Under the pieces are notes generated by a model. That model was not told the DNA's origin, searched no databases, and worked only from the letters and a program-made list of their open reading frames with translations. From Schaalia odontolytica (GTDB lineage: Bacteria > Actinomycetota > Actinomycetes > Actinomycetales > Actinomycetaceae), in NCBI RefSeq assembly GCF_024584435.1, contig NZ_CP102197.1, positions 1,860,001 through 1,924,000 on the forward strand: 64,000 nt of DNA, in the 5' to 3' direction. Shown here in pieces: positions 1 through 64,000 of this stretch (its first letter is position 1; every line of letters begins with the position of its first letter). A program made the position numbers and the translations under genes.

Positions 1-1
1 G

Positions 2-715
2 GCGACAGGCTTCGAGACCGTGTCCTCCCTGGCGGAAGCCCTCGAGGTCAACGTGTCAACCATCCGCAGGGACCTGGAGCACCTTGCCGAGGCGGGCCTC
101 GTGCGCCGCACCCACGGAGGCGCGATCCCCGTCCCGCAGGACGAGGACACCGAGGAGTTCCTGCACGATTCGCCCAACCGAGCCGAGAAGCGCGCGATCG
201 GGCCGGCGATGGCGGAGCGGATCCTGGACGGGCAGTCCGTCTTCCTCGACTCGGGGTCGACGTGCCTGGAGGTTGCGCGCGCCCTCAACGCCCGCCGCGT
301 CACCGTGGTGACGCACGACCTGCTGGTGGGCCTGGAGATTTTGAAGAAGCCTTCCCTGAACCTGGTGTTCGTGGGCGGCGAGCTGCTGCCCAACCGGACA
401 CACATGTGGGGGCCGACCGCGATCGACCAGCTGGACCACATCCGCGTGAACACCGCCGTGTTTGGGGCAAACTCGGTGATGGAGGACGGCATCTACGCCT
501 CCTCCGGCTACTCGATCGAACTGCAGCAGAAGGTCCGCTCGATCGCGTCGACCGCCTACTTCGTCGCGGACTCCACCAAGTTCGGCCGCAACGCCCTCTA
601 CAAGGTCCTCGGCATCGACGCCTTCACCGCGGGCATCACCGACTCCTACCTCTCCCCCATCTCGGCCGCCGCCTACCCGATCCCCCTCATCCGGGCCGAG
701 GTCGCGCAGGGTTAA
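2..715 (+). CDS. DeoR-family transcriptional regulator, 5' end cut by window edge
   Basis: The frame is open from base 2 with no obvious start, so the first helices of the helix-turn-helix lie outside the window. The N-terminal part keeps the DeoR recognition helix and wing (VSTIRRDLEHL followed by RRTHGGAIP). The remainder is the DeoRC sugar-phosphate sensor fold, with conserved stretches FLDSGST, VVTHD, FVGGEL, FGANSV and ADSTKFG. Members of this family repress carbohydrate catabolism operons and release DNA on binding a phosphorylated sugar. The regulated operon is not visible, so the ligand cannot be assigned. A GTG at 20 is available but would remove half the HTH, so it is probably not the true start. 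Confidence 0.9.
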   Translation, partial: ATGFETVSSLAEALEVNVSTIRRDLEHLAEAGLVRRTHGGAIPVPQDEDTEEFLHDSPNRAEKRAIGPAMAERILDGQSVFLDSGSTCLEVARALNARRVTVVTHDLLVGLEILKKPSLNLVFVGGELLPNRTHMWGPTAIDQLDHIRVNTAVFGANSVMEDGIYASSGYSIELQQKVRSIASTAYFVADSTKFGRNALYKVLGIDAFTAGITDSYLSPISAAAYPIPLIRAEVAQG

Positions 716-724
716 TTAAGGGAT

Positions 725-744
725 GCGCCGCACCACCGCGGCGC
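725..744. terminator. Possible terminator hairpin after the DeoR gene
   Basis: A perfect 7-bp stem GCGCCGC/GCGGCGC with a 6-nt loop begins 9 bases after the stop codon. There is no T-run, so intrinsic termination is plausible but not certain. Confidence 0.4.
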
Positions 745-791
745 GCCAGATACACTTCCCACGTAGTTAACCGAGGGCGAGGAGCCCCTTA

Positions 792-1679
792 TCAATGTCC
801 ATGCAGAAGCGCCATTCCTAAGGACGCAAACCCGCATACAAGTAGAGTCCCGTAGAACGGCAGAATCGCCCACCCTCTAATGACCGAGCAGTGCTCCAAG
901 AATCGGGTTCTCCTGGTTTCCCCAGAGCACTGGTAATTCAGCGAATATGGAGGAACATCGGGGTCACCAGCCGCTATACGCTCGTAGAGGTCGCGATATT
1001 TGCGCTCAGTCCTCAGGTATCCAACATCCAGGAATGCGAAAACAACCGTAGCAACGATGCCTAGGAGAGCAAGTGCGACGGAGCACTTCGTGAGTGAATA
1101 CCCATAAGCTGCCGTCACGACGGGAAGTAACCAACTTTTCGTGTTGGAAGACGATTGCGCCATACGACTGATGACGTTCTGAGCAAAGGATAGATGCTGC
1201 CGACGATCCTCTGGTGTAGCGGAGCTATAAGGAAGAAGAGTTGTTGCGCGTAACTTCGCTAGAGTCCGATCCTTCTCCTCATCAGAGAAGTCTGTCTTGG
1301 ATGGCCAAATTTCCCCAAAGGCATCGCCATCCCATCGGGGGACAATATGTACGTGGACATGAGGAACGGTCTGTGTAGCTGCCTCACCGTTGGATTGGAT
1401 GATGTTGATTCCATCCGGATGCTGGGTTTCGCGCAGGCTCATAGCCACGGCTTGGGCTGAAGTCATCACCGCGCTAACCTCGTCAGCAGTCAACGCGGTG
1501 AACTCTTCAACATGGCGGCGAGGAATCACCATACAGTGACCAAGAACAGCAGGCTCTGTTGGGAAGATAATCACGACCTTGTCGTTACGTGCAACTTCGC
1601 GAACAACAGCGTCTTCTCCGCGAACAATCGCACAAAAGGGACAGGGACAGCACTGTAAGCTAGTCACTTCCTGATACAT
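792..1679 (-). CDS. HIT-domain hydrolase fused to a C-terminal two-TM oligomerising module
   Basis: The protein has 295 aa. Residues 1-150 form a HIT (histidine triad) domain: CPFC near the N-terminus, the HCMVIPRRHV core, and the triad HVHVH at 107-111 that normally carries out nucleotidyl hydrolysis or transfer. Residues 165-295 look like the 2TM module of SLATT/RipA-type membrane proteins: RMA..S..K..W, hydrophobic segments at about 199-218 and 269-291, and the signature FLDVGYLRTERKYRDLYERI between them. The gene starts inside the last codons of the TIR gene (16-nt overlap), which indicates coupled expression. A HIT domain as the soluble part of a membrane effector is unusual. Inferred role: a nucleotide-sensing or nucleotide-cleaving membrane effector. 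The domain assignments are firm for HIT and moderate for the 2TM module. Confidence 0.8.
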   Translation of the reverse strand: MYQEVTSLQCCPCPFCAIVRGEDAVVREVARNDKVVIIFPTEPAVLGHCMVIPRRHVEEFTALTADEVSAVMTSAQAVAMSLRETQHPDGINIIQSNGEAATQTVPHVHVHIVPRWDGDAFGEIWPSKTDFSDEEKDRTLAKLRATTLLPYSSATPEDRRQHLSFAQNVISRMAQSSSNTKSWLLPVVTAAYGYSLTKCSVALALLGIVATVVFAFLDVGYLRTERKYRDLYERIAAGDPDVPPYSLNYQCSGETRRTRFLEHCSVIRGWAILPFYGTLLVCGFASLGMALLHGH

Positions 1680-2152
1680 CCTTGCCCTACCCAGTATTTC
1701 AAGTTCGACGACAGCTCATCATATGTAGCCTTAGAGTCAATTTTTCCCCAAATATCGCGCCGTGTGGGGTCGAAGATTGGAAGTCCAGGATTGTATCCTC
1801 TAAATCCGTTGATACTACAAAATGGATCTGCTCCTTCAACGTCTGTAGATCCCATTGACGAAAGTCCGTGAATACGTATTCCGAGGAGAGGTTTACGCAG
1901 GTCCCATGCTCGCTGAATCTCGTACTTCACCCATGGGCGAGAAGCAGTTTGTGCGCCGATAAGTACAACGACAGCACTCTTCCACTTCATCTGTTCGTCA
2001 ATCCAATCACGGATAGCCTCGTCACCTTTTACGCGAACCGCTTCCCACTCTTGAGCGTTGAGAAGTTTCTGCCCTTCGACACTTCCCATGTTACGGATTA
2101 ACTGCACACGGTGAACATCTCGTTCATAGTGAAAACTATAGAAAACAGCCAT
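1664..2152 (-). CDS. TIR-like (DUF1863/ThsB-type) protein
   Basis: The protein has 162 aa and starts at the ATG of MAVFYSFHYERD, after an upstream AAAGG. An upstream in-frame ATG at 2212 would add 20 residues that do not fit the family. FYSFHYERDVHRVQLIRN, VVLIGAQTASRPWVKYEIQRAW and LLGIRIHGL match the TIR-like family of Thoeris ThsB proteins. The Glu of VKYEI sits where the NADase catalytic glutamate is expected. Family members convert NAD into signalling or depleting products after phage infection. There is no SIR2 or macro ThsA next door; the only partner is the overlapping HIT-2TM gene. The defence role is inferred from family and context. Confidence 0.85.
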   Translation of the reverse strand: MAVFYSFHYERDVHRVQLIRNMGSVEGQKLLNAQEWEAVRVKGDEAIRDWIDEQMKWKSAVVVLIGAQTASRPWVKYEIQRAWDLRKPLLGIRIHGLSSMGSTDVEGADPFCSINGFRGYNPGLPIFDPTRRDIWGKIDSKATYDELSSNLKYWVGQGCIRK

Positions 2153-2328
2153 TTGAGTTATGCCTTTCTTTTGACTTGGCCTGATTTTTAGGACCAGCGT
2201 TTTAAGGATCATTGATTGTTATTGTTGGTGCCGCTTCCATTGGCGCATCGATTACTTGGACAAGAGCCAGACCACGTTTCCTCTCTGTGTACCGACTATC
2301 ATCACACACCCTCTTGTTGCAGTAGCGC

Positions 2329-2775
2329 TCAATGGACAGCCGCCAGGTCATCCTCTTCCTTAAGAAGCAAGGGATAGTCAGAGTGCAGTGTCAGTTGTTC
2401 AGCCGACACAATAAATGGGTTATCGTCGCTGCCTTCAACCTCAATGTAGACCATGCCATCGATGACCTCGCCAGCACGGAACCGATCACCAACACGCAGG
2501 ACAAGACCACCGCCACACTCAACGTCAGCAGAGACCGTATGTACCTCAGAAAGCTCATGAGCATCGGATTGGACAAATCTTGAACGCACCCATTCAGTAA
2601 CCTTCGCCTCGACAGTCTGACGATCACCCATTTTGACGCCACAATTAACACCAAAACGGTAGGCAAAACCCGCGAGAGCTGCAACACAGCCAACAGCAAT
2701 TACACCGGCTTTAGCTGGCCCTCCTATTGCCTTGATTCCCGTAGTGACCATCTGATATGCCCCGAGATTACTCAT
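2329..2775 (-). CDS. Small protein with one N-terminal TM segment, function unknown
   Basis: The protein has 148 aa. The start at 2775 was chosen because AGGG lies 5 nt upstream and because the 25 extra residues of the longer frame do not look like protein. One hydrophobic helix (about residues 19-40, VIAVGCVAALAGFAYRFG) is followed by a charged soluble domain with alternating beta-like segments (GGGLVLRVGDRF, DGMVYIEVEG, PFIVSAEQL). It is encoded about 180 bp upstream of the TIR/HIT pair on the same strand, so it may belong to that unit. I recognise no family. Confidence 0.55.
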   Translation of the reverse strand: MSNLGAYQMVTTGIKAIGGPAKAGVIAVGCVAALAGFAYRFGVNCGVKMGDRQTVEAKVTEWVRSRFVQSDAHELSEVHTVSADVECGGGLVLRVGDRFRAGEVIDGMVYIEVEGSDDNPFIVSAEQLTLHSDYPLLLKEEDDLAAVH

Positions 2776-2898
2776 CGCTGCCCTATATCCTTCCTTGGAC
2801 CACGGGCACGCGACATAGCAGCCCGTACACTTACTGAGAAGTATACCCAAAGTTGGCCGACACTATCAACGAAACGGCGGAAACACATACCCATTATC

Positions 2899-4201
2899 GG
2901 CTCTTGCGAGTCGAGTGTGGGTGGTCGGGTGTTGGTCGGGGGGTTGCGGGTAGAGGTCGAGGTCCTTGATGATGAGCGGACTTCTACCCCCGCTGTCGTC
3001 AAGGACCTCGGGCGGTGTCTCACCCTACCTGCTGCTGCTCTGTGTCGCTTGATCGTTGTGATCTGCTCGTCGACTTGGAGGGCTTCCATCTGATGAGTGT
3101 AGCTCGCACCCCAGGGGCTCTGGTGCTCGATGTTGAGTCATGCAACCAGCTGGTTGGCTGCCCTGGGTGTGGGGTGATCGCACAAGGCCCCGGGCGCGTT
3201 TGGGTGTTCGGGCGATCCGCTGGGCGATCCGACAGTTGCGCTTCGAGGGAGCCACTATCTCGGGGCTGGCCCGCCAGTTAGGAACCACGTGGAATACCGT
3301 GTGGTCCCATATCAAGCCGTGCCTGCAAGCCGCATCTGATGACCCCGCCCCCGCCCGTTTCGCAGGGGTGCGGGTGCTGGGGGTCGGTGAGCACGTGTGG
3401 CATCACCAGGACCGACGCCTCCGGGGCCCGTGTGAGCTCACCGGCATCGTCGACCTGACACGTGGGAAGGATCATCCTACGGCCCGCTTGTTGGCTCTGG
3501 TCCCAGGAAGGTCTGGCACCGCGCATGAGAACTGGCTGGCCGAGCGCGGCGAAGACTTCCGTGCGGGGTGCAAATCGCGACGCTAAACCCCTTCCAGGGA
3601 CAGCAAGAACGCCATCGACGATCAACTCCAAGACGCCACCAGCGTCCTGGATGCCTTCCATATCGTCAAGCTCGCCGGTGATGCCCCAGGTGAGGTACGC
3701 CGTCGCATCCAGCAAGACGCCCTGGGTAACCGCGGACGCAAGGGCGATCCCCTCTACCAAATCCAGCTTCTCCTGCGCGCCTCACATACGCAGGCTCACC
3801 CCATGTCAACAAGAACGACTGTGAGGCCTTCGTGGCAGATGAGGCGCATATCAGTGTCGAAGTCGCCTACCACTGCGCCCAACAAGTCCGAGACCTCTTC
3901 CATCAAGCCACACCCACCCAAGGCCAACGCCTGGCCGCTCACCTCATCGAGCGCCTACCAGCCTGTCCCATCCCCAAAATCGCCCGACTGGGTCGAACCC
4001 TACGCAAATGGAAGGACGTATTCTTGGCCTACTTCGACACAGCCGGAGCTAACAACGCACTCCACCGAAGCCATCGACGGAATCATCGAACTAGGAAGAC
4101 ACACCGCCAAAGGCTACCGCAACCCCACCAACCACCAACTCCGAATGCTCCTCATCGCAGGAGGCCTAGACGCCGCCACCCACACCCAACTATCAAGAAC
4201 C
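2899..4201 (+). mobile_element. Degenerate ISL3-family element, copy 1 (1303 bp)
   Basis: The ends are GGCTCTTGCGAGTCGAGTG at 2899 and the complement of GGTTCTTGATAGTTGGGTG at 4201, imperfect inverted repeats of the ISL3 GGNTCTT type. An inverted copy of the same length lies at 10569-11871, and all overlapping translations of the two copies are identical. I see no 8-bp direct repeat at this copy (flanks CCATTATC and GGTAAACC). Confidence 0.85.
3093..4201 (+). pseudogene. ISL3 transposase remnant with several frameshifts
   Basis: Pieces of one transposase appear in successive frames. The zinc-binding start (VGCPGCGVIAQG) is near 3100-3180. The HTH and start of the catalytic domain (GLARQLGTTWNTVWSHIK, GVGEHVWHHQD, GIVDLTRGKDHP) run to a TAA at 3586. 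DAFHIVKLAGDA and RRRIQQ are near 3650-3720. VFLAYFDTAGANN is near 4020. STEAIDGIIELGRHTAKGYRNPTNHQLR is near 4065-4140. At least four frame changes separate these pieces, so no active transposase can be made from this copy. Confidence 0.85.
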
Positions 4202-4364
4202 GGTAAACCCCGCCCTGGTCCCATCCCTGGAAGCGGCGAGCAGCCGGTGAATAGCCCGTACCTGGCTGGAAGTGAGCAGCCGTTGGGCGGCAAGGGCATC
4301 AAGGAAGTCCAGGTCTGCTGCCGTCTGTGTTTCTGCCTGCAGCACGCTACGGTGGCCTGGCTGC

Positions 4365-4766
4365 TCATGGGTGCCTGCCCCGGGTTCCGAAACGGGTGCG
4401 GATATGGCAGGAGTGCATGCAGTACTTGCGGTGCTTGTCGCCGTAAGACTCGAAGGTGGCCCCGCAGCCGGCGCAGATGTGGGTGGTGATGGCGCAGCGC
4501 TCAAGCATCATCGGGTGGGCGTACCATCAGGATATGCGGCAGGACCGGCCGCAAAACCACTGCCCACGCCGGGACTGGTCGATGGCTTTCCCGCTGTGCT
4601 CGCACACCCCATTTGTTGGGTGTGCCATTGGCGTGCGGGCTGATGCTTTTGCGCCTACACCACGACTTAATCGTCCTCGCCCGACGCCGGTTATTGCTGC
4701 GATCCGCCCGAAGCTGGCTCCACCTTCCCTAAGCGAGATGATCTTTCGCTTCACGTGTGGCTCCAT
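4365..4766 (-). pseudogene. HTH / double zinc-ribbon protein (misnamed 'sigma-70-like' family) with an in-frame TGA
   Basis: The reading frame begins MEPHVKRKIISLREGGASF with a short HTH (GRIAAITGVGRGRLSRGV). A first zinc-binding loop CEHSGKA...WFCGRSCRIS runs directly into TGA at 4527-4529, then continues in frame with WYAHP and a second zinc loop CAGCGATFESYGDKHRKYCMHSCHIRTRFG to a stop at 4365. Related small proteins, often labelled RNA polymerase sigma-70 subunit in databases, have CRMAWW at this point, so TGA has probably replaced one tryptophan codon. These proteins usually sit near recombinases or IS elements. The product here would end after 79 residues. Confidence 0.6.
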
Positions 4767-5046
4767 GGTCTATTCACCGTCCGTTCCCCCATGGGTCCTT
4801 GCCCACGGCGTAAACCGGACACGGCGCGTTGCTTTCATGGGCGGCAGTGGGGGTGCTGCCACGCTCTAGGTGGCGGCAGGCTGGTGGTGATAACCCCCGG
4901 ATATGGCGAGGCGCCCAACCCACCAAGGGCTGGTGGATGAGGGCGCAGTGCCATACAAGGCCGGAGGTCAGGAGAGCTCGCGGTTGACGATCGCCTGCAC
5001 GCCGTCGTAGAGGTGGCCAAGCCGTATCCTGTGCTACCTCGCCAGC

Positions 5047-5316
5047 ATGTCCAAGCAGTCGTTCTTCGCACTCGATGCCACCGGTGCCCTGAGGTCGGAA
5101 GCGCAAGAGGCCATCGCCGCACACACGGTCATCTCGCTCGACGCCGACGAAGAGTCCTTCTTCGGCTACATCACGGGCTTGTCCACTGACAAACGCCCCA
5201 CATTCGGGATCCCTGCCGATCGGCTGCCCGCGTTCCACAGGAAGCGTCAAGGCAAGGGCGGCAGTGACGGGCAACTTGAGCTCGCTTCGACGAGTTTCAC
5301 TGACCAATCCGCATGA
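5047..5316 (+). CDS. Hypothetical protein, possibly a remnant
   Basis: The frame has 89 codons with strongly GC-rich third positions, suggesting that it is or was coding. There is no ribosome-binding site before the ATG, and the frame is open a further 12 codons upstream, so this may be the tail of a truncated gene. I recognise no motifs. It lies between the first ISL3 copy and the restriction-modification genes. Confidence 0.3.
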   Translation: MSKQSFFALDATGALRSEAQEAIAAHTVISLDADEESFFGYITGLSTDKRPTFGIPADRLPAFHRKRQGKGGSDGQLELASTSFTDQSA

Positions 5317-5466
5317 TTCTGGGGCACACGGCCCTGCCTCGCCCCTCCTTGAGTGCCGAGAACAGATAATGGAAGACAGCGTCTCTCCTCGCGGCTGCTC
5401 CGAGCATCGAGCTGAGACAACCAAGGCGGTCGCGATGCTCCACGTTGGAGCAGGCGAGGAGGAGAT

Positions 5467-6117
5467 GTGAGCGAGCAGGTGCAACTAGTTAAGTCGAAGC
5501 AGCGTGTGGTCGACCATGGTGAGGTCTTCACCCCGACATGGATGGTGAACGACATGCTCGACCTGGTCAAGGATGAGTCGGAGCGTATCGATGCTCGCGT
5601 CCTGGAGCCGGCCTGTGGTGAGGGTGCCTTCCTCCAGGAGATCCTGCGCCGCAAGCTCACAACCGTACAAGCCCGATACAGCAGGAACGACTTCGAGCGC
5701 CGCCACTACGCGCTCCTGGCCCTCATGAACACCTACGGTATCGAGCTGCTTGCCGACAATGCTAAGATCTGCCGCACCAATCTCCTCGCTATCTTCACGG
5801 ATTTCATTGGCGAGGATCTTGACGGCACATGGGCAGCGGCGGCTCGCGCAGTTCTGGCGATCAACATCGTGCAGGCTGATGCTCTAACTATGACGATCCC
5901 CAGCGGTGAGCCCCTGACCTTTGCCGAGTGGGGCTACCTTGGGGCGGGCAAGTTCCAACGGCGAGACTTCCAGTATCAGGACCTCACCAAGAGAGCAGCC
6001 TTTGGCGAAGATACCCTCTTCGGCTCCATGGATATGGCCGAGATCTTCACCCCAGATACCTCTTTTCCTCCGATGACTGTGGCAGAGATTGCCGCTAGAG
6101 GAGCGCAGCCAGCATGA
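5467..6117 (+). CDS. Methylase-like protein: SAM-binding half without the NPPY catalytic motif
   Basis: The protein has 216 aa and a GTG start directly after GAGGAGGAG. The N-terminus GEVFTPTWMVNDMLDLV is the signature preceding motif I in N6-adenine methylases, and motif I itself is seen as VLEPACGEGAFL at 45-56. It continues to a motif II-like YGIELLADN, but the protein ends without D/N-PP-Y/F. Its stop overlaps the next start (ATGA). It may be a regulatory or complementing subunit of the following methyltransferase, or the shortened product of an old gene duplication. Coupled translation argues that it is still used. Confidence 0.7.
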   Translation: MSEQVQLVKSKQRVVDHGEVFTPTWMVNDMLDLVKDESERIDARVLEPACGEGAFLQEILRRKLTTVQARYSRNDFERRHYALLALMNTYGIELLADNAKICRTNLLAIFTDFIGEDLDGTWAAAARAVLAINIVQADALTMTIPSGEPLTFAEWGYLGAGKFQRRDFQYQDLTKRAAFGEDTLFGSMDMAEIFTPDTSFPPMTVAEIAARGAQPA

Positions 6118-7744
6118 GTGCGTTGAACCTCCTGTTGAACAAGCACAACCCAGATGTGCTCACCTGCATCGCGAACCTTTCAAACGATGAAGTGTTCACA
6201 CCTCCAGAAATGGCTGCAGCCATGCTTGACCTCGCAACCGAAGCGTGGGCACGTGACCACAATGGAGAGAACCTGTGGGCAAACCCGAACGCCCGGGTGC
6301 TGGATCCCTTCGTGAAAACTGGAGTCTTCTTGCGGGAGGCGGCTCGCCGCTTCAGTGAAGGACTCGTAGCAGTTATTCCTGACCCCCAGGAGCGGGTCAA
6401 CCACATCCTCACCAAGCAGGTTTACGGGATAGCTATCACTGAGCTCACCGCCCTTATGGCCCGCCGCAGCATCTACTGCTCAAAGTACGCCAACAGTGAG
6501 CACTCCATCTGCACGGCCTTCGACACCCCAGAAGGCAACATCTGGTTTGAACGCACCGAGCACACCTGGGATGACAAAACCGGCACACGCGAGAGCCGCG
6601 TTGACCCCCTCTCCGGTGAGGAAATCTTTATCCGCACTGGCCGGCGCTGCTCCTACTGCGGGGCTGGGGAAGAAGACTACGGGCGCGATGAAGATCTCGA
6701 GACCCACGCCTACGCCTTCATCCACACAAACAATATTAAGCAACGAATCACCGAAATATTTGGAGCCAACATGCACTTCGACCTGGTCATCGGAAACCCG
6801 CCATACCAGCTGTCTGACGGAGGTCATAACGCATCGGCTAGTCCGATCTACCAGTTATTCGTGAAATCGGCTAAGAACCTTGATCCGGAACACATGGTCA
6901 TGGTAACCCCGTCACGATGGTTTGCTGGAGGTAAAGGCCTCACTGACTACCGTGATGAGATGCTCCACGACCACCGATTGCGTGCCCTAGTCGACTACCC
7001 CAAGCTTTACGAGGCTTTCCCCGGCGTGAAGATCCGAGGTGGGGTCTCATACTTCCTGTGGTCGCGTGCTTATGACGGACCATGCCGCATCCAAACCATG
7101 TGGGACGGATACCCCACGGGGCCTGCCATCGAGCGCTACCTAGATGAATTCGATGTTTTGGTCCGGCAGAACGAAGCGGTCCCAATTCTCAAGAAAGTTC
7201 TGGCCTGTTGTGAGGAGTCAATTGAGGGGCAGATTTCATCACGTAAGCCATTCGGCTTTGCAACAAACTACAAGGGAGAATCCCGAGCATCACAACTTGA
7301 AGATCCGGTGAAACTCTTCGCAAATCAGGAAGTGCGCTTCACCGATCGTACTGAAATCCAAGTCAATCCAGAGTGGGTGGATCGATGGAAGGTGCTCATG
7401 ACGCGTGTCCAGGGCACCAGCGCAGCAGTGGAGACTATGTTTCTGAGCCGCCCGATTATTGCTGAGCCCGGAACCGCATGTACCGAGACGTACATAGTCG
7501 CAGGAAGCTTCGACTCACTCGAGGAAGCAGAGTCACTTGCGAGTTACCTGCGAACCCGCTTCGTCCGCTTCCTTGTATCACTAAGGAAATCCACGCAGGA
7601 CGCGCCACGCCATGTCTATTCTTTTGTCCCCGTACAGTCCTGGGACCATGAGTGGACCGACGAGGAGTTGTACGCCAAGTACGGGCTCACTGATGAGGAG
7701 ATCGCGTATATTGAGTCCATCGTGCGCCCGATGGAGGATGAGTG

Positions 7745-7745
<1 letters not shown>
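6114..7745 (+). CDS. Eco57I-type N6-adenine DNA methyltransferase
   Basis: The protein has 543 aa. NDEVFTPPEMAAAMLDLA leads into motif I (VLDPFVKTGVFL, 62-73). YGIAITELTALMARRS follows, and the catalytic motif is FDLVIGNPPY (NPPY at 228-231). A CxxC pair (C179, C182) with a downstream histidine suggests a small metal site inserted before the catalytic motif. The C-terminal half, with VTPSRWFAGG and DYPKLYEAFPGVKIRGGVSYFLW, resembles the specificity/target-recognition part of Eco57I-like enzymes. It is translationally coupled on both sides and probably protects host DNA against the nuclease-helicase encoded next. Confidence 0.85.
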
Positions 7746-10321
<2,576 letters not shown>

Positions 10322-10322
10322 C

Positions 10323-10577
10323 GCTATCTCTATCGTCCTCTCCGCCAGCGCGCTCATCATTGCTATCTGGGCTGCTGTCGAGTCGCACCGAGCGAACACC
10401 CGGTCGGCAGAAGCCAACCGAATCACTGAACGTGCCAACACTCTCGCAGAGCAATCGAACGAGCACGCTGACAAAGCGAACCTCATCAGTGTACAGGTGC
10501 TTGAACTAACAGAACGAGAAGCGCTCGTACCCCTGAGCGATTTGATGCAGCTAGGCAAGCACAAATGGGGTTCTTGA
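10323..10577 (+). pseudogene. Headless fragment of a membrane-anchored coiled-coil protein, cut by the ISL3 copy
   Basis: Immediately after the helicase stop, a GC3-biased frame encodes a TM helix (AISIVLSASALIIAIWAAVES) and a polar coiled coil (HRANTRSAEANRITERANTLAEQSNEHADK). It ends inside the ISL3 end at 10569. No start codon is available, because a TGA lies 12 bases upstream in frame. Both ends are therefore missing or rearranged. The architecture is common in small anchored proteins of unknown function near defence genes. Confidence 0.5.
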
Positions 10578-11779
10578 TAGTTGGGTGTGGGTGGCGGCGT
10601 CTAGGCCTCCTGCGATGAGGAGCATTCGGAGTTGGTGGTTGGTGGGGTTGCGGTAGCCTTTGGCGGTGTGTCTTCCTAGTTCGATGATTCCGTCGATGGC
10701 TTCGGTGGAGTGCGTTGTTAGCTCCGGCTGTGTCGAAGTAGGCCAAGAATACGTCCTTCCATTTGCGTAGGGTTCGACCCAGTCGGGCGATTTTGGGGAT
10801 GGGACAGGCTGGTAGGCGCTCGATGAGGTGAGCGGCCAGGCGTTGGCCTTGGGTGGGTGTGGCTTGATGGAAGAGGTCTCGGACTTGTTGGGCGCAGTGG
10901 TAGGCGACTTCGACACTGATATGCGCCTCATCTGCCACGAAGGCCTCACAGTCGTTCTTGTTGACATGGGGTGAGCCTGCGTATGTGAGGCGCGCAGGAG
11001 AAGCTGGATTTGGTAGAGGGGATCGCCCTTGCGTCCGCGGTTACCCAGGGCGTCTTGCTGGATGCGACGGCGTACCTCACCTGGGGCATCACCGGCGAGC
11101 TTGACGATATGGAAGGCATCCAGGACGCTGGTGGCGTCTTGGAGTTGATCGTCGATGGCGTTCTTGCTGTCCCTGGAAGGGGTTTAGCGTCGCGATTTGC
11201 ACCCCGCACGGAAGTCTTCGCCGCGCTCGGCCAGCCAGTTCTCATGCGCGGTGCCAGACCTTCCTGGGACCAGAGCCAACAAGCGGGCCGTAGGATGATC
11301 CTTCCCACGTGTCAGGTCGACGATGCCGGTGAGCTCACACGGGCCCCGGAGGCGTCGGTCCTGGTGATGCCACACGTGCTCACCGACCCCCAGCACCCGC
11401 ACCCCTGCGAAACGGGCGGGGGCGGGGTCATCAGATGCGGCTTGCAGGCACGGCTTGATATGGGACCACACGGTATTCCACGTGGTTCCTAACTGGCGGG
11501 CCAGCCCCGAGATAGTGGCTCCCTCGAAGCGCAACTGTCGGATCGCCCAGCGGATCGCCCGAACACCCAAACGCGCCCGGGGCCTTGTGCGATCACCCCA
11601 CACCCAGGGCAGCCAACCAGCTGGTTGCATGACTCAACATCGAGCACCAGAGCCCCTGGGGTGCGAGCTACACTCATCAGATGGAAGCCCTCCAAGTCGA
11701 CGAGCAGATCACAACGATCAAGCGACACAGAGCAGCAGCAGGTAGGGTGAGACACCGCCCGAGGTCCTTGACGACAGCG
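10569..11779 (-). pseudogene. ISL3 transposase remnant (copy 2)
   Basis: The broken reading frames are the same as in copy 1, now on the minus strand (for example the HTH/catalytic fragment at 11184-11630 and the C-terminal STEAIDGIIELGRH fragment near 10630-10710). At least four frame changes prevent expression. Confidence 0.8.
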
Positions 11780-11871
11780 GGGGTAGAAGTCCGCTCATCA
11801 TCAAGGACCTCGACCTCTACCCGCAACCCCCCGACCAACACCCGACCACCCACACTCGACTCGCAAGAGCC
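10569..11871 (-). mobile_element. Degenerate ISL3-family element, copy 2, inverted relative to copy 1
   Basis: The length (1303 bp), end sequences and frameshifts match the copy at 2899-4201, and every overlapping translation is identical. The two copies therefore enclose 6.4 kb containing the whole restriction-modification cluster. The flanks ACAAATGG and GATAATCA do not form a direct repeat. Confidence 0.85.
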
Positions 11872-11996
11872 GATAATCACCACATTCGAGCGCTTCGACT
11901 ACGGACTCGCGGACATGATGGCATCAAGTCCCTGCTTCAATCCGGCTATCGCCAGGCAATCCAGCCATTCAGCAGGCCGACCAAGCCGCATGTGAC

Positions 11997-12983
11997 TCAG
12001 ATAAGTCCACTGTCGCGGAGTATGCGAATCTCTCGAATAGTTTCCCTGACTTCAGATTCGTAGCCATTCGTCGCGCCGATGTAGAACGCTCGTATTCCTT
12101 TGCGCCGCAACAGCTGCGTGACGAGAACTGCCGTAATGCCTGCCTGTGAGAAGACGAAGCAGATAGGCTCGTTGCCATATTCCGAAGTCTTTGAAAGGAA
12201 AGAGTCGACGAGCTTACCGGCCACTTCTTCGTAGCCATCAGCCTTGCATTGTTTTGCCTCGGACGTCTTCAAAGCCACTTCTCCATCGGTCGTGACATCA
12301 TGATCAAGAAGCATCTGTACACCATCTGCTTTCCCCATAAAAGGGACTTGATAACGCTTCCGGATGGTCGCATCAACGAAGATGTAGTCGTTCTCTTTCT
12401 CAACGCAGTATGGGATCGAATCGAGTGGAACCTGTACTACATCGAAGCGAGAGGCTTCGGTCATAATTCTGAATTCGTCGCGTGAACGACTCAAAGCCAT
12501 GACAACCTGCAACAGTGACATTACCAAAATTCCAGCAACACACCACCAAAGCATGTATTTTGAAGCATCAATAAATTCCTGTTGCGCGGCCGTAGCTTCA
12601 GTAATTTTTGACAATGCCGCAATACATACCAGTGCAACAAATAGGAAGAAGAATACTACAAGAATTCTAACTTCATCCCTAGTGCTCCTACTGAATCTAC
12701 TCGCTCGTTTTTCGAGGCTGTAAGAGCGAACAACATCTCTCGCTATCTCACTCGTTAGCTGTTGCTTCACGGAATTCGATATTTCATTCCTCGAGCTAAG
12801 AGCGCCACATTTCTGGAATATGCTCACATACTTCAGTCCTTTCACCTTACGGCGACGACCAAACCACAATCCAAATTCAGAACCATTCTTGAATTTTGCA
12901 TATAATTCACTTCCCACCTTCAACAGCGTACCGAGCGCTACGAGAGCACCAACGCCTTTCGCGACATAATCAATCCACTCCAC
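11997..12983 (-). CDS. Membrane protein with a rhodanese-like C-terminal domain
   Basis: The protein has 328 aa. The N-terminus has a weak hydrophobic segment (VAKGVGALVALGTLLKVG). Two strong TM helices lie at about 107-125 (ILVVFFFLFVALVCIAAL) and 144-164 (MLWWCVAGILVMSLLQVVMAL). The soluble C-terminus ends ICFVFSQAGITAVLVTQLLRRKGIRAFYIGATNGYE, which matches the active-site loop and following helix of rhodanese domains. The position of the catalytic cysteine appears to hold Ser. If so, it would bind rather than transfer sulfur. Codon use is less GC-rich than in core genes, consistent with transfer. Function is unknown; it is placed next to the island of defence-like genes. Confidence 0.6.
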   Translation of the reverse strand: MEWIDYVAKGVGALVALGTLLKVGSELYAKFKNGSEFGLWFGRRRKVKGLKYVSIFQKCGALSSRNEISNSVKQQLTSEIARDVVRSYSLEKRASRFSRSTRDEVRILVVFFFLFVALVCIAALSKITEATAAQQEFIDASKYMLWWCVAGILVMSLLQVVMALSRSRDEFRIMTEASRFDVVQVPLDSIPYCVEKENDYIFVDATIRKRYQVPFMGKADGVQMLLDHDVTTDGEVALKTSEAKQCKADGYEEVAGKLVDSFLSKTSEYGNEPICFVFSQAGITAVLVTQLLRRKGIRAFYIGATNGYESEVRETIREIRILRDSGLI

Positions 12984-13202
12984 AACTACTCCTTCGTTAG
13001 CCGGGTCATGTCCACATCGACAGCCTCATAGGAAGTTTATCACCGGCCATAACTCCACTTACACAGGTGTCAATCCGTGAACGCTCCGTAGCAAGCTGTT
13101 TAATAGCCAAGTGTTTAACACTTCAACCGATCAACTTACCGGCGCTAACACACCCGATACGCACCGACCCTGATGAGAAGCACATCAGGTTCTCCGGGTA
13201 TC

Positions 13203-14253
13203 TCAGCTCTTTTCGAATCCAACCTGCCAAAACCCCATATCCAGCAGCTTCATCCGCGGATACACCAGGCCATCGCCTTCGAAGCCTCGCCGCGCTTCCT
13301 CCAAGCGGTCGTTGTGCTCCTCGTAGAAGTCGACGAGCCTGAGGACGGACTTCAGGCTGTATTCCCGCGTCGTCACCTTGTATGTCGCCGTCACCCTGAA
13401 AGAACCTGTCGTACGCGGGCACGCATGCAAGCAGCAGGACACCCAGGATGTAGCGCCAGCCCGGAACGGGAAGATGATCGATAAGCCAGCCACTTACGCT
13501 GCCCGCACGGCGCGTGGCGACTCGCCGCTGACAGAACTCCCGCATCATCATTCCAAGAGCAAAGAAGCAGAGCACGGTTGTCACGAGCATCGCCATAAAG
13601 ACCACTGAGACATAGGGGAAGGCGCGTTCAGCACTGAGTAGATCGAAAGCCTCGGCGAACGGTACCAGCTTGTCATCGCCGGTAGCCTCAGACAGCATTC
13701 GACTGAGATCCGGCATCGACAGGCCGGACTTTCCCGTGGACAGGACGAAACACGACCAGTAGGTCGCGTAGGTCGACGTAACCGCCAGAAAGCTCGCGAC
13801 GATGGAGGAGCGAAGAGGTTTCGACACTCGCCTGCTCCGCAAGGACAGCCCTGCGGTCATCAATGACGTCGTCATCAGGAACATAGAACTGATCACGAGG
13901 AGACTCACCAGAATCTCGTAGTACCTCATGAGGAAGATCGCGATGACAACAAAGGCAGCGAAGCCAAGCACAATCATTAGCCAGATATCTCCATCACTCT
14001 CCCCCTGCCCTCTCCTACTATCGCCCGCGACATTGACATGCACGGAGTTATCGTCACCAATATGCGTATCGTTTCGATCACCGGCAAACATGACGACATC
14101 ACCATTCGCTGCCATCACCTGTTGGGTCACGGCGCCTCTTCCTGATGTTGTAGGTTCCGGAGCCATCGAGCCATCCGGGACCAGTTTCGCAAGAATGATC
14201 CCGGAGGCAACACCGGACACAACGCCAATCACAAGTTCCACAATCCAAGACAC
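13203..14253 (-). pseudogene. Multi-TM membrane protein with a frameshift near its C-terminus
   Basis: Start GTG at 14253 follows AAAGGAGAG by 3-4 nt. The N-terminal TM (WIVELVIGVVSGVASGIILA) is followed by an exposed loop with NGDVVMFAGDRNDTHIGDDNSVHVNVAGD, then about five TM helices. Near 13,380 the frame shifts by one base: LGVLLLACVPAYDRFFQGD should continue into TTREYSLKSVLRLVDFYEEHNDRLEEARRGFEGDGL in the neighbouring frame, ending at 13203. The protein is otherwise intact, so the lesion is recent or an assembly error. I know no family for it. Confidence 0.6.
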
Positions 14254-14555
14254 GATCTCTCCTTTCCTATTGATCGTTGTCACCATCGACAGCCCCAAGC
14301 TGTCAAGCAGACAGTAAGGCGGCCCGCCTACATCTGCGTACGCGCGTCAAACCAAATTCCTTGTACTCGCTGCTCAGCGGGAAGGCAGCCGCGATCGGGG
14401 TGAGGACTCCCATCTTGACGCACGTATGTGCAGATGTGTTGCGAATAGTTGCGTCACGGTTACAGTGTATTGTTATTGTTTCGTGTCGGTTCTTGGCGTA
14501 TGGTGGTGTGTAAGGGCGCGGTCCCGGTGGTGGGGGCGCGTTGGAGGAGACCTCA
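14254..14555. other. Intergenic region without a supported gene
   Basis: About 300 bp between two divergently transcribed genes. It contains AT-rich stretches near 14,440-14,510 suitable for promoters but no convincing reading frame. Confidence 0.5.
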
Positions 14556-15545
14556 GTGTGGAGGGCACACGCCATGGAGATACCACCCCTGTCCGAGCGA
14601 CCCGTGAGCCAGGAGGAGGAAGAGGCCTTCCTGCGCTCGATCCAACCCCGACGAGGCCTCTTCGGTCGGTGCTTCATCGGCCCGAGGAGATGGCGCCCAG
14701 GCTGGGCCTGGGTCCCGCGCGTGCGCGGCGGTGCTGGGCGCGGCGGTGGTGGCGGGGCAAGCCAGTCCGGTGAGGACGGCGCCACCGTCGACAGCGGGGG
14801 CTCGGGTGGGGGCGTGGCTTGGTTGCGTGCTGATCCGGTGGATTGGGGTATCCGCATCGCCGTCGTCTTGTTGATCGTGGCGGGCTGCTACGCCGTCTAC
14901 ATCAACGGTGTCGCCGAGGGCTGGTGGCGCGCCTGGGGCGAGAAGCCCACCGCTATTCCCACGCGGTCTGCCATGTCGGGCCGGGCTCCCACTCCCACAG
15001 CGACCGGTTCGAGTCGGGCCCCCATGTCGGGCGGTTACCAGGTCGGCCCCGACGGCGTCCTGGTGCGGCCTGCCGAGCACGCCGCCTCCACCTACCCCCT
15101 GCCCGAACTCCCTCAGGCCGCCACAGAAAACAGTGAGCGAGGAGCAGAAGCAGCAGCCGAACACTACCTCGCCCTCCTGGTCTACGCATGGAACACCGGA
15201 GACACCACACCACTTGCCAACATGTCCGACCCCAACTCCGAATTCGCTAGTTCCTATTTGCGTGACATTGATAATGCGTACCAGAGTGGCTGGGCGTATG
15301 GGAATGAGTCGAGGGTTGTGCACGTGTTGCGGCTGGAGCCTGTCCCCGCTGGCGAGGGGAACGTGCAGCCAAACACTGTTGGAGTCAAGCTTCAGATTGT
15401 TTCCAGCGATGGGGTCACCTGTCGGGGACAGAAGATCACCGTCAAAGAAGAAGAGTACACATCGACCCTGTCCCTGTTCATGACATGGAAAGACGGTCGT
15501 TGGATCGAAACGCAAGGACGCGTGATCAGCGAACATGAACAATAG
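14556..15545 (+). CDS. DUF6318-like membrane-anchored protein
   Basis: GTG at 14556 is preceded by GGAGGAGA at a good distance; a second candidate is the ATG at 14574. An acidic/arginine-rich cytoplasmic N-terminus is followed by a TM helix (IRIAVVLLIVAGCYAVYI), a Thr/Pro/Ser linker, and a folded domain beginning YPLPELPQAATENSERGAEAAAEHYLALLVYAWNTGDTTPL. That beginning is typical of the actinobacterial DUF6318 domain, related to NTF2-like folds. Biochemical function is unknown. It overlaps the next gene by 11 nt, so the two are co-expressed. Confidence 0.65.
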   Translation: MWRAHAMEIPPLSERPVSQEEEEAFLRSIQPRRGLFGRCFIGPRRWRPGWAWVPRVRGGAGRGGGGGASQSGEDGATVDSGGSGGGVAWLRADPVDWGIRIAVVLLIVAGCYAVYINGVAEGWWRAWGEKPTAIPTRSAMSGRAPTPTATGSSRAPMSGGYQVGPDGVLVRPAEHAASTYPLPELPQAATENSERGAEAAAEHYLALLVYAWNTGDTTPLANMSDPNSEFASSYLRDIDNAYQSGWAYGNESRVVHVLRLEPVPAGEGNVQPNTVGVKLQIVSSDGVTCRGQKITVKEEEYTSTLSLFMTWKDGRWIETQGRVISEHEQ

Positions 15546-16470
15546 ATTTCTGACAGCTACTTCTTTGGCGAGTGCACTATCTCTGTCGATCATTTTTGTG
15601 TGCATTCCATCAATTACTATCGCTGATGAAGGAGATGGGGGTCGATACGGTTCCCATGCAGAGGCGGCAGATGATGGAATTCACCAGAGCATCTGGGAGT
15701 ACCAGACTGCGACGACACCTGGTAACAACGCCCCATCTACGTCAACGACTGCGGGTGATGATACGACGCGTCAGTCCAATACAGCGGCTCCTGCGAGTGA
15801 GGCTGATGCGTATTTTGATTTCGCTCATTGCGCGGTGGAGACGAATCCGTTTGGGGATGACCCTTTCACGCACGGGAGCTGGGTGTGCGCCTACCCGCCA
15901 CCCGAACCCGGCCAGGACGCACCCCAGAACAGGCCACCCACCACGCGCGAACTCCTCCTAGCAGCAGCCACCCTCATCCACCCCGACGGCGCAGGCCTAC
16001 GCAAGCGTCCCGAAGGGGTGTCCTACACGAACCGGCGCATCCCCACCCTGGTCAACGTCACTCACCCCACCCAAACCCACACCGTTACCCTGCTGGGAAG
16101 AGAGGTCACCGTGACCCTCACAGCCCAGGAATACACGTGGGACTGGGGAGATGGCACCCCGGGCACAGTCACCTCCTCACCAGGAGCAGCGTGGGTGACG
16201 GGGATGGACCCCAACACCGACCCGGCCCTGATACGCCACTACTACACCGCACCAGAGGGGTGGAAGTCCTTCCTCGACGGCCCCTACCCCAAGGCCACAC
16301 GCACCATCACCCTGACCACCACATGGGCAGGCACTGCCACCAACCCCTTCACCGGAGACACACAAACCATCAACGGCCTGGTCACCACCACCGAAACAAC
16401 CGACCCCTTCCGCCTCGACCACCTCATCATCAACAACACCGACACCGCAGAAGAAAAACAAGGCCACTAA
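15535..16470 (+). CDS. Exported protein with a PKD-like segment
   Basis: The protein has 311 aa. A signal peptide (FLTATSLASALSLSIIFVCIPSITIA) ends near residue 30 and is followed by a Thr/Ser/Ala-rich linker. EYTWDWGDGTPG followed by HYYTAPE and TTTWAG resembles the WDWGDG core of PKD (immunoglobulin-like) domains found on bacterial surface proteins. There is no sortase motif. The start lies within the end of the DUF6318-like gene. A role at the cell surface as a pair is inferred. Confidence 0.65.
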   Translation: MNNRFLTATSLASALSLSIIFVCIPSITIADEGDGGRYGSHAEAADDGIHQSIWEYQTATTPGNNAPSTSTTAGDDTTRQSNTAAPASEADAYFDFAHCAVETNPFGDDPFTHGSWVCAYPPPEPGQDAPQNRPPTTRELLLAAATLIHPDGAGLRKRPEGVSYTNRRIPTLVNVTHPTQTHTVTLLGREVTVTLTAQEYTWDWGDGTPGTVTSSPGAAWVTGMDPNTDPALIRHYYTAPEGWKSFLDGPYPKATRTITLTTTWAGTATNPFTGDTQTINGLVTTTETTDPFRLDHLIINNTDTAEEKQGH

Positions 16471-16726
16471 ACCCCCAACCAGCACACCCCAGACAGGTGG
16501 GAACCCAGCACCAAGCCTCGCCGACCCCGCACCGTGGATCATCGGCGCGATCGCAGCCGTCAGCGTCCCCAAGCCCACTCCCCCACCCAGCCTCTATGCG
16601 GGCGGAAAGGAAAGACAAGCGATAAGCCTGCCGACACATTCAGGTGAGAGCCCACACGAATGCTCGACCGTGCGTTCCGACCCAACCGACGGCGCACGCG
16701 GGTACGGTACGACCTACCATCCGGGA

Positions 16727-16734
16727 ACCAATCC
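16727..16734. repeat. 8-bp target-site duplication, left (ACCAATCC)
   Basis: This 8-mer is identical to 18172-18179 on the other side of the ISL3 element, the length expected for ISL3 transposition. Confidence 0.95.
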
Positions 16735-18171
16735 GGCTCTTCATAATTGAGGGTGTAGTTGGGGTTTGAATCCTCCGGTTTCGAGGAGTGCTCGCGTGAT
16801 GTAGTGGGTGAGGTTTCGGAATCCGAGTGCGGATCCGCGTAGGTGTTCGAGGCGGCCGTTGATGGCTTCGGTAGGACCGTTGCTGGTGTGGGGATGATCG
16901 AAGTAAGCCAAGATGTCTCTGGCTCGGCGTTTGAGCGTTCTGCCCAGCGTGATGAGCTCGGTCAGGCCCCTCGGTACGCGCGTGGAGGTCAGTGTGTTGA
17001 TTTCGGCTTGCATCAGGGCCTTGCCGCGGATTTTGTTGGGATCGCGGTAGGCGCCAGGTAATTTTCTGGTACACGCTCCAGGTGACTTCGAGTGCGACGT
17101 GGCAATCGCTGGCGAACAGGTCGGCTAGCTGGTGTTGCTGGCGTGGGGTGAGCAGGCAGGATCTGGTGTGGAGCATACGGCGAGCCTTGTACAGGGGATC
17201 CGTGGCACGCCCGCGCCGATGGTGGAGTTCTTGCTGGATGCGCCTGCGGCACTCATCGAGAGCATCACCGGCAAGGCGCACGACGTGGAAGGGGTCCATG
17301 ACCGCCCTCGCGTCTGGGAGCTCTTCGGCGGCGGCGCTCTTAAAGCCGGTGAATCCATCCATTGCGACGATCTCGATGCGTTCGCGCCACGTATCGGGCT
17401 GGGAGGCCAGCCAGGTTTTGAAGACCCGCTTGGATCGGCCCGGAATCATATCCAGGAGCCGGGAGGGACCACGACGGTCTCGTATAGGAGTCAAGTCCAA
17501 GATGACGGTGACGTATTTGTCCCCGTATGGGGTGTGTCGCCACACGTGTTCATCCACGCCAATGACGCACACCCCCTCGAAACGATCAGGATCATTGATG
17601 AGTATGCGCTGGCCTTCACCTAAGATCGCGGTATTGGCAGTGTTCCACGACACGGCCAATACGTCGGCGACGCGCGCCACCGTCAGATGGTGGACCACCA
17701 GGCCTACCAGCGCCCAGCGCACCGCTGCACGCGAGAGCTTCGCGCGCGGGTCGGCCGCTGCACTCATGTTTTGACGCCACACGTGAGCACACTCTGGGCA
17801 GCGGTAGCGGCGCACGCTCACGTGCAACATGGTGGGGTGCCACCCGTAGGGTACGTGAGCCAAGCGCCTGACCACCGTGTCACGTACGACGCCCTCACCC
17901 CCACACTGTCGGCACCACCGATCCTCACCCACTACCTTGCAGGCCAAGACGGTCCGATCGTCTCCTACACGTTGACCCATCACTTCCAGTCCTAGGTCAT
18001 CCAGGCCCGTGAAGGCGCTCAGATCAGGGCGATCAAAGGTAGCATTGGACATGTCGAGGTCTTTCAGATGGACGGTGTCGGAACCCCCATCATCGGAAGA
18101 CCTCGACCTCTACCCCGCCACGACACGCCGAACCCCGCATACCACCCCCACACCCTCAATTATGAAGAGCC
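16735..18171 (-). mobile_element. ISL3-family insertion sequence (1437 bp) with perfect ends
   Basis: Both ends read GGCTCTTCATAATTGAGGGTGT inward, a 22-bp perfect inverted repeat, and the insertion is bounded by ACCAATCC direct repeats. The ends differ in sequence from those of the two degenerate elements at 2.9 and 10.6 kb, so this is a separate ISL3 member and a recent insertion. It sits between the secreted PKD-like protein gene and the protease gene. Confidence 0.95.
16741..18052 (-). pseudogene. ISL3 transposase with one frameshift
   Basis: Residues from 18052 onward show the ISL3 zinc-binding start (CRQCGGEG), YRCPECAHVW, an HTH (VARVADVLAVSWNTAN), GVDEHVWRHT, MIPGRSKRVFKTWL, AMDGFTGFKSAAAEELPDARAVMDPFHVVRLAGDAL. 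Around 17,050 the frame slips: VYQKI should continue into AYRDPNKIRGKALM and the C-terminus with GPTEAINGRLEHLRGSALGF, which lies in the adjacent frame down to 16741. The uncorrected frame reads past the element end to 16640. One base needs to be removed to restore a full-length enzyme. Confidence 0.85.
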
Positions 18172-18179
18172 ACCAATCC
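18172..18179. repeat. 8-bp target-site duplication, right (ACCAATCC)
   Basis: Partner of 16727-16734. Confidence 0.95.
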
Positions 18180-18203
18180 ACAGCCCCCAACCCGATAGAA
18201 AGG

Positions 18204-19418
18204 CTACTTCGCGTGGTAGCGCGGGCTCGTGCCCAGGTGCGTCGGATACGCGTTCAGCGAGTCGTTCAGCTTCGACTCATCAACCCCGCGATACGTATAC
18301 GAGTTGTCGTTCACGATACTCGCCGGATCCACGACACCGTCCGCGTACTGGCGCACCTCCTCCGGCGTCGGGCTGGACCCACCTTGCTTCTGCGCCAACG
18401 GATTCTCATCAGGGAACTGCGATGGATCCGTATTCAAAATCGAGCCCGGATCAATACCACCGAAGCCGGTGTACTGGTTCCACCCGTGATCCGGATTCAA
18501 CCCCGTCTTCACCAACAGCTGCAGCAGCTGATTACTGGTCGCCTCAGGCCAGCGCTGCTTCGCCAGGGCAAGCACACCGGCCACGACAGGAGCAGAAAAT
18601 GACGTCCCATACGTCTGACTTACCTGTCCCGACGCATAATCACGAACGGCAACCGGGCCACCAATCGCCGTCGTCGTCACTCCCTGGCCCCACGAGGAGT
18701 AATCCTGCCGATTACCATCCGCACCAATAGCCGCCACGCCTACAACACCCGACCATTGGGATAGGGACGCCGCATTTGAATCACTCGCCTCATTGCCAGC
18801 AGATGCAACAACAATGACGCCCTGTGCAATTGACCGGGCAATAGTCCACTTCAGGTCATCGTCCTGAGACGTGCTTGACGACGAGAGGTTCACAATCTGA
18901 GCACCGTCATTGATGGCGGCATTAATCAGCCATGGGTACCCGTATTTCAACCTGTTCCCGCCATCAAAGCAGTCCGTAGAAGCCTGATCACCATCTTGTT
19001 TTGATCCCGTTCGATACGTCAGCAGTGATGCATTCGGTGCAACCCCATAGCCGTTCGACACAAGAACAGAGGCCACAGCCGTGCCGTGTGTCTTCGACCC
19101 AGACGATGAAGTGATCGTACACGTTGATCGAAGCGAGATATCTGCGCCCTTGAGTTCAGCGGCTGACGTATCCACTTCACCGTCGATGATGGCGACCGTG
19201 ACGCCCTTGCCCGTGTAGCCCTTCGCTCGCGCCTGGTCCAGGCCGTAGTACGCGAAATATGCCTGATCGGTGGTGGTGATTGGGTCGGCCGCGTGAGCTG
19301 GGGCGACGGGTATCGACACAGCTCCCACCGCCAGCGTTCCGGCCACGGCGACCACAGCGCAGTTCTTCACACTCACCCGCGTGCGCCTCGTCCACCTCAC
19401 CATTGGCGCGGATCCCAT
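18204..19418 (-). CDS. Mycosin-like secreted subtilase (S8 peptidase)
   Basis: The protein has 404 aa. A signal peptide (VAVAGTLAVGAVSIPVAPAHA) precedes the mature domain. The catalytic triad is visible: Asp in VTVAIIDGEVD, His in THGTAVASVL and Ser in GTSFSAPVVAGVLAL, plus the oxyanion Asn in SAGNEAS. A 100-residue C-terminal tail without an obvious membrane anchor follows the domain, unlike classical mycosins. The start overlaps the end of the T7SS-like gene upstream by 22 nt, so the protease probably processes or escorts those substrates. The ATG at 19418 has AAGGATG in front of it. Confidence 0.85.
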   Translation of the reverse strand: MGSAPMVRWTRRTRVSVKNCAVVAVAGTLAVGAVSIPVAPAHAADPITTTDQAYFAYYGLDQARAKGYTGKGVTVAIIDGEVDTSAAELKGADISLRSTCTITSSSGSKTHGTAVASVLVSNGYGVAPNASLLTYRTGSKQDGDQASTDCFDGGNRLKYGYPWLINAAINDGAQIVNLSSSSTSQDDDLKWTIARSIAQGVIVVASAGNEASDSNAASLSQWSGVVGVAAIGADGNRQDYSSWGQGVTTTAIGGPVAVRDYASGQVSQTYGTSFSAPVVAGVLALAKQRWPEATSNQLLQLLVKTGLNPDHGWNQYTGFGGIDPGSILNTDPSQFPDENPLAQKQGGSSPTPEEVRQYADGVVDPASIVNDNSYTYRGVDESKLNDSLNAYPTHLGTSPRYHAK

Positions 19419-20893
19419 CCGTCATCCTTAGACGGGGCGGGCTCGATATCCTTGTCCGACCCGTACGTCTGCGACATCGGATTCACATAGCCCGGCGGCA
19501 GCTCGTCCTCGTCATCAACGCGGAAGGGAGTGTACTTGCGGCGCCTCGCCTTCTTGTCGTCCTTGGCCGTGCCCGACCCCGCGCCGGCACCACCCATGAA
19601 GCCACCGCCCTGGGCGCCGGTCCTCCCGGCAACCGTGGCCCCGGACCCCGTCCCTCGCGTACCAGTCATGCCGGAGGCGCCCGATGCGGCGCCAACCGGA
19701 GACGGCGGCTTGTAGGTCCCGTAACCGGGACCCGAGTACGTTCCCGCGCGCAGCGCCGACACGCCCGCGACACCACTACGCCCGAGGGCACTCGCTGACG
19801 CGCCGAGGCCCCCGCCCATGCGGGCCGCGCCGCGTACGCCCAGCGCTCCCGCACCCAGCACGCCCGCACCGCCGAGGCGACCGGCCAGCGCCGACTCACT
19901 GCCCGGACCGCCATTGACACTCCACAGCGGGTGGTAGCGATCGGCCGGAGGTGCCGGAGTGTAACCGCCGATCACCCCGTTGCGGTGCCGGTCGCCGTTC
20001 ACGCGCGTGTGCAGCAGATCCACGTCCATGAGGTCCTGGGGATCGGAAACGGGATTCAGGCGCGACCCCACCTCGCCCTCGGTGATAAAGCGATTGGGAA
20101 TGCGCGGCGAGGACATCGCGCGATCGCTGACCGGGCCGCCCTCGTCATAGCCTCCCGGATACAGGCCGGACCCACTCCCACGCAAGCCGGAACGCCCATA
20201 ATCCGTATCACGATTGCCCGGATACACGCCAGGCTCATGAACGGAGGTGTTCAAGCGCCCACGCTCAATATCGTGACGAACAGAAGGAATAGATGGTCCT
20301 GGCGGCGCAGAGTTATGCGCACCCGGATCGCTCATCAGCATTCGTTGTTTATTCGTCCCATCCGCGAGTCCCTGCATCGTGTCATTCGCGCGCTGCAGAA
20401 CATCTGCCGCAGCGGCCTCGCGCTGGTTATTCGCCTGGTCGATCAGCCCCCGGATGTAAGCCTCACCCGTGGCGGCGATGGCGTTGATCGGCACGCCGCC
20501 AGGTCCCAGGTACTTCGCCACCGGGATCACCACGTGCGCCGCATCTGCCAGCGCCTGGAGCCTCGCGTCGATCAGCGTGGGCGAAAGCTGCATGGCCTCC
20601 TCGCGCACCTGCTTCATCGCGCGACGGGCCTCCACATAGTATTCCATCGCAGTGTTGTGGCCGTCCTTGATGGCCTGGACCTGCTTCATCGCCTGGTCGG
20701 TCCAGGCGTCGATCTGGTCCCCGGTCTCCCCGGTGAACGCCGGATTCGTGCGCATATGGTGCGTGGAATTGTTGGCCTCGTTCAGGCCGCACACGACCTT
20801 GTTGTGTTCGTCGTCCCAGGCGTCCAGTGCGGACGCTTTCTCAATCGCGGCGACCAACCTCATGAGGCGCTCATACATCGGACTCTCAACCAT
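19397..20893 (-). CDS. Type VII secretion-type substrate with long Gly/Ala-rich tail
   Basis: The protein has 498 aa. The first 190 residues are almost wholly helical (LMRLVAAIEKASALDAWDD..., ALADAAHVVIPVAKYLGPGGVPINAI, ATGEAYIRGLIDQ), as in the PPE/LXG-type helical domains that pass through ESX machines. Residues 200-430 are low-complexity Gly/Ala/Arg/Pro sequence, with a basic stretch DDKKARRRKYTPFRVDDEDELPPGYVNP near the end. It is encoded 18 bp after the WXG-like protein and overlaps the protease gene. The assignment rests on architecture and neighbours, not on a firm family match. Confidence 0.6.
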   Translation of the reverse strand: MVESPMYERLMRLVAAIEKASALDAWDDEHNKVVCGLNEANNSTHHMRTNPAFTGETGDQIDAWTDQAMKQVQAIKDGHNTAMEYYVEARRAMKQVREEAMQLSPTLIDARLQALADAAHVVIPVAKYLGPGGVPINAIAATGEAYIRGLIDQANNQREAAAADVLQRANDTMQGLADGTNKQRMLMSDPGAHNSAPPGPSIPSVRHDIERGRLNTSVHEPGVYPGNRDTDYGRSGLRGSGSGLYPGGYDEGGPVSDRAMSSPRIPNRFITEGEVGSRLNPVSDPQDLMDVDLLHTRVNGDRHRNGVIGGYTPAPPADRYHPLWSVNGGPGSESALAGRLGGAGVLGAGALGVRGAARMGGGLGASASALGRSGVAGVSALRAGTYSGPGYGTYKPPSPVGAASGASGMTGTRGTGSGATVAGRTGAQGGGFMGGAGAGSGTAKDDKKARRRKYTPFRVDDEDELPPGYVNPMSQTYGSDKDIEPAPSKDDGWDPRQW

Positions 20894-20911
20894 GACTGTT
20901 GCTCCTCGTTC

Positions 20912-21425
20912 TCAGATCGCCGACGGTGCATTTTGGGTGGGAGCCGACCCCGGCACCGCAGACCCAGACGTACCGGACCCCGACGCGGAAGAACCGGAAG
21001 CCGAGGTGCTGGCACCGGCTCCCCCACTGGACGTAGGGCCAGAGCTGCCGATTGGTGTCGGTGCTGGGGTGTTGAGCGGCCCGCTCCCCGCCTGCCCCTG
21101 ATCCAAGCCCGCCAAGATCGCCGCAAGCTCATCAGCGTTGGCCGTCTCCGCAGCCTCGAACACCTTGGCCGCCTGCTCCACATCGCCGTCAAACTTCTTG
21201 AAGCGAGTCTTCTGCTGGCCGATGAGCCGACTCTCAGTCTTCATGCACGCGATGATCGCAGTGCGCATCGCCTGAAACCCGGCCTCATCGGACCAATACG
21301 CGGGGTCCTGCGCGTCAATGAGTCGGCCTAGCGCCTCCGAGGAGTCCCCCAGGGACTCCCCCCCCCCGTTTCATGTCGTCACGCGTCTGGGCGTGCTTAT
21401 CGGAATCAAAACCGACGTCGACCAC
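20912..21425 (-). pseudogene. WXG100-like T7SS substrate, frame interrupted at a G10 tract
   Basis: GTG at 21425 follows AGGAGGT by 5 nt and begins VDVGFDSDKHAQTRDDMK. At 21358-21367 there is a run of ten G (minus strand). With 10 G the frame meets a stop soon after. With 8 or 11 G it reads through into ESLGDSSEALGRLIDAQDPAYWSDEAGFQAMRTAI and on to 20912. The full product is about 170 aa: a helical hairpin with a W-x-x-x-A-G turn and a Ser/Gly/Thr-rich tail. The tract length could switch expression on and off. The current state is off unless the sequence is wrong by one base. Confidence 0.7.
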
Positions 21426-21676
21426 GCGCCACCTCCTGATCAACCGGCCCACGAAAACGTGCACCACAGAACACACTGTTACCTCGCCAAGCATATGACC
21501 GGGCGTTCACATTGACAAGCGTGTCCCAGCCTCATAGGCAGCCACCATGACACGCGGCTCATCGTCAACACCGGCAACACGGTAGTCAGCAAATCGGTCA
21601 GGCATTCATCACCAACGCCGCCTTGAGGACGCAACACACCGCCGTACCAATCTGTACCCACCACGACGGTGCCTCG

Positions 21677-22333
21677 TCAGTGCCCGGCCAACCCATAGCG
21701 CACCCAGCGACGCTGACCCGTGGACGTCACCAGGCCTCGCGACACAAGATCGCGCAGATCCGAGCGCGCCTCCTCGGCCGTGACCCCGAAGTGGTCCCGA
21801 TACTCGCTGTTGTTCCACGTGCGGCCGTGACGCATCTCGACGAGCGCCTCCTTCTGGCGCCGATTCAGGCCAGCCGTCGCCTCGCGGCTAAGCCCGCCGA
21901 GCCACGCCAGGTCCCCGTCGGGAATGAGCGCCGAGTTCGGGAAACGGACCGTGAACGACACGCCGTTGTCGTAGAAACGCGGCTCCGCCATTCCCGCCTC
22001 GCGCAGGGACCGGCGCACCTCCCTGATCCCGGTACCCATGGCCTCGATCACGCGCCCACTGCGACCATGAACGTTCCGGCAGATTCCATAGAGCCGCTCA
22101 TTCACCGCGGGATGATCGCCAGAACCGAGCCGATCAACCGTGATCCCCCACAGGCCACCGGGATTCGTCAGGCGAAACCCGTCACGGGTGATCCTCAGAT
22201 CAATGCCTTTTCCGCGCGAGGCCTCGGAAAGATCACGGTGAACCAGCGCCTACAGGCAGGCAACCGACAACTCCCCGCTCTGGCGATCCGCAACGACGCC
22301 CGTGAAGTAGAGGATCGTTCATCACCGTCATTG
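21677..22333 (-). pseudogene. Truncated AlbA/HATPase_c_4-type regulator with an in-frame TAG
   Basis: The C-terminal part is intact: VNERLYGICRN, AMGTGIREVRRSLREAGMAEPRFYDNGVSFTVRF (HATPase_c_4-type) and a winged helix (LNRRQKEALVEMR...YRDHFGVTAEEARSDLRDLVSRGLV). Upstream in the same frame lie ALVHRDLSEASRGKGIDLRI and LTNPGGLWGITV, preceded by TAG near 22,247 (a CAG-to-TAG change would explain it). The N-terminal AlbA_2 DNA-binding domain is missing. Its relatives act as transcriptional regulators. Confidence 0.6.
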
Positions 22334-22482
22334 ACGAGACGTGGGGTCGTTGTACGAACAGATGAGAGTTATCACGTAACCAAATCCGTATCAAGATCCT
22401 GAAGAGAACTGCCGCACACCGCCTCCACGTCGGCTCTCCAGAGCCTGACGGCGCTGAGAGGCTCAGGCTCTCCATCCGCATT

Positions 22483-22602
22483 CATAGATCCATTTCTATC
22501 TCATAGACCCCCGTTTCTATGTCATAGAAACCCATTCAAGGCTCATAGACCCCTCGATCGGCACCATATGAGCTCATAGAAGGGGTCTATAGCGTCATAG
22601 AA
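22483..22602. repeat. Six TCATAGA repeats at about 21-bp spacing
   Basis: TCATAGA occurs at 22483, 22502, 22523, 22544, 22575 and 22596, so the intervals are 19, 21, 21, 31 and 21 bp, close to 2, 2, 2, 3 and 2 helical turns. Inverted TCTAT half-sites precede three of them (22496, 22517, 22587), and TCTATGTCATAGA at 22517-22529 is an almost perfect palindrome. All sites therefore face the same side of the helix. The array lies directly upstream of the truncated regulator gene. It may be a cooperative operator or a replication-type iteron array. Confidence 0.75.
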
Positions 22603-22712
22603 CGCCTCGGAGAGCATAGGGTCCGGGCCAGGGCCGACGCATGCACGCGCCGCAGCAACCCGCACACCACCCATCGCACCGTACAGCCACCCACGCGCGG
22701 CCATCACTCGGA

Positions 22713-22728
22713 TGTTTCACGTGAAACA
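22713..22728. promoter_or_regulatory. parS: parS site 1
   Basis: Perfect 16-bp palindrome TGTTTCACGTGAAACA, the ParB binding site. It lies about 19 kb from dnaA, in the gap between the metal permease gene and the TCATAGA array. Confidence 0.9.
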
Positions 22729-22791
22729 ATCCAGCGACCGGCCGCCGACAACACGTCGAGCGGCTCCGCCCACAGCCTCGAATACACGGCC

Positions 22792-23712
22792 TCACCCCCG
22801 CCTCTCGCGCAGGCTCCGCGCGAGGAGGCCGTGCCTCGGCGCGAAGACCCACGCGAGCACGAAGCACGCGGTCAGCACCAGGACGATCGTGGCTCCCGTG
22901 GGCACGTCCAGCGCCCACGACAGGTACAGGCCCACCAGGCCCCCCGCCGCACCCAGGGTGGGCGAGAGGATCATCATGGTGCCCAGGCGGTCGCACAGCA
23001 GCCGCGCGGTGGCAGCGGGGGTTACCAGCAGCGCCAGCACGAGCACGTTGCCGATCGTCTGCACCGAAATCACGACCGCCAGGGCGACGGCGACATACAG
23101 GGACAGATCAGCGGCAAGCACGTGCACGCCCGCCGCCCGGGCGCTCTCGCGGTCCAGGGTCACCGCGACGATGGGCCGGTGCGCCAGGAAGAGCATGAGC
23201 AACACGAACAACGCGCCGCCCAGCACCACGGGCACATCCGACGCTGGAATACCCGTAATCGACCCAAAGAGGAAGTCCTGCAGGCTCCCCGCGTACCCGG
23301 GGGCACGCGCGATGATCGCGACGCCGAGCGCGAAGGCACCCACGAAGAGCACGCCGATCACCGAGTCCTCCTTGAGCCTCCGGTTTTGGGCGAGCAGTGC
23401 CACTAACACGGCGGTCACGACGCCCGCGAGCGCCCCGCCGAGCACCAGGGACCCGCCGCACACGAAGGCGATCGCCAGGCCGGGGAACACGGAGTGCGCG
23501 ACGGCGTCGCCGATGAAGGCCATGCCTCGCAGGACGACGTGCACGCCGACGCTGCCGCACACGAGGGCGGCGACAACGGCGACGAGGAGGGCGCGCGGCA
23601 GAAACGCGAGCGCCGGGTTCATCAGGTCGCGAAGGAAGTCCAGGGGGCTCAGGAAGTCGGTGGCCGGGGCGAGAGCCAGGCCGCGGCCCGCCGCGTGAAT
23701 GACCGGGTTCAT
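22792..23712 (-). CDS. Metal ABC transporter permease (anchored-repeat type)
   Basis: The protein has 306 aa and starts at ATG 23712, overlapping the ATPase stop as ATGA. The ABC-3 family is seen from LLVAVVAALVCGSVGVHVVLRGMAFIGDAVAHSVFPGLAIAF onward, with eight to nine TM helices, and from the coupling loop GDAVAHSVFPG. The family imports Zn or Mn. The following helices (VLVALLAQNRRLKEDSVIGVLFVGAFALGV, AVALAVVISVQTIGNVLVLALLVTPAA) are typical. It is the last gene of the leftward metal operon. Confidence 0.9.
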   Translation of the reverse strand: MNPVIHAAGRGLALAPATDFLSPLDFLRDLMNPALAFLPRALLVAVVAALVCGSVGVHVVLRGMAFIGDAVAHSVFPGLAIAFVCGGSLVLGGALAGVVTAVLVALLAQNRRLKEDSVIGVLFVGAFALGVAIIARAPGYAGSLQDFLFGSITGIPASDVPVVLGGALFVLLMLFLAHRPIVAVTLDRESARAAGVHVLAADLSLYVAVALAVVISVQTIGNVLVLALLVTPAATARLLCDRLGTMMILSPTLGAAGGLVGLYLSWALDVPTGATIVLVLTACFVLAWVFAPRHGLLARSLRERRG

Positions 23713-24428
23713 GCGCGCACTCCTAGGGCGTCGAGGATCGGGTTGTCGGGGCGCACGTCGAAGGCGCGGATCCACGGGTCGGCGTCGGCCAGGTCGGTGG
23801 GGGTGCCCGAGGCGACGATGGTGCGGCGCAGCAAATACAGGCGGTCGCAGCCGGCGCGCGCGCCGATCAGGTCGTGCGTGGTCATGAGCAGGGCTCTCCC
23901 CCCGTCCGCGAGCGCGCGGAACAGGTCCATGAGCATCTCCTGCGTCGGCATGTCCAGGCCGGTGAAGGGCTCATCGAGGAGCAGCACCGCGGGGCGGATC
24001 GCGAGCGCCCGGGCGACCAGCACGCGCTGGCGCTGCCCGCCGGAGAGCTCGCCGATGGGTCGCTTCGCGAGGTCGCGCATGCCGACGAGGCCCAGGGCCT
24101 CCTCGACCGCCCGGAAGTGCGGGGTCCGCGCGCGCCCGAGCAGCCCGCGCCGCACGGTGATGGCCTGCAGGACGGCGTCGCGCACGCTGATCGGGAAGTC
24201 CCACGCGAACTCGTGGCGCTGCGGCACGTAGCCGATCGCGCCGTCGGTCTCGACGCTGCCGGTGGAGGGGATCAGCCCCAGGATCGAGCGGATCAGGGTG
24301 GTCTTGCCCGCGCCGTTGGGGCCGATGAGACCGACGAGCTCCCCGGCGCCGACCTCCAGGTCGACGCCCTCAAGGACGGCGCGTCCACCGAGGCGCGCGC
24401 CCAGGCCGGCGACGCGCAGCTGGCTCAC
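23709..24428 (-). CDS. Metal ABC transporter ATP-binding protein
   Basis: The protein has 239 aa and a GTG start overlapping the upstream stop (GTGA). Walker A is GPNGAGKTTL, the signature is LSGGQRQRVLVARAL, and Walker B is VLLLDEPFTGLD, with the H-loop in TTHD. It energises the permease encoded next. A Q-loop (GYVPQRHE) is present. Size and motifs match the ATPase of zinc/manganese systems. Confidence 0.95.
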   Translation of the reverse strand: MSQLRVAGLGARLGGRAVLEGVDLEVGAGELVGLIGPNGAGKTTLIRSILGLIPSTGSVETDGAIGYVPQRHEFAWDFPISVRDAVLQAITVRRGLLGRARTPHFRAVEEALGLVGMRDLAKRPIGELSGGQRQRVLVARALAIRPAVLLLDEPFTGLDMPTQEMLMDLFRALADGGRALLMTTHDLIGARAGCDRLYLLRRTIVASGTPTDLADADPWIRAFDVRPDNPILDALGVRA

Positions 24429-25519
24429 TGCTCCCCTCCCCCGTTGCCGAGTCCGGAGCCCTCACCGCTCTCGCCCGCGCCCGAATCGCCGCGCCGGGAG
24501 GCGGGCAGGGGCGCGAGGAGGGACGCGGAGTCGGCCTCGGCGATGGCGGCGGCCTGCTCGGCGCGGCTGCGGCGGGCGCGAGCAACGACGAGCGCGCCGA
24601 TGACGAGCACGGAGAGGAGGGCGACGGCGACGATGACGAGGAACGCCCAGTCGGGCAGGCCTCCCTCGGATGCGCCGGAGGTGGCACCCTGGTCGCCGGA
24701 GCGCTGGGCGTTGGGAGCGCCGGAGGCGGAGCCCTGGGACGCGGACGCGGAGGGCGCATCGGAGGCGGCGGGGGCGGCTTTGGCGAGGGCCTCGGACGCG
24801 GAGGCGGAGTCGCCGACGGCGAAGCGCAGGGTCGTGGTGGCGCTGACGGCCTCGCCGGAGGTGGTGGTGCCGGAGAAGGTGACGGTCGCGGCGTAGACGC
24901 CGGGGGCGGAGAACGCCCAGTTGGCGTGCACGTGGGTGCCGGAGTCGATCCACACGTCGCCGGGGGCCGCGCCGGAGTCGGCAAGCAGCAGGGGCTTGCC
25001 GAAGGTGCCGGACTGGAGGAAGAGCCAGGCGCGGCCGGGCCCGGAGACGGGGCCCACCCGCATGGTGAGCCCGCGGTCGATGGTGGCGGTGACGGCGGGG
25101 TCCTGCGTGTTCCAGCCGAGCCACACGACGCCGGGGTTCTGGGTCTGGGGGATGACGTGCACGGGCTTGCCGACCACGTCGGACAGGAACGGGTAGTCGG
25201 CGGAGTCGGGCGCGGTCATGATGGCCGCATCGCTGACGCGCAGAACGGTCTGGTTGGGGTCGCGCCACACGGCGCCGCCCTCGGCGTCGTGGCGCAGGCC
25301 GGCCCGCCACTGCCCGTCGATGAGGCGCGGGCCGAGGTCGACGTGTCCGACGCTGATCTCGCTGGCTTCGCTGGACCATGCCTCGTGAGCGGCGACGCTC
25401 TGGGCCAGGTCGGGGTCGGGACTCGGGTCAGCGAAGGAAGAGGGCGCCCCCACGATGACAAGCAGCATGGATGCGAGCAGCGCGAAAACCGGCACGCCGA
25501 GACGGGGGAATAACGACAT
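24425..25519 (-). CDS. Anchored-repeat (choice-of-anchor M) surface protein of the metal transporter
   Basis: The protein has 364 aa. ATG at 25519 was chosen because a signal peptide (VPVFALLASMLLVIVGAPSSFA) follows it at once; the open frame extends 99 codons upstream into an intergenic repeat. The body has the anchored-repeat features VGHVDLGPRLIDGQWRAGLRHD, PQTQNPGVVWLGWNTQ and THVHANWAFSAPGVYAATVTFSG. After an Ala/Ser linker it ends in a TM helix (WAFLVIVAVALLSVLVIGALVVARARR) with a cytoplasmic tail. Such repeats accompany actinobacterial metal transporters and are thought to hand over metal at the cell surface. Confidence 0.85.
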   Translation of the reverse strand: MSLFPRLGVPVFALLASMLLVIVGAPSSFADPSPDPDLAQSVAAHEAWSSEASEISVGHVDLGPRLIDGQWRAGLRHDAEGGAVWRDPNQTVLRVSDAAIMTAPDSADYPFLSDVVGKPVHVIPQTQNPGVVWLGWNTQDPAVTATIDRGLTMRVGPVSGPGRAWLFLQSGTFGKPLLLADSGAAPGDVWIDSGTHVHANWAFSAPGVYAATVTFSGTTTSGEAVSATTTLRFAVGDSASASEALAKAAPAASDAPSASASQGSASGAPNAQRSGDQGATSGASEGGLPDWAFLVIVAVALLSVLVIGALVVARARRSRAEQAAAIAEADSASLLAPLPASRRGDSGAGESGEGSGLGNGGGEQ

Positions 25520-25655
25520 TAGAGCTTCGACACGCCGACGACACGCCGTACGGATGCTTCTAATGACGCAATTCCCCCCGTCGGCGGCGGGGCCTGGCCG
25601 CGCCTCAACACACGACGCCCACCCGCTGCGACCCGTGGGCGGCGGCGGGGCCTGG

Positions 25656-25718
25656 CCGGGCTTCGAGATCGACCACTCCGAGCCGACAGGCTCGCGTGTG
25701 GCGATCTCGCGGGCGGGC
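25656..25718. repeat. Structured intergenic repeat, copy A
   Basis: A nested palindrome: outer arms CGAGATCG (25664-25671) and CGATCTCG (25702-25709), inner stem CGAGCC/GGCTCG with loop GACA. A second copy at 53109-53171 is in the opposite orientation and keeps both stems while the inner loop differs. It lies in the gap between the binding-protein gene and the second anchored-repeat gene of the operon. A GC-rich 18-mer (GGCGGCGGGGCCTGGCCG) just before it occurs twice, near 25,580 and 25,640. Confidence 0.7.
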
Positions 25719-25812
25719 CGCCGCTCACGGGACACCACGAAAGCGGGCGGGCGGGCCGCCGCCCCCGGGGCGAAGAGCCGGCGGCCGACAGAGGACATGG
25801 ACGAGAAGAATT

Positions 25813-27498
25813 TCATGGCATCTCCTTGCCGCCCAGGCAGCGTGCCAGTGAGCGGGCGTTGTGTTGCATCATGTCGATGTAGGTGGGTGCTTGGTCGTCG
25901 AGAGTGTCGCCGTACAGGGGGCAGATGTCCACGCCCGCGTCGGTGGCGGCGGTGCGCAGGGTGGATCGGGTGCGCGCCAGGTTGGGTTCGAGGAACACGG
26001 CGGGGATGTGCGCGTCCGCGAGGGTGGCCTGGAGCTTGATCCGGTCGGCGACGGAGGGTTCGACGCTGGGGTTGGGGGCGACGAAGCCGGCGACGGTGAG
26101 GCCGTAGGCGTTAGCCAGGTACCCGTAGGCGTCGTTCGTGGTGACGAGCTTGCGTGACTCCTGGGGGATGGTGGCGATCGTGGAGGCCACGTAGGCGTCG
26201 AGCTCGTCGAGGCGCGCCAGGTAGGCGGCGGCGTTGGCGCGGTAGGTGGCCTCGCCGCCCGGGTCGACGCGGGTGAGGGAGTCGCGGATGACCTTCACGT
26301 AGGCCTGCGCGTTGTGGACGTCGTGCCACAGGTGGGGGTCGATGTCGCCGTGCACGTGCTTGCCGAGGACCGCCTGGGGCAGCATGTAGACGCTGGCGCC
26401 CGCGTCCCCGATGAAGCGGAATGAGGCCTGCCCGGGGATGGTGGTGAGGGCTCGGGTGGGCACCTCGATGATGGCGCGGTCGAGGTCGGTGCACTCCATG
26501 GTGGAGGCACCGATCGCGCCCGCCCCGGATGCTCCCTGGCAGGGTGCCGAGGCCTCGTCCCCGCTGAGCGCGCCCGCGTCGGAGGCGAGCTCGATGCGCT
26601 TGGTGGCCAGGTTGACGGTGACGTCTGCGTGTCCGCCGCGCAGGATGCGTCGGCCTTCAGCGGCGGCGATCTCCTCGGGCGGGGTTCCCACGGCGAACAC
26701 GGCGGTTCCTTCCCCAACGGGGGTGGGGGGCGCGCCGGGCGTGGTGCGCAGGTTCGCGCGGAAGTGGACGCGGTAGACGCCGGGGGCTGTGAACGCCCAG
26801 CTCATGTGCTGGTGGGCGTCGGCGGGCAGGTGCGCGGTGTCAGCCTCGTATCCGCTGGCGGCGTCGAAGCCGTCGGAGGACGCGAAGGCGACCTCGGGCT
26901 GCCCGAAGGAGGTGGTGAGGTAGGCGGAGGCCGCCCCGGGTCCCTCAACGGCGGTGGTCGTCAGGTCGATCTGGGAGGCTCGGGTGGCGCCCAGGTCGGT
27001 GCCGTCGCCCCAGACGCGCATGCCGAGCCACGGGGTGTCGAGGGAGCGGTCTTCGACGAGGGGGAGGATGGTCGCGCCGTTCTTGGCGGCCTCCTCGGCC
27101 ACGGAGACGGAGTCCGTGCCTGCGGGCAGGTTGGAGTCGAGGGCGCGGATGAGGGCGTGTTCCTCGAGCATGAGGTAGTTGGAGAAGGCGACGTCCGCGT
27201 AGGCGACGTCGCGGATGGTGCGCAGGGAGGGTTCCCACGAGTGCGGGTCTGCCCCGTTTGGCACCATCTGGGTGACGTGGGCGCGCTCGCCTGCGACGCT
27301 TCGCACGAGGTCGGCGAGGATGCCGGTCGTGGCGACGACGCGCAGCTGTCCGTCGTCGGCCGGCTGGGGTGCGGGCGCGCATCCTGCCAGGGCCGTCGCG
27401 AGGGCGAGCGTCGCGGCGGCGCAGCACCCACTCCCCCGCCACCCACGGGTGGGGCGGCGGGGGACGGTGGTGTGCGGGCCTCGTTGGTGGGAGGTCAC
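25813..27498 (-). CDS. Zinc/manganese-binding lipoprotein with an inserted anchored-repeat domain
   Basis: The protein has 561 aa. GTG at 27498 overlaps the upstream stop as GTGA. A lipobox LAGC ends the signal peptide. The ZnuA-like first lobe is seen as VVATTGILADLVRSVAGERAHVTQMVPNGADPHSWEPS. At about residue 115 a surface-repeat domain is inserted (PWLGMRVWGDG..., HQHMSWAFTAPGVYRVHF). The second lobe resumes at HGDIDPHLWHDVHNAQAYVKVIRDSL and runs to the C-terminus. Metal-ligand candidates are His of GADPHSW, DPHLWHD and later Asp/Glu. The split arrangement is the hallmark of the anchored-repeat ABC transporter binding protein. Confidence 0.85.
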   Translation of the reverse strand: MTSHQRGPHTTVPRRPTRGWRGSGCCAAATLALATALAGCAPAPQPADDGQLRVVATTGILADLVRSVAGERAHVTQMVPNGADPHSWEPSLRTIRDVAYADVAFSNYLMLEEHALIRALDSNLPAGTDSVSVAEEAAKNGATILPLVEDRSLDTPWLGMRVWGDGTDLGATRASQIDLTTTAVEGPGAASAYLTTSFGQPEVAFASSDGFDAASGYEADTAHLPADAHQHMSWAFTAPGVYRVHFRANLRTTPGAPPTPVGEGTAVFAVGTPPEEIAAAEGRRILRGGHADVTVNLATKRIELASDAGALSGDEASAPCQGASGAGAIGASTMECTDLDRAIIEVPTRALTTIPGQASFRFIGDAGASVYMLPQAVLGKHVHGDIDPHLWHDVHNAQAYVKVIRDSLTRVDPGGEATYRANAAAYLARLDELDAYVASTIATIPQESRKLVTTNDAYGYLANAYGLTVAGFVAPNPSVEPSVADRIKLQATLADAHIPAVFLEPNLARTRSTLRTAATDAGVDICPLYGDTLDDQAPTYIDMMQHNARSLARCLGGKEMP

Positions 27499-29488
27499 GA
27501 CTGTGCGCGCAGGTTGCGGCGGCGTCCGAGGGCGCCCACCCACACGCAGGCCGCGCCCGTGAGGGCCCACGTGAGCGAGACGACGGTCAGGGGGATGGTG
27601 TCGGCGCCGGTGGTGGCCAGGGACAGGTCGCAGTCCTTGCCCGAGGCGGTGCGGCCGACGACCTGGGAGACCATGGGTCGCCCGTTCGGTCCCAGCGCGC
27701 CGGTGGCGGTGAGTTCCCCGCCGCTGCCGAAGCCGCTGCCGGCCAGCGCCTCGCCGTTGGGGGTGACGCGCATGGAGATCGTGAGGGTGTAGGTGCCGGG
27801 CGCGTGAACACCCAGTTCTGGTGGGCGTGGGTGTTGGCGCCGAGCGTGTAGGCGCTGCCGGGGCCGTCGAAGACGTGCTCGCCGACGCCCGATCCGAGGG
27901 CTCCCGCGTTGAAGACGGCGACGCGGCCGGGGCCTTCGACGGCGTCGAGGGTGAATTGGACGCCCCCGGTGGTGCCACTAACGATCTCTTCGCGCTGGGA
28001 GTTCAGGCCCAACCAGGGCACGCCCGCGATCTGGGTGGAGGGGATGAGCCAGACGCTCGAGCCCGCGGAGGCGACGAAGCTGAGGTCGGCGGGCGCGGTG
28101 ATGCGGGCGGCGTCACCCAGGGCGAAGGTCAGGGAGGTGGGGTCAACCCACTGGGCGGGCTGGGAGCGGTCGTCCTTGATGCGGGCGACGAGGGTTCCGT
28201 TCTCGATGGCAGGCCCCAGGTCAAAGTGTCCGTCGGTCGCGTTGCCGCTCGCGCCGTCGCCGACGCTCACGGTCAGCGTGGTGCGCGCGGTGTTGGCGGG
28301 TGCCTTGTTCGAGGCGAGGGTGGCCGCCTCTGCCTCGGTGGCCTCGCGGGTGACGCGGGTGGCGACGCAGCGGTCGGTGGCCCCCGCGCCCCCGCTCGTC
28401 TTGGCCGGTGCGGCGCCTCGACCGTTGGCGGTCCCGCCCGCTCCGCTTCCCGAGGTCGTGGTCGGGTTGGTGCCGCCGGCCTCCGGGGTGCTCGGCGCGT
28501 GGGCCGGGGGCTGCTGCGCGGCCTGGCCTGTGCCGCCCTGTTGCGCGTCGGGGGTGGAGGGGGCGGAGTTTCCGGGTGGCTCAGCCGTGGGGGGCTGGGA
28601 GCCTTGTGCGACGCACGAGGCTTCGTCGGCCACGTCGATGGTGTAGGTGCGTGCGGCGCTCTGGACGGGTACTCCGGTGGCGCCCTTGGGCCAGGCGGTG
28701 GCCTGGACGGTGAGGACGTAGCGTCCGGCGCGGGTGAAGAGCCAGTTGACGTGCTTGTGGGCGGGGTACGCCTGGTCGATGTCGTCGCCGGTAGGGGCGA
28801 GGTCGTAGTCGTAGCTGCCGTCGGCGGTGACCGCCTGGGCGGCCCCCGTCAGGCCGGAGGTGAAGGCGTAGATGCGGCCGTCGGCGGGTCCGGAGTAGGT
28901 GACGTGGAAGCGTGCCGCGTCGTAGCCTCCGGCCGTGATGCCCAGGGTGTCCCACCCGGGCCACAGGACCGTGGCCTGGTTGTCGCCGGACTGTCCGAGC
29001 AGGTAGGCGGCGGTGGGCGCGCCGGTCGCCTGGCTGACGGATGCGGGGATCTGGGTGAGCGTGGATCCCTTGACGGCGAGGAGGGTCTTTTCGGGTTCGC
29101 GCAGCACTCCGGAGCCGGTGGCGTCCTCCTTGATGCGCAGGGTGAGGGCGCCGGACACGTCGGAGGTCAGGTCGAAGATGTCGGCGTGTCCGTGGTCGAG
29201 TGTCGCGGTGGTCCCCTGGGGGGCCGTGCGCATGGCGTCGCACGAGGTGATGGAGCCGGAGAGCGCTGCGGACGAGGCCGGGGCGCCTTCCTCGGTCGAG
29301 GCGTCGGCTTCGGCGGTGGTGGCGCTCGCGTCTGCGGCCGTCGCGTCGGTTGCGGCATCGGGGCCGGTTGTGGCCTCGTCGGCGGCCTGAGCGGCTGCGG
29401 GTACGAGGAACGACGTGGCCGCGAGGGCCATGGCGGCAAACGCCCGGGCCGCTCGGCGACCCGGGTTCCGCTGCTTCGTGGGGTTCAT
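27495..29488 (-). pseudogene. Anchored-repeat surface protein, two repeats, frameshift near the C-terminus
   Basis: The product would be about 664 aa. A signal peptide (AFAAMALAATSFLVPAAAQA) is followed by a first repeat with LDHGHADIFDLTSD, LWPGWDTLG and HKHVNWLFTRAGRYVLTVQ, a Pro/Gly/Thr-rich linker, and a second repeat with DGHFDLGPAIENG, IAGVPWLGLNSQ and HAHQNWVFT. Near 27,803 one C is missing (or one base deleted): the expected PGTYTLTISMRVTPNGEALAGSGF lies in the adjacent frame, and its C-terminal TM (IPLTVVSLTWALTGAACVWVGAL) ends at 27495 overlapping the next gene. The lesion would remove the membrane anchor. It may be an assembly error, because the rest is intact. Confidence 0.75.
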
Positions 29489-29525
29489 GGAACTGGTCCT
29501 CTAGGTGCGTAGCACAAGACTATTG

Positions 29526-29544
29526 AATGAGAATCGTTATCATT
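29526..29544. promoter_or_regulatory. Fur/Zur-type operator of the metal-uptake operon
   Basis: AATGAGAATCGTTATCATT is a near-perfect inverted repeat (AATGA/TCATT arms) of the kind bound by Fur-family repressors. It lies 38-56 bp upstream of the first gene of the operon. With a ZnuA-type binding protein downstream, Zur is the more likely regulator than Fur. Confidence 0.75.
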
Positions 29545-29712
29545 CTATGCCTGCTAGCCTTGTGCTGCAAAGTCCTAGCCCCGCCGGGCTCACCGGGGGC
29601 GTCGGAGTAGCCGGGAGCGCGACGGCGGACACCCTCGCCGGTTCCTCGTGCGACGCATCTTACTGTCCGTACGGTTGATTACGACCCGGTCGGAAGAATA
29701 GGCTATAACATC

Positions 29713-29757
29713 AAGCGCCTGACACAGCTGCCAAGCTCGTCGGGCGCTTTTCTTGTT
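29713..29757 (+). terminator. Terminator-like hairpin with T-rich tail
   Basis: AAGCGCC (29713) pairs with GGCGCTT (29743), and the stem is followed by TTCTTGTTT. It lies between the divergent metal operon and a small ORF, and it may attenuate the latter or end a short transcript. Confidence 0.45.
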
Positions 29758-29885
29758 TGGAACACGCAGGGTCGCGCCGACGCGATCCGCGGCGGCACAC
29801 TCCACGTTCGAGATACGCCGGGCGATCCCCGGCCTCGTCAAACAGGGATACAACCCACGAATACGATCCCACGAGGAGGTCACTC

Positions 29886-29984
29886 ATGTTCTCTACCATC
29901 GACGTCATGGTTGCCCAGGCCCACATCGACCAGCTCAACGAGCTCGCCGACGCCAAGCGTTCGCGCAAGGCCGATCGCCACTGA
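29886..29984 (+). CDS. Small ORF, 32 aa
   Basis: MFSTIDVMVAQAHIDQLNEL followed by a basic tail (ADAKRSRKADRH) starts 6 nt after a strong GAGGAGG and is followed by a hairpin at 30018-30045. The protein has an amphipathic helix and no cysteines. I recognise no family. The strong ribosome-binding site and the terminator behind it support a real short gene. Confidence 0.5.
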   Translation: MFSTIDVMVAQAHIDQLNELADAKRSRKADRH

Positions 29985-30017
29985 GCGATCCTCCGGCCGC
30001 GCCGGAGCAGCACACCG

Positions 30018-30045
30018 GTCCGCAGACCCCCACGGGGCTGCGGAC
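30018..30045 (+). terminator. Terminator hairpin after the small ORF
   Basis: GTCCGCAG/CTGCGGAC forms a perfect 8-bp stem with a 12-nt loop, followed by TTCTTATT. Confidence 0.6.
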
Positions 30046-30153
30046 TTCTTATTGGTGTGCCCGCCCGCTTGGCGCTCCGGTTTCCTCTCCCCTACCACTC
30101 ACTCACGGCTCAAGCGGCCATCGTCTCTCATGCCCAACGGATTCCACAGCCGC

Positions 30154-31236
30154 TTACGCCCAACGACGAGCTGCCTGTCGAATCTGCTCGGTGTACCGGT
30201 AGAGATCCTCGAGCTTCTCGATCTCGTATCGGTCCTCGGTCTTGTCGTCGCCGACGAAGGCGATGACCTTACGGCGACCGAAGTAGCAACGCACGATGGG
30301 ACGCCGATTGTTGTCATCTGCTAGGACAGAGAAGTACGAGCGAACATCACGGTAGGTGATTCGCTCGGCGGGAATCTCGGCGCACGCAATCGCCTTGACG
30401 ATCCTGTAGGCGGCGAGTTCATCGTCGGTTGTTTCAATGCCATCGGAGGGAACCGGAACCGGCTCGTCAACGTCGGCGGGTTCCTCAACATTGTCGGGAA
30501 CGGGCATGACGGTGTTGACATCGGCTCCCAGAGCGCTCTTAAGTCGATCATTGATCCGTTCATTGAGGAACTGTCCGAGGGCCTTATCGGTGATGCTGGT
30601 GAACTTCTCCAGAACCGGCTGGGTCAAGCGGCCGTCATAGACGCGCGCAGCGAAGAGGCGAACGAAGTCGGCGGACGGCTCTTTGAATTCCGCGGCCACC
30701 TCGCGCTTGATCGCGCCGAGGTACTTGAGTTCCTCGGCGGCGCTGACCACAGAGTCCAGGTCGAAGCGCTCCTTCGTGAGCTTTCGGAGCTCCGGCAGGA
30801 AGGTCTCATCGATGTCTGCCAGATCGAGGACGAGGAAGGGGCGAGAGTCCATGACGTTGGGCGCATCGAGGTCGGTATAGAAGTTGTAGACTCGCCCGTT
30901 CGTCAGGACCGCGATACGCGCCGTCGTCACCGAGAAGTAGCGGTAGAGTTGCGACGCATGCTCGGGGGTCAGGTCTCCACTGACCTTCTTACATTCGAGG
31001 AGTATGCGGACCTCTCCCCCATCCATGATCGCGTAGTCGACCTTTTCGCCACGCTTCACGCCTACATCGGCGGTGTACTCGGGGATGACCTCCTGCGGGT
31101 TGAAAATGTCGTATCCGAGGACAGTCGATATGAACGGCAGGATGAAGGCCGTCTTAGTTGCCTCCTCGGTTTCGATGTTTTCCCACTGGTCGGCGACCTT
31201 GGTGGCTAGGAGAGTGAGGGCGTCCTCGAAGGCCAT
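30154..31236 (-). CDS. Orphan restriction-type nuclease (HsdR N-terminal-like, PD-(D/E)xK)
   Basis: The protein has 360 aa. It begins with the helical lead-in TEEATKTAFILPFISTVLGYDIFNPQEVIPEYTADVG, and then VDYAIMDGGEVRILLECKKV, where the Asp and E-x-K match the PD-(D/E)xK core of HsdR_N. Further conserved parts are QLYRYFSVTTARIAVLTNGRVYNFYTDL. The C-terminal half is mostly helical with an acidic linker and ends in a small beta-rich segment (RPIVRCYFGRRKVIAFVG). There is no helicase domain and no methylase or specificity gene nearby. Stand-alone relatives are frequent and their biological role is unclear. Confidence 0.75.
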   Translation of the reverse strand: MAFEDALTLLATKVADQWENIETEEATKTAFILPFISTVLGYDIFNPQEVIPEYTADVGVKRGEKVDYAIMDGGEVRILLECKKVSGDLTPEHASQLYRYFSVTTARIAVLTNGRVYNFYTDLDAPNVMDSRPFLVLDLADIDETFLPELRKLTKERFDLDSVVSAAEELKYLGAIKREVAAEFKEPSADFVRLFAARVYDGRLTQPVLEKFTSITDKALGQFLNERINDRLKSALGADVNTVMPVPDNVEEPADVDEPVPVPSDGIETTDDELAAYRIVKAIACAEIPAERITYRDVRSYFSVLADDNNRRPIVRCYFGRRKVIAFVGDDKTEDRYEIEKLEDLYRYTEQIRQAARRWA

Positions 31237-31430
31237 GAGAGTACTCCGTTGTCGATAAGTTGCAGGTAATCACAATATAGATCGAAAGTAATCTGCCACA
31301 CAAGTGAGAGTGTCGATCACGCGGGAGCTGACCTCCGTGCATCTACGCACGGATGCGACAGAATCCGCCGTCTACAAGGATTGCCGTACCTTCCATAAAG
31401 GAAGCCGCGTTGCTACTCCTCAACACATAA

Positions 31431-31481
31431 AAAGCCAGTCATCGGCATCTCCATATCAGCGGAGGGTCAACGGCTGGCTTT
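31431..31481. terminator. Possible terminator with large loop
   Basis: AAAGCCAG (31431-31438) pairs with CTGGCTTT (31474-31481) around a 35-nt loop. It could end transcription from either side, but the loop is long, so confidence is low. Confidence 0.35.
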
Positions 31482-31552
31482 GATAGCAAGATACTAGCAC
31501 TGATTGAATCGGTGTCATCAACATTGGATTCCGAGCTGCGCCACACCGTCGA

Positions 31553-31568
31553 TGTTTCACGTGAAACA
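31553..31568. promoter_or_regulatory. parS: parS site 2
   Basis: Perfect TGTTTCACGTGAAACA in the gap before the aminotransferase gene. Confidence 0.92.
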
Positions 31569-31787
31569 ACTCGCCCAAGGATGGGGACAGTACCCTCCGC
31601 ACTCACGGCACACGCGGCCTCGAACCACGGCGGATCCCCGAGAGCCAGACGCCATCGGCTGCGCCTCTTCCACGGCCGACGCGTAAGGCGGCCCGGCCAC
31701 GCTCTGGCCCAACACCCCGCCGGGGGCAGAAAGTGGCACACTTGACCTATACGGATAACGCGACTTCACGCAGAGGATGGCACGCCC

Positions 31788-33116
31788 TTGACTCAACCTT
31801 CACCGCACGGAGGGACCCCGGCCTGGTCCGGGAGAACCCCCTCTCAGGGTAACCGGCTCGACCCCTGGTTCGACGTCTACGCAGACCGCGCCCACAACCT
31901 GCGCGCCTCCGAGATTCGAGCCCTCTTTTCCGTCGTCTCCCGACCGGAGGTCGTCTCCCTCGCCGGAGGCATGCCCAACCTGAAGGACCTTCCCCTCGAC
32001 CGCCTGGCGGCATCGGCGGAGCGACTGATCCGCAACCACGGCGCCAAGGCCATGCAATACGGTAGCGGCCAGGGCTGGGAGGTCCTGCGCGAGCGCATCA
32101 CCGAGGTCATGGGCTACGACGGAATCGTTGGCGCGGACCCCGACGACGTGGTGGTCACGACCGGCAGCCAGCAGGCCCTCGACCTCGTCACCGAGCTCTT
32201 CGTCAACCCGGGCGACGTCATCCTCGCCGAGGCCCCCTCCTACGTGGGAGCCCTCGGCGTCTTCCGCGCCCGGCAGGCAGACGTCGTCCACGTCCCCATG
32301 GATGACCACGGCATCATTCCCGAGGCTCTCGTCGACACCATTCGAGACGTGCGCGCCAGCGGCCGAACCATCAAGTTCATCTACATCATCCCGAACTACC
32401 ACAACCCCGCCGGCGTCACCCTGTCCGCCGAGCGGCGCCCCATCATCGCCGACATCTGCCTGCGCGAACACGTGCTCATCGTCGAAGACAACCCCTACGG
32501 ACTCCTCGGCTTCGACTCCGATCCCCTGCCGGCAATCGCCTCCTACAGCCCCGAGGGCGTCGTCTACCTGGGTTCCTTCTCCAAGATGTTCGCCCCGGGC
32601 TTTCGAATCGGCTGGGCATACGCGCCCCACGCCATCCGAGCCAAGCTCGTCCTCGCACTCGAGTCCGCTATCCTGTGCCCGTCGATGGTCGGCCAGATGG
32701 CGATCGCCGACTACCTGAGCGACTACGACTGGTACGGCCAGGTCAAGTCCTTCCGGTCGATGTACGCGCAGCGGTGCCGGGCGATGCTCACCTCGCTCGA
32801 GGAGTTCATGCCCTCGTGCACGTGGACGGTGCCCGACGGAGGCTTCTACACATGGGTGACCCTCCCCGACGGCCTCGACGCGAAGGCCATGCTGCCGCGC
32901 GCCGTGAGGGCACAGGTCGCCTACGTGTCCGGCACAGCCTTCTTCTACGACGGCCAGGGCTCGAACCACCTGCGCCTCTCGTTCTGCTACCCCACTCCCG
33001 ACGAGATTCGCGAGGGAGTCCGGCGCCTGTCCACCGTTGTCAACGCCGAGAAGGACATCGTCGACATGTTCGGTACCGCCTCGATCGACGAGGCCGGCAG
33101 CCCTTCGGCCCGCTAG
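31788..33116 (+). CDS. PLP-dependent aminotransferase (class I/II, 2-aminoadipate type)
   Basis: The protein has 442 aa. A TTG start at 31788 is proposed, with GAGGA upstream. The fold-type I landmarks are VVSLAGGMPN, MQYGSGQGWEVLRERI, TTGSQQALDLV, IPNYHNPAGVTLS, VEDNPYGLLGF, the PLP lysine in YLGSFSKMFAPGFRIGW, and the C-terminal arginine in NHLRLSFCY. The family transaminates amino acids such as 2-aminoadipate, branched-chain or aromatic ones. There is no GntR domain. The gene sits beside the ATP-grasp ligase, an arrangement also seen near parAB in other actinobacteria, but the substrate is unknown. Confidence 0.85.
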   Translation: MTQPSPHGGTPAWSGRTPSQGNRLDPWFDVYADRAHNLRASEIRALFSVVSRPEVVSLAGGMPNLKDLPLDRLAASAERLIRNHGAKAMQYGSGQGWEVLRERITEVMGYDGIVGADPDDVVVTTGSQQALDLVTELFVNPGDVILAEAPSYVGALGVFRARQADVVHVPMDDHGIIPEALVDTIRDVRASGRTIKFIYIIPNYHNPAGVTLSAERRPIIADICLREHVLIVEDNPYGLLGFDSDPLPAIASYSPEGVVYLGSFSKMFAPGFRIGWAYAPHAIRAKLVLALESAILCPSMVGQMAIADYLSDYDWYGQVKSFRSMYAQRCRAMLTSLEEFMPSCTWTVPDGGFYTWVTLPDGLDAKAMLPRAVRAQVAYVSGTAFFYDGQGSNHLRLSFCYPTPDEIREGVRRLSTVVNAEKDIVDMFGTASIDEAGSPSAR

Positions 33117-33138
33117 GTTACGTTAGGAGAAACCCACC

Positions 33139-34146
33139 ATGGCAACGAAAGTTCTCATCATCGCCGGCGGACTTACTCACGAGCGCGACGTGTCGGTCCG
33201 GTCGGGTCGCCGCGTCGCCAACATCCTCGCGCAGTTCGGCTACGAGGTCATGCGATCCGACGTCGACGCCTCCCTCACCGAGTCGATCCAGACCTTCGAA
33301 CCCGACGTCGTCTGGCCGCTGGTCCACGGCTCCATCGGCGAGGATGGATCCCTGCAGTCCTTCCTCGAGTCCGTGGGGGTGCCCTTCGTCGGATCGTCGT
33401 CGGTACAGGCGATGCTGGCCTCCAACAAGCCCACCGCCAAGGCCTTGCTCGGCTCCGCCGGCGTCGCCACGCCCGGCTGGGTAACGCTCCCCCAGGCGAT
33501 CTTCCGTCAGCTCGGCGCCTCCAACGTCCTGGCCGCCCTCGAAGGCTCGGTGTCCTTCCCCGTCGTCATCAAGCCCACCGACGGCGGCTCGGCACTGGGC
33601 ATCTCCACCGCGCACAACACGGATCAGCTGCGCCGAGCCATGGTCGACGCCTTCGCCTACGGCCAGCGACTCATGGTCGAGCAGCGCATCGACGGGCGGG
33701 ACGTGGCCGTGTCCGTCGTCGACCTGTGGGACGGCCCCGTGGCCCTCCCGCCGGTCGAGGTGTCCACGGATCGCGGCCGCTACGACTACGACGCCCGCTA
33801 CACCACCGATGAGACCGAGTACTTTGTGCCCGCACGCCTCTCCGACGAGCTTCTTGCGGACCTGCAGGCCGCGGCCGTCGAGGCCCACACGACACTTGGC
33901 CTACGCGACCTGTCCCGCATCGACTTCGTCGTCGACGACGCGGGTACGTGCTGGTTCATTGACGCGAACGTCGCGCCCGGCATGACCGACACGTCGCTCC
34001 TCCCCCAGGCGGCCGATGCCCTCGACGATTCCTCTTTCGCACAGCTATGCGCCGACATCATCGATTTCGTCGCCGAGGGCCGCACCAGTCAGCTCGATGC
34101 GCTCACCGCCGAGGAACCCACCGCAGGGCCTCAGGCAACCGAGTAG
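33139..34146 (+). CDS. D-alanine--D-alanine ligase-like ATP-grasp protein
   Basis: The protein has 335 aa, with AGGAGA 8 nt upstream of the ATG. It has the Ddl layout: KVLIIAGGLTHERDVSVRSG, PLVHGSIGEDGSLQSFLE, GSSSVQAMLASNKPTAKALL, FPVVIKPTDGGSALGIS, VEQRIDGRDVAVSVVD, and the metal site IDFVVDDAGTCWFIDANVAPGMTDTSLLP. It is 22 bp behind the aminotransferase, so probably co-transcribed. Its actual substrate may be another dipeptide, because a separate housekeeping Ddl is expected elsewhere. Confidence 0.8.
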   Translation: MATKVLIIAGGLTHERDVSVRSGRRVANILAQFGYEVMRSDVDASLTESIQTFEPDVVWPLVHGSIGEDGSLQSFLESVGVPFVGSSSVQAMLASNKPTAKALLGSAGVATPGWVTLPQAIFRQLGASNVLAALEGSVSFPVVIKPTDGGSALGISTAHNTDQLRRAMVDAFAYGQRLMVEQRIDGRDVAVSVVDLWDGPVALPPVEVSTDRGRYDYDARYTTDETEYFVPARLSDELLADLQAAAVEAHTTLGLRDLSRIDFVVDDAGTCWFIDANVAPGMTDTSLLPQAADALDDSSFAQLCADIIDFVAEGRTSQLDALTAEEPTAGPQATE

Positions 34147-34160
34147 CCCAGCATCAACGA

Positions 34161-34194
34161 GTGGCCCGCGGGAGGTTTACCTCCCGCGGGCCAC
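34161..34194. terminator. Strong bidirectional terminator hairpin
   Basis: GTGGCCCGCGGGAGG/CCTCCCGCGGGCCAC is a perfect 15-bp stem with a TTTA loop between two convergent genes. A parS site begins two bases later. Confidence 0.85.
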
Positions 34195-34195
34195 C

Positions 34196-34211
34196 TGTTT
34201 CACGTGAAACA
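34196..34211. promoter_or_regulatory. parS: parS site 3
   Basis: Perfect TGTTTCACGTGAAACA adjacent to the terminator hairpin. Confidence 0.92.
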
Positions 34212-34245
34212 TCGCCGCCGACGCGCGCTCGCCCAGCGACCAGAC

Positions 34246-34881
34246 TTAGGAGGCCGCGAGGAAGCCGAGCTCCACGAGGCGTGCTCGCGCATTGTCCACG
34301 CCCTTCCAGATGACACCGCGAACCCCCAGAAGCTCCGCCGCGCGCACGTTTTCACGCCTGTCGTCGACAAAGGCCACGTCTTCGTGGGGCGTGTTCAGCC
34401 GCTGCAGCACATCACGGTAGATCCCCCGTGACGGCTTGCACACGCCGTAGTCGCACGAAAACGCAAAGAAGTCGAAGAGCTTCGCCCACTCGGAGCGCTT
34501 GATCGCCTTGGCGACCGGGTACGGCGCGTTCGATAGAATTCCCACGCGGACGCCCTGCTCCCGTAGCCGACGCACTAACGCGAGGGCGTCATCATTAGCG
34601 CTTGCCATGCGTGAAGTATCAAGCGCGACCAGCCTGCTGAGAAGATCCGCGCTGGGCTCAGGCTGCCCACAGTCACCCGCGATCCGATCCCAGAACACGC
34701 GGTCCGGTAGGCCGGCGTCATAGTCGCCGCGATGGGTCCACATCGCCTGATTGACGAGCGTTGTCAGGCCGCGTGAGCCATCACCAAACATCTCTGCAAT
34801 CACGTGCGGATCGGGGTGGGCGTCGACGAGAACGCCACCGACATCGAAAAGCACGGTGCGCGAACTGCCTTGGGCGTTCAT
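34246..34881 (-). CDS. HAD-superfamily hydrolase
   Basis: The protein has 211 aa. Motif I is LFDVGGVLVD (nucleophile Asp plus a following Gly in place of the usual second acid), motif II is GILSNAP, motif III Lys lies in GVCKPSRGIYRDVL, and motif IV is VAFVDDRREN. This matches the epoxide-hydrolase N-terminal/phosphatase-like HAD subgroup. The small cap is helical. It is convergent with the ATP-grasp gene and probably monocistronic. The substrate is unknown. Confidence 0.85.
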   Translation of the reverse strand: MNAQGSSRTVLFDVGGVLVDAHPDPHVIAEMFGDGSRGLTTLVNQAMWTHRGDYDAGLPDRVFWDRIAGDCGQPEPSADLLSRLVALDTSRMASANDDALALVRRLREQGVRVGILSNAPYPVAKAIKRSEWAKLFDFFAFSCDYGVCKPSRGIYRDVLQRLNTPHEDVAFVDDRRENVRAAELLGVRGVIWKGVDNARARLVELGFLAAS

Positions 34882-35027
34882 GCCTTTCGCTCCTTCTGGT
34901 ACTGCAAGGATCCAACGGCGGATCCTATCAATGTAGTGTATGCGGTCAAGCTTCCGCGCAATAGTGCGGAAAATGTATGATTGGGTACATACATCTCCTG
35001 AACTGCGGAAAGATTGCTAACACCCGG

Positions 35028-36293
35028 TCAGCGCAAAATTAGATCCGCGATTCGCTGCAGGTCGTCGGCCCCGGCAAACTCGATGACGATCTTGCCCTTC
35101 CTGCGGCCCTCGGTGATCGACACACGCGTGTCATAGGCGTCGGAGAGCGCCGACACCACGCTTTCACCCAGGGGCGAGAGGGATTGCTGTCGGCGGCTCC
35201 GCGGCGGAGCGGCAGCCTTGATCTTGCCGAGGCGGACGATCTCCTCGGTGGTGCGCACCGACAACCCTTCCTGAACGATTCGATCCGCCAGCCGCTCCAT
35301 CTCCTCGGGAGTGGAGAGCGCCAGCAAGGCACGAGCGTGCCCAGCGCTGATCACTTGCGCCGCCACCTTCTTCTGTACCGACGGAGGAAGCTTCAGCAGG
35401 CGCAGCGTGTTCGCTATCTGAGGACGCGACCGCGCGATCCTCTTCGCAAGTTCGTCCTGGGTCGCTCCGAAATCGGCCATGAGCTGCTGATATGCGCTCG
35501 CCTCTTCGAGCGGATTGAGCTGCGAACGATGCAGGTTCTCCAGCAAGGCATCGCGGAGCAGATCCCCGTCCTCGGTCTCTCGGATGATGGCCGGGATGGT
35601 CGTCTCCCCCGCCAGCTCCGACGCACGCAAACGCCTCTCGCCCATGATGAGTTCGTAGCGCGCGCCCGGCTTCTCAGCGATAAACTCCTTGAGCTTAGTT
35701 GAGCGCCCGGTCGCGGGAATCGTTCGGACGACCACCGGCTGGAGGACCCCGACCTCCTTAATCGAGGCGGAGAGTTCCGTGAGGTCCTCCTCGTTGAAGA
35801 CCTCTCGGGGCTGCTTCGTGTTGGGAACGATCTGATCGATCGGAATCTCCGCAAATGACGCGCCGGGAACGGGGACAAGCTGTGCGTCGACGGATGTTTC
35901 ACGTGAAACATGATCGACAGCGGGTGTCGGGTCCACGGCCTTGCCGCCCGTCGCAGGGCCACCCGTTCCGTCGCTCGCCGACACTCCAGGCTTTCCGCCA
36001 TCCCTTCCGCGGGCTACGCCCGCGGCGACGTCGACGGGTGGCATCGCGGGGCGCTTCTTCTTGGAGGAAGATCCCGCACGCTTGGGTTGCAGGAGTTCCT
36101 TCGCGGATCCTCCCCTGCTGCGCACGGTGGATCCCTCCGGAAAGAACACGTCGAGCGGACGAGAGGGCGCAGATTGCGTTGGCTCCGAGGCCTGCTCAGG
36201 CGCCTGAGGAATGAGCGCTCCGAGGCCACGACCCAGCCCACTGTGCCTACGCGCGGTCTTGCGCCCCTCCGACTTCGACGATGCATCCGCCAT
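35028..36293 (-). CDS. parB: Chromosome partitioning protein ParB
   Basis: The protein has 421 aa. The N-terminus carries a long disordered stretch after GLGRGLGALIP, the usual ParA-stimulating start. The CTPase/nuclease-like domain begins FAEIPIDQIVPNTKQPREVFNEEDLTELSASIKEVGVLQPVVVR, with GERRLRASELAGETTIPAIIRE. The parS-reading HTH follows (YQQLMADFGATQDELAKRIARSRPQIANTLRLLKLP), and the C-terminal dimerisation part ends KIVIEFAGADDLQRIADLILR. A parS site lies inside its own coding region. It loads on the six parS sites and works with ParA to segregate origins. Confidence 0.97.
   Translation of the reverse strand: MADASSKSEGRKTARRHSGLGRGLGALIPQAPEQASEPTQSAPSRPLDVFFPEGSTVRSRGGSAKELLQPKRAGSSSKKKRPAMPPVDVAAGVARGRDGGKPGVSASDGTGGPATGGKAVDPTPAVDHVSRETSVDAQLVPVPGASFAEIPIDQIVPNTKQPREVFNEEDLTELSASIKEVGVLQPVVVRTIPATGRSTKLKEFIAEKPGARYELIMGERRLRASELAGETTIPAIIRETEDGDLLRDALLENLHRSQLNPLEEASAYQQLMADFGATQDELAKRIARSRPQIANTLRLLKLPPSVQKKVAAQVISAGHARALLALSTPEEMERLADRIVQEGLSVRTTEEIVRLGKIKAAAPPRSRRQQSLSPLGESVVSALSDAYDTRVSITEGRRKGKIVIEFAGADDLQRIADLILR
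35895..35910. promoter_or_regulatory. parS: parS site 4, inside parB
   Basis: Perfect TGTTTCACGTGAAACA within the parB coding sequence, encoding part of its linker. Confidence 0.93.
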
Positions 36294-36323
36294 TGCACTA
36301 CTCCTTCAGTTGCGTCAATTCAT

Positions 36324-36339
36324 TGTTTCACGTGAAACA
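36324..36339. promoter_or_regulatory. parS: parS site 5, between parA and parB
   Basis: Perfect TGTTTCACGTGAAACA 30 bp upstream of the parB start. Confidence 0.93.
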
Positions 36340-36441
36340 TCGGTGCGTGCTCACGCCGTGAGCGCCGTTGATCACTATGCTGCACCGATGACCACGATGG
36401 TTGGACGTTGCGGCCTGGAAAGATAGGGGTGTGATGCGCAG

Positions 36442-36457
36442 TGTTTCACGTGAAACA
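36442..36457. promoter_or_regulatory. parS: parS site 6, between parA and parB
   Basis: Perfect TGTTTCACGTGAAACA ending one base before the parA stop codon. Confidence 0.93.
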
Positions 36458-36458
36458 A

Positions 36459-37340
36459 TCACCGAGCGTCGCTCGGTATCCTCTGCGAAAGCTCAAGCGC
36501 AGCCTTGCGGTACGCGATCGCGCCGACGTTCTTCCCGTCGTAGGTGATGACCGTTTGCCCGTAGCTCGGAGCCTCGGAAATGCGCACGGAGCGCGGAATG
36601 ACGGTCTCAAACGTGTGCTCCGGGAAGTGCGACCGCACCTCGCTTTCGACCTCCTCGGAAAGCCGCGTTCGCTTGTCGGCCATCGTCAGCAGCATGCCGG
36701 ACACCTGCAGGCCGGGATTGAGATCGGCGCCAATGCGTTCCACCGTGCGCCACAACTGGCTGAGGCCCTCCAGAGCGTAGTACTCGGCCTGAATCGGGAT
36801 CACGACCTCGTTCGCCGCGACCATGACGTTCAGGGTCACGAGGCCAAGCGACGGCGGGCAGTCGATCAGAACGATATCGATCTCTCTGTGCGTCGCCACA
36901 TACTCGCGCAGGGCGACGCTCAGTCGATACTCTCGTTCCGACACGTCCACGAGCTCAATCTCAGCGCCCGACAGGTCTATCGTTGCGGGGCAGACGAGGA
37001 CTCCATCGATGTCCGGGCACGGCTGGACGACATCCTCCATCCTCGCGCCCCCGATAATGACGTCGTAGGTAGAAGGCGTGCCAGCGGGGTGCTCAACTCC
37101 AAGCGCACTGGACGCATTGCCCTGAGCGTCAGCGTCGACAACGAGCACGGACAGGCCGCCAACGGCCAGCCCCGCCGCAAGATTCACCGTCGAAGTCGTC
37201 TTGCCGACGCCGCCCTTCTGGTTCGCCACGGCGATGATCCGCGTGGTCTCCGGCTTGCGGAATGTGGCCCGCTCGAGCATCGCCAAATCACGCAGGTTGC
37301 GTTCGATCTGAGTAGACAGAGGGGTGTTGTTATTGCTCAT
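36459..37340 (-). CDS. parA: Chromosome partitioning ATPase ParA
   Basis: The protein has 293 aa. It has the deviant Walker A IIAVANQKGGVGKTTSTVNLA, Walker A' VLVVDADAQGNASSALG, and Walker B region IDIVLIDCPPSLGLVTLNVMVAANEVVIPIQAEYYALEGLSQL. The N-terminal 35 residues carry extra sequence before the core, as in actinobacterial ParA. The gene is upstream of parB with a 165-bp gap that contains two parS sites. Confidence 0.97.
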   Translation of the reverse strand: MSNNNTPLSTQIERNLRDLAMLERATFRKPETTRIIAVANQKGGVGKTTSTVNLAAGLAVGGLSVLVVDADAQGNASSALGVEHPAGTPSTYDVIIGGARMEDVVQPCPDIDGVLVCPATIDLSGAEIELVDVSEREYRLSVALREYVATHREIDIVLIDCPPSLGLVTLNVMVAANEVVIPIQAEYYALEGLSQLWRTVERIGADLNPGLQVSGMLLTMADKRTRLSEEVESEVRSHFPEHTFETVIPRSVRISEAPSYGQTVITYDGKNVGAIAYRKAALELSQRIPSDAR

Positions 37341-37600
37341 GACACCTTCCTAGGTTCTGCCACTAGTCTACGGGCAGACGGACGCACTTCCAGCCCAAAA
37401 GCGTTGAATGCGCGAAGGTGCACGAAATCGTAGACTCGCCAGCCCGATCATCGATCGACACGTTTTCTAGGATCGATTCTCCCAGCGAAGGCGCCGCACC
37501 GATTCGGCCGCCGATCGAACGAAGCGATCCCACACACGACAAGCCTATTGTGTTACACATCACAGTAACGTGCTACTGACGGTCTCGCCCGCCTCGGCGG

Positions 37601-38284
37601 TCAACGGATGCGCGTGCAGACCACGACGTAGGTCGACTCCTCTTCCATGATGGAGGGAACCTCGTGGATCTGCGCGCGCAGATGGTGACGCCGCAGCTCC
37701 CCGGAGGCCTCCTCGACCTCGATGGGTGCCCGCCTGCCCTTGAGCGCGACGAGCGCCCCGCCCGGCGCGATCAGCTTGGAGGTCATGCGCACAAGCTTGC
37801 TCATGTTGGCCACCGCGCGGGCGGTCACCACGTCGGCCTTACCCTTGCCGCGCAGCTCTTCGGCCCTCGCCTGATGAATCGTGACGTTGTCGAGTCCCAG
37901 GTCGTCAACCACATCCATGAGCCATTCGACCCGGCGCGCCATCGGCTCGGCCAGGTGCACGTCGAGATCGGGTCGACAGGCGGCGATCACGATGCCCGGC
38001 AGTCCCGAACCGGAACCAACGTCGAGCACCTGTCGGCCGCGCTTGCTGGGCATAAACTCCAGGACGGCCGCCGAGTTGACGATGTGCCGCGACCAGATGC
38101 GTTCCATGTCCCGCGGGCCAAGCAGGCCGCGGATCTCCCCCTCTTCCTCAAGCATCCGCGCATACTCTGCGACGTCGGAGAAGGAGGGGCCAAAGAACGA
38201 GCGAACCTCGTCGGTGGGTTCTTCTGGGACGAAGGGGTCGCCCACCTGGCGACCCCTTCCCATCCCGCTTGGCTTCTCACTCAC
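37601..38284 (-). CDS. rsmG: 16S rRNA (guanine-N7) methyltransferase RsmG
   Basis: The protein has 227 aa. It methylates G527 of 16S rRNA. The SAM motif is VLDVGSGSGLPGIVIAACRPDLDVHLAEPMARRVEWL, with RIWSRHIVNSAAVLEFMP in front and DVVTARAVANMSKLV behind. The N-terminus is extended by about 20 residues over short bacterial forms. A GTG start at 38284 overlaps the jag stop by 8 nt, so the two are translated together. Confidence 0.95.
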   Translation of the reverse strand: MSEKPSGMGRGRQVGDPFVPEEPTDEVRSFFGPSFSDVAEYARMLEEEGEIRGLLGPRDMERIWSRHIVNSAAVLEFMPSKRGRQVLDVGSGSGLPGIVIAACRPDLDVHLAEPMARRVEWLMDVVDDLGLDNVTIHQARAEELRGKGKADVVTARAVANMSKLVRMTSKLIAPGGALVALKGRRAPIEVEEASGELRRHHLRAQIHEVPSIMEEESTYVVVCTRIR

Positions 38285-38780
38285 CGTCAGAATCCTCGGG
38301 GAGGATGACGACTCGGCGGTGCGGCTCCACGCCTTCGGACTCCGAAGTCAGGCCCTCCGCGGCGACCACGTCGTGGCACACCTTGCGTTCGAAGGGATTC
38401 ATCGCCTCGAGCTTGACGGCATCCCCGCTGGCTCGCACGCGAGCGATAGCCTCGCGCGTGATGTCCTGCAGCTCCTCCTTGCGCTCGGCGCGGAATCCCG
38501 CGATGTCCAGCATCAGGCGCGACCGCTCGCCTGTCTCGGTCTGAACGGCTAAGCGGGTCAGCTCCTGGAGCGCGTCAAGCACCTCCCCGTCCTCGCCGAC
38601 GAGCCGATCGAGCGCGTCGGGATCGTCGGCGACGATCTCGACAGACGCGCGGCCGTTCTCCACGTCGATCTCGATATCTCCGTCGAGGTCGGCGATGTCA
38701 AGCAGCTCTTCCAGGTAGTCTGCGGCGAGTTCACCCTCTTCCTCGAGGCGGGTGAGCTTGTCTGCATTGTCGTCACTCAT
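38277..38780 (-). CDS. jag: Jag/KhpB-type RNA-binding protein (KH-R3H)
   Basis: The protein has 167 aa. An acidic N-terminus precedes the KH domain (GRASVEIVADDPDALDRLVGEDGEVLDALQELTRLAVQ), and then the R3H domain (ARVRASGDAVKLEAMNPFERKVCHDVVA...SEGVEPHRRVVILP). It occupies the conserved place between yidC and rsmG. KH-R3H proteins bind RNA and affect cell elongation in other Gram-positives. Confidence 0.93.
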   Translation of the reverse strand: MSDDNADKLTRLEEEGELAADYLEELLDIADLDGDIEIDVENGRASVEIVADDPDALDRLVGEDGEVLDALQELTRLAVQTETGERSRLMLDIAGFRAERKEELQDITREAIARVRASGDAVKLEAMNPFERKVCHDVVAAEGLTSESEGVEPHRRVVILPEDSDGE

Positions 38781-38862
38781 GACGTCTCCTCCGTGGTGGG
38801 GAATGGGTCTGTATGGTCTTCAGGTTACCCTCGGGTGCCCGAAGCGGAAAACTGTCTCTGGA

Positions 38863-40206
38863 TCAGCGCTTGTCACCCGAGCGGCGCCGTGCCTTGCGGC
38901 GCTCGACGCGGCGCCGCTCGATCTCCTGGGCGCTGAGTGAGCCGCGGGCTCCGCTGCGCTCGGAATCGGCCTCGGGTGCCTCCCCCGTTGCCGTGGCGGC
39001 CTCGCGCTCGGCAACGCGGCGGCCTCGCGCCTTCTTCTGCAGCTCGGCCCTCTGGGCGGAGGCCTCCTTCCTGGCCCGACGCTTCTCGACGGCCAGGCTC
39101 AGCCCGCGCATCCACTGCTCGTCGGGCAGGGTCGTCCACGCCTGAGAGGCGAGGTTGCGGTACACCGTCACGATCTCGCCGACCGACATGGAGGCGGGGA
39201 AGTCCGAGGCGACGTGCTGTTTCTTGGCCCTGGATCGCAACGTCGCGAGCGTGCGCTCGTTGAGCTCGTCAACGCGCGGGTCGGAGGCGGGTGTGCCGAG
39301 CGCGGCCCTCTCCCGGTCGTAGTCCTGGAAGAAGGGCTTGGCCCACGCCTGGTAGGCGGCTTCGCGCGAGGCCAGCAGGTCGGCGTAGGCGGGTGAACCC
39401 GGTGTCGGCATGACCTTGATGGTCCAGTACGCCTGCGCGAGCGCCCACACGGACGCGGTCACCGTGTAGATGACGACGCCCATCTGGAAGAAGACACCGG
39501 AGAAGATGAACATCAGCGGCATGACGTACATCATGGAGCGCTGCGACTGGGCCATGGGGTTGTCGCCCATGTCGGGCATGTTGCGCGAGAAGGACATGCG
39601 CATGGAGACGAACTGGAGAACGACCATCATGACGATTGCGGCCACGAACACCGCGACGGCCATCGGCTGGTCGAAGGAATCGCGCAGCGTGTGCGACAGG
39701 GGAACCCCAAAGACGGTCGAGTTGACGATCTCCGAGGAAACGGATGCGTTCAGCGGGCCGAGGTGGTCGGTGGATTCGCCCCGGTAGGTGTATGTGCCGT
39801 TGGCGATAGACGATACGGCGATGATGGCGCGGTACATGCCGAAGAGGACGGGCATTTGGACCAGCATCGGCAGGCAGGAGGCAAACGGCGAGACCTTGTG
39901 CTTGCGCTGGAGGGCCTGGGTCTCCTCCATCATCTTCTGCCGACTCGCCTGGTCCTTCTTGCCCTTGTACTTCTCCTGGATCTTGCGCATCTCGGGCTGG
40001 ATGGCCTGCATGGCGCGCGAGGATCGGATCTGCTTGAGGAACAGCGGGATGATGGCGATGCGCACCAGGACGGTGAGCAGGACGATGGACAGGACCCACG
40101 CCACACCGGATCCGGAGGAGAATCCCAGGAGCACGAGGAGATCGTGGATCCACACCCACAGGTAGGAGATGGCCCACGCGAAGGGGTGGAGGATTGCGTC
40201 GAACAT
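38863..40206 (-). CDS. yidC: Membrane protein insertase YidC
   Basis: The protein has 447 aa. It helps insert membrane proteins, alone or with SecYEG. The core begins WAISYLWVWIHDLLVLLGF and contains IVLLTVLVRIAIIPLFLKQIRSSRAMQAIQPEMRKIQEKY, with the hydrophilic-groove arginine in LVRIAIIPL, followed by CLPMLVQMPVLFGMYRAI and MMYVMPLMFIFSGVFFQMGVVIYTV. The long basic C-terminal tail (RRRVERRKARRRSGDKR end) probably contacts ribosomes. Confidence 0.95.
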   Translation of the reverse strand: MFDAILHPFAWAISYLWVWIHDLLVLLGFSSGSGVAWVLSIVLLTVLVRIAIIPLFLKQIRSSRAMQAIQPEMRKIQEKYKGKKDQASRQKMMEETQALQRKHKVSPFASCLPMLVQMPVLFGMYRAIIAVSSIANGTYTYRGESTDHLGPLNASVSSEIVNSTVFGVPLSHTLRDSFDQPMAVAVFVAAIVMMVVLQFVSMRMSFSRNMPDMGDNPMAQSQRSMMYVMPLMFIFSGVFFQMGVVIYTVTASVWALAQAYWTIKVMPTPGSPAYADLLASREAAYQAWAKPFFQDYDRERAALGTPASDPRVDELNERTLATLRSRAKKQHVASDFPASMSVGEIVTVYRNLASQAWTTLPDEQWMRGLSLAVEKRRARKEASAQRAELQKKARGRRVAEREAATATGEAPEADSERSGARGSLSAQEIERRRVERRKARRRSGDKR

Positions 40207-40256
40207 GGACTATTCGCTTTCGCCGTGGCGCGTTGGCGCCGCTGTTTCGTTGTTCC

Positions 40257-40643
40257 TTAGTGGCCCGAGGCCGTCGTTGAGTCTCCGGAGAGGTCGGTGG
40301 GGTCCAGTCCCATCGGTTCGGGACGAACCCAGTTGTCGTGCCCCGCCCAATCATCGGGCGGGACCCAGGGGTCCGGCTTCCACCTGCCACGCTCGGGCAC
40401 GTGGTCCACCCCGCCCAGGCTCCAGGGGTTGCACCGCAGGAGGCGCCAGGCGCCAAGGACGAATCCCTTGATGGGTCCGTGGACACGAATCGCTTGGAGC
40501 GCGTATGTGGAGCAGCTGGGAGCGTATCGGCATCGGGGTCCGAGGGCCGGAGAAATGAAGCGCTGGTAGGCGACGATGGGCGCCGACACGATCTGGCCGA
40601 CGAGGCGTCCCAGCCGAGTCATCGTGCGTCCCACTTGCGCCAC
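40257..40643 (-). CDS. yidD: Membrane protein insertion efficiency factor YidD
   Basis: The protein has 128 aa. The conserved YidD core is present: [60 protein letters not shown]. The actinobacterial C-terminal extension is about 35 residues. The start overlaps the end of rnpA by 25 nt, and yidC follows after 50 bp. Confidence 0.95.
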
Positions 40644-40972
40644 GCTTTGCTCATGACACGGTCGAGGTGCGCTCCCAGTTCCTTGGAAGAAACTCCCAGG
40701 GAGCGGCCGGAGGCCCGCACGACGACCCGGCTTCCCTCGGGAAGGTTGTCGATACGCTCGCGCATGAGGTGACGAAGCTGTCGTTTGACTCGGTTGCGAC
40801 CGTTGGCGCGCTTGATCTCCCGCTTGGGTACGACGAAACCGACGAGGCGGCTGTTGCGTTCCTCGTCGGCTCGGACGTGGACGACGACCAGCGGGTCGCC
40901 TGCGCGCGCTCCGTGTCGGATCGCGGCGGTGAAGTCCGCTGGGTCAACCATGCGGTGCGCGCGCGGCAGCAC
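40619..40972 (-). CDS. rnpA: Ribonuclease P protein component
   Basis: The protein has 117 aa. It is the basic subunit of RNase P, which matures tRNA 5' ends. The typical motif is seen as [31 protein letters not shown], with the N-terminal [13 protein letters not shown]. It starts 9 bp after rpmH. Confidence 0.95.
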
Positions 40973-40981
40973 CGGGGTGTC

Positions 40982-41122
40982 TCAGGCGGACAGCTTGGCG
41001 CGGCCCTTGCGGCGGCGGGCAGCCAGAATGGCGCGGCCGGCGCGGGTCGACATGCGCAGGCGGAAGCCGTGCGTCTTGGAACGACGACGGTTGTTGGGCT
41101 GGTAGGTCCGCTTGGTGGTCAC
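40982..41122 (-). CDS. rpmH: Ribosomal protein L34
   Basis: The protein has 46 aa, GTG start at 41122: [20 protein letters not shown], then [26 protein letters not shown]. This is the standard short, very basic L34. It is divergent from dnaA with the DnaA-box region between them, the ancestral bacterial arrangement. Confidence 0.97.
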
Positions 41123-41280
41123 GGCGATTCTCCTCGGCGGTGAGTGGTCTCCCACTCGTTATCGGTTGGGCTATCGGCCCATCGGGGCGCGATAGCGGGG
41201 ACGCGCGCCCCAAATGGGCGCAAACAAAAGTCAAGACTAAGCGGATCCGCGCGGGGAGTCAACGGGGCGGAGTTACGCAC

Positions 41281-41473
41281 CTCGTCACACACAGCATCCA
41301 CAGCTGTGCAAATCACTGTGGAACAGTATCGTCCACAGTTCGTGGATGGGGCGCGTTATCCACAGGCGGGTCGCTCTTTTGGTTTCCGCACGCTGGCGCG
41401 GACCCACAGTTGTAACTACAACTCTGTGATTCTGTGATGGTTCTCCACAGCTTCATCCCCAGTCTGTGCATAA
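41281..41473. promoter_or_regulatory. DnaA-box cluster and promoters between rpmH and dnaA
   Basis: A perfect box TTATCCACA is at 41356-41364. Variants are GCATCCACA (41294), TCGTCCACA (41329), TTCTCCACA (41441), and reverse boxes TGTTCCACA (41317-41325) and TTATGCACA (41465-41473). A nearly perfect palindrome CACAGTTGTA-AC-TACAACTCTGTG lies at 41405-41428. This region can autoregulate dnaA and may be part of the origin. Confidence 0.8.
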
Positions 41474-41569
41474 CATGTGCGCGGGCTACACTGCTCAGGT
41501 GCACAGGAGTCACGCGCATGACCACGATGCCGTGATTGAACTCACCGTCTGATCTGTCCGGAGGTTGCC

Positions 41570-43000
41570 GTGGAGTCGGATTCCCTCACACGTGCCTGGG
41601 CTGCGGCCCTCGGCGCTGTCCCCACCGATGAGCTGGGGCCCGTCGCCACGTCCATGCTGCGATCCGCCCGCCCCCTCGGTGATATCGAAGGCACGATTCT
41701 GCTGGCCGTCCCCAACGGATTCACCAAACAGTGGATCGAGGACAAGGCTCAGTCCAAGCTCACGGCCGCGCTGTCGGTCAACCTGGGCCGAACCGTGCGA
41801 ATCGCCATCACCGTTGATCCCTCCCTGGAGGTCGTCGCCGAGGACGAGGAACCCGCCCCCGTCCAGCAGAGGCCCAAGGAGAAGGCGCCTCAACCAGCCA
41901 GGAAGGAGGCGCACTCCCCCGCCCTGGTGAGTGCGCCCACCGATTCCGGTCCGACCCACCTCAATCCGAAGTTCACCTTCGACACCTTCGTCATCGGCCC
42001 CTCCAACCGTTTCGCTCACGCGGCCGCGCTGGCTGCCTCGGAGACACCCGGTACCGCGTTCAACCCGCTGTTCATCTACGGCGACTCGGGGCTGGGCAAG
42101 ACTCACCTCCTGCAGGCGATCGGACACAACGCGCTGTCGATGATGCCCCACCTGAAGGTCCGATACGTCAACTCCGAGGAGTTCACGAACGAGTTCATCA
42201 ACGCGATCCGCCTGAACAAGACGGATAACTCCCAGGTCGAGGCCTTCCACCGCCGCTACCGCGAACTCGACATCCTCCTTATTGACGATATCCAGTTCAT
42301 CGGCGACAAGGAACAGACCGTCGAGGGCTTCTTCCACACCTTCAATGCCCTGCACAGCGCGAACAAGCAGATCGTCCTGACCTCAGATCTGCCGCCCGCG
42401 CAGCTCAAGGGCTTCGAGGACCGTATGCGGTCGCGCTTCTCCTCGGGGCTACTCGTCGACGTTCAGCCGCCGGACCTGGAGACTCGCATCGCCATTCTCC
42501 ATAAGAAGGCCGACGCGGAGGGCCTCGAGGTCACGCCCGAGGTCTTTGAGTACGTGGCCTCGCGCATCTCCTCGAACATCCGGGAGCTGGAGGGCGCGCT
42601 CGTGCGCATCGGCGCGTGGGCTTCCCTCTACCAGGAGCGCATCGACCTGAACCTGGCCCAGATGATGCTCAAGGACTTCGTGTCCAATCCCGACGACAAC
42701 GAGATCACGGTGAGCCTCATCATGAGCCAGTGCGCCGTCTACTTCGGCGTCACGATTGAGCAGATGGGCTCGTCCGAACGCAGTCACAACGTCGTCGAGG
42801 CCCGCCAGATCGCCATGTACCTGTGCCGCGAGCTGACGGATCTATCGCTGCCGAAGATCGGGCAAGCCTTCGGTCGCGACCACACGACGGTCATGCACGC
42901 GAACAAGAAGATCTCGAAGCTCATGAAGGAGAAGCGCGAGACCTTCAACCACGTGTCGGAGCTTACAAATCGGATCAAGCAGAAGGCCAGGGAGTCGTAG
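41570..43000 (+). CDS. dnaA: Replication initiator DnaA
   Basis: The protein has 476 aa; GTG start follows GGAGG by 6 nt. Domain I spans residues 1-90 ([26 protein letters not shown]). Domain II is a Pro/Lys/Glu linker. Domain III AAA+ begins [24 protein letters not shown], with Walker [16 protein letters not shown] and Walker [12 protein letters not shown]. Domain IV has the box-binding signature with [22 protein letters not shown]. It opens the adjacent origin. Linker length is shorter than in Streptomyces. Confidence 0.98.
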
Positions 43001-43006
43001 TAAACG

Positions 43007-43038
43007 GCGTGGGCGCGCACGAAAGTGCGCGCCCACGC
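43007..43038 (+). terminator. Terminator of dnaA
   Basis: GCGTGGGCGCGCAC-GAAA-GTGCGCGCCCACGC is a 14-bp perfect stem with a GAAA tetraloop, 6 bp after the dnaA stop. Confidence 0.85.
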
Positions 43039-43040
43039 CT

Positions 43041-43232
43041 CCATTCACAGCGGCTGTTCATAGTCGCGTGGATCAAGGCCACGGGCCTGTGGAGAAAGGG
43101 ATGGGTGCTGTGGATCTCCAAGACTTGTAGTTTCTTTCATCCACAGCCCCGCGTGGGGAGTCCACAGAAGCGTCCAGGAATGACATCACAGTAGTTTCCT
43201 TGACGTTGCGCGGATAGGGGCGTTTTTCCACA
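43041..43232. other. oriC: Probable oriC: DnaA-box cluster between dnaA and dnaN
   Basis: Boxes and near-boxes: TCATCCACA (43137-43145), TTTTCCACA (43224-43232), GAGTCCACA (43158-43166), and on the other strand TTCTCCACA (43088-43096) and AGATCCACA (43109-43117). The gap also has T-rich stretches (GTAGTTTCTTTCAT, GCGTTTTTCC) suitable for unwinding. The dnaA-dnaN gap is the origin in Streptomyces and Mycobacterium. Confidence 0.8.
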
Positions 43233-43412
43233 GAACTCACAGCCCTTATGATGGATGGAGAGATCAATGATCGTGGTTTTTTCACAGGCCGCCGCACATC
43301 GGCGCCAAGTGCCCTGGTCTTTCCGCCTGCCGACGAGGCCAGTATCGCGCCCCGTGTGGGCACACATGTGGGTAAAGTAGTCTTCGATCCGTTTTGTGTT
43401 TTGGAGGCAGCT

Positions 43413-44549
43413 ATGAAGTTCACCGTCGCCCGCGATGTTCTGGCCGAAGCCGTTTCGTGGACCGCCCGCGCGCTCCCCGTGCGTCCAGCCTCGCCGATCC
43501 TGGCTGGCGTGCGCATCAAGGCCGACGGCGACGAACTGACGCTCTCCTCCTTCGACTACGAGGTCTCTGCTAACTCCCACATTCCCGCAACCGTTGACGA
43601 GGCCGGTGAGGTGCTCGTCTCCGGTCGTCTCCTCGCGGACATCTCTAAGTCTCTGCCCTCCAAGCCCGTCTCCGTTGAGCTGGACGGACAGAAGGTCAAC
43701 CTCGTGTGCGGGTCCTCGCACTTCACGCTGGCGGTCATGCCCCTCGACGAGTATCCCCTGCTCCCGGCCCAGCCCACCGGCATCGGGGCGATCGACTCCT
43801 CGACCCTGTCGCAGGCCGTCTCCCAGGTGTCGATCGCTGCCTCCCGCGACGACACGCTTCCCCTCCTGACCGGTGTTCGCATCGAGATCAACGGGCCCTC
43901 GATCACGCTCCTGGCGACCGACCGCTACCGCCTGGCGATGCGCGAGCTCGACTGGGAGCCGACGGACACCTCGATCGAGGAGATTGCCCTGGTCAAGGCG
44001 CGCATCCTCCAGGATGTCGCCAAGTCGATGACCTCGGGCGCCAAGGTCGAGGTCGGTCTCTCCGGCGAGACCCAGCCGGGCGCGTCCTCGCTCATCGGTT
44101 TCACCGCCTCCGGTCGTCGCACGACGTCGACCCTCATGGACGGCGACTACCCCGCCGTGCGACGGCTCTTCCCCGAGTCCACGCCGATCCAGGCGGTCGT
44201 TGACCGTCATGCCCTCCTGGAGGCCGTTAAGCGCATGTCCCTGGTTGCCGAGCGCAAGACCTCGGTGCGACTGGCGTTCACCGAGGGCCAGCTGGTCCTC
44301 GAAGCCGGCCAGGGAGACAACGCGCAGGCATCGGAGGCCATCGAAGCCTCGCTGCACGGCGACGACATTTCGACCGCGTTCAACCCGCAGTTCCTCATTG
44401 ATGGCCTGCAGGTTCTGGACACCGACTTCGTCCGTTTCGGCTTTACGCACTCCACCAAGCCGGCCGTCATCACGGGCCAGAAGAAGGTCGACGAGGGCGA
44501 GGTCACCCAGTTTCGCTACCTGCTGATGCCCATCCGCTTCGGCATCTGA
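43413..44549 (+). CDS. dnaN: DNA polymerase III beta clamp
   Basis: The protein has 378 aa. ATG at 43413 is preceded by TTGGAGG; the longer open frame to 43248 is origin DNA. Landmarks of the sliding clamp: MKFTVARDVLAEAVSWTARALP, AGVRIKADGDELTLSSFDYEVSA, LVSGRLLADISKSLP, LPLLTGVRIEI, ATDRYRLAMREL, and the C-terminal YLLMPIR. It tethers the replicative polymerase. Confidence 0.98.
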   Translation: MKFTVARDVLAEAVSWTARALPVRPASPILAGVRIKADGDELTLSSFDYEVSANSHIPATVDEAGEVLVSGRLLADISKSLPSKPVSVELDGQKVNLVCGSSHFTLAVMPLDEYPLLPAQPTGIGAIDSSTLSQAVSQVSIAASRDDTLPLLTGVRIEINGPSITLLATDRYRLAMRELDWEPTDTSIEEIALVKARILQDVAKSMTSGAKVEVGLSGETQPGASSLIGFTASGRRTTSTLMDGDYPAVRRLFPESTPIQAVVDRHALLEAVKRMSLVAERKTSVRLAFTEGQLVLEAGQGDNAQASEAIEASLHGDDISTAFNPQFLIDGLQVLDTDFVRFGFTHSTKPAVITGQKKVDEGEVTQFRYLLMPIRFGI

Positions 44550-44550
44550 C

Positions 44551-45747
44551 GTGCGCGTCTCTCACCTGGCCCTCGACGACTTCCGTTCCTGGAAACACGG
44601 AGTCGTCGAGCTGCCCGCCGGAACCACGGTCCTGGTGGGCGCGAACGGCCAGGGTAAAACGAACCTCGTTGAGGCGCTGGCCTACCTGTCGGCCTTCTCT
44701 TCGCACAGGGTCGGTGCGGAGGGCGCTCTCGTTCGTATCCCCACAGACGAGGCCGAGAATCCCCCGGGCGGAGCCGTCATCCGCGCACGGATCGTCTCCT
44801 CGGGACGCGAACAGGTCGTCGAGCTGGAAATCGTGCGCGGCAAGGCCAATCGCGCGCGCATCAACAGGGCGCAGGTCAGGCCCCGCGACATCCTCGGGCT
44901 CGTGCGCACCGTTGTTTTCGCCCCCGAGGACCTCTCTCTCGTGCGCGCCGATCCCTCCGTGAGGCGATCCTTCCTGGACGACCTGGCGACCCAGCTCTCT
45001 CCCCTGCACGCTTCGGTGCGTGCCGACTTCGATCGCGTCGCCCGACAGAGGGCGGCCCTCATGAAGGCCGCGCAGGCCTCGTCGCGCAGGGGAAGAACCC
45101 CGGATCTGTCCACCCTTCACGTGTGGGATTGCCAGTTCGCCGAGCTCTCGGCACGCATCAGTGCCACCCGCGCCGCCGTCGCGGCAGCCCTCGTGGAGCC
45201 GGCGAGGCGAGCCTACGACGACGTGGCGGACTCCCCGCGCCGCCTCACTCTCGCTTTCGATGCCTCCGTCGACCGGGTGATCGGCACCGACCCGGAGGAT
45301 CCGGCCAGCGCCGACCTGACGGATGCGCAGGCCCAGGCAGAGCGGATGCTTGCCGCGCTGGCGCACGTGCGGGACAGGGAAATCGAACGCGGAGTCAACC
45401 TGGTGGGCGCACACCGCGACGACCTGTCCCTGAGCCTGGGTTCCATGCCCGTCAAGGGATATGCGTCCCACGGAGAATCCTGGTCGGTCGCTCTCGCCCT
45501 GCGCCTGGGGGCCTTCGAGCTGCTCAGCGACGGCGAGGACACCCCCATCCTCATCCTCGACGATGTCTTTGCCGAGCTCGACTCCTCGCGCCGGCAGGGC
45601 CTGGCGTCCCTCGCCTCGAGGGCGGAGCAGGTCATCGTGACCTGCGCGGTCGCCGAGGACCTGCCCTCCTCCCTCCCCCACCACGCGCTGCGCGTGCGCC
45701 TCGACGCCGAGAGGGGAACGGTCATTGACGGGGACGACCATGACTGA
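44551..45747 (+). CDS. recF: DNA repair ATPase RecF
   Basis: The protein has 398 aa and a GTG start one base after the dnaN stop. Walker A is VGANGQGKTNLVEALAYL, D-loop and signature appear near HRDDLSLSLGSMPVKGYASHGESWSVALALRLGAFELL, and Walker B is PILILDDVFAELD. It helps load RecA at gaps. The adjacency to dnaN is universal in actinobacteria. Confidence 0.97.
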   Translation: MRVSHLALDDFRSWKHGVVELPAGTTVLVGANGQGKTNLVEALAYLSAFSSHRVGAEGALVRIPTDEAENPPGGAVIRARIVSSGREQVVELEIVRGKANRARINRAQVRPRDILGLVRTVVFAPEDLSLVRADPSVRRSFLDDLATQLSPLHASVRADFDRVARQRAALMKAAQASSRRGRTPDLSTLHVWDCQFAELSARISATRAAVAAALVEPARRAYDDVADSPRRLTLAFDASVDRVIGTDPEDPASADLTDAQAQAERMLAALAHVRDREIERGVNLVGAHRDDLSLSLGSMPVKGYASHGESWSVALALRLGAFELLSDGEDTPILILDDVFAELDSSRRQGLASLASRAEQVIVTCAVAEDLPSSLPHHALRVRLDAERGTVIDGDDHD

Positions 45748-46507
45748 CCGAGAAGAACGACCCGAGGCTGTGGAACGGGCCGACGACACGGACGAGTTCG
45801 TTGTGCGAGCCCTGGAACGCGCCCAACGAGTGGCCCGCAACCACGGCTACACGCGATCGACCCTGCCCTCGTGGGGCCTCGATGAAACTCGCCCGCGTCG
45901 CTCCCTCGACGGATCCAGCGAGTACGCCGCGATCGAGACAGACGGGCTGGGAAGAATCGGGGACGAGGAGGGGGCTCAGGCACGCGCGGCCGCCCGAGCC
46001 GCCGCGTACCGGCACGTCAACGGGGTCGAGGCACCGGCCTCGTTCTCCGAAGAGGACCCGGGCGGTGATCTCGCGGCGCTGCGCCGGGCCCTGGAGGGAA
46101 CCGGCGCCTCGTGGAGCCGCTCGCCCGGCATGGCGGCCATGCGCCCGCGCTACAGGCGAGCAAACTCTCTGGGTGCCATCCTGGCCAGAACGATCAGTTC
46201 CCGAGCCTGGGATACCCCCACCAAGATGGGATCCATCATGGCCAAGTGGAGGAAGATCGTCGGTCCCCAGGTCGCCGACCACGCTCGAATCGAGACCTTC
46301 GAGGGGCACCGGCTGGTGGTTCGAACCGACTCCACCGCGTGGGCCAAGCAGCTCCAGCTTCTCCTGCCGACGATCGAGAGGCGAATCGTCGAGGAAGTCG
46401 GCTCGGGCGTGGTCGAGCAGGTCATCATTCGAGGCCCCGTTGCACCCTCGTGGAGGAAGGGCCCGTACGTGGTGCGGGGTCGAGGACCGCGCGCGGACTA
46501 CGGGTAG
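45740..46507 (+). CDS. DUF721 (DciA-type) protein, probable helicase loader
   Basis: The protein has 255 aa, starting at ATG 45740 and overlapping recF by 8 nt. The N-terminal 130 residues are acidic and of low complexity. The DUF721 domain appears as LGAILARTISSRAWDTPTKMGSIMAKWRKIVGPQVADHARIETFEGHRLVVRTDSTAWAKQLQLLLP. DciA proteins load the replicative helicase in bacteria that lack DnaC, and this place next to recF fits. Confidence 0.9.
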   Translation: MTDREERPEAVERADDTDEFVVRALERAQRVARNHGYTRSTLPSWGLDETRPRRSLDGSSEYAAIETDGLGRIGDEEGAQARAAARAAAYRHVNGVEAPASFSEEDPGGDLAALRRALEGTGASWSRSPGMAAMRPRYRRANSLGAILARTISSRAWDTPTKMGSIMAKWRKIVGPQVADHARIETFEGHRLVVRTDSTAWAKQLQLLLPTIERRIVEEVGSGVVEQVIIRGPVAPSWRKGPYVVRGRGPRADYG

Positions 46508-46607
46508 AACAAACGCGTTGAGAAGGCGTGGAAGATCACCGTGTCGACACCGAGAATTTGCTACGCTGGCGCCTGTCGGCCCGCAGCGGGCCCATCGAGG
46601 AGATGAC

Positions 46608-47483
46608 ATGAGTAATCCGTACGTGCCGCAAGGCGGTAACGCCTGGGGTGGCTATCCGCAGGGTCAACCGGGTGATCCCTATGCTGGTCAGGGTCAGCAG
46701 GGTGGCTATGGTGGCTATCCGCAGGGTGCGCCCCAGCAGGGCGGCTACCCGGGCCAGCCTCAGGCGGGTTACGGTCAGGGTCAGCCTCAGGCCTTCTACG
46801 GTGTGCCGGTTGAGCAGGGTGGCTATGGCGGTTACCCGCAGGGTGCGCCCCAGCAGGGTGGAAAGTCGAAGACTCCGCTCATCATTGGCATCGTCGCCAG
46901 CGTCGTCGTTGTCGTCCTTGTCGCCGGCGCAGCCGTGTGGATGTTGTCCAGATCGGGCGCATCCGATTCCTCTGCGGGTGCGTCCCCGAGTGGCAATTCT
47001 TCCCCGAGCGACAATTCTTCTCCCACCGCGGGTGCGTCCCCGAGCGCTGGCTCCTCGGCCCCCTCGAATGGAAACAACGGATCGTCCGGCGGCATGTACA
47101 AGGCGACGCCGGAGGGTTCCAACTCGACCTATGAGATCACCGACATCTCCCTGGGTCCGACGGACGACCAGAACGGGCAGACGATGAGGGTCGTCTTCCG
47201 CGTGACCAACAACGGGACCACCGAGGAGTTCGGGGGCATGTACCCGCACCCCTATCAGAACAACGAGCAGCTGACGGTCCCCAACTTCTTCACCACCAAG
47301 AAGCCCTCCGACTTCGAGTACACCCCGGGAAACGTTCAGGTCAAGCCCGGAGAGACGGTCGAATACGTTGGCTACTGGGTCATCAAGGACAAGAAGACCG
47401 CCGTCGAATTCAGGGACCCCAACTGGATGATCAACGAGTCCAAGGGAAAGAAGCAGCAGTACTGGACCTGGCAGCCGAAGTGA
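46608..47483 (+). CDS. DUF5067-type membrane protein with GGYPQG repeats
   Basis: The protein has 291 aa. The start is ATG 46608, 8 nt after GAGGAG; the longer frame upstream overlaps recF/DUF721 and is rejected. The first 80 residues hold repeated Gly-Gly-Tyr-Pro-Gln-Gly units, followed by a TM helix (PLIIGIVASVVVVVLVAGAAVWML), a Ser/Asn/Pro linker, and a beta-sandwich domain with TYEITDISLGPTDDQNGQTMRVVFRVTNNGTTEEFGGMY as in DUF5067. A surface role is inferred from topology. Confidence 0.8.
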   Translation: MSNPYVPQGGNAWGGYPQGQPGDPYAGQGQQGGYGGYPQGAPQQGGYPGQPQAGYGQGQPQAFYGVPVEQGGYGGYPQGAPQQGGKSKTPLIIGIVASVVVVVLVAGAAVWMLSRSGASDSSAGASPSGNSSPSDNSSPTAGASPSAGSSAPSNGNNGSSGGMYKATPEGSNSTYEITDISLGPTDDQNGQTMRVVFRVTNNGTTEEFGGMYPHPYQNNEQLTVPNFFTTKKPSDFEYTPGNVQVKPGETVEYVGYWVIKDKKTAVEFRDPNWMINESKGKKQQYWTWQPK

Positions 47484-47576
47484 TCCCGTGAGGAATCCGC
47501 CGCTTGAATGAGCGCGACACGTTCTCACAGCCGAACCAGACCGGTCGGCTCGCGCCTCACGTTGTCACGCCGAAGG

Positions 47577-47602
47577 GTGGCCCTCCTAACCGGGAGGGCC
47601 AC
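47577..47602 (+). terminator. Terminator before gyrB
   Basis: GTGGCCCTCC/GGAGGGCCAC forms a perfect 10-bp stem with a 6-nt loop. Confidence 0.75.
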
Positions 47603-47779
47603 CCTCGTTCGTCGGCGTCCACGCACCGGCGCACATGCGACTGATCACAGTCGACTTTTCGTTGCGATCAAGCAGTTTGTAGAGTAACCCTACGGGCCTG
47701 TCGTTCCCCGATGCAACCAGCATTTTTGGTAGAATCTACAAGGTTAAACATCTATTTCGCGCAATGCGAGGGGAGCCAC

Positions 47780-49804
<2,025 letters not shown>

Positions 49805-49879
49805 GACAACCCACCAACCGTCGGCGGCCGCCCGCGCGCCGCTGGCCGTGATTGAGCACAAACAACGTAAGGAACTTTC

Positions 49880-52483
49880 GTGAGCGACGAGCAGATGACG
49901 GACGTGCGGCATATCTCGGACACCGAGCGAATCCGCCAGGTCGACCTGCAGAAAGAGATGCAGCGCTCCTACCTCGACTACGCCATGAGCGTCATCGTCG
50001 GACGAGCGCTGCCGGACGTGCGCGACGGCCTCAAGCCCGTCCACCGCCGCGTCCTGTACGCCATGTACGACGGTGGCTACAGGCCCAGCTCCTCCTTCTC
50101 CAAGTCCTCCCGCGTCGTCGGTGAGGTCATGGGTAACTACCACCCGCACGGAGACGCGGCGATCTACGACGCCCTGGCTCGCCTCGTTCAGCCCTGGTCT
50201 CTGCGCTACCCGCTCGTGGCCGGGCAAGGCAACTTCGGTACCCCGGGTAACCTGGGACCTGCCGCCCCCCGTTACACGGAATGCAAGATGGCCCCGCTGG
50301 CCATGGAGATGGTCCGCGACATCGACGAGGAGTGCGTTGACTTCCAGGACAACTACGACGGGCGCAACCAGGAACCCACCATCCTTCCCGCCCGCTTCCC
50401 CAACCTCCTGGCCAACGGCTCCGAGGGCATCGCCGTCGGCATGGCCACGCGCATCCCCCCGCACAACCTGCGTGAGCTTGCGCGCGGCGTCGAGTGGGCG
50501 CTCGCCCACCCTGAAGCCACCCGCGAGGAACTCCTCGAAGCGCTGCTGACGATCATCCCCGGCCCCGACTTCCCCACGGGAGCCACGATCCTGGGCCGTA
50601 AGGGCATCGAAGACGCCTACCGCACGGGACGCGGCTCCATCACCCAGCGCGCCGTCGTGAGCGTCGAGGAGATCCAGGGCCGCCAGTGCCTCGTCGTCAC
50701 CGAGCTTCCCTACCAGGTCAACCCCGACAACCTCGCCGATAAGATCGCGCAGCTGGTGCGCGACGGAGCGATCGGCGGGATCGCCGACATTCGCGACGAG
50801 ACCTCGGGCCGCACCGGCCAGCGCCTCGTCATCGTCCTCAAGCGCGACGCAGTGGCCAAGGTGGTCCTCAACAACCTCTACAAGCGCACCAGCCTGCAGG
50901 AGAACTTCTCGGCGAACATGCTCGCGCTCGTCGACGGCGTTCCCCGCACCCTGTCCATCGACGGGTTCATCCGCCACTGGATCACCCACCAGATCGACGT
51001 CATCGTGCGCCGCACGCGCTTCCGCCTGCGCAAGGCCCTCGAGCGCCTGCACATCCTCGAAGGATACCTAAAGGCCCTCGACGCCCTCGACGAGGTCATC
51101 GCCCTCATCCGCCGCTCCCCCACCGTGGACGAGGCGCGCGCCGGGTTGATCGATCTTCTCGACGTGGATGCCGTCCAGGCCGACGCGATCCTGGCCCTCC
51201 AGCTGCGCCGCCTGGCCGCCCTCGAGCGCCAGAAGATCATGGACGAGCACGCCGAGCTCAAGGCCCGCGTCGACGACCTCAACGACATCCTGGCCACCCC
51301 CGAGCGCCAGCGCGCCATCATCTCCGCCGAGCTGTCCGAAATCGTCGACAAGTTTGGGGACGAGCGCCGCACGCGCATCCTGCCCTTCGATGGGGAGATG
51401 TCGATGGAGGACCTGATTCCCGAGGAAGACGTCGTCGTGACGATCACGCGCGACGGCTTCGCTAAGCGGACTCGCACCGACAATTACCGCTCGCAAAAGC
51501 GCGGCGGTAAGGGCGTGCGCGGCACTCAGCTGCGCGACGACGACGTGGTCGAACACTTCTTCGTCACGACCACGCACCACTGGCTCCTCTTCTTCACCAA
51601 CCTCGGACGCGTCTACCGCGCGAAGGCCTACGAGATTCCCGAGGGCGGCCGCGACGCGAAGGGCCAGCACGTCGCCAACCTGCTCGCCTTCCAGCCCGAC
51701 GAGCACATCGCCCAGGTCCTCGCGATCCGCACCTACGAGGACGCCGACTACCTGGTCCTGGCCACCAAGCGCGGCCTCGTCAAGAAGACCCCGCTGAGCC
51801 TGTACAACTCGCCTCGTTCGGGCGGCATCATCGCCATCAACCTTCGGGAGGACGAAGACGGAAAGGCCGACGAGCTCGTCTCCGCGCAGATCATCATGGC
51901 GGACGAGGACCTGATCCTGGTCTCTCGCGACGGCCAGGCGGTTCGCTTCACGGCAACCGACGAGCAGCTGCGCTCGATGGGACGCTCGACCTCCGGCGTA
52001 CGCGGCATGAAGTTCCGCGGCGACGATGAGCTGCTGTCCATGGAGGTCCCCCACGAGGGAACGGACCTCCTGATCGTCACGGAGTCCGGCTATGCCAAGC
52101 GCACCCCCGTCGAGGAGTACCCGACGAAGTCGCGCGGCACTCTCGGCGTGCGCGTCGGCAAGCTCGTCGACGAGCGCGGAGGCCTGGTCGGCGCGCTCGT
52201 CGTGCGACCCGACGAGGACGTCATGGTGATCACGGAGTCCGGCAAGCTCGTCCAGGTCAATGCCTCCGACGTGCGCCCCACGGCCCGCAACACCATGGGC
52301 GTCATCTTCGCTCGCCCGGACGATGGGGATCGCATCATCGCGATCACCCGAAACTCCGACTCCGCGGGCGAGGAGGACGAGGATGATGCATCCGCAGCGG
52401 AGCCGCCCGAGGCGGTGGGCGCGCCCGGCGGCGAGGAGACGAGTGGCGCCGCCTCCGACGGCGCCGAAGACTCCGAGGAGTGA
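49880..52483 (+). CDS. gyrA: DNA gyrase subunit A
   Basis: The protein has 867 aa; GTG start after AAGGAAC. The breakage-reunion domain begins [45 protein letters not shown], and the catalytic Tyr is in [13 protein letters not shown]. The quinolone-sensitive region [16 protein letters not shown] carries Ala at the position often Ser. The C-terminal beta-pinwheel has [13 protein letters not shown] (GyrA box). It ends in an acidic Glu/Ala tail. Confidence 0.98.
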
Positions 52484-52487
52484 GGAG

Positions 52488-52523
52488 TGATCACGGGACG
52501 AGACCGGTGTCGTCCCGTGATCA
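52488..52523 (+). terminator. Terminator after gyrA
   Basis: TGATCACGGGACGA/TCGTCCCGTGATCA is a 14-bp perfect stem with an 8-nt loop, 4 bp after the gyrA stop. Confidence 0.8.
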
Positions 52524-52608
52524 AGCTTCCAATGCTGCCCGGACTGAGCACCGGGGCCGGGCGATGCGGTAGCCTGGCAGATAGGAAGTGCGACCTGGAA
52601 GGAATCCC

Positions 52609-53001
52609 ATGAGCGACCACGTCTCGAGCGCCCGCAGCGACGCTCCCCGCCGAGTTGACCTGGCGATTGCGCGCATTGACGCGTGGACCGTCATGAAGGT
52701 CTCCTTCCTGCTGTCGGTCGCCCTGGGCATCGCGATGGTTGTCGCAACGATCGTGCTGTGGCTCATGGTGGACGCCATGCACGTCTTCAGCCAGCTCGAA
52801 GAGTTCTTGCAGACCGTCGGTGCGGGGCGCTACGCCGCATTCCTCGACTACGCGCGACTCCCGCGAGTCATCTCCTACGCGACCATCGTCGCGGTCATCA
52901 ACGTCGTGCTCCTCACCGCTCTCTCGACGCTCGGAGCGATGCTCTACAACGTCGTCGCCTCCCTGGTGGGTGGCATCAAGGTCTCCCTCATGGACGAGTG
53001 A
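52609..53001 (+). CDS. DUF3566 membrane protein
   Basis: The protein has 130 aa, starting at ATG 52609 after TGGAAGG. Two TM helices (VMKVSFLLSVALGIAMVVATIVLWLMV and IVAVINVVLLTALSTLGAMLYNVVASLVGG) flank a conserved helical loop. The family follows gyrA in most actinobacteria; the function is unknown. A link to cell envelope growth has been suggested only from conservation. Confidence 0.9.
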   Translation: MSDHVSSARSDAPRRVDLAIARIDAWTVMKVSFLLSVALGIAMVVATIVLWLMVDAMHVFSQLEEFLQTVGAGRYAAFLDYARLPRVISYATIVAVINVVLLTALSTLGAMLYNVVASLVGGIKVSLMDE

Positions 53002-53014
53002 GGAAGGGTTCCGC

Positions 53015-53040
53015 GAGGGGTCGGCTCACGCCGACCCCTC
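53015..53040 (+). terminator. Terminator after DUF3566 gene
   Basis: GAGGGGTCGGC-TCAC-GCCGACCCCTC, a perfect 11-bp stem with a 4-nt loop. Confidence 0.85.
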
Positions 53041-53108
53041 TTGCTATGCCTGGCGATGGTTCTCGCGTTGTTTGTGGTCCCGCCGGTGATCCGGACCCCG
53101 TTGGGCCC

Positions 53109-53171
53109 GGCCGCCCGCGAGATCGCCACACGCGAGCCTAAAGGCTCAAAGTGGTTGATCTCGAAGCCCGC
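53109..53171. repeat. Structured intergenic repeat, copy B
   Basis: The reverse complement matches copy A at 25656-25718 over about 60 bp, keeping the outer arms (CGAGATCG at 53118 and GATCTCG at 53157) and an inner GAGCC/GGCTC stem with loop TAAA in place of GACA. Confidence 0.7.
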
Positions 53172-53680
53172 CCATGCCATCCGGACCCTCCGGCGCCCTC
53201 CACACCGGCGGCACCTGGTGTGCTGAAGGGGTCGGCTCATCGTCTTCATGCCCGGCCAGGCACCCCGGTTCCTCAGGTGGTTGCTTTGTCGTTGGTAGTG
53301 GGGGTTGTGCAGCATGAGGAGCTGACTGTCGGCGTGTCGCCGGCGTGTCGCACGCCTAATGGCGCACTTCCCCCCGAGCGGTGCTGGTGAGAGCGGGGCA
53401 TGGGGCGTCGTGGCGGCCAGACTGCGGACCCATTGGGTGAATAACGCTGAAAATGGGCTGTTGTGGGCGAGGTGGTCTGCGTTGTGGGCAAAACTGTGTC
53501 GGTGATGGTGTGCGTTCTCGCCTCACTCCTGGCAGCAGGGCCCAGATGCTGGCGGCCTTAACCCACTGATGCGCAGCTAAACCCACCTAGTGGAAGCTGG
53601 GCGCAGCCGCCCACGCTCCACGAGGTGGGTTAACGTGCGCGGAGGTGGGTTTTAGGGAGCCACCAGCGGGGCCGGTTTCG
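53172..53680. other. Intergenic region without a supported gene
   Basis: About 500 bp with only short overlapping frames of mixed composition on both strands. From 53558 it is rich in AACCCAC/GTGGGTT motifs, including the hairpin at 53580-53631. It may be decayed DNA. Confidence 0.5.
53580..53631. repeat. Long imperfect hairpin with repeated AACCCACC arms
   Basis: Outer AACCCACCT/AGGTGGGTT (9 bp) and inner TGGGCG/CGCCCA arms form a 52-nt cruciform-like structure. Two further copies of the arm motif lie at about 53559 (AACCCACT) and 53642 (AGGTGGGTTTTA). Confidence 0.55.
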
Positions 53681-54559
53681 TTAGTTGCTACCAATCCGCG
53701 ATGGGCGCACGCGCAAGATGGCGGCGAGCAGGCTTGCGAGCGCCGCACCCGACCGGGAAGGCCTGCGCCGATCGCGCCGCAGGGCCGTGCCCTCCGTGGC
53801 CCATGCGTAAGGGTTGTGGCTGAGTGGGCCCGGCCACGAGGAGTCCACGAGCGTCGCGGGAGCGGGTAGGGGGAGGAGAGGACTGACCCACGAACCCGCG
53901 GTGACGTAGGTGCTCACACGCCCCTCGAGGCTGGTGAAGAATCCTGAGTGAGCGACACGGGCGGGAAAGCCCACCGGATCAAAGGCGTAAACGCGCTCGA
54001 GCGCATCGGGTGCGGCGACGGCTGCGGCGTAGAGCGCGAAGTTGCCGCCCTTCGAGTGCCCCATGACGGTGACGGGGCCCTCGGCGCGCTTTGACGCGTA
54101 CGCGAGGTAGCGCGCCGCCCACCGCTGGGACTCCGTGGGAAAGTCGAGCCCGAAGCGCGCGTCCTCGGCAACGCCGATGGAGGTCGCATCCGTTCCGCGG
54201 AACGCGATGAAACAGCACCCGGAGGAGTCAACGAACGTCGCCGCCCCGAACTGGGCAAGCGGCCGAGGCACGAGCCGCGTGACGGCGTCGCGCACCCGCA
54301 CCTCGCGAAAACGAGGGCTGGTGCCCGCGGCCTCCAAGAGTGGCCGGTCGGCGTGGGTGGGCAGGGCGTGGCGGTAGAGCGCCGGAATCGACGAGGCGCG
54401 GGCAACCTCGCCAAGAACGCATCCCGTGGCAGATCTGGGACCGGCGAGCGCGTGAAAGTCCGTGTAGATCAGCGAGCACAGGGCGAGCGCGTCAGCGGGC
54501 GTCAGGTCGCCGGCAAGCGGGGTTCTCGCGCCTCGAACATAGTCGATGATCGTTGCCAC
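53681..54559 (-). CDS. DUF2974 (Mbeg1-like) alpha/beta hydrolase
   Basis: The protein has 292 aa. The lipase-like elements are GCCFIAFRGTDATSIGVAEDARFGL and the nucleophile elbow VTVMGHSKGGNFALYAA, with Asp of YAFDPVGFP following. This matches the DUF2974 family of predicted lipases or esterases. There is no signal peptide. It is convergent with the DUF3566 gene and lies just upstream of the tRNA pair on the opposite strand. Confidence 0.85.
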   Translation of the reverse strand: MATIIDYVRGARTPLAGDLTPADALALCSLIYTDFHALAGPRSATGCVLGEVARASSIPALYRHALPTHADRPLLEAAGTSPRFREVRVRDAVTRLVPRPLAQFGAATFVDSSGCCFIAFRGTDATSIGVAEDARFGLDFPTESQRWAARYLAYASKRAEGPVTVMGHSKGGNFALYAAAVAAPDALERVYAFDPVGFPARVAHSGFFTSLEGRVSTYVTAGSWVSPLLPLPAPATLVDSSWPGPLSHNPYAWATEGTALRRDRRRPSRSGAALASLLAAILRVRPSRIGSN

Positions 54560-54682
54560 GCCGCTCCTTCGCCTCGTCCGTGAACCGCCCCGATGTCCTC
54601 GTGTTGGACGTCACCAGCGCTCGATTTTGCCGGATGCCTCTGTGCTGTGTACTATATCCGAGTGCCCGCAAGGGTGCCGGTT

Positions 54683-54759
54683 GGGCCTATAGCTCAGTAG
54701 GTTAGAGCGCAGTCCTGATAAGACTGAGGTCGGTGGTTCGAGCCCACCTAGGCCCACCA
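54683..54759 (+). tRNA. tRNA-Ile (GAT)
   Basis: 77 nt with acceptor stem GGGCCTA/TAGGCCC, D-arm AGCTCAGTAGGTTAGAGC, anticodon stem CAGTC/GACTG with loop CTGATAA (anticodon GAT), TpsiC arm GGTTCGAGCCC, and encoded CCA at 54757-54759. Confidence 0.97.
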
Positions 54760-54789
54760 TCCGCAGGCGAGTGAAAGCGGAGGATCATC

Positions 54790-54924
54790 GTGAAGAAATG
54801 GGTCACCTGTTGCGTGGCTGTTGGATCCGTCGTGGCCGTTGGCATCGTCGTCCGACAGATTCTTGTCGATCTCTCCGATAACGCCGACCTGTGGACGTCC
54901 GTGACGGACGCCGTGGAGGACTAG
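54790..54924 (+). CDS. DLW-39 family small membrane protein
   Basis: The protein has 44 aa from GTG 54790: MKKWVTCCVAVGSVVAVGIV, then VRQILVDLSDNADLWTSVTDAVED. A TM helix is followed by the DLW motif that names this family. Such proteins lie between the tRNA genes after gyrA in many actinobacteria. Function is unknown. GGAGGATC precedes the start. Confidence 0.85.
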   Translation: MKKWVTCCVAVGSVVAVGIVVRQILVDLSDNADLWTSVTDAVED

Positions 54925-54933
54925 GACTCCCAC

Positions 54934-55006
54934 GGGGCTATGGCGCAATTGGTAGCGCACCTGCTTTGCAAGCAGGGGGTTACGGGTTCGAGTCCCGTTA
55001 GCTCCA
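54934..55006 (+). tRNA. tRNA-Ala (TGC)
   Basis: 73 nt, acceptor stem GGGGCTA/TAGCTCC (one G-T pair), anticodon loop TTTGCAA with TGC, TpsiC GGTTCGAGTCC. CCA is not encoded. Confidence 0.97.
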
Positions 55007-55017
55007 CTCTACTAATA

Positions 55018-55065
55018 AGGCTCGAACCCTTGCCATCTTGGATGGTTTCGGTTCGGGCCTTTTTG
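55018..55065 (+). terminator. Intrinsic terminator after tRNA-Ala
   Basis: AGGCTCGAACC pairs with GGTTCGGGCCT and is followed by TTTTT. It closes the tRNA/DLW-39 transcript. Confidence 0.85.
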
Positions 55066-55251
55066 CTGTCGTCGGCCCAGGCAGGGGCGTTGGTGAGGTG
55101 GGCTCTGGCATCGGCATAGTCGCTGTGTTGGCCGCTTCGGTCAGGGATTCTGCTGATGCGACGAGGCGCTGGACATTCTCAAAGCACGTCAGACGGCTGA
55201 TCTCTGTGGGTGGCCGGGCCTGTTCGAACTCCACAACGAACCGTGTAGACC

Positions 55252-56679
55252 TCAACCACGTTGAGGCCTGGCATGAGCTGCGGAAGCCGCACGTACTTGC
55301 TCGTAAGCGGCGAGAGCCTCGCGTCGCGACTCGGCCAGGTCGACGACGGGCACGACAGGCCGAGCGAGTCCCTCCGGGATCCAGCGCTTGACATAGCTGC
55401 TGTGCGGGTCGAAGCGGGTGCGCTGGAGCTCAGGGTTGAAGATGCGGAAGTAGGGCGCAGCGTCCGCTCCGCTGCCGGCCACCCACTGCCAAGAGACAGG
55501 ATTGTTGGCCTCGTCTGCGTCCACGAGAGTCTCCCAGAACCACTGCTCGCCGTCCTGCCATGGCTGGAGCATGTTCTTGGTGAACAGCGATGCAGCGACC
55601 ATGCGCACCCGGTTATGCATCCAGCCTGTCTGCCACAGTTGCCACATTCCGCCGTCGACGAGGTCGATGCCGGTGCGGCCGTGTTGCCAGGCCCGCACCA
55701 GGTGGTCGTCGGGATGATAGGGGAACTCCTCGAAGGCTGGACGCATGGGGGTGTCCTCTAGATGTTCGCGGTGGTGGAGCAGGTGCCAGCAGAACTCGCG
55801 CCAGTAGAGTTGCCTGGTCCAAGCGGCGATATCCTCGCCCGCGGCCGTGCTGCTACGGGCTGCGGCCAAGGCTTGGCGCGGCGATAATTCCCCGCACCGC
55901 AGCCTCGGAGAGATTCTGCTGGTGGATGTTTCCTCCCCGGGCAGGTCACGGCGTTTGGCATAGCCGGGCAACCAGCCGTCGATGGCGTCCAGTTGCTGCC
56001 GGGCTGCCAATTCACCGGGCTCCCAGTGCTGTGCGAGGGTGTCTTCCCACCAGGCGGGGCCATCGTCAAGCAACCCAATATCCTCTAAGTTGTGCAGGAC
56101 ACCGTCCTCCCGCAGCGTGGCGAGGGCTGTGGCCGCACCGTCTGGCTCGTCGACAGGTGAGGGCTCGGGCAGGAGGGGAGTGAGGGGCAGGTCGGCTACG
56201 GCGTGGCTGAAGGGTGTGAAGACTTGGTAGTGGGAGCCGCTGGCCGTCCTCATCAGCCAGGGTTCGGCGAGCAGGCTGCCGGGATGGCTGTGTACTTCGG
56301 TGCGGGATTTCAACTCTTGCTTGATGGCGGCGTCCAATCGGCAGGCTGCCGGGGCGTAGCGTCGTGTCCAGTGCACGAAGGTAGGTTGTAAGGTGTCCAC
56401 GACTCGGCGCATGATCTTTGCGGCATCACCTCGGGCGAAGATGAGTGGAATGCCCAGGTCGGCAAGCCGCGGTGCCAGCTGTTGCAGGCTGCGGTGGTAC
56501 CACCACCGGGTGGCCGCACCGAGCGGGCGCGGGCCGTGCCGATTGTTGTCTTCATCGGTCCTGCGGGTTTCGTGGATCCACAGTGCGACCACGGGTCCAT
56601 GTGCTCCCGTGCAGGCGGCCGTCAGGGCGGGGTGGTCAGCCAGACGGAGGTCGTCGCGAAGCCAGATCAGTGTGGTCAT
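55252..56679 (-). CDS. phr: Deoxyribodipyrimidine photolyase
   Basis: The protein has 475 aa. The N-terminal antenna domain starts TTLIWLRDDLRLADHPALTAA. The FAD domain shows WTRQLYWREFCWHLLHH, TGIDLVDGGMWQLWQTGWMHNRVRMVAASLFTKNMLQPWQDGEQWF, and DADEANNPVSWQWVAGSGADAAPYFRIFNP. These match class I CPD photolyases, which split UV dimers with blue light. The third Trp of the electron-transfer chain (NNPVSWQWVAG) is present. Confidence 0.95.
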   Translation of the reverse strand: MTTLIWLRDDLRLADHPALTAACTGAHGPVVALWIHETRRTDEDNNRHGPRPLGAATRWWYHRSLQQLAPRLADLGIPLIFARGDAAKIMRRVVDTLQPTFVHWTRRYAPAACRLDAAIKQELKSRTEVHSHPGSLLAEPWLMRTASGSHYQVFTPFSHAVADLPLTPLLPEPSPVDEPDGAATALATLREDGVLHNLEDIGLLDDGPAWWEDTLAQHWEPGELAARQQLDAIDGWLPGYAKRRDLPGEETSTSRISPRLRCGELSPRQALAAARSSTAAGEDIAAWTRQLYWREFCWHLLHHREHLEDTPMRPAFEEFPYHPDDHLVRAWQHGRTGIDLVDGGMWQLWQTGWMHNRVRMVAASLFTKNMLQPWQDGEQWFWETLVDADEANNPVSWQWVAGSGADAAPYFRIFNPELQRTRFDPHSSYVKRWIPEGLARPVVPVVDLAESRREALAAYEQVRAASAAHARPQRG

Positions 56680-56810
56680 CGATGGTCCTTGAGAGGGTTC
56701 AGTGTAAGAGTTGGCCGGCGATCTTGTTGGCGAGGGGTGGGAGGGTCATCGGCTGCTGCTCTCGATCAAGGAAGAGGTCCACCCAAACCCGGGCGCAGAG
56801 TGTTGTGTTC

Positions 56811-57119
56811 ATGCACTTAATCGTCGTTGGTAATCGTACTTGACAGGCGACTGGTGCCACAAGATCCGTTGGCCCTCTGGTGATGGAGCGCCTGCTGGAC
56901 GAGGGCTGGTCAATGCGGGTGCTGGTCCGCGACGCGTCGAAGCCGGAGTCCTCTGTACAGCAGCGCGTTGAGGTGGTCGAGGGCGGCGCTGAGTCGGACG
57001 AGGACATCGCTCGCGCCATGGCGGTGGCCAAGGTGGTCTGGTTTCCGATGTACTCAATGGGCGGCGGAGTTCCGACCGCGGCCATCCAGGCCGTCGCAGC
57101 AATCGTGCGGCGAGGTTGA
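56811..57119 (+). pseudogene. NAD(P)-binding (atypical SDR) remnant with an in-frame TGA
   Basis: From ATG 56811 the frame reads MHLIVVGNRT, then TGA at 56841-56843, then QATGATRSVGPLVMERLLDEGWSMRVLVRDASKP. That is the Rossmann start of NmrA/SDR proteins (TGATG.VG.L variant). It stops after 103 codons, far short of the family length of about 250-300. The early stop and missing C-terminus show that it is decayed. Confidence 0.6.
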
Positions 57120-57234
57120 GTCGCAAGGTGCGCTCCCGAGACACAGGTGTGGTAGCTTGGATCAACTTCGGTCTTGATGATGGCACCATGAGGATCGTCC
57201 TGACTTTCATAGCACAACAGAGAGGGGACCCCTG

Positions 57235-57802
57235 ATGACCGTCGTACCCGTTGCGCTTGTTGCTGGCGGTTCGCGTGGCCTCGGACTGGAGATTGCTCGG
57301 CAGCTTCATCGACGTGGCCATCACGTCGCCTTGTGCGCTCGTGACGAGGCTGCGCTACAGCGTGCAGCGTCCGAGTTCAAGGAACGTGTATCCATCCATG
57401 TCATGGACGTCACTGACCGCAAGGGCGTGCAGCGCGTGGTCAACGAGATTTCGAATGGCTATGGCCCCATCGAGGTGGCGATTCACGTGGCCGGCATCAT
57501 TCAGGTGGGGCCTGCCGCAGACGTAGAATTGGAGCACTTCGATCAAGCGCTCGACATCATGGCCAAGGGGCCCATCAACGTGGCGTGGAGCGTTCTTCCG
57601 TCGATGCGGGAGCGGCGTCGTGGACACATCGGCGTGGTCGCCTCCGTGGGCGGCGTCGTGAGCCCGCCTCATCTCCTGCCATACTCCACAGCTAAGTTCG
57701 CAGCTCTGGGTTTCACTGACGGGCTGGCCGCTGAGTTGGTGGGCACCGGCGTGACGGCGACCAGGATCGCGGTGCGCCCACGGGACGGCCGCGCCCGAGC
57801 GG
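57235..57802 (+). pseudogene. SDR oxidoreductase truncated at its 3' end
   Basis: The N-terminal 180 residues are typical: VALVAGGSRGLGLEIARQL (cofactor loop), IEVAIHVAGI, and the catalytic YSTAK (Y..xK) near residue 153. From about 57,780 the sequence becomes the antisense of the EXLDI gene end, and the frame continues only as arginine-rich shadow to 58041. About 60-80 C-terminal residues are lost. A SD (GAGAGGGG) is present, so a partial protein could be made. Confidence 0.65.
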
Positions 57803-58306
57803 TCAGATGTCCAGCACCTCAACGGCAGAGGTTGTCAGGGCGGCTTCCACTCGCTGGGCGAGGACGGAATCCGCCTGCGAGAGGTCCTCAACGTCGGGAT
57901 AGACGCTCAGGGTCCTGTCTCCGACAACCCAGAAGTCGCGACTCCACGTCTTGGGGTCGGACCACATATCCTCCTGGTTGGACCATTCCGGCAGCGTTCT
58001 GTGAACCTTCGTCGCCACCGCCAGCTGGCCTTTCGCTGTGAGGTAGACGGTGTCGATGCGCGTCCCCTCGGGATCGGGTCGCCTCAGGCGCACCACGCGT
58101 CGACCAGCGAACGTGACGCGGCGATCCACGCCATCCGTCGACAGCTTGAGTTCAATCTCCTGAAAGCCATCGGTGAGGCGGCGATGCTTGTTCACATAGT
58201 CGCGAAGAGCCTCAACGATTGCAGCCGAGAGGCTTCCCGCGATTGTTCCCGCCTCAGAAAAGAGGCTCACGTCGCTGTCTGATACGTACACGTTACGAGT
58301 AGGCAT
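57803..58306 (-). CDS. EXLDI family protein
   Basis: The protein has 167 aa from ATG 58306 (MPTRNVYVSDSDVSLFSEAGTIAG) and ends in VEVLDI, the C-terminal signature that names the family. EXLDI proteins usually accompany PadR-type regulators; none is next to it here. Their function is unknown. The gene has a near-consensus promoter that would give an mRNA starting at or within a few bases of the ATG. Confidence 0.85.
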   Translation of the reverse strand: MPTRNVYVSDSDVSLFSEAGTIAGSLSAAIVEALRDYVNKHRRLTDGFQEIELKLSTDGVDRRVTFAGRRVVRLRRPDPEGTRIDTVYLTAKGQLAVATKVHRTLPEWSNQEDMWSDPKTWSRDFWVVGDRTLSVYPDVEDLSQADSVLAQRVEAALTTSAVEVLDI

Positions 58307-58313
58307 GTACATA

Positions 58314-58341
58314 ACTATACGCATATCGACGTGAGTGTCAA
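58314..58341 (-). promoter_or_regulatory. Promoter of the EXLDI gene, leaderless start expected
   Basis: On the minus strand TTGACA (58341-58336) and TATAGT (58319-58314) are separated by 16 bp, and the ATG follows 7 nt after the -10. No ribosome-binding site fits, so the transcript is probably leaderless. Confidence 0.7.
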
Positions 58342-58440
58342 GAGCCGACGAATGACCAACCGACCGGTCACTGTGGGTCACCCGTGCGCGATGCTGGGCG
58401 CGCGTACAGGATCGAGGGAGAAGAGCCTACACCGCGGCAT

Positions 58441-58472
58441 TTGTACACAATCTTGTCCACAGTTGTGAATAA
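58441..58472. promoter_or_regulatory. Cluster of three DnaA-box-like sites far from the origin
   Basis: TTGTACACA (58441), TTGTCCACA (58453-58461, the Streptomyces consensus) and, on the other strand, TTATTCACA (58464-58472) lie within 32 bp in an otherwise empty gap of about 350 bp between the EXLDI and PAP2 genes. Confidence 0.55.
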
Positions 58473-58659
58473 ACTGTGTCGGCTGCCATCCAGAAGGTCG
58501 GTCAGAGAAACGGAAACTGACCCGACAGTGCGGCACAGAGCCACCGACACTCGAGGGTGCGACGACCGCAGCGCGGCGCCCCCTGCCGCCCGCGCGGGGA
58601 CAGAGAGAGGCGCCCGGAGCCAACCGGCTCCGGGCACCCTCACACCGATGCACGGGGCG

Positions 58660-59301
58660 CTAACGGGCCGTTCTCAAGGCCGACCGCCCCAGCATGAAGG
58701 GAGCAAGGATCATGGAGGAACCCAGGCCCACTCCGAAGCCTCCGAGCACGTCTGTCACCCAGTGCACGCCCAAGTAGAGGCGCGTCACCGCAATGAACGC
58801 GATGATAGCGATCGCGGCGACCCACAGCAGGTGGCGGATACGGCGCCCGAAGCGCGTCATCGTCAACACCAGGACCAGCGAGATGACAAGCGCGGTGACG
58901 GCGGTTGCGTGACCCGACGGAAACGAGTAGGAGTCTTCCGAAATGAGCCAGAACGACTGATCGGGGCGCGCACGCCCGTCGATGTGCTTGATGATGTAGC
59001 CATTCACGCCCGACAGGGCCACCGAGCACAGGATGTACAGGGCGTGCATGACCTTCTTCACGAGCCACCACACGACTAACGCAATCACGAGCGCCAGCAC
59101 AACCGCGCGCTTGGGATCAAACGCCCACGACACGCCCGCCATGATCGAGTTCATCGCGGGGGTGCGGGCATCGATGAAGTCCGACCACACGGCCGTATCG
59201 ACGGGAAGGGGGCCGTGCAAGAACCCGCCGAAGACGGCAACCGCCACGACGATGACGGCCCCGGCAATGGCGGAGGGTGACAAGAAACGACGAGCAATCA
59301 T
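58660..59301 (-). CDS. PAP2-family membrane phosphatase
   Basis: The protein has 213 aa with five to six TM helices. Motif C1 is KHIDGRARPDQ, C2 is SFPSGHATAVTAL and C3 is RLYLGVHWVTDVLGG, so all catalytic residues (Lys, Arg, Ser, His, Arg, His) are present. Candidate substrates are undecaprenyl pyrophosphate or phosphatidic acid. It is last in the leftward block, 21 bp after the YchJ gene. Confidence 0.9.
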   Translation of the reverse strand: MIARRFLSPSAIAGAVIVVAVAVFGGFLHGPLPVDTAVWSDFIDARTPAMNSIMAGVSWAFDPKRAVVLALVIALVVWWLVKKVMHALYILCSVALSGVNGYIIKHIDGRARPDQSFWLISEDSYSFPSGHATAVTALVISLVLVLTMTRFGRRIRHLLWVAAIAIIAFIAVTRLYLGVHWVTDVLGGFGVGLGSSMILAPFMLGRSALRTAR

Positions 59302-59322
59302 AAGGAAAAGCCTACCGTAGTG

Positions 59323-59754
59323 TCAGTCGTTCGCGCCGTGCTCGTACATCCACCTGCCCGCGCGACGGCTAAACCGTGATCGCTCCCGCATGCTGCCGGT
59401 TTCGCCCGTACGCTGGTCCCTCCAGGAGGCCACGAACGTGACGGTTCCCTCCTCGTCGTCGATCCCTCCGGCCTCGGCCCCGAGGATGCGCAATCCCGTC
59501 CACTGCGTGCCCTCCACCCAATAGGGCGGGGCGGGCCGAGTGCGCGGATGCCACGTGCGAAACAGGTAGTCTTCGTCCCGCAGGGCAAACGCCGTGTAGC
59601 GCGAACGCATGAGTGCCTCGGCGGTAGGGGCGGCCTCGCCATCCAGATAGGGTCCGCAGCACTGCGACAGGTGCAGGCCAGAGCCGCACGGGCAGGTACG
59701 AGGCCGGGGCGCGCCAGCGCTCGCAGCGCCGGGGGCAGCGGGGGAGGAGCTCAC
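59323..59754 (-). CDS. YchJ-family SEC-C protein
   Basis: The protein has 143 aa. GTG at 59754 overlaps the trxB stop as GTGA. The SEC-C zinc motif [19 protein letters not shown] is followed by [25 protein letters not shown], the typical YchJ core. The family is widespread and of unknown role; SEC-C often binds metal and sometimes partner proteins. Confidence 0.9.
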
Positions 59755-60788
59755 GCCCGGTCGCCCACGGAGGCGAGCCAGCGTTCGGCGTCCAGAGCCG
59801 CGCGACACCCCGAGCCGGCTGCCGTGATGGCCTGACGATACGTGTGGTCCACGGCGTCACCGCAGGCGAAGACACCCTCAACCGACGTGCGTGTCGACGG
59901 CTCGTCGACCGTGATGTAGCCGGCCTCGTCGAGGGCCACCTGGCCGCCCAGGAAGGCCGTGCGCGGCAGATGGCCGATAGCCACAAACACGCCATCCACG
60001 TCGATCTCGCGCGTCGAACCGTCGACGGTCGAAGCCAGCCGCAGGCCCGTCACGGACTCCTCGCCCAGCACCTCGGCCACGGTTGCGTTCCATTCGAAGG
60101 AAATCTTCGGGTTATTCAGCGCGCGTTCGGCCATGACGCGGGAGGCACGCAGCTCATCGCGGCGGTGCACCACGACGACCTCGGAGGCGAAGTTCGTGAG
60201 GAACGTGGCCTCCTCCATCGCCGAGTCTCCGCCTCCGATGACGGCCAGTCGCCGGTCCTTGAAGAAGAAACCGTCGCAGGTCGCGCAGTACGAAACCCCG
60301 CGCCCGGAGAACTCCTCCTCGCCGGGGACGTTCATGTGGCGGTACTCCGAGCCGGTCGCCAGGATGACCGCACGAGCGTAGAAGACCTCGTCCTCGGTGG
60401 CCACCGCCTTGACGGGGCCCTCCAGATTGACGGCGAGAACGTCCTCGTACCGAATGTCGGCCCCGAACCTCTCCGCCTGCGCACGCATGTTGTCCATGAG
60501 CTCCGGTCCCTGAATGCCCTCGGGGAAGCCCGGGAAGTTCTCGACCTCCGTGGTGTTCATCAGGGCGCCACCGGCTGCCAGCTGACCGGCCAAGACGAGA
60601 GGGGCCAGGCCCGCGCGCGCCGTGTAGACGGCCGCCGTGTAACCGGCGGGACCCGACCCGACGATGACGACCTCGTGGACGGTCGCGCCCTCGGGAACCT
60701 CGGTAGACGGGACCTCAACCGCGGCGGCCTCGGCGGTGGAATCGGCGCTCTCGGCCGTCACCAGGCCGGGAATCGTCACAAAAGACAT
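59751..60788 (-). CDS. trxB: Thioredoxin reductase
   Basis: The protein has 345 aa. FAD loop [24 protein letters not shown], redox pair CATC in [18 protein letters not shown] loop [16 protein letters not shown], and the C-terminal [34 protein letters not shown]. The first 35 residues are an acidic/alanine-rich extension not found in E. coli. It reduces thioredoxin with NADPH. The gene is 18 bp after murJ in the same direction. Confidence 0.95.
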
Positions 60789-60806
60789 GCGTACCCTCCT
60801 TCAGGG

Positions 60807-63752
60807 TTACTCAACTGTAAGCTCGGAGATCCACGCCCAGTTGCGCCCGTCCTGGCCCTTGGGCATCGAACGGAACTGCAGGGCGATCGAGTCAGTCTCG
60901 ATCGGCGTGGGCAGCTTGATCGTCGTCGTTGGGGACAACGCGGACGTCGCCACTTCTGTTCCGCCGCGAGGGTTGGACGGGTCCGTGACGTTGCGCACCA
61001 CGATCTCGCCGCCGGACGTGGCCGGGTCCATGGTGAGGGTCACCGACGACACGGTCGCCTTCTTCTGTAGCTTCACGACAATCGTCACCGCGGTCTCGTC
61101 ACGGAACTGATTCATGTCGAACCAGCGCGAACTCCACGACGTCGACGGGTTGGCGTCGATCATGTTGATGGCCCGATCCGGGTGATCGCCGTCGTCGTTG
61201 TTCCACGACAGGACCTGAACCGAGGAGATCACCGGCGTGACGGTCGCCTCCGGCGGAGGGGTCGTCGTCAGGTTGGGAGCCGGTTCGTCGTCGGACTGCT
61301 GCGTGGAGGTGCCCGCGAGAAGCGACTGGGTGAGATCCAGGTCGGTGACCGGGCGCGTGGCCATCCACGGACCCCAGATCGCGCCGATCAGGAACAGGAC
61401 GACACCGAAAATGAGTGCGGGTCGCGTCGGGTCAATGAGCTGTGACGCACCGGTCGAGGGAGCCTGGTGTGGCTCCGGAGAGGTGGCCGCCGCGGCGCTG
61501 GCAGCGGGGGCGACGGGAGCCATGACCTCGGTCGGCCCATCGCTGGGCGGGGCGGGAATGGGAGCCTCGCGCAGCGGACGCACGCGCGGGATCTGGTGGG
61601 TCGAGGGGGCGTCCTCCCGGGGAGTCGGGTGAGGATAGTCCTCGGGATTGACCTCGCCGCCGCGCTCGTATCCGCTGGCCGCGGGCTGCGTCGGAGGGGG
61701 AGCGATGGGGAAGGCCGTCGCGTGAACGAGCGCTTCGTCCGACGAGGCCTCGATGGGCTCGATGCCGTACTCGGCGAGCGAGGCGGGGATCTGCGCGCCC
61801 GCGCCTTCCTCGCGCGCGTCGGAAGCGAATGGCTCGTCGGGAGCCGGGATCGGGGGAGTATGCGCAGATGCCCCACCCGTCGAGGCCTCCGACGGTGACG
61901 GCTGCGGAATGGGTTGAGCGGAGAGCACCTCGTCGAAGGAGGGCAGGTCCTTCTCCTCGCCGGTACGTTCGGGCGCGGGGGCCATTGTTTCCTCCGTCTC
62001 CTTGGGTGTGTGTGCCGCCATTATCGCAGTTGCGTCCTGGGCTGGCGCGCAAGAGGCTGTCAGGATGTTCACCACAGCGGCTGGCACGCGCAGGCGCGCC
62101 AGGAGGGGACGCATCATCGTCGCGGACTCGCGCGGGGCGGCGAACCGCAGGACGAGCAGGTACACGAGGCCGGTGACGAGCGAAACAACGGCGAGCTTGA
62201 TTGCTGCGAGAATCATGCGTGCCAGTGTCGAGTCGACACCGGTGTGAACCCCGAGAAGCCACAGCGCAGCGAAGCCGACGATCCCGGCGGCCACGGCCGC
62301 ACCCACATAGGAAGCGTAGGAGCGCAGAAGTCCCGCGCGGTCAACAAAGCGGTTCTCGCGCGAGACCCACACGACGGCGATGACGCCCTGGGTGAGTCGG
62401 CAGGCGGTCTCGCCGAGCGCGGCGGCAACGACCCACCAGCGCTCACCGGTCAGGGCGAAGAGCGACCAGCCGACGATGACCTGGATGATCGTTGGCCCGA
62501 TGCCCATGAGGAACACGGGCTTGACGTCCTCGTAGGCGAAGAAGACGCGCTGGCTCATGAGAACCATGCCGGTCGACGCGACGCCCGGCATGAGGGAGGC
62601 GAGGACGAGGGCGTAGGCCGTGACCGCCTGGGGATCGCCGCCCTTGGCGGCCATTGCGATCTCCATCATCGGCACCGAACCGGCCATCAAAATGGCGGCC
62701 GCCACGAGCGTCAGGGAGGTGATCGTGCGCACGCCCAGGTGGTAGCTGTCGGCCACCGCGCGGTCGTCCCCGTCGGCGACGGCACCGGCCATGCGGGTGA
62801 AGATCGCCGTCGTCAGCGAGACCGTGATGAGGGACTGGGGAACCATGAAGATCATGAACGCGGTCGAGTAGGCGAGGATGCCCACGACTCCCCCCTGGGC
62901 ACCGTTGCGGCCGATGAAGCCGTCCGCCATGGCGGCCAGGTTGTTCGTTGACAGGACGCCGACCTGAGAGACGCCGAGCGTGGCGAACGTCCAGCCCGCG
63001 ACCTTCGGCATTGACCCGAAGGAGGTGCCGCGGAAGTGGAAGTCCGGCGTGAAAGACACGCCCGCGCGCCTCATCGGCCACAGCAGGCACAGCGCCTGAC
63101 AGATGACGCCCAGCGTCGCCGAACCGGCGAGGACCCAGAACTGCGCGCCCGTCACGTCGGCGGCGGGGATGCCACCCGCCGGGGCTCCTCCCCAGATCGC
63201 GAGAAACACCCCGAGTCCGGCGATGCCCACGACGTTGTTGACGACCGGTGCCCACATGTAGGGACCAAAGATCTCCCGGGCGTTGAGAAGCTCGCCCAGC
63301 AGGTTGTACAACCCGTAGAAGAAGAGCTGAGGCAGGCACAGGAGGGCGAAGAGGATCGCCAGATGACGGATGTCGTCGGTGTATCCCGCCGCTGTGATCA
63401 TGACCAGAACGGGTGCGAGCACCATCGTCACGAAGGTCACGAGGAACAGGACCGTTCCGGCCAGCGTCAGCAGGCGATTGACGTAGGTGTCGCCATCATT
63501 GCGACGCTTGATGGCCCCCACAATCTGGGGGACCAGGACCGCGTCGAAGATACCCGAGGCGAGGAGATTGAAGACGGTGTTGGGCAGGGTGTTGGCGGTC
63601 TGGAAGGCGGCGCCCACGCCGCCGGCGGTGGCTCCCACCGCCGCGATGAGCATGGCGTTGCGCACGAAGCCGAGGATGCGTGACACCATGGTGCCCGATG
63701 CCATGAGCGCCGACGCCCTCAGGATCGATCGACGAGGCGTGTTCGAGCTCAT
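60807..63752 (-). CDS. murJ: Lipid II flippase MurJ with a C-terminal discoidin-like domain
   Basis: The protein has 981 aa, about twice the E. coli form. Residues 1-540 form the 14-TM MATE-like flippase (ILGFVRNAMLIAAVGATAGGVGAAFQTANTLPNTVFNLLASGIFDAVLVPQIV). A Pro/Glu-rich linker of about 190 residues is followed by a TM helix (PALIFGVVLFLIGAIWGPWM) and a beta-rich end (SSVQVLSWNNDDGDHPDRAINMIDANPSTSWSSRWF) resembling F5/8 type C folds. In mycobacteria this position holds a pseudokinase; I see no kinase motifs here. The start overlaps the DUF6049 stop (ATGA). Confidence 0.9.
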   Translation of the reverse strand: MSSNTPRRSILRASALMASGTMVSRILGFVRNAMLIAAVGATAGGVGAAFQTANTLPNTVFNLLASGIFDAVLVPQIVGAIKRRNDGDTYVNRLLTLAGTVLFLVTFVTMVLAPVLVMITAAGYTDDIRHLAILFALLCLPQLFFYGLYNLLGELLNAREIFGPYMWAPVVNNVVGIAGLGVFLAIWGGAPAGGIPAADVTGAQFWVLAGSATLGVICQALCLLWPMRRAGVSFTPDFHFRGTSFGSMPKVAGWTFATLGVSQVGVLSTNNLAAMADGFIGRNGAQGGVVGILAYSTAFMIFMVPQSLITVSLTTAIFTRMAGAVADGDDRAVADSYHLGVRTITSLTLVAAAILMAGSVPMMEIAMAAKGGDPQAVTAYALVLASLMPGVASTGMVLMSQRVFFAYEDVKPVFLMGIGPTIIQVIVGWSLFALTGERWWVVAAALGETACRLTQGVIAVVWVSRENRFVDRAGLLRSYASYVGAAVAAGIVGFAALWLLGVHTGVDSTLARMILAAIKLAVVSLVTGLVYLLVLRFAAPRESATMMRPLLARLRVPAAVVNILTASCAPAQDATAIMAAHTPKETEETMAPAPERTGEEKDLPSFDEVLSAQPIPQPSPSEASTGGASAHTPPIPAPDEPFASDAREEGAGAQIPASLAEYGIEPIEASSDEALVHATAFPIAPPPTQPAASGYERGGEVNPEDYPHPTPREDAPSTHQIPRVRPLREAPIPAPPSDGPTEVMAPVAPAASAAAATSPEPHQAPSTGASQLIDPTRPALIFGVVLFLIGAIWGPWMATRPVTDLDLTQSLLAGTSTQQSDDEPAPNLTTTPPPEATVTPVISSVQVLSWNNDDGDHPDRAINMIDANPSTSWSSRWFDMNQFRDETAVTIVVKLQKKATVSSVTLTMDPATSGGEIVVRNVTDPSNPRGGTEVATSALSPTTTIKLPTPIETDSIALQFRSMPKGQDGRNWAWISELTVE

Positions 63753-64000
63753 GGTGTCTCCTTGTCCGTGGCGGTCGCTGATTCGTTGGCCGTGGCCGTT
63801 GGTGCGCTCTCGGCGCTCCGCGCCTGCGCCCTCCTCGCCGCCCTGTTGCGCAGAGAACGCGTGATTCCCGCGAGGAAGAGAAGGCCGAAGAGCGAGGCGA
63901 TGACCGCTGTGATCGCATCCTCCCAGCCGGCTCGCATGCGAACGGTGACGGTTTGGGAGTCGTCAAGGACGACGTTGTCGGGTGTGGTGACCTTGTAGGT
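63749..64000 (-). CDS. DUF6049 family protein, C-terminal part only
   Basis: The open frame enters from the window edge: TYKVTTPDNVVLDDSQTVTV, then RMRAGWEDAITAVIASLFGLLFLAGITRSLRNRAARRAQ. The single C-terminal TM with a basic tail before murJ is the usual place and topology of actinobacterial DUF6049 proteins, thought to work with MurJ in envelope building. The N-terminus is beyond the window. Confidence 0.75.
   Translation of the reverse strand, partial: TYKVTTPDNVVLDDSQTVTVRMRAGWEDAITAVIASLFGLLFLAGITRSLRNRAARRAQARSAESAPTATANESATATDKETP

Follow-up and report, generated by a model that had tools for sequence, protein, structure and literature searches.

Organization of the Locus

The window, a stretch of 64,000 nucleotides from Schaalia odontolytica, belongs to a genome of 2.39 Mb held on a single contig and carries near its beginning two minus-strand genes, a TIR gene of the ThsB type followed by a frame that joins a HIT domain to a membrane-helix module (Table 1). 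This overlapping pair, first proposed in a sequence-only reading of the same DNA, is confirmed as real. The stop codon of the TIR gene does lie within the start of the fusion gene as then described, but that start is more likely to be the GTG at 1667, with a 4-nt GTGA overlap, than the ATG at 1679, because 4 nt is the commonest overlap among relatives and a sister genome (L104) has ATGA at the corresponding position. Residues of the fusion are counted throughout from the ATG at 1679.

Table 1. Features of the TIR/HIT-membrane locus, in positions of the window.
Feature	Position	Strand	Basis or remark
DeoR regulator, 3' end bordering the variable site	20..715	plus	Pfam DeoRC
HIT-membrane fusion, 295 aa from ATG 1679 (291 aa from GTG 1667)	792..1679	minus	
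Membrane-helix module (PDC-M50A), residues 156-293, predicted effector	801..1214	minus	PDLC04686, 6.1e-20
HIT domain, residues 11-150	1230..1649	minus	
Histidine triad HVHVH, His107-109-111	1347..1361	minus	88/88 aligned fusions
GTGA, TIR stop overlapping the likely fusion start	1664..1667	minus	16 nt (1664-1679) with the ATG start
TIR gene, ThsB type, 162 aa, ATG at 2152	1664..2152	minus	Pfam PF08937 and PADLOC profiles
Codon of the predicted catalytic Glu78, VKYEI motif of the TIR	1919..1921	minus	Glu in 61/61 aligned rows
Small protein, one hydrophobic stretch, outside the unit	2329..2775 (to 2850 in a longer frame)	minus	

The TIR frame, scored from a longer start at 2212, matches the Pfam model ThsB_TIR (2.9e-25, over the cut-off), the PADLOC profile of ThsB (PDLC00433; 1.6e-49), and the PADLOC profile PDC-M50B (PDLC04688; 1.6e-43), and its closest solved relative is PDB 8wcf (1.2e-31), named 'Molecular chaperone Tir', for which no relevant paper turned up in the open-licence PMC literature. 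Glu78 lies inside the VKYEI motif and is kept in every row of the TIR alignment, in which the window is counted twice; the earlier assignment to the ThsB type with this motif is borne out, and the protein is predicted to be an NAD-using signal maker.

The PADLOC profiles divide the fusion cleanly, with ThsC over residues 12-116 (2.8e-20, from a profile uncalibrated against ordinary HITs) and PDC-M50A over residues 158-282. The HVHVH triad reported from the letters stands as well, since Pfam HIT scores 3e-23 on residues 29-115, within which PHVHVHIVPR is found, and both marks of the HIT superfamily, the HxHxH triad and the HIT fold, are present. Besides the three triad histidines, Cys13 and Cys16 are found in 87 of the 88 aligned fusions, the remaining row having a gap. 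The structure model of the HIT half fits Zn-HIT, Ap4A phosphorylase and Fhit best (3o0m, 3ano, 2fit), but the aligned chains of these proteins, at 126-158 residues, have no space for the membrane module that the window fusion contains.

The description of this module as a two-TM element agrees with two Kyte-Doolittle hydrophobic segments, at 193-224 and 264-293, but it is approximate, as confident structure models (pLDDT 93.7) show long helices at 156-198 and 201-236 and a third at 273-293. Six residues, His162, Gln167, Arg172, Asp218, Leu222 and Glu225, are invariant in all 49 aligned modules, of which 32 are separate proteins, and are located ahead of the first hydrophobic helix and where the second one ends; among the 88 aligned fusions, His162 and Glu225 are each kept in 87. 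The module shows neither a Pfam domain nor a close fold among solved structures, and its profile, searched against solved sequences, recovered HIT proteins only, through the HIT parts of the alignment. For a module encoded as a gene of its own, in a Planctomycetaceae locus, 1215 relatives were found, and the 120 listed show no Pfam domain. Kinship with the 8xMP octameric membrane proteins is not supported: PF24838 has no match in the window protein, hhalign gives a probability of 2.3% against one 8xMP protein, and that protein has no solved sequence relative at E <= 0.01.

A Variable Site Rich in Defence Genes

The site downstream of deoR is variable within the genus and rich in defence genes. 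Similarity to the genomes G697, G692 and G675 stops at 715, 744 and 714, respectively, while the sister genome G689 shares positions 1-2892 of the window at 90.6% identity and then continues with a type ISP restriction gene. A type I system is found at this site in G697, G692 has restriction genes, a DNA methylase and a different TIR-membrane pair there, and G675 a different gene; type I or III restriction genes occupy the site in sister genomes, and the Eco57I-type methylase gene of the window lies 4 kb from the TIR-HIT unit. The module is found in 3 of 35 genomes of the genus and in 6 of 394 genomes of the class (one match weak). Within the genus, G664 holds an orphan module that resembles that of Schaalia canis (L103, L059).

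The small protein upstream of the TIR gene had been put forward as a third part of the unit. Its frame exists, but G675 retains its DNA without the TIR and HIT genes, which rules the proposal out; among the loci examined, its presence next to the unit is limited to the window genome and G689.

Two further arrangements were seen around this site. A split Eco57I-type methylase and ResIII helicase system at window positions 5467-10321 is flanked by inverted transposase-like copies, at about 2.9-4.4 kb and 10.5-12.0 kb, with identical frames at 3278-3760 (minus) and 11010-11492 (plus), so that the whole resembles a composite transposon. The pair at the deoR site of G692 (L141:3496-4355, minus) is a small ThsB-type TIR overlapping an 8xMP octameric membrane protein (PF24838), a membrane protein of a different family from the module.

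Linkage with TIR Genes across Genomes

Protein searches yielded 323 relatives of the fusion, 120 of them listed. In 84,980 species genomes, an alignment profile detected 64 loci, where a scan with the single protein as query gave none. Together with eight others (L001, which is the window, L004, L005, L097, L098, L099, L103 and L104) they make up a set of 72 loci, in which L100 and L101 are left aside as repeats of L001 and L004, and L102 as a 5e-4 match. The HIT and membrane parts are fused in 29 loci, split on the same strand in 21 and split on opposite strands in 10, and the remaining 12 are devoid of HIT. A ThsB-type TIR lies within 3.5 kb in 54 of the 72 loci, counting the weak match of L005 (1e-5), and by layout in 25/29 fused, 15/21 split same-strand, 9/10 split opposite-strand and 5/12 HIT-less loci.

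These counts, which bear out the TIR linkage expected of homologues of the fusion, can be set against 29 ordinary HIT genes (L002, L003 and L006-L032), none of which has a ThsB-type TIR nearby; the sequence covered around them reaches at most 1.5 kb in either direction, less than the 3.5-kb limit, yet nearly every true TIR-HIT pair touches. Specifically, where both genes lie on one strand, TIR and HIT overlap in 47 of 50 cases and are at most 4 nt apart in the other three, when each is called at E<1e-10 and the HIT start is placed at the codon nearest the CxFC motif. Outside this count are L097 and L108, whose two genes lie on opposite strands, and L005, whose TIR match is weak; it takes in every other classified locus having both genes, adds three plasmids, and includes seven loci with the membrane gene on the opposite strand. 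HIT genes are nearly universal, with matches in 284 of 296 genomes, so an ordinary HIT protein could stand beside a TIR gene by chance; 54/72 loci against 0/29 controls, together with contact in 50/50 pairs, make such a coincidence extremely improbable. The pattern suggests that HIT is tied to the expression of the TIR and often also to the effector.

The 18 loci without a ThsB-type call include seven with another TIR-type protein close by, namely a divergent AAA-TIR gene in three Promicromonospora fusions (L049, L051, L053), a TIR gene and a SLOG gene (L065), an LRR-Roc-COR-TIR gene overlapping the membrane gene (L091), a TIR_2-like gene slightly below the Pfam cut-off (L094) and a ThsB-type gene recognised by PADLOC PDLC00430 at 3.4e-76 (L092). 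With these, a TIR-type protein is present in 8 of the 12 HIT-less loci. In L091, from Aureivirga, the overlapping pair occupies 7956-11916, and its LRR-Roc-COR-TIR protein has 1174 aa. In Streptomyces fuscigenes, a second set (L056:9780-13176) lies 1 kb from the first and consists of module and HIT, with an AAA-TIR protein on the opposite strand.

The variety of TIR partners bears on the possibility that no diffusible signal is involved, and that the TIR either depletes NAD or contacts the membrane protein while HIT clears toxic adenylated by-products and thereby protects the host. A module without a Pfam domain or a close solved fold is compatible with this scheme, but its occurrence next to ThsB, AAA-TIR and LRR-Roc-COR-TIR proteins is easier to reconcile with a common small molecule than with a common contact surface, and the scheme is regarded as improbable.

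No TIR gene was found near 11 of the 72 loci (L052, L059, L072, L080, L082, L083, L084, L095, L096, L098 and L103). L072 breaks off at a contig end 335 nt upstream, L082 has 1.1 kb of downstream sequence, the flanks of L098 and L103 span 1.5 kb, L096 looks decayed, and L059 and L103 look like one orphan, a remnant. In two Actinoplanes genomes (L083, L084), HIT and membrane genes are present and no TIR was detected in 8-kb flanks on both sides. The missing TIR of L052 and L095 is without explanation; Millisia brevis, the source of L052, carries a ThsB-type TIR at a second system, L064. Across ten genomes with such exceptional loci, a TIR_2 match occurs somewhere in nine and a ThsB_TIR match in eight, which by itself establishes no link.

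Plasmids, Phages and the Accessory Nature of HIT

The fusion occurs in seven plasmid records, six of them with coverage of at least 80%; it adjoins DISARM drmD on a Rhodococcus ruber plasmid and a GIY-YIG/Eco57I pair on a Mycobacteroides chelonae plasmid. A search of 72,556 plasmid records with the module of a Vibrio relative matched 132 of them, and 16 rows spread over this ranking were inspected. By raw count, a TIR gene lies beside the module or one gene off in 15 of the 16 and in 12 of the 13 rows devoid of HIT. In the sixteenth row (L113), the module frame is open, with an IS30 gene abutting it at one end and transposase-like frames at the opposite end; no TIR was seen there. HIT is found in three rows, two actinobacterial fusions (L105, L121) and a Haladaptatus plasmid (L108:1410-2950) on which HIT, TIR and module are encoded by three genes, so that an archaeon has the complete set. 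Near copies occur among the enterobacterial rows L110, L111, L112, L117, L118 and L119 and between L114 and L120, and the rows reduce to about 10 kinds, nine with a TIR. In addition, three Vibrio phage records hold the module, with a ThsB-annotated neighbour in the one examined. The distribution of the module thus takes in conjugative plasmids of Enterobacteria, archaeal plasmids and small Vibrio phages.

The small Vibrio phage examined (Vinavirales; L127:1347-2635) has the ThsB-noted gene and the module one gene away from a putative integrase. Relatives of HIT were also found in 53 phage records, many with actinobacterial hosts (for example L124 and L126). The idea that they are stolen off-switches was rejected, as the five of the 53 records that were placed cluster with ordinary HITs, away from those of the system.

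The constant partner of the TIR appears to be the membrane module rather than HIT, and since this pairing holds while HIT is present in 3 of 16 plasmid rows, HIT looks like an accessory, which some lineages have joined to the module and others encode separately. Because well-supported branches force at least two changes of the 'fused' label on the HIT tree, which has 147 columns only, and at least four on the TIR tree, fusion or separation occurred more than once; the trees leave out the second HIT of L056, the second TIR of L046, a pair of ordinary HITs whose long branch was an artefact, and the rows from phages along with further long rows. Altogether, these gene arrangements argue that TIR and membrane module probably form the working core.

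This arrangement bears on two other roles for HIT. In the first, which the sequence-only reading favoured, HIT is a ligand sensor that binds the nucleotide made by the TIR and gates the membrane module as a pore. Fusion to the module in 29 of 72 loci and the resemblance of the HIT half to HIT structures that bind adenine nucleotides agree with it, but 13 of 16 plasmid rows lack HIT, HIT and membrane genes lie on opposite strands in 10 loci, and a fully invariant catalytic triad is unnecessary for a pure sensor. This role is less well supported because the module is paired with TIR-type proteins in loci without HIT, both in genomes and on plasmids, and we consider it unlikely. In the second, HIT matures the TIR product into the ligand read by the membrane module; this would account for the contact of HIT and TIR genes in 50/50 pairs and for invariant catalytic residues in HIT, but HIT-less TIR-membrane pairs are common, and the ligand there needs no adjacent HIT gene, which leaves this role slightly less probable still than that of a sensor.

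Relationship to Thoeris and Other Known Systems

The 'type II' Thoeris of PADLOC differs from the TM-macro 'type II' of other authors, and other Thoeris types have a caspase-like effector. With respect to the features of Thoeris, the window genome has a ThsB-type TIR with its conserved Glu but shows no ThsA with a SIR2_2 or macro domain; because a genome-wide search at E <= 0.001 gave no match to SIR2_2 (PF13289) or Macro (PF01661), the two ThsA types probed appear to be absent. The PADLOC type II, which expects a canonical ThsA beside ThsB, differs from the window genome in this respect. The label 'Thoeris-like' is nonetheless fair for a pair that is TIR-linked, patchy in distribution, plasmid-borne and near other defence genes.

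The earlier statement that no HIT part was known in Thoeris is out of date. According to the 2021 PADLOC paper, a HIT gene named ThsC occurs in 2.4% of Thoeris systems, and its authors guessed at a role in messenger formation or degradation, perhaps as an off-switch (PMC8565338). The window resembles PADLOC 'Thoeris type II' with ThsC in having a HIT gene beside ThsB, but there, ThsC is an extra gene near canonical Thoeris pairs (167 systems), whereas the HIT of the window is fused to the membrane module (PMC8565338). The candidate system PDC-M50 of PADLOC-DB 2.0.0, made of a membrane protein A and a TIR protein B, is matched by both the module and the TIR gene of the window, yet its A profiles, at 130-159 positions, cover the membrane part only, and the window protein has HIT in front. 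PDC-M50 was not found named in the text of any paper in the open-licence PMC literature.

Two other systems combine TIR and membrane proteins. Thoeris with TM-macro ThsA likewise has a ThsB-type TIR with a membrane effector, but that effector binds its nucleotide by a macro domain, none of which was found here, and the membrane parts are compared by description only (PMC11204291). The P2-like phage AC1 has a TIR with small membrane proteins, which its authors showed to protect E. coli, but its system is one of three genes, with no HIT seen in the part of the source available, and its membrane proteins are again compared with the module by description only (PMC9122126). Nothing relevant on HIT was found in the accessible part of PMC9503650.

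A HIT gene beside ThsB is therefore published and the TIR-membrane pair is a PADLOC-DB candidate. What appears to be new is the HIT-module fusion and the view of ThsC and PDC-M50 as one system with an optional HIT, as our searches found neither in print among the matches listed from the open-licence PMC literature, in which no paper treating Thoeris, the HIT domain and TIR together was found.

A Possible Self-Terminating Alarm

The reading we prefer, with a probability of roughly 0.45, is that the TIR/HIT-membrane unit may act as a Thoeris-like anti-phage alarm in which HIT cleaves the nucleotide and ends the response. Specifically, phage infection would lead the TIR to produce a nucleotide of the ADP-ribose type, to which the membrane module would react by damaging or depolarising the membrane of the host cell; cleavage of the nucleotide by the fused HIT domain would then terminate the response. 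The evidence consists of the gene overlap, the recurrent TIR-membrane pairing, an optional and separable HIT, and invariant predicted catalytic residues in both TIR and HIT. We further infer that the TIR product is a diffusible signal and that the module, whose invariant residues are placed at or close to the ends of the predicted hydrophobic helices, binds it directly. The module would then harm the membrane, and HIT would destroy the signal as opposed to reading or making it.

The function of HIT as an off-switch that would destroy the signal has, in our estimate, somewhat less than an even chance of being correct. The cleavage chemistry is plausible, as HIT enzymes act on adenine nucleotides at the alpha-phosphate and AMP is set free, and to silence an ADP-ribose-type alarm an enzyme would have to cleave an adenine dinucleotide at its pyrophosphate. 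Ring nucleases occur fused to CRISPR effectors and, by analogy, an effector that carries its own signal-destroying enzyme would have a built-in timer. Conversely, the invariant histidine triad falls short of proving hydrolysis, and for signal removal alone the fusion to an effector is a non-obvious arrangement.

A broader proposal is more tentative than the off-switch itself: bare membrane-helix effectors with no recognised ligand-binding domain may serve TIR alarms of both bacteria and archaea, and the repeated HIT fusion of Actinomycetota may be a self-terminating effector, which would make it the first known case of a HIT enzyme with an immune nucleotide as its substrate. In any case, the separate PADLOC entries for the ThsC HIT and PDC-M50 are joined here in one gene and look like one system, so that the role of the HIT gene near ThsB becomes directly testable. 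The finding also points to an effector of TIR signals on enterobacterial conjugative plasmids, archaeal plasmids and small Vibrio phages. To our knowledge, no off-switch for a bacterial TIR alarm has been described and, if HIT removes the signal, this would be one way of switching off such an alarm.
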